Shown: piece by piece, positions 1 through 34,670 of the stretch
How positions within the stretch are numbered: the stretch's first letter is position 1
How the letters are laid out: each line of letters starts with the position of its first letter
NCBI GenBank assembly: GCA_021324595.1
Contig: JAJPIV010000019.1
Location: 1-34,670, forward strand
Origin: Actinomycetota bacterium
GTDB taxonomy: Bacteria > Actinomycetota > Actinomycetes > Streptosporangiales > Streptosporangiaceae
Direction of reading: 5' to 3'
DNA: 34,670 nucleotides
Program-made: the position numbers and the translations under genes
The notes under the pieces: generated by a model
What the model was told of the DNA's origin: nothing
Seen by the model: only the letters and a program-made list of their open reading frames with translations
Databases searched by the model: none

Positions 1-310
1 CCGGGCGGGTGCCGGCGTCGCACGTGAACCAGACCCGCTGGCCGGCCGCCAGCGCCGGCGCCTGTTCGACGATCCCCACCCCCTGCGTGCCGGGCACATA
101 GGGGAGCGGCTGCGCCCCGAAGTAGGAGGTCCCGGAGGCGCAGAGCACATCGAGCGGGTTGACCGGGGCCGCGGTGACCCGGATCAGCGCCTGGCCGGGG
201 CCGGGCCGGGGCATCGGGTGCCGCCCGAACTCGGGCGCGGCGCCGTGGCGGCGCAGCACCGCGGCCCGCATCGTGGCGCGATCCGGCCCGGCGGCGCGGG
301 GGCCGGGCAT
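1..310 (-). CDS. Medium-chain dehydrogenase/quinone oxidoreductase (MDR family), 3' part outside the window
   Basis: Only the N-terminal 103 residues are present; the gene runs off the left edge. They show the GroES-like start of the zinc-type or quinone-type MDR superfamily: a strand with MRAAVLRRHG, then PGPGQALIRVTAAPVNPLDV, a YVPGTQGVGIVE stretch, and GQRVWF. These fit the catalytic domain seen before the NAD(P)H-binding Rossmann fold. No zinc-ligand pattern can be judged from the fragment. The ATG at 308-310 overlaps the TGA of the amidohydrolase (TGATG), so translation is probably coupled; an internal ATG 14 codons later, just before RAAVLRRHG, is a second possible start. Likely role, by context: a redox step on the same substrate as the amidohydrolase. 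The family call is firm, the substrate unknown. Confidence 0.8.
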   Translation of the reverse strand, partial: MPGPRAAGPDRATMRAAVLRRHGAAPEFGRHPMPRPGPGQALIRVTAAPVNPLDVLCASGTSYFGAQPLPYVPGTQGVGIVEQAPALAAGQRVWFTCDAGTRP

Positions 311-1758
311 CACTCGCCCGGGTAGGTGTAGGTGTAGGGGTTGTCGAGCACGCGCATCTCGGGGATCTCCGGGTGCATGCCCTCCTCCCAGGCCCGCGGG
401 CCCAGGACGCCCCTGAGGTGGTCCACGGTCCGGCCGATGGCCTCCCGGGCCCGGCCCAGGTCCGCCCCGACCAGGGCGTGGTCGTGCTTGACGACGCGGC
501 CGTTCACGACGACCGTGTGGACATCGCCGCGCTGGGCCTGGAAGACCACGTGGCCGTAGGGGTTGAGCAGCGGGAACATCACCGGCGAGGCGTCGTTCTT
601 GATCAGCACGAGGTCGGCCTTCTTGCCCGGCTCCAGGCTCCCGGTCAGCGAGTCCAGGCCGAGCGCCCGCGCGCCGCCGCGGGTCGCCCAGTGCACCACC
701 TGCTCGGCGCGGAGCTTGTGGTGGGTGACGGTCTCGTCCCGGCTGTGGGCCTCCATGTGCTCGCGGGCGCGGTCCGCGCTGAGCGTGGCCCGCATCGCGG
801 AGAACAGGTCGGCGCTCCACCACATGCTGGTGTCCATCGACAGCGAGATCGGGATCGCGTGCTCGCGCAGCTTCCAGGTCGGCGGGTAGCCCTGCCCGGC
901 GCTGCACTCGCTCTCGGTGGACAGCGAGACCGACCCGCCGGTGGCGGCGATCCGGTGGTAGGAGTCGGTGGACAGGCTCGCCGAGTGCACGTAGACCGAC
1001 CGCTCGGTCATGAACCCGTGCTCGTGCATGAGCCGGATCCCCTCGTCGGTGGTCACCTTCCACACCCCGGCATGCGTGGTCACCGGCACCCCGAGCTCCC
1101 TGGCCACCTCGAACGCCGCCTTCTCCGGGAAGTCCGGGCTGGCGGGGGGCACGTCGAAGGCCATCTGGAAGCCGAGCATATCGGTGCCGCCGCCGCTGAA
1201 CCGCCGGGCGACGAACTGGCGGAACTCGGGCGCCGCCGACCATTCCCAGGGCGCGGCCTGGATGTTGCCGTAGGCGAGCACGAACCGCCCGGGCACCGAG
1301 GCGAGCGCGTCGACGGCCGCCTCCGCGTGATCGATCGTGTGCAGGTTGTGCGACCAGTCGACCGAGGTGGTCACCCCGGCGTCGATCGCCTCGATCGCGC
1401 TGAGCAGGTTCCCGGCGTAGATGTCCTCCGGCCGGAACGACTTGCCCCACTGCAGGTAGTTCCAGACGAAGTACTGGGTGAGCGTCCAGTCGGCGCCGTA
1501 GCCCCGCATCGCTGTCTGCCACATGTGCCGGTGGGTGTCGATCATCCCGGGCATGACGATCCCGCCGGAGGCGTCGATCTCGGCGGTGCCCTCGGGTACC
1601 GGCAGCCGATGGCCGACCGCGGCGATGCGGTCGCCGGTGACCAGGACGTCGGCGTCGTGCTCGACCCGGTGCGCGTCGTCCATGGTCAGCACGGTGCCAT
1701 TGCGGAACACCAGCGGCCGCCCGGGAGTCAGGTCGCCGGCGGTCGGGCTTGCAGTCAT
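310..1758 (-). CDS. Metal-dependent amidohydrolase of the ATZ/TRZ (chlorohydrolase/deaminase) clan
   Basis: 482 residues, the usual length for cytosolic TRZ/ATZ-type hydrolases that deaminate or dechlorinate N-heterocycles and related compounds. Visible metal and catalytic residues are the HxH pair in GMIDTHRHMWQ (His76, His78), His229 in VTTHAGVW, His258 in VYVHSAS and Asp309 in SMDTSMWW. The C-terminal GSLEPGKKADLVLI stretch is the composite beta-sandwich typical of the clan. The ATG at 1758 is chosen over a start 20 codons upstream because GGAGG lies 7 nt before it and the upstream part is low in conservation-like features. This is not the COG2159 (LigJ-type) hydratase family. It reads away from the IclR gene and overlaps the MDR gene by one base, so the two form an operon facing the dioxygenase operon. 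An operator-like inverted repeat lies 54 nt upstream. Substrate unknown. Confidence 0.88.
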   Translation of the reverse strand: MTASPTAGDLTPGRPLVFRNGTVLTMDDAHRVEHDADVLVTGDRIAAVGHRLPVPEGTAEIDASGGIVMPGMIDTHRHMWQTAMRGYGADWTLTQYFVWNYLQWGKSFRPEDIYAGNLLSAIEAIDAGVTTSVDWSHNLHTIDHAEAAVDALASVPGRFVLAYGNIQAAPWEWSAAPEFRQFVARRFSGGGTDMLGFQMAFDVPPASPDFPEKAAFEVARELGVPVTTHAGVWKVTTDEGIRLMHEHGFMTERSVYVHSASLSTDSYHRIAATGGSVSLSTESECSAGQGYPPTWKLREHAIPISLSMDTSMWWSADLFSAMRATLSADRAREHMEAHSRDETVTHHKLRAEQVVHWATRGGARALGLDSLTGSLEPGKKADLVLIKNDASPVMFPLLNPYGHVVFQAQRGDVHTVVVNGRVVKHDHALVGADLGRAREAIGRTVDHLRGVLGPRAWEEGMHPEIPEMRVLDNPYTYTYPGE

Positions 1759-1811
1759 CACGGACCTCCACTGTCGGCGCGGCCCAGGCCGCCGCTGGAT
1801 CCCAGATGTCG

Positions 1812-1825
1812 CGGACATGTGTCCG
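1812..1825. promoter_or_regulatory. Inverted repeat CGGACA-TG-TGTCCG, candidate IclR operator for the amidohydrolase operon
   Basis: Perfect 6-bp arms with a 2-nt spacer, 54-67 nt before the amidohydrolase start. The same CGGAC/GTCCG half-sites recur in the two operators at 1935 and 2926, with different spacing. A TTGACA hexamer on the minus strand (1886-1881) lies upstream, but I see no convincing -10 at the right distance. Regulation by the adjacent IclR protein is inference. Confidence 0.5.
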
Positions 1826-1934
1826 TATCACGGCCACACGGGACTTGACCGGAAGCGTGGCCGGTTTGCGCTCGGCTGTCAAGAGGGGAGCTCCGGCGGA
1901 TCTGGCCGGCCTGGCCCGGCCTGTGGAGACGGCC

Positions 1935-1973
1935 GTCCGCGCTACGGACAACCTGGCCGGTTCACGCTACAGT
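1935..1973 (+). promoter_or_regulatory. iclR promoter with overlapping operator
   Basis: The inverted repeat GTCCG-N5-CGGAC spans 1935-1949. Its right arm forms the -35-like hexamer CGGACA (1945-1950), followed after 17 nt by the -10 hexamer TACAGT (1968-1973). A protein bound here would block the regulator's own promoter, as in autorepression. The repeat has the same arm sequence and 5-nt spacing as the one at 2935-2949. Geometry is seen; binding is inferred. Confidence 0.5.
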
Positions 1974-2042
1974 CGCATCAGGGCGCCGCCGCGCAGCCCC
2001 TGGACGGCGTCGCGGCGATGCCGCATCACCCGGGGAGAGGGC

Positions 2043-2885
2043 ATGGCACGCGGCCAGAGGGGTCCGGACTTCATCGAGGCGCTCGCCCGCGGCCTCGAGG
2101 TGATCCGCGCGTTCGCGCCGCGGCAGCCGGTGATGTCGCTGGCCGCGGTGGCGGCCGCGGCCGGCCTGGCCAGGCCGACGGCGCGGCGGATCCTGCTGAC
2201 GCTGGAGGAGCTCGGCTACGTGCGGGCCGCCCGCGGCGGCTTCGAGCTCACCCCGCGCGTGCTCGAGCTCGGCATGAGCTACGTGCTCTCGCGGAGCCTG
2301 TGGGACGTGGCCCGCCCGCACATGGAGGCGCTGGTCGCCCGCACCCGCGAGTCCTCCTCGATCGCGCAGCTGGACGGGTCCGACATCGTCTACGTGGCCA
2401 GGGTCGCGGTGCCGAAGATCATCACGCTGGCGGTCACGATCGGCACCAGGTTCCCCGCCATGCAGACCTCGCTGGGCAAGGTGCTGCTGGCCGCGCTGCC
2501 GCCGGAGGAGGCCGAGCGGGCGCTCGCCACGCCGAGCCGGTCCCCGGTGACGGCCCGGTGGCAGCCGGGCCCGCAGGAGCGGGCGGCCGAGCTCCGCGAC
2601 GTCCGCGCGCGCGGCTGGTCGCTCACCGACGAGCAGCTCGCGCCGGGGATCCGGTCGGTGGCCGCGCCGCTGCGCGACGGCAGCGGCACGGTGATCGCCG
2701 CGATGAACGTCACCGTGCACGCCGCGGAGACCCCCGTCGAGGTGCTCACCGGCGAGTACCTGCCGTTGCTGCTGCAGGCCGCCGGGGCGATCAGCGCCGA
2801 CTGGGCGCGGTACCAGGCGGCCCCGCAGGTCACCGTGGAGCCGGCCGCGCTGCCGGCCCCGCTGCCGCAGGGGGCGGCGAGGTGA
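2043..2885 (+). CDS. IclR-family transcriptional regulator
   Basis: 280 residues. The N-terminal winged helix-turn-helix is clear (MSLAAVAAAAGLARPTARRI, then LEELGYVR and FELTPRVLELG), followed by the IclR effector-binding domain (VPKIITLAVTIGTRFPAMQTSLGKVLLAALPPEE, and the late AAPLRDGSGTVIAAMNVTVH). The pattern is closest to the PcaR/PobR/PcaU branch that controls aromatic-acid catabolism; members bind repeated short palindromes and sense pathway acids. The ATG at 2043 has GGAGAG 5-7 nt upstream; longer in-frame extensions run into the operator region and are rejected. The gene sits between the divergent amidohydrolase and dioxygenase operons and 95 bp before the CoA-transferase, so it is the obvious local regulator. 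The C-terminal tail is Pro/Ala-rich. Effector unknown. Confidence 0.93.
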   Translation: MARGQRGPDFIEALARGLEVIRAFAPRQPVMSLAAVAAAAGLARPTARRILLTLEELGYVRAARGGFELTPRVLELGMSYVLSRSLWDVARPHMEALVARTRESSSIAQLDGSDIVYVARVAVPKIITLAVTIGTRFPAMQTSLGKVLLAALPPEEAERALATPSRSPVTARWQPGPQERAAELRDVRARGWSLTDEQLAPGIRSVAAPLRDGSGTVIAAMNVTVHAAETPVEVLTGEYLPLLLQAAGAISADWARYQAAPQVTVEPAALPAPLPQGAAR

Positions 2886-2921
2886 CCTTGACAGCACGGC
2901 GGGAGCCCCCCAGACTGCACT

Positions 2922-2949
2922 TTGACGGACAGCCGTCCGCTCAGCGGAC
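2922..2949 (+). promoter_or_regulatory. Operator with three alternating half-sites before the CoA-transferase/dioxygenase operon
   Basis: CGGAC (2926-2930), GTCCG (2935-2939) and CGGAC (2945-2949) make two overlapping inverted repeats with 4- and 5-nt spacers; the second matches the repeat at 1935-1949 in arms and spacing. A further CGGAC lies at 2975-2979, next to the start codon. TTGACG (2922-2927) could be a -35 box, but no clear -10 follows. Operators of three repeats are known for the IclR proteins PcaU and PobR. Assignment to this regulator is inference. Confidence 0.5.
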
Positions 2950-2979
2950 AGCATTGATGAGAAGGATGCCGCATCGGAC

Positions 2980-4176
2980 ATGGCCCAGCCTGAACCGGCC
3001 CCGGGACGGCGATCCGGGCCGCTCTGCGGGCTGCTGGTCGCGGACTTCTCCCGCGTGCTGGCCGGGCCGTACTGCACGATGCTCCTCGCCGACCTCGGCG
3101 CCGAGGTGATCAAGGTCGAGAGCCCGTCCGGTGACGACACCCGCTCGTGGGTCCCGCCCACGACGCCGGACGGCGTCTCCACCTACTTCCTGGCGATCAA
3201 CAGGAACAAGCGCTCGGTCGTCCTCGACCTCACCAGCGCCCGGGACCTGGCCGCGGCCCGCGAGCTGGCCCGGCGCGCCGACGTGCTCGTCCAGAACTTC
3301 AAGCCAGGCGGGCTGACCAGGTTCGGCCTGGACTACGAGTCGGTCCGGGCCACCAACGAGCGGATCGTCTACGCCTCGATCAGCGGCTTCGGCGCGGGGG
3401 GCGGGAGCCACCTGCCGGGCTACGATCTCATGGTGCAGGCCATGTCCGGGCTGATGAGCCTCACCGGCGACCCTGACGGCCCGCCGTACCGGGCGGGCAT
3501 CTCGGTCTTCGACGTGATCGCCGGCCTGCACACCGCGATCGGCATCCTGGCGGCGCTGGCCCACCGGGCGGCCACCGGCGCGGGGCAGCATGTCGAGGCC
3601 AGCCTGATGGCCTCGGCGCTGTCCGGGATGGTCAACCAGACCAGCGCGTGCGCCGCCGGAGGGGTGGTGCCGCACCGGATGGGCAACTCCCACCCGAGCC
3701 TGTTCCCCTACGAGCCGTTCCCGACCGCCAGCGGCGAGCTGATCGTGACCGCGGGCAACGACGCGCAGTTCCGCAGGATCTGCGAGGTGCTCGGCGCGCC
3801 CGGCCTGGCCGACGATCCCCGGTTCGCCACCAACGCGGGGCGCACCGCGAACCGGGAGCAGCTGCGGCCGCTGCTCGCCGAACGGCTCGCCACCCGCCCG
3901 GCCAGGGACTGGTTCGCCGACCTGATCGCCGCGGGCGTGCCGTGCGGGCCGATCAACTCGGTCGCCGAGGGCATCGAGTTCGCCCGCGCCATCGGGCTCG
4001 GCCCGGTCGTGCCGGTCGGGGAGCCCGCCGTGCCCACGATCCGCCACCCGCTGACGTTCTCGGCGACGGCGCCCCGGTACGACCTGCCGCCGCCGGCGCT
4101 GGACGAGCACGGCGACCAGATCCGCGCCTGGCTGGCCGGGCCGCCCGGCCGGCCGCTCAGCGAGGGGGAGCCATGA
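2980..4176 (+). CDS. Class III (CaiB/BaiF) CoA-transferase
   Basis: 398 residues, full length for the family, which moves CoA between carboxylic acids through an aspartyl-CoA thioester. Seen: LLVADFSRVLAGPYCTMLLADLGAEVIKVE near the N terminus, the NFKPG turn, GYDLMVQAMSGLMSLTG, and Asp178 in RAGISVFDVIAGLH at the position of the catalytic aspartate of formyl-CoA transferase. The ATG at 2980 is the first good in-frame start; GAAGG lies about 14 nt upstream, somewhat far. Its stop overlaps the start of the citryl-CoA lyase-like gene (ATGA), so the two are translationally coupled. In context it probably activates a carboxylate made after ring cleavage so that the next enzyme can split it. Acceptor and donor acids cannot be read from the sequence. 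Confidence 0.92.
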   Translation: MAQPEPAPGRRSGPLCGLLVADFSRVLAGPYCTMLLADLGAEVIKVESPSGDDTRSWVPPTTPDGVSTYFLAINRNKRSVVLDLTSARDLAAARELARRADVLVQNFKPGGLTRFGLDYESVRATNERIVYASISGFGAGGGSHLPGYDLMVQAMSGLMSLTGDPDGPPYRAGISVFDVIAGLHTAIGILAALAHRAATGAGQHVEASLMASALSGMVNQTSACAAGGVVPHRMGNSHPSLFPYEPFPTASGELIVTAGNDAQFRRICEVLGAPGLADDPRFATNAGRTANREQLRPLLAERLATRPARDWFADLIAAGVPCGPINSVAEGIEFARAIGLGPVVPVGEPAVPTIRHPLTFSATAPRYDLPPPALDEHGDQIRAWLAGPPGRPLSEGEP

Positions 4177-4994
4177 GCCAGCCGGAACCCCGCTTCCCCA
4201 CCTCCCTCGGGGTGAGCGACGAGGACACGATCACGCTGCTCGGGCAGGACCTCGCGGCGGACCTGATGGGGCAGGTCGGCTTCGGCGAGCTGGCCTTGTG
4301 GCTGGTGACCCAGCGCCGGCCCGGCAGGGGGCAGGTCCGCGTCTTCGAGGCCGTGCTCGTCGCCCTCGCCGACCACGGGCTCACCCCGACCGCGATCGCG
4401 GCGCGGCTGACCTACCTGAGCGCGCCCGACTCGGTGCAGGGCGCGCTCGCCGCCGGGCTGCTCGGCGGCGGCTCCCGGTTCCTCGGCGTCACCGAGGACG
4501 CCGGCCGGTTCCTCTCCGACGCGATCGCCCAGGCGGGCCCGGGCCTGCCCGCCGACGACGCGGGCTGGGACGAGGTCGCGGTGGCGGCGCTGGAGCGCGC
4601 CCGGGCCGCCCGGCGCCTGGTTCCGGGACTCGGCCACCCGGTCCACAAGGTCACCGACCCCCGGACGCCGGCGCTGTTCCGCATCGCCGGGGAGGAGGGC
4701 CTCCTCGGCCCGCACCTGCGGTTGTTCGCGGCGATCGGCCGGGTCCATCCGCGGGTACTGGGCCGGACGCTGCCGCTGAACGGCGCGGGCGCCTGCGGCG
4801 CCGCCCTGGCCGACCTCGGCCTGCCGCCCGACCTGCTGCGCGGGTTCGCCCTGCTCGCCCGCGCGGCGGGGCTGCTCGGCCAGCTCGCCGAGGAGCGGCG
4901 CCGCCCGATCGGCATGGACGTCTACCTGACCGTCGACCGCCACGCCCGGTACGTGCCCCCCGACGGCCCGGATCCGCGCGCGGCACCCCAGTAG
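4173..4994 (+). CDS. Citryl-CoA lyase-like protein (citrate synthase superfamily)
   Basis: 273 residues, much shorter than citrate synthase (about 370-430) and typical of the short lyase-type branch annotated as citryl-CoA lyase. Catalytic landmarks are present: GLGHPVHKVTDPRTPALFRIA (the His and substrate-binding DPR of the superfamily), PLNGAGACGAALADLGLP around the second His-equivalent region, and RPIGMDVYLT at the C terminus. It starts inside the stop codon of the CoA-transferase and is 23 bp before the dioxygenase gene, so it belongs to the same operon. Known relatives split citryl-CoA or a related 3-hydroxyacyl-CoA tertiary alcohol into acetyl-CoA and a 2-oxo acid. Here the substrate is probably a citrate-like acid derived from ring cleavage; that is inference. 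Confidence 0.85.
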   Translation: MSQPEPRFPTSLGVSDEDTITLLGQDLAADLMGQVGFGELALWLVTQRRPGRGQVRVFEAVLVALADHGLTPTAIAARLTYLSAPDSVQGALAAGLLGGGSRFLGVTEDAGRFLSDAIAQAGPGLPADDAGWDEVAVAALERARAARRLVPGLGHPVHKVTDPRTPALFRIAGEEGLLGPHLRLFAAIGRVHPRVLGRTLPLNGAGACGAALADLGLPPDLLRGFALLARAAGLLGQLAEERRRPIGMDVYLTVDRHARYVPPDGPDPRAAPQ

Positions 4995-5017
4995 GCACCC
5001 CTCGGTAAGGAGCCCCG

Positions 5018-5878
5018 ATGGCGACGATCGCCGCGGTCATCGCATCGACCCACCACCCCTTCTACTACCGGGCCAGCACCTCGACCGGAGCGGACCGGCC
5101 GCCGTTCGCGGACGAATGGGTGGCCAAGATCACGGCGTTCCGCGAGACGCTCACCCGGTCCCGGCCGGACGTCCTGGTCATGGTCGGGTCGGACCACTTC
5201 CACCAGATGTGGCTCGACAACATGCCGCAGTTCCTCGTCGGCAAGGCGCCGTTCTACGACGCGAACTACTACAACGAGGAACGCGAGTTCGGGCTGCCGC
5301 GGATGCTCGTCCGCGGGGAGGAGGACCTGTCCGCCTACCTGCTCCGCCAGGGCCTCGACGCCGGATTCGACCTGGCGTTCAGCAACGAGCTGCGCATCGA
5401 CCACTCGGTCACCTGCCCGCTGATCACCCTGCGGCCCGAGTGCGACCTGCCCATCGTCCCCGTCTACACGAACATCTTCGCGCCGCCGCTGCCCCAGCCG
5501 AAGCGGTTCGTCGAGCTCGGCAAGGCGATCAGGGCGATCGTCGAGTCCTGGCCGAGCGACGAGCGGGTCGCGATCATCGGCACCGGCCACCTGTCGCTGG
5601 AGCTGGGCGGCCCTCGCCAGTTCGGGCCGCACGGGCCCGATCCCGAGTTCGACCGGCAGGCGGTCGGGTGGATCGCCTCCGGCGACCTGGAGTCGGCGCT
5701 GGCGCAGGTGAGCCTGGAGAGCCTGTGGCTGCCCGGCAACGCCACGCACGGCTTCATGGACTTCATGCTGATGATGGGCGTGGCCGGGGAGAACGTGAAG
5801 GCCGACTACGTCGACTCGCTCGACCTGTTCCACACCATGGAGGCCTACTTCACCTGGTACCCGGAGGCGGCGCGATGA
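5018..5878 (+). CDS. Class III extradiol ring-cleavage dioxygenase, catalytic (LigB-type) subunit
   Basis: 286 residues, the size of LigB of protocatechuate 4,5-dioxygenase. These Fe(II) enzymes open catechols next to the diol. Seen: ASTHHPFYY at the N terminus (His12 matches a LigB iron ligand), VGSDHFHQM (His60, second ligand region) and IGTGHLSLELGG (His191, position of the catalytic base). I cannot place the third iron ligand, a glutamate, with confidence. AAGGAG sits 5 nt before the ATG. The gene overlaps the small LigA-like subunit by 4 bp (ATGA), which supports an alpha/beta enzyme. The substrate could be a carboxylated catechol such as protocatechuate or gallate, or an aminophenol. 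No LigC, LigI, LigJ or LigK homolog is present in the window. Confidence 0.9.
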   Translation: MATIAAVIASTHHPFYYRASTSTGADRPPFADEWVAKITAFRETLTRSRPDVLVMVGSDHFHQMWLDNMPQFLVGKAPFYDANYYNEEREFGLPRMLVRGEEDLSAYLLRQGLDAGFDLAFSNELRIDHSVTCPLITLRPECDLPIVPVYTNIFAPPLPQPKRFVELGKAIRAIVESWPSDERVAIIGTGHLSLELGGPRQFGPHGPDPEFDRQAVGWIASGDLESALAQVSLESLWLPGNATHGFMDFMLMMGVAGENVKADYVDSLDLFHTMEAYFTWYPEAAR

Positions 5879-6237
5879 GCAAGTACCTGCTGGACAAGTT
5901 CCTGTTCACCATCGACCGGGATCCGGAGCTGGTGGAGCGGTACAGGGCCGACCCGCGCGGGACCGTGGAGTGGTGGGAGGCGCAGCGGGCCAACGTGATC
6001 CTCAACCTGCCCGAGATCGAGCGCAGCACCTGGCTGAGGTTCACCGACGAGGAGCGGGAGGCGCTGGCCACTCACGACTACGTCAGGCTGTTCGAGCTGG
6101 GCGCCCACCACTTCCTCACGCTCACGCTGTTCATCGCCCTGTTCGAGCGGGACTACGACGAGCCGCTCGGCTTCCAGCGCGAGTACGCGCGCAGGCTCAG
6201 CCACTTCAGCCTGCCCTACCCGGACATCTCCACCTGA
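5875..6237 (+). CDS. LigA-type small subunit of the extradiol dioxygenase
   Basis: 120 residues, all-helical, matching the LigA alpha subunit that caps the active site of LigAB enzymes. Typical features are YLLDKFLFTIDRDPELVERYRADP, the region LNLPEIERSTWLRFTDEEREALATHDY, and the C-terminal ELGAHHFLTLTLFIAL. Its ATG overlaps the TGA of the catalytic subunit, so equimolar production is likely. It is the last gene of the operon; no strong terminator follows, and the next gene begins 101 bp downstream. Family assignment is confident; function follows the partner. Confidence 0.9.
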   Translation: MSKYLLDKFLFTIDRDPELVERYRADPRGTVEWWEAQRANVILNLPEIERSTWLRFTDEEREALATHDYVRLFELGAHHFLTLTLFIALFERDYDEPLGFQREYARRLSHFSLPYPDIST

Positions 6238-6338
6238 CTGACCAGGCACGCAAAGCGGCCGCGCGACGTATGATCCGCCTATACGCGGACTGGGCCGGTG
6301 CCCGGCTCACAACGTCAGCCACCGAACGGAGCCAGGTG

Positions 6339-7478
6339 ATGGGCATTCTCAACGAGGCCCGCCGCGAGTTCATCGCGGCACCGGACAGCTCGAAGGGCCA
6401 GATCGTCTACAAGTGGCCCGACCAGAACATCCGCAAGTTCGCCCGGGCCATCGTCGAGCCCGACGCGGTGGCGGTGTTCATCAGCCAGGGCCAGGTCATG
6501 GGGGTGCTCGGCCCCGGGCAGCACACCCTCGACGCCGCCGAGCTGCCGTTCCTCGGCATGTTCGTGGACTGGGCGACCGGGGGGAACGCGTTCAGGGCCG
6601 AGATCTACTTCGTCGGCACGCGGGAGTTCCCGAACGTCCGGTTCGGCGGCCGCCTCGACGAGGTGCAGGACCTGCAGACCGGCCTGATCGTGACGCTGCG
6701 CTCGTTCGGCGAGTACGCGCTGCGGGTCGCCGACCCCACCAGGCTCATCCTGAACCTGGTCGGCACCGTCGATGTGACCAGCAACGACGCGGTCACCGGC
6801 TGGGTGACCCAGCAGCTGCTGAAGGCCACCAGGACCACGGTCACCACCCGGCTGATGTCCGGCGCGTGGCCGATCCTGGGCCTGTCCATGCACAGCCCGG
6901 AGATCGAGGCCGGGGCCAGGGAGGCCGCCAACGCCGAGCTGGGGGACTACGGGATCGCCATCACCAGGCTCGGCAACCTGGACATCAACCTCGACGAGGA
7001 GGACAGCGCCCGGCTCAAGAAGCTGGCCGGGGACACCGCCTACAGCAGGCTGGCGGGCGGCTACCTGCAGGCGGCTCAGGCGGAGATGATGCAGGGCGCC
7101 GGCCAGGGGATGGCCCAGGGCGGCGGCGCGGTCGCGCCGATGTTCCTCGGCGCCGGCCTTGGCATGGCGGGCCAGATGCAGGCGCCGCAGGCACCCGCGT
7201 ACCCGCCGCCTCCGGCTCCCGGCTTCGCCGGCGGCGGCCAGGGATACGCCCCGCCCGCCCCGCCCGCCCCGGCGGCGCAGCCGCCCCCGGTGGCGCAGCC
7301 GGCCCCGCCCGCGCCGGCCACGGTCACCTGCCCGAGCTGCCAGGCGCAGGTCCGGTCCGGGGCGAAGTTCTGCGACTCCTGCGGCACGGCGCTGGCCAGG
7401 CACTGCACCAACTGCGGCGCGGAGCTGACCCCGGGCGGCAAGTTCTGCGCCGAGTGCGGCACGGCGGCCGCCGGGTAG
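6339..7478 (+). CDS. SPFH-domain protein with C-terminal double zinc ribbon (YdjI/COG4260-like)
   Basis: 379 residues. The SPFH/prohibitin-like domain covers about residues 20-230 (IVYKWPDQNIRKF, VFISQGQVMGVLGPGQHTL, EIYFVGTREFPNVRFGG, LIVTLRSFGEYALRV). A Gly/Met-rich and then Pro-rich linker follows, and two zinc ribbons end the protein (CPSCQAQ...FCDSCG and CTNCGAE...FCAECG). There is no transmembrane helix, so it probably associates peripherally with the membrane. In Bacillus the related ydjI lies next to a PspA paralog, linking the family to envelope stress. The ATG at 6339 follows CGGAG/AGGTG and gives the conserved MGILNEARREF start. A TATGAT hexamer at 6269-6274 could be a -10 box, though no -35 is evident. 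It is followed by two zinc-ribbon AIM24 genes on the same strand. Confidence 0.88.
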   Translation: MGILNEARREFIAAPDSSKGQIVYKWPDQNIRKFARAIVEPDAVAVFISQGQVMGVLGPGQHTLDAAELPFLGMFVDWATGGNAFRAEIYFVGTREFPNVRFGGRLDEVQDLQTGLIVTLRSFGEYALRVADPTRLILNLVGTVDVTSNDAVTGWVTQQLLKATRTTVTTRLMSGAWPILGLSMHSPEIEAGAREAANAELGDYGIAITRLGNLDINLDEEDSARLKKLAGDTAYSRLAGGYLQAAQAEMMQGAGQGMAQGGGAVAPMFLGAGLGMAGQMQAPQAPAYPPPPAPGFAGGGQGYAPPAPPAPAAQPPPVAQPAPPAPATVTCPSCQAQVRSGAKFCDSCGTALARHCTNCGAELTPGGKFCAECGTAAAG

Positions 7479-7595
7479 CGTCATTCCGGTCCGCGGGTTC
7501 TGGCCGTGCCGTTACGATCTGAGCCACATTGCGCCGGTGTGGGGCCGGACGCCTGGCCACGGCAACGGACCGCCCGAAGAGAAAGGCCTGCCCGG

Positions 7596-8393
7596 ATGGA
7601 TCGGATCGAGTGCCAGTGGTGCAAGGCCCAGAACGAGCCGCACCGCACCAGCTGCGCGACCTGCGGGGCCCCGCTGGACAAGAAGAACCTGGTCTCCGAC
7701 TCCGGCTGGGCCGAGGCGCCCCGCCTGCGGGACATGACCGAGTTCCGGTTCTCCAACTCCACCTGCCAGATCGAAGGCGAGATCGTCCCGGTCGCCGAGA
7801 TCGCGCTCGGCCCCGGAGACGCGGTCTTCTTCGAGCACCACGTCATGCTCTGGAAGGAGCCGGGCGTCCCGATGTCGGCGCTGAACACTGGCGGCGGCAT
7901 GCGGCGGATGATGGGCGGGATGCCGCACATCCTCAGCCTGGCCCACGGGCCGGGCCGGATCGCGTTCTCCCGGGACGCGGCGGGCGAGGTCGTCGTGCTG
8001 CCGCTGCACCCCTCGATGGAGATCGACGTGCGCGAGCACGCGTTCCTGGCCGGCACGCACTCGCTGAGCTACTCGTTCGTGCGGATCAAGGGCCTGGCGA
8101 ACGTGCTGCACGGCGGTACCGGCATGTACATGGACCGGTTCGTCACCCAGCAGCAGCCCGGCCTGCTACTGCTGCACGGGTACGGCAACGTGTTCCAGAA
8201 GACGCTGGCGCCGGGCGAGAAGGTGCTGGTCGAGCCGGGCGGCTTCCTCTACAAGGACTCCTCGGTGACGATGAACACGGTCCAGCAGAACGTGCGGACC
8301 GGCCTGACGCGGCACGGGATGTACCTGGCCGAGATGACCGGCCCCGGCCGGGTCGGCATCCAGTCGATGTACGTCCACCACCACTCCGAGTAG
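7596..8393 (+). CDS. AIM24-family protein with N-terminal zinc ribbon (first paralog)
   Basis: 265 residues. A rubredoxin-like zinc ribbon opens the protein (CQWCKAQ, then CATCGAP, residues 6-25), followed by a DSGW motif and the double beta-helix AIM24 domain (about 45-260; GPGRIAFSRD, PGLLLLHGYGNVF, LVEPGGFLYKD, TGPGRVGIQS). AIM24 domains occur in mitochondrial inner-membrane organisation and widely in bacteria, with no settled reaction. The ATG at 7596 has AAGG about 9 nt upstream. A TACGAT -10-like box lies at 7513-7518. The gene is 9 bp from the second paralog, with which it shares the zinc ribbon, DSGW and most AIM24 motifs. Function is unknown; a scaffold at the membrane together with the SPFH protein is inference. 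Confidence 0.85.
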   Translation: MDRIECQWCKAQNEPHRTSCATCGAPLDKKNLVSDSGWAEAPRLRDMTEFRFSNSTCQIEGEIVPVAEIALGPGDAVFFEHHVMLWKEPGVPMSALNTGGGMRRMMGGMPHILSLAHGPGRIAFSRDAAGEVVVLPLHPSMEIDVREHAFLAGTHSLSYSFVRIKGLANVLHGGTGMYMDRFVTQQQPGLLLLHGYGNVFQKTLAPGEKVLVEPGGFLYKDSSVTMNTVQQNVRTGLTRHGMYLAEMTGPGRVGIQSMYVHHHSE

Positions 8394-8402
8394 GGGACCG
8401 AC

Positions 8403-9290
8403 ATGTCGACGCCCGGCGCCTACACCTGCCCGTACTGCCGCATGCCCAGCGACGGCACGGCCACCACGTGCCCCAGCTGCGGCGCTCCCGTGGACGTCCG
8501 GCTGCGGGTCACCGACTCCGGCTGGACCGAGCAGCCGCCGATCCGGGACATGGCCAGGATCCGGTTCAGCCGGTCCACCTGCCAGATCAGCGGCACGTAC
8601 GTCCCGGTCGCGGAGATGGCGCTCGACCCGCAGGACGCCGTCTACTTCTCCCATCACGTGCTGCTGCACACCGAGCCGGGCGTCCGCCTGGAGGCGCTGA
8701 AGATGGCCGGCGGGTGGAACCGGGTGCTCGCCGGCATGCCGCTGATCATGATGCAGGCCTGGGGGCCGGGCCACATCGCGTTCAGCGCCGATCACCCCGG
8801 CGAGACGCTGGCGGTGCCGCTGCAGGCAGGCCAGTCGGTGGACGTGGTCGAGCACCGGTTCCTGGTCGCCACCTCGAACGTCGGCTACCAGTGGGAGCGC
8901 TCGGGCGTCTGGTTCACCACCCAGAACGGCGACGACCAGGAGTGGCACTACCCGCTCGGCCAGATGATGGACCGGTTCACCGCCCACGGCGCCCCGGGCC
9001 TGCTGCTGCTGCACGGCCCGGGCAACACGTTCATCCGCGACCTCGGGCCCGGCGAGCGCGTGCTGCTCCAGCCGTCCGCGCTCATCTGGAAGGACCGGAC
9101 GGTCGGCATGCACCTGCACATCGAGTACCCCAGGGGCCAGTACTGGTTCAGCTCGGCGCGCTGGCAGGCCAAGTCGCTGTGGCTGACGCTGATCGGCCCG
9201 GGCCGGGTGGCGGTCCAGTCCAAGTTCGAGCCGCCCGAGCTGGTCGGGCAGATCGTGCGGAGTTCCCCGGCCACGACGCACTTCTGGTAG
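8403..9290 (+). CDS. AIM24-family protein with N-terminal zinc ribbon (second paralog)
   Basis: 295 residues, a clear paralog of the preceding protein. The zinc ribbon is CPYCRMP...CPSCGAP (residues 9-29), then TDSGWTEQPPIRDMARIRFS and the AIM24 domain (PVAEMALDPQDAVYFSHHVL, GMPLIMMQAWGPGHIAFSAD, GLLLLHGPGNTFIRDLGPGERVLL, LIGPGRVAVQSK). It is longer than its neighbour by an insertion around WFTTQNGDDQEWHYPLG and by a C-terminal tail. The ATG follows the upstream stop by 9 bp with GGGGA as ribosome-binding site, so the two are co-transcribed. Tandem duplication with divergence is the simplest history. The biochemical role is unknown. Confidence 0.85.
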   Translation: MSTPGAYTCPYCRMPSDGTATTCPSCGAPVDVRLRVTDSGWTEQPPIRDMARIRFSRSTCQISGTYVPVAEMALDPQDAVYFSHHVLLHTEPGVRLEALKMAGGWNRVLAGMPLIMMQAWGPGHIAFSADHPGETLAVPLQAGQSVDVVEHRFLVATSNVGYQWERSGVWFTTQNGDDQEWHYPLGQMMDRFTAHGAPGLLLLHGPGNTFIRDLGPGERVLLQPSALIWKDRTVGMHLHIEYPRGQYWFSSARWQAKSLWLTLIGPGRVAVQSKFEPPELVGQIVRSSPATTHFW

Positions 9291-9396
9291 GCCGCCAGGT
9301 GCGCCGGCGGCGGTCGGCCCGGTCCGGGCAGTAGCCGCAGGCCCGCGTGAACGTCATGATGTCGGGCATGGCGATGTCTTCACGGCCGGGTCCGTC

Positions 9397-10374
9397 ATGA
9401 CGGTCGTGGCCGGGCAGCCAGTTGCGGTCCTGCTGGCCGTGGGCGCGGCGGTCAGCTTCGCGGGGGCCAACGTGCTGCAGCAGCGGGTCGCCTCGCGCCT
9501 GCCCGGTGCCGCCGCGGTGGATCCGGCCGTCCTGGGCCGCCTGGCCAGGCGGCCGCTGTGGCTGCTCGGGCTCGGGGCGATCCTGGCCGGGTTCGGGCTG
9601 CAGGCCGTGGCGCTCGGCGCGGGCCGCCTCGTGGTGATCGAGCCGGTGCTGGCAAGCAGCCTGCTGTTCGCGCTGGTGCTTGCCGCGTGGGCGGAACGCC
9701 GGCGGATGCGCGCCGGGGAATGGGCCGCGGCGATCGCGACGTTCGCCGGGCTGGCGGCGTTCCTGGTTGCCGCGCATCCTTCCGGGGGGCGGGCGGCGGC
9801 GGGCGCCTGGCCGCTGGGCGGGGCCGCGGCGGCCGCGGTCGCGCTCGCCGTCGGCTGCGCGGCGCTGGCGGCGCGGACCAGGTCCTCCCGGCGCGCGGTG
9901 GTGCTGGGCGTCGGCGGCGGCGTCAGCGCCGGCGTGACCGACGCGCTCACCAAGAGCGTGGCCGCGCTGGCCGAGGGCCGCGGCCTGGCGATCTTCGCCG
10001 ACCCCAGGCTGTACCTGCTGGCCGCGGTCGGCATGCTGACCTACACGCTGCAGCAGAACGGCTACCGCGCGGCGGCGCTCGCCGCATTCCTGCCCACGTT
10101 CGCGGTGCTCGACCCGGTGGTCGGCTCGCTGCTCGGGCTGCTCATCTACCACGAACGGCTGGGCGGCGGCCCGCTGCGGATCAGCCTGGAGGCCGCTGCC
10201 GCGCTCGCCGCGTCCTGGGGCATCGTCCGGCTGGCCCGGCTGAGCGCGGTGCTGGCCGGCGAGCCCGCCCCGGTCCAGGCCGTTCCCGGGCTCGCCGGCG
10301 CGCTGGCGCAGCCGGAGCCGGGTCAGGATGCGACGGCGAGCCCGTTCCCGCCGGCCGCGGAGCTCGAGTCCTGA
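9397..10374 (+). CDS. DMT-superfamily (EamA/NIPA-like) membrane transporter
   Basis: 325 residues with about nine or ten hydrophobic helices (for example AVLLAVGAAVSFAGANVLQQ, LLGLGAILAGFGLQAVALGAG, IATFAGLAAFLVAA). The SFAGANVLQQR and VIEPVLASSLLFAL patterns are those of drug/metabolite transporters, and helix 4 onward fits the actinobacterial DMT/NIPA-like group. About 45 residues at the C terminus are hydrophilic. The start at 9397 is the first in-frame ATG after 106 non-coding bases; no good ribosome-binding site is visible. A 12-bp palindrome (CCGTCATGACGG, 9392-9403) spans the start codon. It converges on the SGNH gene with 9 bp between stops. Substrate unknown. Confidence 0.8.
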   Translation: MTVVAGQPVAVLLAVGAAVSFAGANVLQQRVASRLPGAAAVDPAVLGRLARRPLWLLGLGAILAGFGLQAVALGAGRLVVIEPVLASSLLFALVLAAWAERRRMRAGEWAAAIATFAGLAAFLVAAHPSGGRAAAGAWPLGGAAAAAVALAVGCAALAARTRSSRRAVVLGVGGGVSAGVTDALTKSVAALAEGRGLAIFADPRLYLLAAVGMLTYTLQQNGYRAAALAAFLPTFAVLDPVVGSLLGLLIYHERLGGGPLRISLEAAAALAASWGIVRLARLSAVLAGEPAPVQAVPGLAGALAQPEPGQDATASPFPPAAELES

Positions 10375-10388
10375 CCGGGCCGGTCAGG
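10370..10388. terminator. Bidirectional hairpin containing both stop codons
   Basis: Perfect 9-bp arms (CCTGACCGG and CCGGTCAGG) with a single G between them. The TGA of the DMT gene (10372-10374) is in one arm and the TGA of the SGNH gene (10386-10384) in the other. There is no U-tract, as is common in high-GC actinobacteria. Confidence 0.6.
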
Positions 10389-11202
10389 CGCGCAGCCGCA
10401 GCCGCGCGGCACCTGGCAGCGCCTGGAGCCCCGGCGGGCCGGGCAGCGCCGCGGCGCGCTCGACCGCCTCCTTGAGCATCCGGGCGTAGACGATGCCGCC
10501 GGCCGGCTGCGGGTGGATCCCGTCGGGCCACAGCAGGTACGTGCGGTGCTCGATCGTCGCGAACCAGTTGGCCAGGACCGTGCCGGGGTGGTGGGCGGCG
10601 GCCCAGGCCAGGATCGCGTTCACCTCCCGCTCCCAGGGCCTGGCCTCGAACGTGTTGACCAGCACGACCCGCCGTCGCGGGCCGACGATGGCGTAGAGCT
10701 GGCGGATCTCCGCGGCCGTGACGGTGCCGTTGGTGCCGAGCGCGAAGACCACGATCGGGCGCATGAGCCCCTGTGCCTTCAGGCCGGCCAGGACCTGAAG
10801 GCCGGTGCTGAACTGCCGCCCGACCACGGCGTCGATGAAGATCCCGGGCATCGCCTGGTCGAGGGCCGGCGTGGAGGCGACCATCACGGAGTCGCCGATG
10901 GCCGTCACCTGCCGGCCCGGCACGGCCGGCGTCGGCGCTGCGTGCGCGGGCCCCCGCCGGGCCGGGCGCGGGGCGGCGGGGGCCGGCGATGCCGGGCGGG
11001 AGCTGGCCGGCCCGGCAGCCTTGTCGGGCAGGCCGCGCGCGACCCGCTGCGCAGGCGCGGCGCTGCCGCCCGGGCCGGGCCGCGACATCGCCCAGGCGAT
11101 CGTCGCCCCGGCCGCCGCGCAGCACACGGCCACCCCCGCGGCGACCACGCCGAGCCAGGCCCGCCTCTCCCGGCCGCGCCTGGGCCGTCTGTGCCTTGCC
11201 AT
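10384..11202 (-). CDS. Membrane-anchored SGNH/GDSL hydrolase (OatA-type esterase domain)
   Basis: 272 residues. A basic N terminus (RRPRRGRERR) and one transmembrane helix (about 16-39) anchor the protein, followed by a Pro/Ala-rich linker to residue 95 and an extracytoplasmic SGNH domain. Block residues are visible: Ser105 in AIGDSVM, Asn158 in GTNG, and the Asp227/His230 pair in WPDGIHP. The domain resembles the C-terminal half of acyltransferase-3/OatA cell-wall O-acetyltransferases, but here it stands alone without the ten-helix acyltransferase part. Likely role: transfer or removal of acyl groups on a wall polymer. ATG 11202 is followed directly by the basic region; no clear ribosome-binding site. 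A TAGGGT -10-like box is at 11242-11237. Confidence 0.82.
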   Translation of the reverse strand: MARHRRPRRGRERRAWLGVVAAGVAVCCAAAGATIAWAMSRPGPGGSAAPAQRVARGLPDKAAGPASSRPASPAPAAPRPARRGPAHAAPTPAVPGRQVTAIGDSVMVASTPALDQAMPGIFIDAVVGRQFSTGLQVLAGLKAQGLMRPIVVFALGTNGTVTAAEIRQLYAIVGPRRRVVLVNTFEARPWEREVNAILAWAAAHHPGTVLANWFATIEHRTYLLWPDGIHPQPAGGIVYARMLKEAVERAAALPGPPGLQALPGAARLRLRA

Positions 11203-11305
11203 GAGCCGTCCGCACCTGCCTTCGGGTCGCCACCAAACCCTACCGCCGGTCCCCGGCGCGGGCTGGCGGATGAGCGCAACGTGCGGTCGCGACGCCGCAG
11301 GGGAG

Positions 11306-11314
11306 TGTGATAAT
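11306..11314 (+). promoter_or_regulatory. Extended -10 promoter of a leaderless psiE-like gene
   Basis: TGT-GATAAT, an extended -10 with 5 of 6 consensus bases, ends 6 nt before the ATG at 11321. Transcription would begin at or next to the A of the start codon, giving a leaderless mRNA. No ribosome-binding site is available for this ATG, which supports that reading. Confidence 0.6.
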
Positions 11315-11320
11315 CCCAGG

Positions 11321-11788
11321 ATGCCCGTTCCAGACAGTGACTCCGAACCGCGGCCCGCGCGTGGCGTCGCGGGGCCGATCTGGCTCATCGAGCACGCTCA
11401 GGACGCGGTCACCGTGCTGGTCGGCGTCACCCTCATCCTGCTCGCCGGGACGCTCATGGTGGCAGGCATCGTCGACTTCGCCCGCACGGTGTCGGGCTCG
11501 GTCGCGGGCGCGGCGACCAACCTGCTCGACCGCGTGCTCCTCGTGCTGATCCTCGTCGAGATCGTGCACACGGTGGTGCTCTCGCTGCGGGCCCACCGGC
11601 TGATCGCCCAGCCATTCATCGTCGTCGGCCTGGTCGCGGTGATACGGCGGATACTGTTCGTGCTCAGCAGCCCGCAGCCGCCCGCCACCTCCGAGCTCGC
11701 GCTGCTGATCGCGATGGTGGTGGCCTTCGTGGCGGGCCTGATCGCGGTCAGCCGGTTCGAGCGCCGCCGGGACGGCGACACGCTCTGA
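11321..11788 (+). CDS. PsiE-like (phosphate-starvation-inducible E family) membrane protein
   Basis: 155 residues with four hydrophobic helices (AVTVLVGVTLILLAGTLMVAG, LLDRVLLVLILVEIVHTVVL, QPFIVVGLVAVIRRILFVLS, LALLIAMVVAFVAGLIAV). The order and the conserved LVEIVHTV...IAQPFIVVGLVAVIRRIL stretch match the PsiE family, whose role is poorly known despite the phosphate-starvation name. There is no Shine-Dalgarno sequence; the promoter geometry suggests leaderless translation. It converges on the YjbQ-like gene, with a shared hairpin covering the last codons of both. Family call good, function open. Confidence 0.82.
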   Translation: MPVPDSDSEPRPARGVAGPIWLIEHAQDAVTVLVGVTLILLAGTLMVAGIVDFARTVSGSVAGAATNLLDRVLLVLILVEIVHTVVLSLRAHRLIAQPFIVVGLVAVIRRILFVLSSPQPPATSELALLIAMVVAFVAGLIAVSRFERRRDGDTL

Positions 11789-11805
11789 CCCGTCAGAGCG
11801 TGTCG
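11776..11805. terminator. Perfect 14-bp bidirectional hairpin over the ends of two convergent genes
   Basis: Arms at 11776-11789 and 11792-11805 pair without mismatch around a 2-nt CC loop. Because the palindrome is coding on both strands, both proteins end in the same residues, Asp-Thr-Leu. Both TGA stop codons lie in the arms. Confidence 0.75.
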
Positions 11806-12212
11806 TCCAGGAACGACAGCCGGACCGTGCGCTCAGGGTTGTCGGCGTTGAGGTCGACGACCGCGACGGACTGCCAAGTGCCCAGCGCGAGCGCGCCGTT
11901 GACGACCGGCAGCACGGCGAACGGCGGCACGAGCGCGGGGAGCACGTGCGACCGGCCGTGCCCGGCCGAGCCGTGCCGGTGGCGCCAGCGGTCGTCGGCC
12001 GGCAGCAGGCCATCGAGCACGGCGAGCAGGTCGTCCTCGCTTCCCGAGCCCAGCTCCAGGACCGCGATGCCGGCGGTGGCGTGCGGGAGGAAGACGTGCA
12101 GCAGCCCGTCCCCGCCGGCCGCGGCGTGCCTGGCGAAGTCCGCGCACCGCGGGGTGATGTCGTGCACGCCCGGCTCGCTGCCGGTTCGCAGTCCGAAGGT
12201 CGTGGTCTTCAC
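11793..12212 (-). CDS. YjbQ/UPF0047-family protein
   Basis: 139 residues from a GTG start, the standard length of the family. Typical motifs are KTTTFGLRT, HDITPRCADFAR, GLLHVFLPHATAGIAVLE, RWRHRHGSAGHGRSHVLPALV and the closing QSVAVVDLN. The conserved His/Glu set forms a probable metal site; family members have been reported to show thiamine-phosphate-synthase-like activity in vitro, but the cellular role is unsettled. I prefer GTG 12212 over the ATG three codons upstream: GGAGGA lies about 9 nt before the GTG but directly against the ATG, too close to work. The protein then begins MKTTTF-like, as in homologs. Convergent with the psiE-like gene. Confidence 0.87.
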   Translation of the reverse strand: MKTTTFGLRTGSEPGVHDITPRCADFARHAAAGGDGLLHVFLPHATAGIAVLELGSGSEDDLLAVLDGLLPADDRWRHRHGSAGHGRSHVLPALVPPFAVLPVVNGALALGTWQSVAVVDLNADNPERTVRLSFLDDTL

Positions 12213-12301
12213 CGGGCGCATTCCTCCGTGGCAGGCTGGCCGTGACCGCCGGGCCGCGGCTGCGGCCGGGACGGCGACCCGGGGCGCCGGCCCGGCCGGC
12301 C

Positions 12302-12589
12302 CTACTGCCGCCGCGACGTGCTCGCCACGCCGTCGTTCTGCCACGCGCTCGCTCCGGCGACGGTGGCGGCCCGGGCTTGTGCGATCTTGCGCCTGATTAT
12401 CGCACCCGGCGGTTCCTGCTGAGCCATGATCCAGCGGCGGACCGTGTTCACGATGGCGGTGCCGGTGATCCCGGCGCCGCACAGGCTGATCAGGCCGCCG
12501 GTGGCGACCAGGGCGAACCCCACGATCATGGCCTTGGACGTGCCAGGGCTCATGGCGGGGTCGGCTGCGGGTGCGCGGGTGCTCGTCAT
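12302..12589 (-). CDS. Small single-span membrane protein, unknown function
   Basis: 95 residues with one hydrophobic stretch (about 20-48: KAMIVGFALVATGGLISLCG, then AGITGTAIVNTV) flanked by a Ser/Thr/Pro-rich N terminus and a basic C terminus (RRWIMAQQ, IIRRKIAQAR). I do not recognise a family. The ATG at 12589 has GGGGG about 7 nt upstream. The gene points away from the BTAD gene; the 169-bp region between the two starts holds the perfect 43-nt palindrome. Codon use and the ribosome-binding site support a real gene. Confidence 0.6.
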   Translation of the reverse strand: MTSTRAPAADPAMSPGTSKAMIVGFALVATGGLISLCGAGITGTAIVNTVRRWIMAQQEPPGAIIRRKIAQARAATVAGASAWQNDGVASTSRRQ

Positions 12590-12635
12590 GTCATCCCCCG
12601 ATTCGGTCGAGCTCCGCAGTGGGAGTACCCGCCGG

Positions 12636-12678
12636 CCCGCCCGCGCGATCACCCGCAGCGGGTGATCGCGCGGGCGGG
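12636..12678. repeat. Perfect 43-nt palindrome (21-bp arms, 1-nt centre) between divergent genes
   Basis: The arm at 12636-12656 is the exact reverse complement of 12658-12678, with a lone A at 12657. A related half-site, CGATCACC, recurs at 12695-12702. Since the neighbouring genes diverge, it is not at the 3' end of either and does not fit a terminator. It may be a strong operator shared by both genes, a cruciform-forming element, or a relic of a small mobile repeat. Confidence 0.85.
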
Positions 12679-12758
12679 TGACCGCCGCATGGCACGATCA
12701 CCGCCGCCGGCCCCGGCGGCCGCGCCTGCCACAGCCACGGCCCGCCCCGGGGGCGCCC

Positions 12759-13835
12759 GTGAGCACTATGCTGATGTGCCCGATGGCCTTATCACCTCTT
12801 TTCTCCGGCGCATTCACATTCGGCGGCGGGCTGCTCGCCGGGGGCCTGCTGGTCGCCGTCGCCCTCGGGCGCACCACGCACGCCCGCACCGAGGCCGCCC
12901 GCACCGAGGCCGCCCGCACCGAGGCGACGGCCAGGTCCGGGCCGGCCGGCGTTCCGGCCAGCCCGCCGCCCGGCGCACCGCCCAGCCCGCCGCCCGGCGC
13001 ACCGGCCAGCCCGCCGCCCGGCGCACCGCCCGGGCTGCGGATCGGCGTCCTCGGCCCGCTCACGATCAATGGCCAGCCGGCCGCCCTGCTCCCAGCCCAG
13101 AGCCAGCTGCTCGTGGCGCTCGCCGTGCACGGCCCGCTCACCGGTCGCAGGCTCTGCGAGCTGCTCGGCGGCGAGCCCGGCCGCCCGCGCCCGCCCGGCT
13201 CCCTGCGGCAGCTGATCGTCCGCACGCGGCGCCAGCTCGGCCTGGCGCCCGGCGGCCGGCAGTGGATCGAGCATCTCGGCCAGGGCAGGTACGCGCTGCA
13301 CCCGGACGCCTGCGTGGACCTGAGCGAGTTCGACGAGCTCGCCGCCCGTGGCCTGCGCGACCGCACGGCCCCGCCGCTGCGGGCCGCGCTCGCCATGGTC
13401 CGGGGCGAGCCGTTCGAGGCGTGCTGCTACTGGTGGCTGGACCTGGCCGTGGCGGAGCGGGCCCGGGTGCGGATCGCCGAGGCTGCCCGGGTCCTGTGCA
13501 GCCTGGAACTCGCCGCCGGAAATCCCGGCGGGGCTGCCCGCGCCGCGCGGGCCGGGCTGGGGGCGGATCCGGCTGATGAGGACCTGTGGCGCGCGCTGAT
13601 GCGCGCCGAGCATGCCGCGGGGAACCTCGCCGGGGTACAAGAGGCGTGGGCCCGCTGCCGGGAGGCGATCGGGCAGGTGGCGGCCGGGGGCCAGCCGGGC
13701 CCGGCAACTGCGGCCGTCTTCCGGGAACTGACCGGCCGGTACCATGCTCCGAAGGCCAGGCTGGAGCGGATGGGTCATGCAGCAGGACGTGGTGGTCACC
13801 GACCACCTGGAGCCGAGGGTCCGGGTCCCGGCTGA
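12759..13835 (+). CDS. Membrane-anchored winged-helix/BTAD (SARP-like) protein
   Basis: 358 residues. One transmembrane helix (about 10-36, FTFGGGLLAGGLLVAVAL) is followed by a repeat-rich, Ala/Arg/Thr/Glu then Pro/Gly linker (about 42-92). The cytoplasmic part has a winged-helix-like region (LRIGVLGPLTINGQPAALLP to QGRYALHPDACVDLSEFDEL) and a bacterial transcriptional activator domain of tetratricopeptide type (AALAMVRGEPFE, ERARVRIAEAARVL, RALMRAEHAAGNLAGVQEAW). This is the SARP layout but tethered to the membrane; comparable domains end large LysM/BTAD membrane proteins. I chose GTG 12759 because GGGGG lies 6 nt before it; ATG 12768 is a possible alternative. The 3' end overlaps the next gene by 59 bp in another frame. 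Target DNA unknown. Confidence 0.72.
   Translation: MSTMLMCPMALSPLFSGAFTFGGGLLAGGLLVAVALGRTTHARTEAARTEAARTEATARSGPAGVPASPPPGAPPSPPPGAPASPPPGAPPGLRIGVLGPLTINGQPAALLPAQSQLLVALAVHGPLTGRRLCELLGGEPGRPRPPGSLRQLIVRTRRQLGLAPGGRQWIEHLGQGRYALHPDACVDLSEFDELAARGLRDRTAPPLRAALAMVRGEPFEACCYWWLDLAVAERARVRIAEAARVLCSLELAAGNPGGAARAARAGLGADPADEDLWRALMRAEHAAGNLAGVQEAWARCREAIGQVAAGGQPGPATAAVFRELTGRYHAPKARLERMGHAAGRGGHRPPGAEGPGPG
12882..13031 (+). repeat. Two in-frame tandem repeats in the BTAD protein linker
   Basis: Three copies of a 15-nt unit (12882-12926) encode Ala-Arg-Thr-Glu-Ala. Three copies of a 24-nt unit (12960-12983, 12984-13007, 13008-13031) encode Ser-Pro-Pro-Pro-Gly-Ala-Pro plus Pro or Ala. Copies are nearly identical at DNA level, so copy number may vary between strains and alter linker length. 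Confidence 0.85.
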
Positions 13836-16119
13836 CCTGCTGCGCTGCCTGCTGTCCGTGGCCGAGATCGCCGCCCTGGCCGGGATCGCGCTGCTGGCCG
13901 GGGCCACGGCCACCGGACTGGACATCGACATCGTGGGGGCCAGCCACCGGCTGCCGGCCGGGCTGCTCCGCCTGATCGGCTATGCGGGCAGCCTGGTCCT
14001 GCTGACCCTGCCGGTCGCCCTCGCGGTCCGGCTGCTCCTGCTCCGGCAGTTCCGCAGGCTCACCGAGGCGCTGATCACCGGCGGGATCACCGCGGGCGGC
14101 GTGGCCGTGATCGACCTGCTGCTCAGCTCGCCGTCCAGGCTGCACGCGGCGCTGCACACCCCGGCACCGGGGCCCACGTTCGACGGCTACCTCGCCGCCG
14201 TGGTCGCCTACGTCACCGTCATCGGGCTGCGTGGCCACGCCCACTGGCGGCCGGCCTTCCTCACCGGGATCGCGTTCTACGGGCTGACCAGCCTGGCCTC
14301 CGGCCATGCCACCGTCGTCTCGGTGCTGATCACGGTGCTGATCGGATCGGCGACCGGATCGGGCCTGCGCTACGCGTTCGGCGCGATATCCGGCCGTCCC
14401 ACCGCTGCCGAGATCGCAGCGGCGCTGAGCACCGACGGCGCGCCGATCACCACGATCCGCCGGCTGGGCAACGGGGCATCCGAGACACGGCGCTACGAGG
14501 CGAGGACGGCCGCCGGGCGGCGGCTCGACGTGACCGTCTTCGACCGTGACCAGCAGGCGGCGGACGCCTTTTACCGCCTGTACCGCAGGCTCCGGGTCAG
14601 CGCCCACATCTCGCGCAGCGCGCCGCTGTCCCTGGAGGGCGCGGTGGAGCGCCAGGCGCTGATGATCTGGGCGACGCGGGACGCGGGCGTGCTGACGCCG
14701 AAGCTCCGCGCGGTGACCAGGGTGGGGCCGGATGCCGCGGCACTGGCCACGGACCACGTGGAGGGGACCACGCTGGCCGACTCCGGCGCTGCCACCACCG
14801 ACGATGAGCTGCGGCGCGTGTGGGACGCCGTGCTCAGGCTTCACGAGCACCGGGTCACCCACCGGGCGCTCACCGCCGACCGGATCCTGATCACCCGGCG
14901 GGGCGAGGTCGTGCTGCTGGACCCGGGCAACGGCGACGTGGCCGCCTCCGACCTGCAGACCCGCCTCGACCTGGTCCAGCTCATCGCCCAGACCGCGCTG
15001 CTGGTCGGCGCCGACCGGGCCGCGGACGTGGCGATCGAGAAGGCCGGCCGGGTGGAGCTGCTCGTCCCGCTGCTGCAGCCGGTGGCGCTGTTCCGGTCCA
15101 CCAGGGCGGCGCTGCGCGGGCGCAAGGACATCCTCGGCGCCGTGCGCAAGCGCCTGCTCGCCGCCGCCCCCGACGTGCAGGTCCCGCCCGTGCAGCTGAC
15201 GCGGATCAGGCCCCGCACCCTGATCACCCTGATCGCCGCCGTGTTCGCCGCCTACCTGCTCGCCGGGCAGGTCGCGGACGTGTCGTTCTCCAAGCTGCTC
15301 GCGCACGCGAACCCGGGCTGGATGCTGGTCGCGCTCGGGCTCTCCGCAGCCACCTACGTGGGCGCGGCGATCTCCCTGTCCGGCTTCGTGCTCGAGCGGC
15401 TGAGCCTGCTGCGCACCTTCCTCGTGCAGGTCGCCGGGTCGTTCGTCATCCTGGTCACCCCGGCGGCGGTGGGCGGAGCCGCGCTGAACCTGCGCTACCT
15501 GCGGCGGGCGAAGCTGGCCGCCGCCGACGCGGCCGCCAGCGTGGGCGTCACCCAGGTGATCTCGTTCCTGATCTATGTGGTGCTGCTGCTGATCGTGACC
15601 GCGATCACCGGGACCTCGCGCACGGTGTCGGTGCCCGCATGGGCCTTCATCGCGCTGGCGGTCGTGGTCGGCCTGGTGCTGATCGTGCTCGCCCTGCCGG
15701 CCGGCCGCCGCTGGCTGCTCTCGCGGGTGGCCACGGCCGCCAGCCAGGTGGTGCCGCGCCTGCTGGACGTGGCGCAGCGCCCGGTCAAGCTCGCGCAGGG
15801 GATCGGGGGAGCGCTGCTGCTCACGGCCGCCTACATCCTGTGCCTGGCGGCCTCGGTCAAGGCGCTCGGCGCGACCGTCCCCCCGCTGGCCAGCGTGGCG
15901 GTGGTCTTCCTGACCGGGAGCGCGGTCGGCTCCCTGGTGCCGACCCCGGGCGGGCTCGGCGCGATCGAGGCCGCGCTGTCGACCGGGCTGATCGCGGCTG
16001 GCGTGCCGGGGGCCAAGGCGGTGACGGCGGTGCTGCTGTTCCGGATGGTCACGTTCTGGCTGCCGGTTCCAGCCGGGTGGCTGGCGATGCACTACCTGCA
16101 GCGCCGCGACCTGCTCTGA
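13777..16119 (+). CDS. Large membrane protein: N-terminal helices, kinase-like domain lacking catalytic residues, LPG-synthase/flippase-type membrane domain
   Basis: 780 residues. Residues 1-210 hold about six hydrophobic helices. Residues 215-440 resemble a kinase fold (TTIRRLGNGASETRRYEA as a glycine-loop-like start; HRALTADRILI as catalytic loop; VVLLDPGN as the metal-binding segment). The catalytic Asp of the loop is replaced (His362-Arg363-Ala364), the usual Asn is Arg, and the strand that normally carries the ATP-binding Lys reads LDVTVF, so this looks like a pseudokinase, although Asp382 remains. Residues 465-780 form the lysylphosphatidylglycerol-synthase transmembrane domain (UPF0104; TPAAVGGAALNLRYLRRA, VPTPGGLGAIEAAL) related to lipid flippases. 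There is no aminoacyl-transferase domain. The start at ATG 13777 is inside the BTAD gene; a start 11 codons earlier is possible. Likely a lipid-handling protein controlled through its soluble domain (inference). Confidence 0.8.
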   Translation: MQQDVVVTDHLEPRVRVPADLLRCLLSVAEIAALAGIALLAGATATGLDIDIVGASHRLPAGLLRLIGYAGSLVLLTLPVALAVRLLLLRQFRRLTEALITGGITAGGVAVIDLLLSSPSRLHAALHTPAPGPTFDGYLAAVVAYVTVIGLRGHAHWRPAFLTGIAFYGLTSLASGHATVVSVLITVLIGSATGSGLRYAFGAISGRPTAAEIAAALSTDGAPITTIRRLGNGASETRRYEARTAAGRRLDVTVFDRDQQAADAFYRLYRRLRVSAHISRSAPLSLEGAVERQALMIWATRDAGVLTPKLRAVTRVGPDAAALATDHVEGTTLADSGAATTDDELRRVWDAVLRLHEHRVTHRALTADRILITRRGEVVLLDPGNGDVAASDLQTRLDLVQLIAQTALLVGADRAADVAIEKAGRVELLVPLLQPVALFRSTRAALRGRKDILGAVRKRLLAAAPDVQVPPVQLTRIRPRTLITLIAAVFAAYLLAGQVADVSFSKLLAHANPGWMLVALGLSAATYVGAAISLSGFVLERLSLLRTFLVQVAGSFVILVTPAAVGGAALNLRYLRRAKLAAADAAASVGVTQVISFLIYVVLLLIVTAITGTSRTVSVPAWAFIALAVVVGLVLIVLALPAGRRWLLSRVATAASQVVPRLLDVAQRPVKLAQGIGGALLLTAAYILCLAASVKALGATVPPLASVAVVFLTGSAVGSLVPTPGGLGAIEAALSTGLIAAGVPGAKAVTAVLLFRMVTFWLPVPAGWLAMHYLQRRDLL

Positions 16120-17173
16120 CCGCCGGGCGGGCCGGCACGAGCAGCTCGGTGACGCTGTTCCCCGCCAGGTTCGCGACCCAGATGCGGCCGGCGGTCGCCG
16201 CGATCGCGACCGGGTCGGCGAACCGGTACCGCGGGCCGGCCAGGTACCGGACGAGCCGGCCGGACGGGGCGATCTGCGCGACCGCGTCACCGAGCGCGCT
16301 GGTGACCCACAGGTCGCCGCCGGCCACGGTCATCGCCGCCGGGTTCGCCAGGTGATAGCCGGACAGCACCCGCAGCAGCCGCCCGGTGACCGTGCTGATC
16401 TCGCTCACCGAGCCGGTGGCCTCGTTGCCGACCCACAGCGTGGTGCGGCCGGCGGCCTCGGAGACGGGCCCGGCGAGGCCGAAGGCGCGGCCGCGCAGCG
16501 TGGCGATCTGCGCGCCCGTCCTGGCGTCAAGCTCGGTGACCGTGTCCCCGCCGGAGGCCGCCACCCACAGCCTGCCGTGGCTCACCACGACCGCCGTCGG
16601 CGTGGCGAACCCGCGGATGACTCGCAGGAGCGCGCCGGTCCGCGCGTCGAACGCGGCGACCGAGCCCCCGGCGGCGTTGGCCACCCACAGGCGCCCTCCG
16701 TACAGCGCCAGCGCCCGGGGAGAGGCCAGCGGGCGGCCCGAGAGCGTCCTGATCACCCTCCCGTCGGCCGCGCTCAGCTCGGCGACCGTGCCGGACAGCA
16801 TGTTCGCCACCCAGAGCCGGCCATGGCCGGCCGTGATCGCCGCCGGGTCGGACAGCGCCCGGCGCCGCCAGGTGACGGGCGGCCAGCTCAGCCGGGTGAC
16901 CGAGTCGCCGACCGAGTTCGCCACCCAGGCCTGGCCCCGGATGACCGCCAGGGCCGCCGGGCCGGCCAGCCCGGTGACGCTGACGACGGGCACCGCCGGC
17001 CCGGCGCAGCCATGACAGCGCGGGACCGGGTGGCGTGCCAGCCAGAGCGCCGTGGCCGCGCCGCCTGCGAGCACGGCCGCCAGGACGACGACGACAGCCG
17101 GGCGGGCCGCATGGCGGCCGGGCCAGTCCGGAGCGGCGTGCCTGGGCGAGTAGCCAGTGTTCAGGGCCTGCAC
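16049..17173 (-). CDS. Membrane-anchored seven-repeat beta-propeller (YVTN/Vgb-like)
   Basis: 374 residues from a GTG start. A short cytoplasmic N terminus and one transmembrane helix (about 26-47, VVVVLAAVLAGGAATALWLA) precede a short segment with two Cys (PRCHGCAG) and an extracytoplasmic propeller. Seven repeats carry the motif (L/A/I)WVAN or a close variant followed about six residues later by Val-x-Leu/Ile/Phe: AWVANSVGDSV, LWVANMLSGTV, LWVANAAGGSV, LWVAASGGDTV, LWVGNEATGSV, LWVTSALGDAV, IWVANLAGNSV. Such propellers bind ligands or proteins; no enzymatic site is visible. GGGA sits about 6 nt before the GTG. The 3' end overlaps the convergent membrane-protein gene by 71 bp. A minus-strand TAATGT (17242-17237) could be its -10 box. 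Confidence 0.8.
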   Translation of the reverse strand: MQALNTGYSPRHAAPDWPGRHAARPAVVVVLAAVLAGGAATALWLARHPVPRCHGCAGPAVPVVSVTGLAGPAALAVIRGQAWVANSVGDSVTRLSWPPVTWRRRALSDPAAITAGHGRLWVANMLSGTVAELSAADGRVIRTLSGRPLASPRALALYGGRLWVANAAGGSVAAFDARTGALLRVIRGFATPTAVVVSHGRLWVAASGGDTVTELDARTGAQIATLRGRAFGLAGPVSEAAGRTTLWVGNEATGSVSEISTVTGRLLRVLSGYHLANPAAMTVAGGDLWVTSALGDAVAQIAPSGRLVRYLAGPRYRFADPVAIAATAGRIWVANLAGNSVTELLVPARPAVRAGRGAAGSASPATRLEPAART

Positions 17174-17279
17174 GGCATTCCCAGTCCCTTGACGACGGAC
17201 GCGCGATGAGCCGACTGAGCACTGTCGGCGACCATTACATTACCCTGGGTCATTGAGGGGCACGGCCGTGGCGCGCCGG

Positions 17280-18014
17280 TCACCCGAGCCGGGCGACCGC
17301 GAGCGCGGCGGCGAGCAGCACCATGCCCCAGGAGAACGCGCGCAGCGCCCTTTCCAGCGGTCGCAGCAGCCGGGCGTGGTCGAGCGTGACGGCCGAGCCG
17401 TCGGCCATCGTCACGCTCCCGCTCACGGCGCGCGCGCGCCGCCGCAGCGTCCGCGCCGGGGTGGACAGGTGCCGCTGCCCGGCTGAGATCGCCATCGCCG
17501 CGCCCGCGGCGAGGACGGGCGCCACGGCCAGGCGGCCTGCCTGGGCCACGTAGCCGGTCAGCGCCGGGAACGCGCCCCAGGCAGCGGCGAAGCCCAGGTC
17601 GGTGTGGATGGCACCGCCGAACAGCTCGGCGTTGTAGCCGACGACGAGCAGCGGTCCGATGATCATGAACGGGAGCAGCGCCCAGCCCGCCCGGCTGATC
17701 CCGGCCACGCCGAGGGCGACGGCGCCGGCCAGGCCCGCCACCGTGGCCGCGACCAGGGCCGGCGCCGGGATCGCGGTGCGCAGCGGCCGCCCGTGCAGCT
17801 CGTCGAGGGCATGTGCCGCCAGCCCGACCGCCAGGAAGAACGCGGCCAGCGACGCGATCAGGCGGTCGAGCCTGACGTGCGGGGCGAGCATCGCCCCGAG
17901 CACGACGTAGGACAGGTGCCACGCGGTGAACGGCGGGTGCAGCAGCGTCCACCAGTCTCGCCAGCGGCCGGGTGCGGCGGCGTAGAAGGCCGGCCTGGCC
18001 GGCCGGTCAGCCAC
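17280..18014 (-). CDS. UbiA-superfamily-like integral membrane protein
   Basis: 244 residues with about seven hydrophobic helices. LHPPFTAWHLSYVVLGAML and HALDELHGRPLRTAIP recall the UbiA prenyltransferase fold, whose first aspartate-rich motif follows helix 2. Here that motif is reduced (Ala-His-Ala-Leu-Asp71-Glu in place of Asn-Asp-x-x-Asp), and the second aspartate motif region reads YNAELFGGAIHTD. It may be a divergent prenyltransferase or a non-catalytic relative. The GTG start overlaps the stop of the methyltransferase by 8 bp, so the two are translationally coupled. Together they suggest prenylation and methylation of a ring compound such as a quinone, but nothing else from a quinone pathway is present. 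Confidence 0.6.
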   Translation of the reverse strand: MADRPARPAFYAAAPGRWRDWWTLLHPPFTAWHLSYVVLGAMLAPHVRLDRLIASLAAFFLAVGLAAHALDELHGRPLRTAIPAPALVAATVAGLAGAVALGVAGISRAGWALLPFMIIGPLLVVGYNAELFGGAIHTDLGFAAAWGAFPALTGYVAQAGRLAVAPVLAAGAAMAISAGQRHLSTPARTLRRRARAVSGSVTMADGSAVTLDHARLLRPLERALRAFSWGMVLLAAALAVARLG

Positions 18015-18732
18015 CTGACCTGGTTCCCCGCATGACCAGGCCCCCTCCGAGGCTCATCAGCCTGACCTCCACGTCCATGAGCCCGGCCGCGTGCCAGGCC
18101 CGGACCGTCCAGTCAAGCGGGTACCTGCGGTAGTGAGCGGAGATGCTCGGCCCGAGGAACCGGCCGACGCGCAGCCACTGCGTGCCGCCGCCGGCCAGCC
18201 CCGCGGCCGGCAGCGCCAGGCGCGTGTACAGCCACCAGGCCGCCCGCCAGGGCCGGCGCGGCGGCACGCAGAACTCCAGGCTCGCCACCACCCCGCCGGG
18301 CCGGACGACCCGGGCCAGCTCCGCGAGAGTGGCCTGCGGGTCGGCGACGTAGCGCAGCAGGTAGGTGAAGGTCAGCGCGTCGAAGCTGGCGTCGGGGAAC
18401 GGCAGCTGCTCGGCTCGCCCGGCCACCAGCACGACCCGGCCGTCCAGCCCCGAGCCGGCCACCGCGCGCCGCCCCTGGCGCAGCATGGCCTCGGTGAGGT
18501 CCACCCCGACCACGCGCAGCGGGGTGCGCCGCGCGATCTGGACCGCGACCCCGGCGGTCCCGGTGGCCACGTCGAGGGCCAGCCCCGCGGGCACGGCGGT
18601 GACCGCGTCCACCATGGCCCGCCGCCAGCGCCGGTTCTGCCCGAACGAGAGCATCTCGGCGAGCGCGTCGTAGCGCGCGGGCAGCGGGGTGAACAGGTCC
18701 CTGGCGAAGCTGTTGCGCTCGGCGGGGGTCAC
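18007..18732 (-). CDS. UbiE/MenG-like class I SAM-dependent methyltransferase
   Basis: 241 residues. Seen: the family opening FARDLFTPLPARYDALAEMLSFGQNRRWRR, the SAM-binding motif LALDVATGTAGVAVQIA, the acidic strand end VVGVDLTEAML, and the later motifs AEQLPFPDASFDALTFTYLLRYV and ELARVVRPGGVVASLEF. These fit demethylmenaquinone-type C-methyltransferases. I start it at GTG 18732 because GGAGGAGG lies 6 nt upstream; the GTG at 18759 has no such site. A minus-strand TACGGT (18763-18758) placed about 7 nt before 18751 would give a short leader containing that ribosome-binding site. DnaA-box-like repeats lie directly upstream. Coupled to the UbiA-like gene. Confidence 0.85.
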   Translation of the reverse strand: MTPAERNSFARDLFTPLPARYDALAEMLSFGQNRRWRRAMVDAVTAVPAGLALDVATGTAGVAVQIARRTPLRVVGVDLTEAMLRQGRRAVAGSGLDGRVVLVAGRAEQLPFPDASFDALTFTYLLRYVADPQATLAELARVVRPGGVVASLEFCVPPRRPWRAAWWLYTRLALPAAGLAGGGTQWLRVGRFLGPSISAHYRRYPLDWTVRAWHAAGLMDVEVRLMSLGGGLVMRGTRSGG

Positions 18733-18789
18733 GGGCGCCTCCTCCGGGTTCCCGTTCACCGTACGCCAGGACGCCCTTGTGCATGAACC

Positions 18790-18862
18790 TGTGGACAGCT
18801 CCGATTCAGCGCTTCAGCTGGTGGATAAGCGCCGCCTGTCCTGTGGATATCCCTGTGATTAT
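18790..18862 (+). promoter_or_regulatory. Cluster of DnaA-box-like 9-mers
   Basis: TGTGGACAG (18790-18798), GGTGGATAA (18820-18828) and TGTGGATAT (18842-18850) each differ by one base from TGTGGACAA or TGTGGATAA, the forms of the DnaA box used in actinobacteria and E. coli. TGTGATTAT (18854-18862) is a weaker fourth; it also reads as an extended -10 box. All have the same orientation and lie just upstream of the methyltransferase start. No replication gene is nearby. Confidence 0.5.
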
Positions 18863-18868
18863 CGTTGA

Positions 18869-19045
18869 ATGCCTTGTGCCCTGGGGGTGATGGCAGTAGA
18901 ACAGACCTCGCCACCGAAGGCCGGCGCCAGCCGCCCGGCGGGTGCCAGATCCGGTGGCTGGCCGGTCGCGCACCGCCGCCGAGTCATCGGCAGGCCGGCG
19001 CGCCCGGTCGGCAGGGCCCCTCCATCTCATACATGGAGGGGCCCT
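18869..19045 (+). ncRNA. Candidate small RNA or structured leader
   Basis: The 660-bp region 18760-19420 has no convincing gene. Starting after the TGTGATTAT element, this stretch contains a 10-bp stem (18926-18935 with 18953-18962, one G-U pair) and ends in a perfect 13-bp hairpin at 19013-19045. No coding sequence ends before that hairpin on the plus strand within several hundred bases, so it would terminate a non-coding transcript or attenuate the gene at 19421. I do not recognise an Rfam family. Transcription itself is unproven. Confidence 0.3.
19013..19045 (+). terminator. Perfect 13-bp hairpin, terminator-like, not next to any coding sequence
   Basis: AGGGCCCCTCCAT (19013-19025) pairs with 19033-19045 around the loop CTCATAC. 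The stem strength and 7-nt loop are those of an intrinsic terminator without a U-tract. It could act on either strand. Confidence 0.6.
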
Positions 19046-19420
19046 CGCCGTGTCCGCGGGCCGCGCGCGGCGGAGCGGCGGGGTGCGCCGCGCGCCCTGG
19101 CGCCCGGCATCCCGCCTCGCGCGAATCGCAATTCCGGCCGGGGCCACCGGGGCCATCCGGACCACACCGCGCGGGGCCGATCAGGGCAATCGGCACGGCG
19201 GAGACCGGTAATCGCCGGCGAGCGTGGCCGGGAAAATTCGGGGCCGCCGGGCGTGTTGACCGCCGCCGACTTTGACTACGATGCGACACTGCTCCGTGAC
19301 GATCCGTACACGACGGTCCGCCCGTCACACCCGGCGCCGCAGGGACAGGCGCGTGCCGGCTCCAGGACGCCGCGAGGGGAGCGCGATCTCGTCGTGCCAG
19401 CCAGCAGAACAGGGGAGCCG
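19046..19420 (+). promoter_or_regulatory. Long 5' region of the alpha/beta-hydrolase-like gene with a candidate promoter
   Basis: No gene is supported here. TTGACC (19256-19261) and TACGAT (19277-19282) form a possible promoter with a short 15-nt spacer, which would leave a leader of about 130 nt before the ATG at 19421. Apart from this I see nothing specific in the stretch. Confidence 0.35.
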
Positions 19421-20083
19421 ATGACGTCGGTGACCGCGCGGGACGGCGGTGCCGATGACTACGAGGCCGTCGTCCTGCCGGGATCGGCGGGCCCGCCGGT
19501 CTTCCTGCGCCGGTCGGCCAGGCCGACCCGCCGCGCGGTGCTGCACCTGCACGACCTGTCGGGCTCGCTGGGACCGCCCGACCTGGCGCGCTGGTACACC
19601 GAGCGCGGGTTCCACTTCTTCGTCACTGACATCGACCGGGGCGAGGCGGCCGCCGCGGCCTCCCGGCGGCGGCCGCAGCAGGCGCTGCGCCGGAGCCTGC
19701 TCATGCTCGACGCCGTCAGCCGGCATCTCCGGGAGGCGTCGGGGATCGACGCCCTGATCCTGTCCGCGCAGGAGTCGGCCGCGCTCGCCGCGGCCTGCTG
19801 GTGCCACCTGCGCCGGGCCGGGCAGCCAGCCCAGGCGATGATCTTGTCGGGCCCGGACTTCGGCCGGGCGCGCCGCCTCAGGCTCGACATCACCTGCCCG
19901 GTCCTGGTGGTCGGCGCCCATCCCGGACCGCAGCGCGCGCACCTGGGCGCCCACGTGACGTGGCTGGACCTTGAGGACCAGGCGGCCGGCCAGGCTTCCG
20001 ACGGACGGCGCAGGCTCTTCGACGAGATGGGGCGGTGGCTCGGCGCCTACATGTACGGGCAGGTGCGCGACCGGTTGCTCTGA
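19421..20083 (+). CDS. Degenerate alpha/beta-hydrolase-fold protein
   Basis: 220 residues. The order of elements matches the alpha/beta-hydrolase fold: strand AVLHLHDLSGSLGPPDLARWYTERGFHFFVTDID, a helix-rich part with RSLLMLDAVSRHL, the nucleophile-elbow strand ALILSAQESAALAAACW, and the late strand CPVLVVGAHP. The elbow normally reads Gly-x-Ser-x-Gly; here it is Ser115-Ala-Gln117-Glu-Ser119, so the nucleophile position appears to be Gln, and no Asp/His pair is obvious downstream. It is therefore probably not a standard hydrolase; a binding protein or scaffold is possible. GGGGAG lies 4 nt before the ATG. It converges on the HAD gene with 35 bp between. Confidence 0.6.
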   Translation: MTSVTARDGGADDYEAVVLPGSAGPPVFLRRSARPTRRAVLHLHDLSGSLGPPDLARWYTERGFHFFVTDIDRGEAAAAASRRRPQQALRRSLLMLDAVSRHLREASGIDALILSAQESAALAAACWCHLRRAGQPAQAMILSGPDFGRARRLRLDITCPVLVVGAHPGPQRAHLGAHVTWLDLEDQAAGQASDGRRRLFDEMGRWLGAYMYGQVRDRLL

Positions 20084-20118
20084 GGTGACGCCGGCGGCCG
20101 CGGCCGGGCCGACCGGGC

Positions 20119-20730
20119 TCACGGAGCCAGCGGGATTCCCAGGGCGCGCAGGTCGGCGCGGAGCCGGCCGGCACCGCGGTATAGCAGCGCGGCCAGGCCA
20201 GCGCGGCGCCCGGCAGCCACGTTCGACGGCGAGTCGTCGACGAATACGGTCGTCGCCGGCTCCAGACGGTACCGGGCGAGCAGGATCTGGTATATCGCCG
20301 GATCCGGCTTGGCAACGCCCTCCAGGCCGGAGATCACGCAGCCGTCCAGCAGGCCGAAGAAGCCGAACGCGGTGCGCCGGCTGCGGTAGGCGCCGGGCTC
20401 CATGTTGCTCAGCGCCAGGCAGCGCAGGCCCAGCCCCTTGACCTCGGCGAGCACGGCGACGGCGGCGTCGAACTGCCCCGCGACCATCTCCCCGCCGCGC
20501 GCGTGCCACGCCATGATCAGGTCGGCGCGCGCCGGATGCCGCCTGGCCAGCTCGCGGCACGACGCCTCGACGTCCGCCCCGAGGTCGTGCGCGCGGTGCC
20601 AGGCCGGCGTGCACACCCGTCCCAGGAAGTCCTCCAGCGCCGCGGGGTCGGCGATCAGCTTGCGGTACAGGTGCCGGGGGTCCCAGTCGAGGAGCACGCC
20701 GCCGATGTCGAAGACGACCGCGGCGACCAC
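20119..20730 (-). CDS. HAD-superfamily phosphatase (subfamily IA, YihX-like)
   Basis: 203 residues with a helical cap between motifs I and II. Motif I is VVFDIGGVLLDWD (nucleophile Asp8; the +2 position is Gly, as in the FDxGxVL subgroup that includes YihX), motif II CLALSNME, motif III the Lys in GVAKPDPAIYQ, motif IV TVFVDDSPSNV. The closest known activities are phosphatases on sugar phosphates or similar small substrates. The GTG at 20730 has no ribosome-binding site; a TACAGT -10 box ends 6 nt before it, which fits a leaderless message. Family call is solid, substrate unknown. Confidence 0.88.
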   Translation of the reverse strand: MVAAVVFDIGGVLLDWDPRHLYRKLIADPAALEDFLGRVCTPAWHRAHDLGADVEASCRELARRHPARADLIMAWHARGGEMVAGQFDAAVAVLAEVKGLGLRCLALSNMEPGAYRSRRTAFGFFGLLDGCVISGLEGVAKPDPAIYQILLARYRLEPATTVFVDDSPSNVAAGRRAGLAALLYRGAGRLRADLRALGIPLAP

Positions 20731-20736
20731 GAGGCG

Positions 20737-20742
20737 ACTGTA
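20737..20742 (-). promoter_or_regulatory. -10 box of a leaderless HAD gene
   Basis: Minus-strand TACAGT fits TANNNT and is separated by 6 nt from the GTG at 20730. Transcription would start at the start codon. No clear -35 is seen; the upstream sequence is the 20-bp tandem repeat. Confidence 0.5.
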
Positions 20743-20781
20743 GTGCGCCGGGGACGGCGAGAGTGCGCCGGGGACGGCGAG
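20742..20781. repeat. Perfect tandem duplication of a 20-bp unit
   Basis: 20742-20761 and 20762-20781 are identical. The repeat fills the gap between the start of the HAD gene and the stop codon of the molybdoenzyme gene, so it lies where the HAD promoter's -35 region should be. A recent slippage duplication is likely. Confidence 0.9.
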
Positions 20782-22344
20782 CTACGCGGCGACGGCGACC
20801 GTGATGGCAGGGTAGCCGGTGGCGCCGTCGGGGGCGGGGGGCTCATCGATCGCGGTCTGCGTGTACCCGGCCGCGTCGGTGGCCCGCGCGGTGATCACGT
20901 GCGTTCCCTGCGTGGCATCCCAGTCGATCGCCCACTGCCGCCAGGTGTCGATGCCCGGGACGGCGGCCAGTCGCGCCTGCTGCCATGGCCCGCGGTCCAC
21001 CCGCACCTCGACCGCGTCGATCCCGGTGTGCTGCGCCCAGGCGACGCCCGCGATGACCGTGCGCCCGGCCCGCAGCCGGCCGGGGGCGGGAACATCGATC
21101 CGGGACTCGGTCTTGACCGGCGCCCTGGCGGACCAGCCACGCTGCGCCCAGTAGGCCACGTTCCGCCGGTAGGTGGTGACCTCGATGTCGGTGATCCACT
21201 TGCAGGCCGACACGTACCCGTACAGGCCGGGCACCACGGTGCGGACCGGGAAACCGTGCGCGACCGGCAGCGGGCTGCCGTTCATCGCCACGGCGAGCAG
21301 CGCGTCCCGGCCGTCCATCGCGGCCTGCACCGGGATGCCGCAGGTGAACCCGTCGAACGAGGTGCAGAACAGCTGATCCGCGCCGGCCAGGATCCCGGCC
21401 TCGCGCAGCAGCGCCCTCAGGCTCGCGCCGAGCCACAGCGCGTTGCCGATGTAGGGCCCGCCAACCGGGTTGGAGACGCAGGTGAGCGTGATGTAGTCCT
21501 CGATCAGCGGCCGGCGGATCAGGTCAGCGAAGGTGAGCGCCAGCTCCCGGCGCACCATCCCGTGGATTCGCAGCCGCCAGGACGAGGGCGGGATCTGCGG
21601 GAGCACGATCGCCGTGTCCACCCGGTAGAACGTGGCGTCCGGGGTGATGAAGGGCGCCAGGCCGGGGATGTGCAGGTCGGACCCGGGCGGCAGGGCGGGG
21701 GCGGGCACCGCCGGGGCAGGCAGCCGCAGCGACCGCCGGGCGCTGGCCACGCTGGCACGCTCGGTCAGCAGCCGTCCGCCCGCGTAGGCCGCCGCGGCCG
21801 CCCCGGCGGAGGCGGCGGAGAGCGCGAGGAAGCGCCGCCGGGGCGGCGCCGCCGGATCGGCCGGGGCGGGATCGGCCGGGGCGGGATCGGCCGGGGGGCG
21901 CGCCGCGGGCACCCGGGCGCCGGCGGCGCGGGTCAGCGCCCACAGGGCGCCCGCCGCGGCGAGCCCGCCCAGCAGGCTCGGCAGCAGGTACGCCGCGGTG
22001 GCGGCCGGCCGGGTCAGCGCGGCCGCGACTCCGGCGGCGGCGAACGCGGCCGTGCCCGCGAGCCCCGCGGCCGGCCGCCGCCGCGCGAGCGCTCCGACCA
22101 GGGCGGCGCACACGGCGAGGACCGCGAGCACGCCGGCCTGCAGCGCGAGCTTGTCCTGGGACCCGAACTCGCGGATCGCGAAGTCCTTCACGGCCGGCGG
22201 GCTGATGTCGATGAGGGCCTCGGCGACGGCGGCGACCGGCGCCCCGGCCGGGCCGGTGAGCCCTCCCGCCAGGTAGCCGACGCAGACGCCGAGCGCGCCC
22301 GCGAGGAGGCCGGCGGCCGGGCCGCGCAGATGATGAAGGGTCAC
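20782..22344 (-). CDS. Sulfite-oxidase-family molybdopterin oxidoreductase with N-terminal membrane helices
   Basis: 520 residues. Residues 1-140 hold about four or five transmembrane helices, followed by a short Pro-Ala-Asp repeat (three 15-nt copies at 21854-21898). RRRFLALSAASAG (169-181) looks like an internal twin-arginine signal. The molybdenum cofactor domain spans about 215-400, with Cys289 in LTCVSNPVGG as the expected molybdenum ligand and VAHGFPVRTVVPGLYGYVSACKWI, both conserved in sulfite oxidase/YedY-like enzymes. The C-terminal part (about 425-515, AGVAWAQHTGIDAVEVRVDRGPW) is the Mo-cofactor dimerisation domain. The active part is probably outside the membrane. GTG 22344 gives a plausible first helix; TACGTA ends 6 nt before it. 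Electron acceptor and substrate unknown. Confidence 0.85.
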   Translation of the reverse strand: MTLHHLRGPAAGLLAGALGVCVGYLAGGLTGPAGAPVAAVAEALIDISPPAVKDFAIREFGSQDKLALQAGVLAVLAVCAALVGALARRRPAAGLAGTAAFAAAGVAAALTRPAATAAYLLPSLLGGLAAAGALWALTRAAGARVPAARPPADPAPADPAPADPAAPPRRRFLALSAASAGAAAAAYAGGRLLTERASVASARRSLRLPAPAVPAPALPPGSDLHIPGLAPFITPDATFYRVDTAIVLPQIPPSSWRLRIHGMVRRELALTFADLIRRPLIEDYITLTCVSNPVGGPYIGNALWLGASLRALLREAGILAGADQLFCTSFDGFTCGIPVQAAMDGRDALLAVAMNGSPLPVAHGFPVRTVVPGLYGYVSACKWITDIEVTTYRRNVAYWAQRGWSARAPVKTESRIDVPAPGRLRAGRTVIAGVAWAQHTGIDAVEVRVDRGPWQQARLAAVPGIDTWRQWAIDWDATQGTHVITARATDAAGYTQTAIDEPPAPDGATGYPAITVAVAA

Positions 22345-22446
22345 ACCAGCAATACGTATCAGGAGCACCTGCGGATCGCGCCGGGCCCGAGCGTGCAGCC
22401 CGTGAGGATCGGCTCGGCCCGCGCGCGGGAGGGCGCGCGGGCACGT

Positions 22447-22452
22447 TAACGT
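22447..22452 (+). promoter_or_regulatory. -10 box of a leaderless zinc-ribbon gene
   Basis: TAACGT ends 6 nt before the GTG at 22459. It lies inside the palindrome ACGTTAACGT (22444-22453). No ribosome-binding site precedes the GTG, so a leaderless message is likely. Confidence 0.5.
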
Positions 22453-22458
22453 TGGCTC

Positions 22459-23202
22459 GTGAAAGCATCGCCTGCCGAGCAGCACAGGCTGCTCGAGGTC
22501 GCCGACATCGACGCCGAGCTCGGGCGCATCGAGCACCGCCGGCGGGTGCTGCCCGAGCACGCCGAGCTCGCCCGGCTGGATGACCGGGACGCCCAGCTGC
22601 GGGACCTGATCGCCACGCTCAGCGCGTCGGTCGGCGACCTGGCCAGGGAGCAGGCGAAGGCCGAAGCCGACGTCGAGCAGGTCCGCTCGCGGATCGACCG
22701 GGACCGCCGCCTGCTCGACGGCGGAATGGTCGGCTCGCCGAGGGAACTGGAGAACCTCCAGTCCGAGATCGGCTCGCTGCTGCGGCGGCAGTCCGACCTG
22801 GAGGAGATCGTCCTGGACGTGATGGAGCGCCGGGAGACCGCCCAGGCCAGCCTGGATGAGGCCACCGCCGAGCGGGCCCGGGTCGCGGCCGAGCGGACCG
22901 AGGCCGCTGCCCGGCGGGACGCGGCCCTCGCCGACCTCGCCGCGCAGGAGGCGGCGGCGGCCGCACGGCGCGGGCAGGCCAGCGCCCAGATCCCGGCGGA
23001 CCTGCTCGACCTGTACGACAAGCTGCGGGCGCAGCACGGCGGGGTCGGCGCCGCGGCGCTCCGGCAGCGGCGCTGCACCGGGTGCAACCTCACGCTGAAC
23101 ACGGTCGACCTGAACGCGATCCGGGCCGCGCCGCCGGATGAGGTGCTGCGCTGCGAGGAGTGCCGGAGGATCCTGGTCAGGACAGCCGAGTCCGGGCTGT
23201 GA
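22459..23202 (+). CDS. Coiled-coil protein with C4 zinc ribbon (zf-RING_7, Rv2229c-like)
   Basis: 247 residues. Residues 1-190 are a long antiparallel coiled coil rich in Ala, Glu, Arg and Leu (LLEVADIDAELGRIEHRRR to LADLAAQEAAAAARR), with the conserved hairpin VGSPRELENLQSEI in its middle. The C-terminal zinc ribbon has CTGC and CEEC (about residues 211-237) with the family signature CTGCNLTLNTVDLNAIRAAPPDEV. In mycobacteria a homolog precedes a bifunctional RNase HI/phosphatase; here the next gene encodes only the phosphatase part. Its stop overlaps the next start (GTGA). Function is not established; RNA or nucleic-acid binding is a common guess. Confidence 0.87.
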   Translation: MKASPAEQHRLLEVADIDAELGRIEHRRRVLPEHAELARLDDRDAQLRDLIATLSASVGDLAREQAKAEADVEQVRSRIDRDRRLLDGGMVGSPRELENLQSEIGSLLRRQSDLEEIVLDVMERRETAQASLDEATAERARVAAERTEAAARRDAALADLAAQEAAAAARRGQASAQIPADLLDLYDKLRAQHGGVGAAALRQRRCTGCNLTLNTVDLNAIRAAPPDEVLRCEECRRILVRTAESGL

Positions 23203-23891
23203 CCGGCTGGGGCGCCGCGCCCGGCCCGGCGACCTCGCTGCTGCTGCTGCGGCATGGCCAGACGGAGCAGTCCGGGGAGCGCAGGTTCGCCGGGCGCGAC
23301 GACGCCCCGCTGACCCGCGACGGCGAGCGCCAGGCCGCGGCCGCGGGGCGCCGGCTCGCGCGCGACGGGGTGGACCTGATCGTGACATCGCCGCTGCTCC
23401 GGGCGCGCAGGACGGCGGAGGCCGTGGCCGAGGCGACCGGTGCGCCGCTGGCGGTGGAGGACGGCTTCGCCGAGGCGGACTTCGGCCAGTGGCAGGGGCT
23501 GACGTTCGGCGAGGCGCGCCGCGGCTGGCCGGATGCGATGTCGGCCTGGCTGGCCAGCCCGGACGCCGAGCCACCCGGCGGGGAGAGCCTCGCGACGGTC
23601 GCGCTGCGCGTGCTGGCCGGGCTGGGCCGGCTGCTGGACGGGCACCGGCACCGGACGGCCGTCGTGGTCAGCCACGTCACTCCGATCAAGGCCCTGGTCT
23701 GCCGGACGCTGCTCGCGCCCCCGCAGGCGATGTTCCGGATGAACCTCGACGTCGCCTCGCTCACCCGCATCGACTGGTTCGACGACGGCGCCAGCGTGCT
23801 GCGCTCGTTCAACGACACCGCGCACCTGCGCCCGGCAGGCACGGCGCGCTCGCGCGCCCGCCGGGATGGCAGGGCGCCGTCCCGGCGTTAG
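23199..23891 (+). CDS. Histidine phosphatase (phosphoglycerate mutase/CobC-like)
   Basis: 230 residues. Catalytic features: LLLLRHGQTEQS (phosphorylated His and Arg), the second Arg in TSPLLRARRTAEAV, Glu in EADFGQWQGLTFGEA, and the second His in VVVSHVTPIKAL. These match the CobC/alpha-ribazole-phosphatase-type branch. I start it at GTG 23199, which overlaps the TGA of the zinc-ribbon gene; an ATG at 23160 would add 13 residues inside the previous gene. In related actinobacteria the phosphatase is often the C-terminal half of a fusion with RNase HI; no RNase HI part is present here. The stop TAG is part of the rnpB -10 box. The tail is Arg-rich. Confidence 0.87.
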   Translation: MTGWGAAPGPATSLLLLRHGQTEQSGERRFAGRDDAPLTRDGERQAAAAGRRLARDGVDLIVTSPLLRARRTAEAVAEATGAPLAVEDGFAEADFGQWQGLTFGEARRGWPDAMSAWLASPDAEPPGGESLATVALRVLAGLGRLLDGHRHRTAVVVSHVTPIKALVCRTLLAPPQAMFRMNLDVASLTRIDWFDDGASVLRSFNDTAHLRPAGTARSRARRDGRAPSRR

Positions 23892-23894
23892 ACT
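23866..23894 (+). promoter_or_regulatory. rnpB promoter overlapping the end of the phosphatase gene
   Basis: ATGGCA (23866-23871) as -35, a 17-nt spacer and TAGACT (23889-23894) as -10. The first three bases of the -10 are the stop codon of the phosphatase. Expected transcription start falls around 23901-23904, the 5' end of the RNA. Confidence 0.6.
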
Positions 23895-23903
23895 GACGGC
23901 ACG

Positions 23904-24348
23904 GCGGGCGAGCCGGCCGGGCGGCCGCGGTGGCGCGCGCGTTTCCCGTTCGCGGGACGCCGCGGTGCCGAGGAAGGTCCGGGCTCCGCAGGGCAGGGTG
24001 GTCGGTAACACCGACCCGGGGTGACCCGCGGGACAGTGCCACAGAAAGCAGACCGCCGCCGGATGACGGGCCCTCGCCCGCCGCCGGCGGCAAGGGTGAA
24101 ACGGTGGTGTAAGAGACCACCAGCGCCTGGGGTGACCCAGGCGGCTTGGTAAACCCCACCCGGAGCAAGGTCAGAAGGGATGCGGCGCTCGCCGGAGCGG
24201 CGCTTCCTGCGCGAGCGTCCGAGGGCGGCCCGCCCGAGCTCGCGGGTAGACCGCACGAGGCTGCCGGCAACGGCAGCCCCAGATGGATGGCCGCCGGCCC
24301 GCGTTCGCGCGGGCGCACAGAACCCGGCCTACAGGCCGACTCGCCCGC
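23904..24348 (+). ncRNA. rnpB: RNase P RNA, bacterial type A
   Basis: About 445 nt; catalytic RNA of RNase P, which matures tRNA 5' ends. The universal P4 region reads GAGGAAGGTCCGGGCTCCGC near 23970 (consensus has A where this has G after GAGGAA). Further landmarks are the GGTAACACCGACCC region, GCCACAGAAAGCAGACCGCC, AAGGGTGAAACGGTGG with TAAGAGACCACCAGC, GGTAAACCCCACCCGGAGCAAG, GGGTAGACCGC, and the 3' P4 partner in ACAGAACCCGGCCTACAGGCC. The ends were set by helix P1: GCGGGCGAG at 23904-23912 pairs with CTCGCCCGC at 24340-24348. It lies 12 bp after the phosphatase stop codon and uses its own promoter there. Confidence 0.97.
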
Positions 24349-24352
24349 TGCC

Positions 24353-24379
24353 GCCAGGCCGGCCTGCCGCCTGCCTGGC
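24353..24379 (+). terminator. Possible rnpB terminator
   Basis: GCCAGGC (24353-24359) can pair with GCCTGGC (24373-24379) around a 13-nt GC-rich loop, a few bases after the RNA. It lies between convergent genes. A second small hairpin, CCTCGA-CCT-TCGAGG, follows near 24379-24393. Confidence 0.4.
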
Positions 24380-24394
24380 CTCGACCTTCGAGGT

Positions 24395-24703
24395 TCAGGC
24401 GGCGAGGGGCTCCGCGTCTTCCCAGGCCAGCCGGAGGAGGCTGAGTTCTTCGGAGGCCGGCTGGTCAAGGCGAGATGCCCAGAATCTGACGGCGATGATG
24501 ACGCGGCGGAGCTTGGCGGCCATGTCGGCGGTGGCGGGCTCGGCCGCGCCGGCGTACCAGGGGGCGAGCAGGCGGCGTTCGTGCCCGGTGGCGGCGTGGA
24601 AGGGCGTGGCGGTGACTCCCTGGTCAGGCAGCGTGCCGAGGGCGCGGTCTCCGAGAAGCCGCCCTTGCTTGAGCAGCGGTTCGAGGACGTCGTTGGTGGT
24701 CAT
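24395..24703 (-). CDS. Small protein coupled to the proton antiporter, unknown function
   Basis: 102 residues, no membrane helix or recognised domain. It is predicted mainly helical (MTTNDVLEPLLKQGRLLGDRAL, then ADMAAKLRRVIIAVRFWASRLDQ and EELSLLRLAWEDAE) with a Trp/Tyr-containing middle. The ATG overlaps the TGA of the antiporter gene (ATGA), so it is translated with it and may be an accessory or regulatory subunit. The gene ends 46 bp from rnpB, to which it is convergent. No function can be given from sequence. Confidence 0.6.
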   Translation of the reverse strand: MTTNDVLEPLLKQGRLLGDRALGTLPDQGVTATPFHAATGHERRLLAPWYAGAAEPATADMAAKLRRVIIAVRFWASRLDQPASEELSLLRLAWEDAEPLAA

Positions 24704-26169
24704 CGTGGCGCGGGCAGGAAGATCGCCCCCAGCGCGGCCGCGTCGCCGGGCGCGGCGAGGATCACGACCTCGTCGCCCGCCCGCAGGATCGTCCCGGCGT
24801 GCGGCGGGAGGAGGCGGCCGGAGCGGACAACGAAGCTGACCCAGGCGCCCTCGGGCAGGGGCAGGTCGCCGACCGGGCAGCCGTCGGCGCGCGAGCCCGC
24901 TGCGGTGATGAAACGGTGCAGGCCCTCCGGCTCGGCCTGGAAGCGGATCCCGAGGCTCCACGGCTCAGGCTCGATGATCCGCAGCGGGACCCGGAGCAGG
25001 CGGGCCACGGCCGGGACGGCGCCGCCTTGCACGATCACCGAGAACGCCACCACCACGAAGATGACCTCGTACATCCGGTGCGCGCCCGCGATCCCGCCCT
25101 GGACGATGAACGCGCCCAGCAGGATCGGCACCGCCCCCTTCAGGCCCGACCAGAGCACGAACAGCCGCTCCCCCCACCGCAGCCGCACCGGCAGCAGCAA
25201 CAGGCCGACCAGTACGGGCCTGACGACGAGCCCGAGCAGCGCGGCGAGCGCCAGGCCGACTAGCCAGGCCCGCCCGGCCAGCAGGTCGCGCAGCGACACG
25301 GTCAGGCCGAGCAAGGTGAAGGCGACCACCTCGGCCAGGCTGGCCAGCGAGGAGTGGAAGTGCTCGATCTCACCTTTGTATGGCGCGCGCTCGTCGCCGA
25401 TCACGATCCCGGCGACGTAGACGGCCAGGAACCCGGAGCCGCGGGCGAGGCTGGCCAGCCCGTAGATCGCCATCGCCCCGGCCAGGACCCGCAGCGTGTA
25501 CAGGCCCTCGTCGGGCAGCGGCACCCGGCGCATGAACGCCAGCAGCGCCCGGCCGCCCGCCGCGCCGGCGACCGCGCCCACGGCCATCTGCAGCAGGAAG
25601 GTCCCGGTGACCGTGACGGCGATCGGCGCGCCGGCCGGCGTGGCCGCGAGCAGCGCGACCAGCAGCGCGATCCCGACCGGGTCGTTCACCCCTGACTCGC
25701 CCTCCAGGAGCACCCCGCTGCGGCCCGCGATCTCGCGCCGGCCGAGGACCGAGAAGACGACCGCCGGGTCGGTCGGCGCGAGCGCGGTGCCGAGCAGCAG
25801 CGCGGCATGCCATCCGAAGGCGAACAGCACATGGGCCGCGGCGGCCAGCGCCGCCGCGCAGACCAGGGTGCCCATGATCCCGATCCACGTCATCGCCACG
25901 CTGGCCGACCGGAACCGGCGCCAGCCCATGCGCATGCCGCCATCGAACAAGATCGCGGCCAGCGCGATAGTGACCACCCGCTGCACGGTGGCCCCCGAGA
26001 GCCGCCCGAGCGACGGCCAGATGTCCGATGCGACTGCGGCGCCGACCAGGAAGAACGCGGGCGCGGGGACGCGCAGCCGCTCGCTGGCCCGGCTCGACAG
26101 GACCGCGGCCATGCCCGCCAGGGCGACCAGCAGCACCGTGAGCCCGAAGGAGCCCGCCGCGCCGGCCAC
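24700..26169 (-). CDS. CPA1-family potassium/proton antiporter with C-terminal TrkA-C domain (NhaP2/CvrA-like)
   Basis: 489 residues. About twelve transmembrane helices cover residues 1-390. Family residues are LGTALAPTDPAVVFSVL and LLEGESGVNDPVGIALL, the latter with the Asn-Asp pair of the CPA1 ion site, and WSGLKGAVPILLGAFI near the end of the membrane part. The last 90 residues (VPLRIIEPEPWSLGIRFQ to GDEVVILAAPGDAAAL) form a TrkA-C-like domain that in relatives binds nucleotides and gates transport. Role: potassium or sodium/proton exchange and pH or osmotic balance. GTG 26169 lacks a ribosome-binding site, but TAAGCT ends 6 nt before it, fitting leaderless translation. Coupled to the small downstream gene. 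Confidence 0.9.
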   Translation of the reverse strand: MAGAAGSFGLTVLLVALAGMAAVLSSRASERLRVPAPAFFLVGAAVASDIWPSLGRLSGATVQRVVTIALAAILFDGGMRMGWRRFRSASVAMTWIGIMGTLVCAAALAAAAHVLFAFGWHAALLLGTALAPTDPAVVFSVLGRREIAGRSGVLLEGESGVNDPVGIALLVALLAATPAGAPIAVTVTGTFLLQMAVGAVAGAAGGRALLAFMRRVPLPDEGLYTLRVLAGAMAIYGLASLARGSGFLAVYVAGIVIGDERAPYKGEIEHFHSSLASLAEVVAFTLLGLTVSLRDLLAGRAWLVGLALAALLGLVVRPVLVGLLLLPVRLRWGERLFVLWSGLKGAVPILLGAFIVQGGIAGAHRMYEVIFVVVAFSVIVQGGAVPAVARLLRVPLRIIEPEPWSLGIRFQAEPEGLHRFITAAGSRADGCPVGDLPLPEGAWVSFVVRSGRLLPPHAGTILRAGDEVVILAAPGDAAALGAIFLPAPR

Positions 26170-26175
26170 CTGCGC

Positions 26176-26181
26176 AGCTTA
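26176..26181 (-). promoter_or_regulatory. -10 box of the leaderless antiporter gene
   Basis: Minus-strand TAAGCT (TANNNT) is separated by 6 nt from the GTG at 26169. There is no ribosome-binding site and no obvious -35. Confidence 0.45.
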
Positions 26182-26240
26182 GCGAGCACGATCCTCCTGA
26201 TGGCGATCGTGACCGGCGTGAAGACAGCCCGCCGCGCCGG

Positions 26241-27149
26241 TCAGCTGCGCAGCTTGGGAGAGCCTCGCCGGCCCGAGGGCACGGCCGGGCGCTGCGGCGC
26301 GGTCCGCTCGGCGAGCTGAAGGGCCGCCATGATCGTGAAGCCGGTGAAGAACGCCGCTTCCATCACCGCGCCGAAGCGGCTGGCCAGGTAGGCAAGGCCC
26401 AGCAGGAGATAGCCGACGGCCGCGCCCGCTGCCAGCGCCCGGTACGCGGTCGCCGTGACGGTCCGCTGCCGCCGGGTGCGCCACGCCGCGCACGCCAGCG
26501 CCACGCTGATCGCGCCGAACTCGGCCAGCCCGGCGGCCATGTGGAGATAGTCGGCCGGCGGCAGCCGGAGCGCGAGCTCGAGCCGCCGGCAGGCGGCGCT
26601 GACGCCGTCCTGGCAGGACTGGGGGAAGATCGCGCCCGCCGCGCCGGCCGCGGCGAACGCGAGCATGCCCGCCCGCTCGGCCACGGCCAGCCGGTCCTGC
26701 TCGCCCGGCCGCGGCTGCCCGGCGAGCAGGAACGCGGCGAGCAGCAGGACACCGGAGAGCAGGTCCGCGCCGCGCATCGCGGTCGCGAACGGCTGGCCGG
26801 GCACCTCGAGATTGCTGAACAGCTCGCCGGGGGAGCGCATCAGGCCGGGCCGGAACGGCACGAGCACCCACCAGTTGTAGGCGGCCAGGCCAGCAGCGCC
26901 CAGCACCCGGGCCAGCGCCGGCCGCAGCGGCGCGGTGGTCGCGCGGCGCCCGCGATGACCGGCGCGCAGGCACACCGCGCCGGCCTGCGCGCCGTGAGCC
27001 AGCCACAGCGGATGCGCGGGCAGCCCGGGTGCGAGGGCCCTGGGAAGCAAGGACGAGAGCCCCGTCCGGTGGCCGGCGTCTCCTGTCACCCGCTGTGCCG
27101 CGTGCCGCCGGCCCCGGAGATGCGGACGAAACAGCCCCGGGCGGTCCAT
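26241..27149 (-). CDS. DUF998-family integral membrane protein
   Basis: 302 residues from ATG 27149. After an Arg-rich N terminus of about 80 residues there are six hydrophobic helices (LARVLGAAGLAAYNWWVLVPF, LLSGVLLLAAFLLAG, AGMLAFAAAGAAGAIFP, FGAISVALACAAW, AGAAVGYLLLGLAYLA, AFFTGFTIMAALQ). AIFPQSCQDG and the later ADYLHMAAGLAEFGA are the conserved loops of DUF998. The family has no established function. The long basic N terminus is atypical, so the true start may lie further in; however, a TAGAAT box 24 nt before this ATG supports the call. It lies 71 bp before the antiporter start, on the same strand. Confidence 0.7.
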   Translation of the reverse strand: MDRPGLFRPHLRGRRHAAQRVTGDAGHRTGLSSLLPRALAPGLPAHPLWLAHGAQAGAVCLRAGHRGRRATTAPLRPALARVLGAAGLAAYNWWVLVPFRPGLMRSPGELFSNLEVPGQPFATAMRGADLLSGVLLLAAFLLAGQPRPGEQDRLAVAERAGMLAFAAAGAAGAIFPQSCQDGVSAACRRLELALRLPPADYLHMAAGLAEFGAISVALACAAWRTRRQRTVTATAYRALAAGAAVGYLLLGLAYLASRFGAVMEAAFFTGFTIMAALQLAERTAPQRPAVPSGRRGSPKLRS

Positions 27150-27173
27150 GACGTTCAGCGATTCTTTGCGTCC

Positions 27174-27179
27174 ATTCTA
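27174..27179 (-). promoter_or_regulatory. -10 box before the DUF998 gene
   Basis: Minus-strand TAGAAT, identical to the hexamer before ileS. Transcription would begin about 18 nt before the ATG at 27149. No -35 and no ribosome-binding site are obvious. Confidence 0.45.
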
Positions 27180-27236
27180 ACGCCACGGTGGCCGGGGCAG
27201 GCGCGCGAGGGGGCGGGGCGTGCCAGGCCAGGGCGT

Positions 27237-27261
27237 GCCGCGCCCCTCGCAGGGGCGCGGC
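27237..27261 (-). terminator. ileS terminator
   Basis: Perfect 11-bp stem (27237-27247 with 27251-27261) and a CGC loop, 7 bp after the ileS stop codon. No U-tract. Confidence 0.7.
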
Positions 27262-27268
27262 GGGGCGC

Positions 27269-30200
27269 TCAGGCCCGCTCGAAGCTGACCCGGTCGCCGG
27301 CGGCCTCGACCGAGGTCGCCAGGACCTCGGCCGCGATCCAGTCGCGGTGGCCGAGCAGGTCCGCGTCGCCCGCCGGGAGGGTCAGCGCGATCCGGTCGGT
27401 CAGGCCCAGCCCCGCCTGCTTGCGCATCGTGTTCACCTGGTGGATCAGGTCGTAGACGCGGCCCTCGCGGCGCAGCTCCCCGTCGAGGCGGGTGTCCAGC
27501 GCCACCGTGATCCCGTCCTCGGCCGCCACCGACCAGCCTGCCTTCTCCAGCCGCTCGACGAGCACCTCGCCCGGCTCGAGCACGTGCCCGGCCGCCTCGA
27601 ACCGCCCGTCGCCCAGCTCGCGGAACTCGCCGGCGTCGAGGGCCTTCTTGACCAGGGGCATCGCGGCGCCCAGGCGGGGCGCGACGACCGGGAAGTTCGG
27701 CCGGACCCGGATCCCGGTGGTCTCGATCCGCCCGGTGGTGACCTCCTTGACCCGCAGCTCGTCGGCGATCTCGGCCAGGTGGCCCTCGATTCCGGCGGCT
27801 CCCTCCACGACCAGCGTGCGCAGCGGCTGCCGGAGCTTGAGCCTGGCCTGGGCGCGAGCCCTGCGGCCGAGCTCCACCACCCGGCGCACCGCGGCGACCT
27901 CGGCCACCAGCCGGTCATCGGGCAGGCCGGCCTGCGGCCACCCGGCCAGGAACACCGACTCGGCGGATTCCGGGCACGCCCCGCGCACCAGGTACTGCCA
28001 CAGGTGCTCGGCGAGGAACGGCGTGATCGGCGCGATCACCCGGATCGCCTCGACCAGCCCGGTCCACAGCGCCCGCAGCGCCGCGGCGTCGCCGTTCCAG
28101 AACCGGCGCCGGGACCGGCGGATGTACCAGTTCGACAGGTCGTCCAGGTAGGACTCGAACGCGCGGAGCACGTTCACCGTGAGGTACCGCTCGTAGCCGT
28201 CGGTCGCGTCGGCCACCAGCCGGGCCGTGCGCGCGACCAGCCACCGGTCCAGCGGCTGGGTGCCCGGCCACGGGTCGCCGCCGGACCGCGCCGCCGCCAG
28301 GTCGGCCAGGTCGGGCGTGAACCCGGCGATGGTCGCGTAGCTGGCGAAGAACGCCACGCTGTTCCAGAGCGTGAGCAGCTTGCGCTGGATCTCCTTGCCC
28401 GGGCCGAAGCCGAACAGCAGGTTCTGGCTGGGCGGCTGGGCGCAGTACTGCCAGCGCATCACGTCCGCTCCCATCCGGGCGAACGCCTCGTCCGCGCTGA
28501 TCGTGTTCCCCCACGAACCGTGCATCTCGCGGCCGTGCTCGTCGAGCATCTTCTCGTAGCCGAGCACCCGCCGGTACGGCGCCTTGCCGGTCAGCGTCAC
28601 CGACATGAACAGCTGCGAGTAGAACCACAGCCGGATCTGCTCGCGCATCTCCGACACCCAGTCGGCCGGGAACCACTCCTGCCAGTAGGCGTGGTCGGGC
28701 AGGTCCGCAGTGGTCAGCCCGGCCGCGGCGCCGGTCGCGTACCCCTGCGGCACCCACACGGGGTTCTCCCAGCCCAGCGTGGAGAACGGCACGATCCCGG
28801 CGTCCAGCCAGACGTCGCCGACCTCGGTGACCCGGCGGACGGCGCCGCCGCAGGCAGGGCAGCGGATGGTCACCGCGTCGATCCACGGCCGGCGCAGCTC
28901 CCGCAGGCCGCTGAGCGCCGCCGGGTCGGTGGCCCGCTCGGCCAGCTCGGCGCGGGAGCCGATCACGGTCAGGTGGCCGCACGAGCAGGGGTAGAACGGC
29001 AGCGGCAGGCCGTAGTACCGGCGCCGGGAGATGTTCCAGTCGCTCATGTTGACCAGCCAGTCGTCCATCCGGCTGCCCATGTAGGCGGGGGTCCACTCCA
29101 CCTCGCGGTTGGCCGCTCGCATCGGCTCCCTGATCTCGTCGACGCGGATGAACCAGTCGTCGGAGATCCGGAAGATCAGCGGCGTGTGGCACCGCCAGCA
29201 CTCCGGGTACCGGTGGCTGATCTCCCCGGCCCGGACGAGCAGCGACCGCTGCCGCAGATGATCGAGCACCTTGTCGGTCACCTCGGAGGTCGCCAGGCCA
29301 GCCAGCCAGTCGTACTCGGGGTAGAACCTGCCGGACTCGTCGACCGGGGCGAGCACGGGCAGGCCGTGCTCCCGGCCGAGGTCGAAGTCCTCGCTCCCGC
29401 AGCCGGGCGCGATGTGCACGATCCCGGTGCCCTCCTCCAGCGACACCTCGTCCCAGCCCACCACGCGGTGCTCCACGCCCGCGCTGGCGGGCAGGTCATC
29501 GAACGGGCCCCGGTAACGCCAGCCGACCAGCTCGGCGCCCGGCCGGATCTGCGTCAGCCGCTGGCCCGCAGCGCGCTCCACCGCCATCCAGTCGCCGTCC
29601 GCCGTCCGGCCGTAGTCGGCGCCGGGCCGGACCGCGGCGGCCACGTTCGCCGGCAGCGTCCACGGCGTGGTCGTCCAGATCACCAGCGCCTCGCCGGGCC
29701 GGTCCAGCAGCGGGAAGCGGACGAACAGGGACGGGTCGGAGCGGTCGGCGTAGCTGCCGACGAGCTCATGGGCGGAGATCGACGTGCCGCACCGGGGGCA
29801 CCACTCGGTCGGCCGGTGGCCCAGGTACAGCCAGCCGCGCTCGTGGACGATCCGCAGGAACTTCCAGATGTACTCGATGTTGGTGTCGGAGAACGTGTAG
29901 TAGTCGTTCCCCCAGTCCATCCACTGGCCCAGGCGCTTGGAACCCGCGATCAGCTCGGTCGCGGACCACTGGACCACCTCGCGGCACTTGGCGGCGAACC
30001 TCTCCAGGCCGTACTCCTCGATCTCGCGCTTGGAGTTCAGCCCGAGCTGCCGCTCGACGCCGACCTCGATCCACAGCCCCTGGCAGTCGAAGCCGTTCTG
30101 ATACCGCTGGTGGAAGCCGCGCATGGCCTTGTAGCGCTGGAAGGCGTCCTTGAGCGTGCGCCCCCACGCGGTGTGCACGCCGAGCACCTTGTTCGCGGTG

Positions 30201-30343
30201 ACCGGGCCGTCGATGAAGCTGAACTTCGGCCCGCCTGCGTTCTGGGCCCGCAGCTTGGCGAAGGTGCCCCGGCTCTCCCAGAAGCCGAGGATCGCGTGCT
30301 CCAGCGCGTCGGCGTCCGGCTTGTCGGGCAGGGCTGGGAACAT
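27269..30343 (-). CDS. ileS: Isoleucyl-tRNA synthetase with altered class I signature motifs
   Basis: 1024 residues with the full IleRS layout: Rossmann catalytic core, CP1 editing domain (EEGTGIVHIAPGCGSEDFDLG), anticodon-binding domain (LWNSVAFF onward, NWYIRRSRRRFW) and a C-terminal domain (FPVVAPRLGAAMPLVKKALD). The HIGH motif position reads Gly55-Val-His57-Thr58-Ala-Trp in VLGVHTAWGRTLKD, and the KMSKS position reads REMHGSWGN (Met607-His-Gly609-Ser-Trp). I recall a bacterial IleRS branch with GxHH-type first motifs and MHKSWGN second motifs; this protein deviates even there, with Thr for the second His and Gly for Lys. Zinc-type Cys clusters occur at CPRCG, CSCG and CPACGG. The ATG is preceded at 7 nt by TAGAAT, leaving no room for a T-box leader. 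It may be the housekeeping enzyme or a second, antibiotic-tolerant copy. Confidence 0.88.
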   Translation of the reverse strand: MFPALPDKPDADALEHAILGFWESRGTFAKLRAQNAGGPKFSFIDGPVTANKVLGVHTAWGRTLKDAFQRYKAMRGFHQRYQNGFDCQGLWIEVGVERQLGLNSKREIEEYGLERFAAKCREVVQWSATELIAGSKRLGQWMDWGNDYYTFSDTNIEYIWKFLRIVHERGWLYLGHRPTEWCPRCGTSISAHELVGSYADRSDPSLFVRFPLLDRPGEALVIWTTTPWTLPANVAAAVRPGADYGRTADGDWMAVERAAGQRLTQIRPGAELVGWRYRGPFDDLPASAGVEHRVVGWDEVSLEEGTGIVHIAPGCGSEDFDLGREHGLPVLAPVDESGRFYPEYDWLAGLATSEVTDKVLDHLRQRSLLVRAGEISHRYPECWRCHTPLIFRISDDWFIRVDEIREPMRAANREVEWTPAYMGSRMDDWLVNMSDWNISRRRYYGLPLPFYPCSCGHLTVIGSRAELAERATDPAALSGLRELRRPWIDAVTIRCPACGGAVRRVTEVGDVWLDAGIVPFSTLGWENPVWVPQGYATGAAAGLTTADLPDHAYWQEWFPADWVSEMREQIRLWFYSQLFMSVTLTGKAPYRRVLGYEKMLDEHGREMHGSWGNTISADEAFARMGADVMRWQYCAQPPSQNLLFGFGPGKEIQRKLLTLWNSVAFFASYATIAGFTPDLADLAAARSGGDPWPGTQPLDRWLVARTARLVADATDGYERYLTVNVLRAFESYLDDLSNWYIRRSRRRFWNGDAAALRALWTGLVEAIRVIAPITPFLAEHLWQYLVRGACPESAESVFLAGWPQAGLPDDRLVAEVAAVRRVVELGRRARAQARLKLRQPLRTLVVEGAAGIEGHLAEIADELRVKEVTTGRIETTGIRVRPNFPVVAPRLGAAMPLVKKALDAGEFRELGDGRFEAAGHVLEPGEVLVERLEKAGWSVAAEDGITVALDTRLDGELRREGRVYDLIHQVNTMRKQAGLGLTDRIALTLPAGDADLLGHRDWIAAEVLATSVEAAGDRVSFERA

Positions 30344-30350
30344 GGGCCGG

Positions 30351-30356
30351 ATTCTA
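30351..30356 (-). promoter_or_regulatory. -10 box of a leaderless ileS
   Basis: Minus-strand TAGAAT (5 of 6 to TATAAT) ends 7 nt before the ATG at 30343. Transcription would start at or within a base of the start codon. No ribosome-binding site. Confidence 0.55.
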
Positions 30357-30403
30357 CCGCCCCGGCGGGGACCTCCGGGGCGGTCAGCGCGCCGGCCCGG
30401 GCG

Positions 30404-30445
30404 CCGGCCGGGCCGCCCGGGGATCCCCGGCCGGGCCGCCCGGGG
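30404..30445 (-). repeat. Two 19-bp direct repeats forming a palindromic junction after the molybdenum hydroxylase gene
   Basis: 30404-30422 and 30427-30445 are identical and separated by ATCC. Their junction makes the palindrome CCGGGGATCCCCGG (30417-30430). The element lies just after the stop of the molybdenum hydroxylase gene and could serve as its terminator. It also sits upstream of the ileS promoter. Confidence 0.75.
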
Positions 30446-30457
30446 CCAGCTCCAGGA

Positions 30458-33070
30458 TCAGCCGGGCAGCCGCCCGTCCCTGGTGAGGGGCAGCGACCGG
30501 AGCCTGCGGCCGGTGGCGCTGGCGATCGCGGCGGCGATCGCCGGGGCCACCGCGATCATCGGCGTCTCCCCGGCGCCGGCGGAGGGCAGGTCGGGCCGGT
30601 CCAGCAGGATCACCTCGACCGGCGGGACGTCCCCGAAGCGGGGCACGCGGTAGGAGGAGAACGAGCCGTTCGTGATCGCGCCGCCGGTGAACTCGATCGC
30701 CTCGTACATGGCGCCGCCAAGCGCCATCACGACCGCCCCCTCGACCTGGTTGCGCACCGTCAGCGGGTTCACGACCGCGCCGCACTCGTAGGCGGTGACC
30801 AGGCCGGTCACCCGGACCAGGCCGTTGCGCACCGCCACCTGGGCTGCGGTGGCGACCCGCGCGTCCTTCTCCAGCCCGCAGGCGATCCCCACCCCGGCGC
30901 CGCCGGCCACGGCCTGGCCGGGCTCCCAGCCGACGTGCTCGGCGAGCGCCCGCAGCACCGCGGCGAGCCGCTCGTCGGCCAGGTTGCGCAGCCGGAACTC
31001 GACCGGGTCGGCGCCGGCCAGGCCCGCCAGCTCGTCGATCGCCTACTCGCGCGCGAAGTTGTTGGCGGTGGCCGCCAGGGCCCGGTAGGAGGCCTGGGGG
31101 AGCGGGCTGGCCGCCGGGACGTACTCCAGCAGCTGGTCGGCGACCGCGTACGGCGTCGCGATCGCCGCCGCGCCGGAGTTGATGTTGCGGAACGTCCACC
31201 CGGACAGGCGGCCGTCGGCGGCGAGCCCGGCGGCCACGTCGATCACCGCCGCCGGGCGCAGCGTGCCCGCGGTGAACTCCTCGGCCCGGGACCAGGCGAC
31301 CCGCACCGGGGCGCCCGCCTCGCGGGCCAGGATGGCCGCCTCCGTGGCGACCCCGCCGGCGTGCTTGCCGCCGAAAGCGCCGCCGGTCGGCGGGACGATG
31401 ACGCGCACGTCATGCTCGGGCACGCCGAGCGCCGCGGCCACCTGGGCGCGTACCGGGAACGGGGTCTGCGTGCCGGTCCACACGGTCAGCCGCCCGTCCT
31501 CGCCCCAGGCGGCGATCGCCACCCTGGTCTCCAGCGGCGCCGGGGCGATGTAGGCGGTGGTGTACGTCGCCTCGAGCCGCCGCTGTGCCGTCTCCAGCGC
31601 TGCCGCGGGCGAGCCTTGCAGGCGGGTGAACGGGCCGCCCCAGCCGCGGCGGCCACCGCGGGCCGGGTGGGCGCGCAGGTACCCGGCAATGGCGGAGTCC
31701 GACGGCAGGTCCGGCAGGTCCCACTCCGCGCCCGCCGCCAGTTCGGCGACCGCACGCCGCGCGGCCGCCTCGTCGGCGGCGACCACGCCGGTGAACTGGC
31801 CGGCGCGGACCAGCCGGGCCCGGCCGGAGCGCGCGGCGTCCGGCGCGCGCAGGTGCGCGGGGAGGCTCAGCGCTCGCAGGCGCGCGCCCGGCACGGGCGG
31901 GCGGAGCATCGCGCCGTGCAGGACGCCCGGCAAAGCCAGGTCGCTGGCGAACAGCCGGGCGCCCGTGACCGCGGCCGCGATCCCGGACGGCAGCTGCGGA
32001 TGGCCGGCGACCCGCCAGGATCGCGGATCGGTCAGGGCGGGCCCGTCCGCCACGACCTCGACCCGCCGCTGGCCCGGCAGCACGGGCAGGAGCGAGCGGG
32101 CGGCAGCAGCCGCGCGGCGCAGCGCCATGCCCGCGTCCGGCATCGACCGGCTGCCGTAGGTGCCCATGTCGTGCGGGCACAGGTCGGTGTCTCCCATCGC
32201 CAGGAGCACCGCGGGCAGCGGCACGCGCATCTCCTCGGCGACCAGCATGCGCAGGGCCGTGGTGTTGTCCTGCCCGACATCGACCTTGCCGGTGAACGCG
32301 GTCACCTGGCCGGCCGGGCTCACGTGCAGCCATGCCCCGGCGGCCGTGGACCACCCCGCCGAAGGATCCGGGGGAGGGATCACCACCACGAGGCCGTCGC
32401 CGAGGATCCCGAACCAGTCACGCTCGGCCGGGCTGGTCAGGTCCCAGGGCCTGGCCGGGCGATGCGCGGCCTCACCCGGCCTCGGCGGACTCCAGCGGCC
32501 GGCTTCGGCGGCGCCTGCCGGGTCCGGGCTGGCCCGCCCTGTTCCGGGCGCGGTGACGTCGCCTGCCTGGGAGCGGCCCCCGGCCAGCGCGGCAGCTCGC
32601 CTGACCGCCCGGCGGATCCGCGGGTAGGCACCGCACCGGCAGATGTGCCCGGCCAGGGCCGCGTCGATGCGGGTGTCGGGCGGGTCGCGGTCCCGGGCCA
32701 GCAGCGCCACTGCGGCCAGGACCATGCCCGGCGTGCAGTACCCGCACTGGGCGGCGCCCTCGCGGGCGAACGCCTGCTGCACCGGGTGAAGCCCGGCCGC
32801 GCCCGGGGGACCGCCGCCGGCCAGGCCCTCGACCGTGGTGACCTGGGCGCCCGCGACCGACGCGGCGGTCACCTGGCATGACCGGAGCGGTTCGCCGTTG
32901 ACCAGGACCGTGCACGCGCCGCACGCGCCTTCCAGGCAGCCGGGCTTCGCCCCGGTCAGGCCCAGTGCCTCGCGGAGCGCGCTCAGCAGCGTGGCCTCGC
33001 CGGGAACGGACCTGGCCGAGCCGTTGACGGCCAGTGTCACCTCGGGCGCCGGCGCATGTTCCTGGCTCAC
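30458..33070 (-). pseudogene. 2Fe-2S/molybdenum hydroxylase fusion (xanthine dehydrogenase family) with an in-frame TAG
   Basis: The reading frame would encode about 870 residues. Residues 1-160 are the small iron-sulfur subunit (GCLEGACGACTVLVNG, CQVT, QCGYCTPGM, GHICRCGAYPRI); after a linker, residues from about 210 are the molybdopterin subunit (TGKVDVGQDNTTALRML, PPTGGAFGGKHAGG, ECGAVVNPLTVRNQVEGA, and GAGETPMIAVAPAIAAAI with the catalytic-type Glu). No FAD subunit is present, as in isoquinoline-1-oxidoreductase-like enzymes. Codon 676 (31045-31043) is TAG, between NNFARE and AIDELAGLAG, where homologs continue without interruption; the frame stays intact on both sides. Truncation would remove the catalytic Glu and part of the cofactor site. 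GTG 33070 follows GGGGGGAG. Either a recent nonsense mutation or a base-call error. Confidence 0.85.
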
Positions 33071-33217
33071 AGGGCTCCCCCCATCCGGCTGCCAGCGCGC
33101 GGCCCGGGGCATGGCCGCGAAGCGCGCTCTCGCTTCCGACCCTACGACGTTGGGGCGCGGCCGGACGGCCCGCGGCGGAACCCGAGCCCCGGCCGGGCGC
33201 AGCCTCGGGCGGCCCGC

Positions 33218-34594
33218 TCAGTGACCCCGGTAGCCGCCGTACGGGTCGTGCGCGTACGGGTCGCCGGGCCGGGCCTGCGGGGCCGGCGGGTAGGCGGGCG
33301 GGTCGTAGGGGGCGGCGTAGTAGGCGTCGGCGCCCAGCGGAGCGGCGGGAGGCGATGGCTCGCCAGCGGCGTACCCGGGCGGGATGGCCGCGTACCCCCC
33401 GGGCGGGGCGGATGAGATCGCGTGAGCTGCGGTGGCGACGCTGCCGTAGGGCGGGGTGGCGACGCTGCCGTAGGGCGGGGTGGCGACGCTGCCGTAGGGC
33501 GGGGTGGCGGTCCCGCCGTACGGCGGGTAGCCCGCAGGCGATGGCGCAGGCGCGTACGAATCCGGCGCAGGCGGCAGATATGGCCCGGAGCTCGCGGGGC
33601 CGTGCGCGGCGTAACTGACCGTCTGGTCCGTCGCGCCGCGCGCCGGGTAGGCGTAGGGGCTGGTCTGGGTGCCATCCGGCCAGGCTGGGGGCGGGGCACC
33701 CGCTGCCGGAGACAGGTGGCCGACGTCCGGCCGGTCGGCTGAGCCGTTGCCCGCCGGCATCGCCGGCACCGGGGAGTAGGGGGCCGCGGGCCGGGCGTAG
33801 GGGTCGCCACCCGGGGCGGGCGGCAGTGACGGCTCGGACGGGAACGACGACGCGGGAGGGAACGACGACGCGGGAGGCCCGGCCGCGGGCGCGCGGTAGC
33901 TGCCCGGGCCCGCGGGCTGGCCGCGATCCTGGCCAGCCCGCGGCCGACGGTACGACCGGCTGTCCTCGACGTCGATCCTGGGGAACGATGGGCTGGTGAG
34001 CGGGTCGTCGTCGCCGGGCCGCACGGGCGGCCGGTAGGCGTCGTAGGCCGCCGGCCGGCCGGTCATGGCCAGCGTCGGCTCGCCTGCGGTGACCACCCGC
34101 CCGGGCCCGGTGCCCGGGGGCTGGGCGGCCCGGCGCGGCAGCGGCCGCTCCGCCGCCGGCTCGGGGGGACGTGCCGCTCGGGCGGCGCGCGGAACCTCGC
34201 GCCCGGCCGGGGACCGGTCCGGGCGGCCCGGCCCGGGGTCGGCTCCCCTCGGCCCGGGGTCGGCGCCGCGCCGCGGTCCTGGTTGCCCCGAGGCGGCGGA
34301 GGCGCCCCGGCTTCGCGGCGGCTTGTCCGTCAGCGGCTTGTCGGCCGCCAGCTCGGCCCAGTAGTCCACGTCCGACAGGTCGTCCCACTCGGTGGTCGGC
34401 CAGTCGCCGTCGGCGTCGCGCTTGGCGCGGCCCTGCCTGGACCGGACGGCCGGCAGCGGCTCCTCGCGGCGCTGCGACCGGTCCTCGCGGCTCCGGTCCT
34501 CGCGGTGTCCCGGCCGGACCGGGGAGACGTCCCGGTCCGGGCGGCGCGGGGGGCCGCCCGCCCGCCCTCGGGTCTCGGCCCGCTCCGCAGCCAT
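33218..34594 (-). CDS. Proline-rich, intrinsically disordered protein, unknown function
   Basis: 458 residues from ATG 34594. The first 60 residues are rich in Arg and Glu; one short ordered-looking segment follows (DWPTTEWDDLSDVDYWAELA, about 65-84). The remainder is Pro, Ala, Gly, Tyr and Ser-rich with tandem units such as PPYGSVAT. No domain, signal peptide or membrane helix is evident. No good ribosome-binding site precedes the ATG, and the frame stays open to the window edge (34669), so the protein may begin outside the window. Similar disordered proteins with a WDDL/DYWAEL-type patch are common in actinomycetes, but I cannot assign a function. It is transcribed toward the hydroxylase gene, 147 bp away. 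Confidence 0.65.
   Translation of the reverse strand: MAAERAETRGRAGGPPRRPDRDVSPVRPGHREDRSREDRSQRREEPLPAVRSRQGRAKRDADGDWPTTEWDDLSDVDYWAELAADKPLTDKPPRSRGASAASGQPGPRRGADPGPRGADPGPGRPDRSPAGREVPRAARAARPPEPAAERPLPRRAAQPPGTGPGRVVTAGEPTLAMTGRPAAYDAYRPPVRPGDDDPLTSPSFPRIDVEDSRSYRRPRAGQDRGQPAGPGSYRAPAAGPPASSFPPASSFPSEPSLPPAPGGDPYARPAAPYSPVPAMPAGNGSADRPDVGHLSPAAGAPPPAWPDGTQTSPYAYPARGATDQTVSYAAHGPASSGPYLPPAPDSYAPAPSPAGYPPYGGTATPPYGSVATPPYGSVATPPYGSVATAAHAISSAPPGGYAAIPPGYAAGEPSPPAAPLGADAYYAAPYDPPAYPPAPQARPGDPYAHDPYGGYRGH
33431..33526 (-). repeat. 24-bp tandem repeat, three perfect copies and one diverged
   Basis: 33431-33454, 33455-33478 and 33479-33502 are identical; 33503-33526 is a degenerate fourth copy. 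On the minus strand they encode PPYGSVAT repeats in the proline-rich protein. A second short repeat of 18 bp occurs at 33842-33859 and 33860-33877. Confidence 0.88.
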
Positions 34595-34670
34595 TGCCAG
34601 GTGCTGCGGCTCCGTTCCTCGCTGCGGCCGCGGCGCGCCCGGCGGATGGCCCCGGCGCGGCAGCGGGCCG

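Follow-up and report, generated by a model that had tools for sequence, protein, structure and literature searches.

The probable operator core of a long palindrome

A perfect 43-nt palindrome lies between two divergent genes of a Streptosporangiaceae genome, one coding for a small membrane protein and the other for a BTAD-domain protein. Its length and position raise the question of whether it serves as an operator, and for which regulator, or acts as a structure or small repeat element. The window (the whole stretch of DNA analysed, 34,670 nt) is contig C123 in a 168-contig assembly of a 4.09-Mb genome, referred to below as G000. The two arms of the palindrome (12636-12656 and 12658-12678) are complementary at 21 of 21 positions around a single A at 12657, as claimed in the original prediction. 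The palindrome (12636-12678) is genuine and chance is excluded: under a base-composition model, perfect 21-bp arms with a spacer of 0-8 nt are expected about 7e-6 times per window and about 9e-4 times per genome. It is far longer than the second-longest perfect short-spacer palindrome in the window, which has 14-bp arms (11776-11805) and a 2-nt loop, lies between convergent genes for PsiE-like and UPF0047 proteins, and is probably a two-way terminator.

The proposed target gene (12302-12590, minus strand) codes for a membrane protein of 95 aa, for which Pfam and NCBIfam gave no match; its ATG at 12590 is preceded by GGGGGA. The UPF0047 gene (11793-12221, minus strand) follows on its 3' side, as it also does in the congeneric genomes G001 and G004. 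The divergent gene on the other side of the palindrome (12768-13835, plus strand) codes for a protein with an N-terminal hydrophobic segment and a BTAD domain, and is a possible second target. Its translation probably begins at the ATG at 12768 or later, rather than at the GTG at 12678, a judgement based on the G001 homologue, whose predicted start falls just ahead of the transmembrane segment. The order of the BTAD gene and a following LPG_synthase_TM-type gene is common to four genomes of the genus (window 12768-16119; L045, L046 and L048).

Comparison with relatives divides the palindrome into a core, TCACCC-GCAGC-GGGTGA (12649-12665), and two locus-specific, unconserved outer arms of 13 bp, one on the membrane-protein side (12636-12648) and one on the BTAD side (12666-12678). 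Within the genus, the membrane protein has orthologues in G001, G003 and G004, and none was found in G002. All four carriers, G000 included, have TCACCC-N5-GGGTGA upstream of the gene, with coding-strand spacers of gctgc (G000), ggcga (G001 and G004) and ggtca (G003). At the family level, the motif was found upstream of 26 of 30 membrane-protein homologues at two mismatches or fewer, often as TCACCC-N5-GGATGA, and the reversed-motif control at the same 30 homologues was never better than three mismatches. The consensus drawn from 107 sites is TCACCCGnnnCGG(G/A)TGA, with A or T favoured immediately outside, and no base pairing is conserved among these sites beyond the 17-bp core. Only one other site among 148, in locus L069, has 13 contiguous outer pairs; there the hairpin is followed by TTTT and is probably a terminator picked up by the pattern.

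Because outer pairing is unconserved among the 107 sites and nearly absent from the 148, the putative operator is the 17-bp core alone, and the outer arms are peculiar to the 12636-12678 locus. The original prediction had invoked selection or recent origin and proposed a search for conservation upstream of orthologues of either gene. The core is indeed conserved, and it accompanies the membrane-protein gene even where the BTAD gene lies elsewhere; the outer arms have no share in this conservation. Recent origin, in the G000 lineage, probably holds for the outer arms only; they may also be an assembly error. An ancestral outer arm was considered across the four promoters of the genus, and the one match, to GCGCGGGCGGG in G001, is 8 bp off register and was discounted. 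The locus thereby separates 17 conserved base pairs of a striking palindrome from outer arms that are probably recent.

Several partial matches were noted in the window. A further half-site had been flagged after the palindrome, and CGATCACC does exist at 12695-12702 (plus strand), but it is unpaired, a partner at the operator spacing being absent. An additional GGGTGA half-site (12676-12681, plus strand) overlaps the arm end. A one-mismatch site, TCACCCGAGCCGGGCGA (17280-17296), lies at the 3' end of a gene and is probably due to chance.

Distribution of the core and its associated genes

Genomes of the genus contain two to four exact TCACCC-N5-GGGTGA sites each, and no copies of the reversed pattern. 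Across the family, the 24 genomes that carry the membrane-protein family have 118 sites, compared with 3 for the control, and the other 176 genomes have 159, compared with 14 (Mann-Whitney p ~5e-13; 200 genomes in all), these counts being drawn from MAGs and including chance and terminator matches. According to gene calls that, outside the window, come from a simple predictor, many of the inspected sites lie ahead of genes for DUF1269, DUF7144, DUF2252, DUF308, GH15, sulfatase, SulP, glycogen-debranching or CMD-like proteins, and several flank genes for large LuxR-family ATPases (LALs). In these soil actinobacteria the core appears to mark a small regulon that would include the DUF1269, DUF7144, DUF2252, DUF308, GH15 and sulfatase genes.

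Two genes for short repetitive proteins composed of HPLLLAALMRRRR units, of unassigned family, were also observed (L122:4178-4414 in G000:C104 and L126:2194-2772 in G004:C316). Each has an N5 site upstream and a second conserved small gene downstream.

Comparison with the MalT motifs of Actinoplanes and E. coli

Among published sites, the one described for MalT of Actinoplanes sp. SE50/110 by Droste et al. in 2020 comes closest, and the core of the palindrome is mainly a new example of that kind; a literature search for the exact motif gave no match. In Actinoplanes, TCATCC-5nt-GGATGA occurs upstream of 17 transcription starts and ends 34.4 nt before them, and the dependence of the region on MalT (ACSP50_3915) was demonstrated by deletion and overexpression, deletion abolishing expression of the regulon (PMC7567727). 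The core at 12649-12665 has half-sites of the same type (TCAYCC/GGRTGA) and exactly the same 5-nt spacer. Both systems also have a MalT-like LuxR-family regulator (a candidate one in G000), many membrane genes in the regulon, and a gene order that is rearranged between species; the predicted distance to the transcription start would be compatible as well. They differ in that the Actinoplanes half-sites are TCATCC/GGATGA, whereas those of the Streptosporangiaceae are mostly TCACCC with GGGTGA or GGATGA, and in that the Actinoplanes sites lie in one 51-gene region, whereas those of the Streptosporangiaceae are scattered over the genome before other target genes. The G000 copy alone of the two carries 13-bp locus-specific outer arms, and in both cases the regulator is presumed to bind.

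The E. coli MalT box is GGA(T/G)GA (as cited in PMC7567727 and PMC9628970). The half-site GGRTGA corresponds to its core, and MalT is the founder of the LAL family; in E. coli, however, box repeats serve maltose genes, whereas here there is a fixed inverted pair with a 5-nt spacer.

A MalT-like LAL as candidate regulator

A MalT-like LAL is encoded in G000, and sites occur at LAL promoters in its relatives. The candidate is an ORF at G000:C151 (L148:2753-5887, minus strand) with GerE and MalT-like TPR regions. These regions recur in its orthologues, whose HTH is almost invariant while the remainder is about 45% identical. Named close relatives of the genus LAL come from MAGs labelled Streptosporangiaceae, Streptosporangiales or Actinomycetes/Actinobacteria. 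Where upstream DNA was visible, 15 of 18 LAL orthologues have a site with at most one mismatch upstream of the LAL gene or of a DUF1269 gene that precedes it. The other three are L157, L165 and, with its site on the 3' side, L158 (G195); the weaker homologues L166 and L167 have none either. At 73 further named LAL loci, which are mostly from Actinobacteria and in some cases from the same organisms as our genomes, TCAYCC-N5-GGRTGA with at most one mismatch was present in 30, compared with 0-5 at other spacers and none for the reversed controls. Across Actinobacteria, LAL genes show enrichment for the 5-base spacer alone. Two further loci, reached through the TCATCC/GGATGA form, again contain a LAL gene and DUF7144-like neighbours (judged by sequence), and in L266 both this form and TCACCC/GGGTGA lie between the LAL gene and the next gene.

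The conservation, enrichment and spacer specificity of the core, and its association with both the target gene and LAL promoters, argue that a MalT-like LAL probably uses it as a class-II activator operator to drive expression of the membrane-protein gene. Some observations weigh against this assignment. The site of the G000 LAL itself, 301 bp upstream, has one mismatch, and the -10-like element of the membrane-protein gene is weak in G000. Several site-rich genomes, G023, G077, G118 and G185 among them, gave no LAL match at E 1e-60, although other LAL genes lie next to sites in G185; as four candidates were scored per genome, such absences count for little. Many distant LALs, as in Rhodococcus and Prescottella, have no site.

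The regulator would be a MalT-like LAL with an N-terminal ATPase, a MalT-type TPR region and a C-terminal LuxR/GerE HTH, for which the G000:C151 ORF is the candidate. It may bind as a dimer or oligomer, perhaps needing ATP and an inducer like MalT, with two HTH domains contacting the inverted GGRTGA half-sites. Alignment of 24 promoters revealed an AT-rich element (A23, A24 and T28 after the core) at a distance that fits the Actinoplanes geometry. In G000 this element is weaker and offset by one base: a weak -10-like hexamer, TACTCC (12627-12622, minus strand), is proposed from its position. By analogy with the geometry in PMC7567727, transcription of the membrane-protein gene is predicted to start at about 12613-12615. 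The 3' edge of the operator would then lie about 34-36 nt before the start, overlapping the -35 region, where the bound LAL could contact RNA polymerase and activate the gene in class-II fashion. The same LAL may also regulate its own gene, along with a set of membrane and polysaccharide-related genes. The outer arms would lie outside the recognized site and probably arose recently, one possible route being template switching at a quasi-palindrome.

Alternative binders and structural roles

A BldD box has a different spacing and was dismissed as the identity of the core. The core might instead serve as operator for a different LuxR/NarL-type regulator, such as a BldM-like orphan response regulator, with the LAL genes merely among its targets. 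The Streptomyces BldM Group I operator, TCACcCgnncGgGTGA, is bound by an orphan response regulator with a related LuxR/NarL-type HTH, and its half-site is nearly identical (PMC4125116); the site-rich genomes without a detected LAL also favour such a reading. The BldM spacer is, however, 4 nt rather than 5, and the two spacings have opposite genomic distributions: the five genomes of the genus contain 0, 0, 1, 0 and 0 N4 sites (none in G000), whereas N4 sites are commoner (5-10 per genome) in some N5-poor genomes. The BldM Group I operator itself was therefore rejected. Since the N5 site recurs in LAL promoters across several actinobacterial orders, and deletion of MalT abolishes expression of the analogous Actinoplanes regulon, we regard any other LuxR/NarL-type binder as unlikely. 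The N4-containing genomes (G009, G032, G035 and G037) belong to the family, and such sites are nearly absent from the genus of the window.

The original prediction favoured an operator for the neighbouring BTAD protein, which would autoregulate the divergent pair. The operator part stands, for the core; the choice of binder fares much worse. The two genes diverge around the site in G003 as they do in G000, and the binders of SARP-LAL operators are related to the BTAD neighbour. In G001, however, about 3.8 kb separates the BTAD gene, which has no site upstream, from the membrane-protein gene, which retains one, and in G004 the site likewise remains with the membrane-protein gene, the BTAD gene being on a separate contig with its promoter beyond the contig end. 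The fetched stretches around BTAD paralogues contained no sites. Moreover, SARP-LAL regulators such as PimR bind heptameric direct repeats with 4-nt (or 3-nt) spacers (PMC5930380), whereas the conserved feature here is an inverted repeat that does not track the BTAD gene, and an operator of the SARP/BTAD type was rejected. Because the site stays with the membrane-protein gene and SARP-LALs prefer direct repeats, the BTAD protein is a very improbable binder.

It is equally hard to credit that the whole palindrome functions as a cruciform, RNA hairpin, terminator or small inverted-repeat element with the motif incidental: the perfect 21-bp arms give a single-strand DNA fold of -34 kcal/mol (z -6.75), so that the cruciform suggested earlier is possible in vitro, but conservation is limited to the 17-bp core and relatives lack the outer arms. 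A terminator was rejected, in agreement with the original prediction, since the palindrome sits between divergent starts, with no T run on either flank and no gene 3' end. The mobile inverted-repeat element also proposed there was rejected because the whole genome holds a single copy of the inner 21 bp, the next-best place having three mismatches.

Spacer length and LAL regulons

The preferred assignment, to a MalT-like LAL, bears on a wider problem, as few actinobacterial LAL regulators have a known operator; in the 2022 study of SCO6993 a consensus could not be derived (PMC9628970). We tentatively propose, at somewhat under even odds, a two-part generalization: that a widespread actinobacterial clade of MalT-like LALs uses TCAYCC-N5-GGRTGA as its general operator and through it governs an old regulon of membrane and storage-sugar genes (DUF7144, DUF1269, DUF2252, GH15, sulfatase and the 95-aa membrane family), and that spacer length (N4 for BldM, N5 for the LAL clade, perhaps N6 for a paralogous LAL of G185) separates the regulons of LuxR-type HTHs that share one half-site. 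Such a sequence rule would link an operator, a likely regulator and uncharacterized membrane genes across orders, making their regulation directly testable.

In locus L107 (G185:C51:160000-179900), five TCACCC-N6-GGGTGA sites, at 5006, 6005, 8307, 12110 and 15186, span about 10 kb and surround a second LAL gene and a DUF2252-like gene. They may represent the operator of a paralogous LAL with a different spacer.
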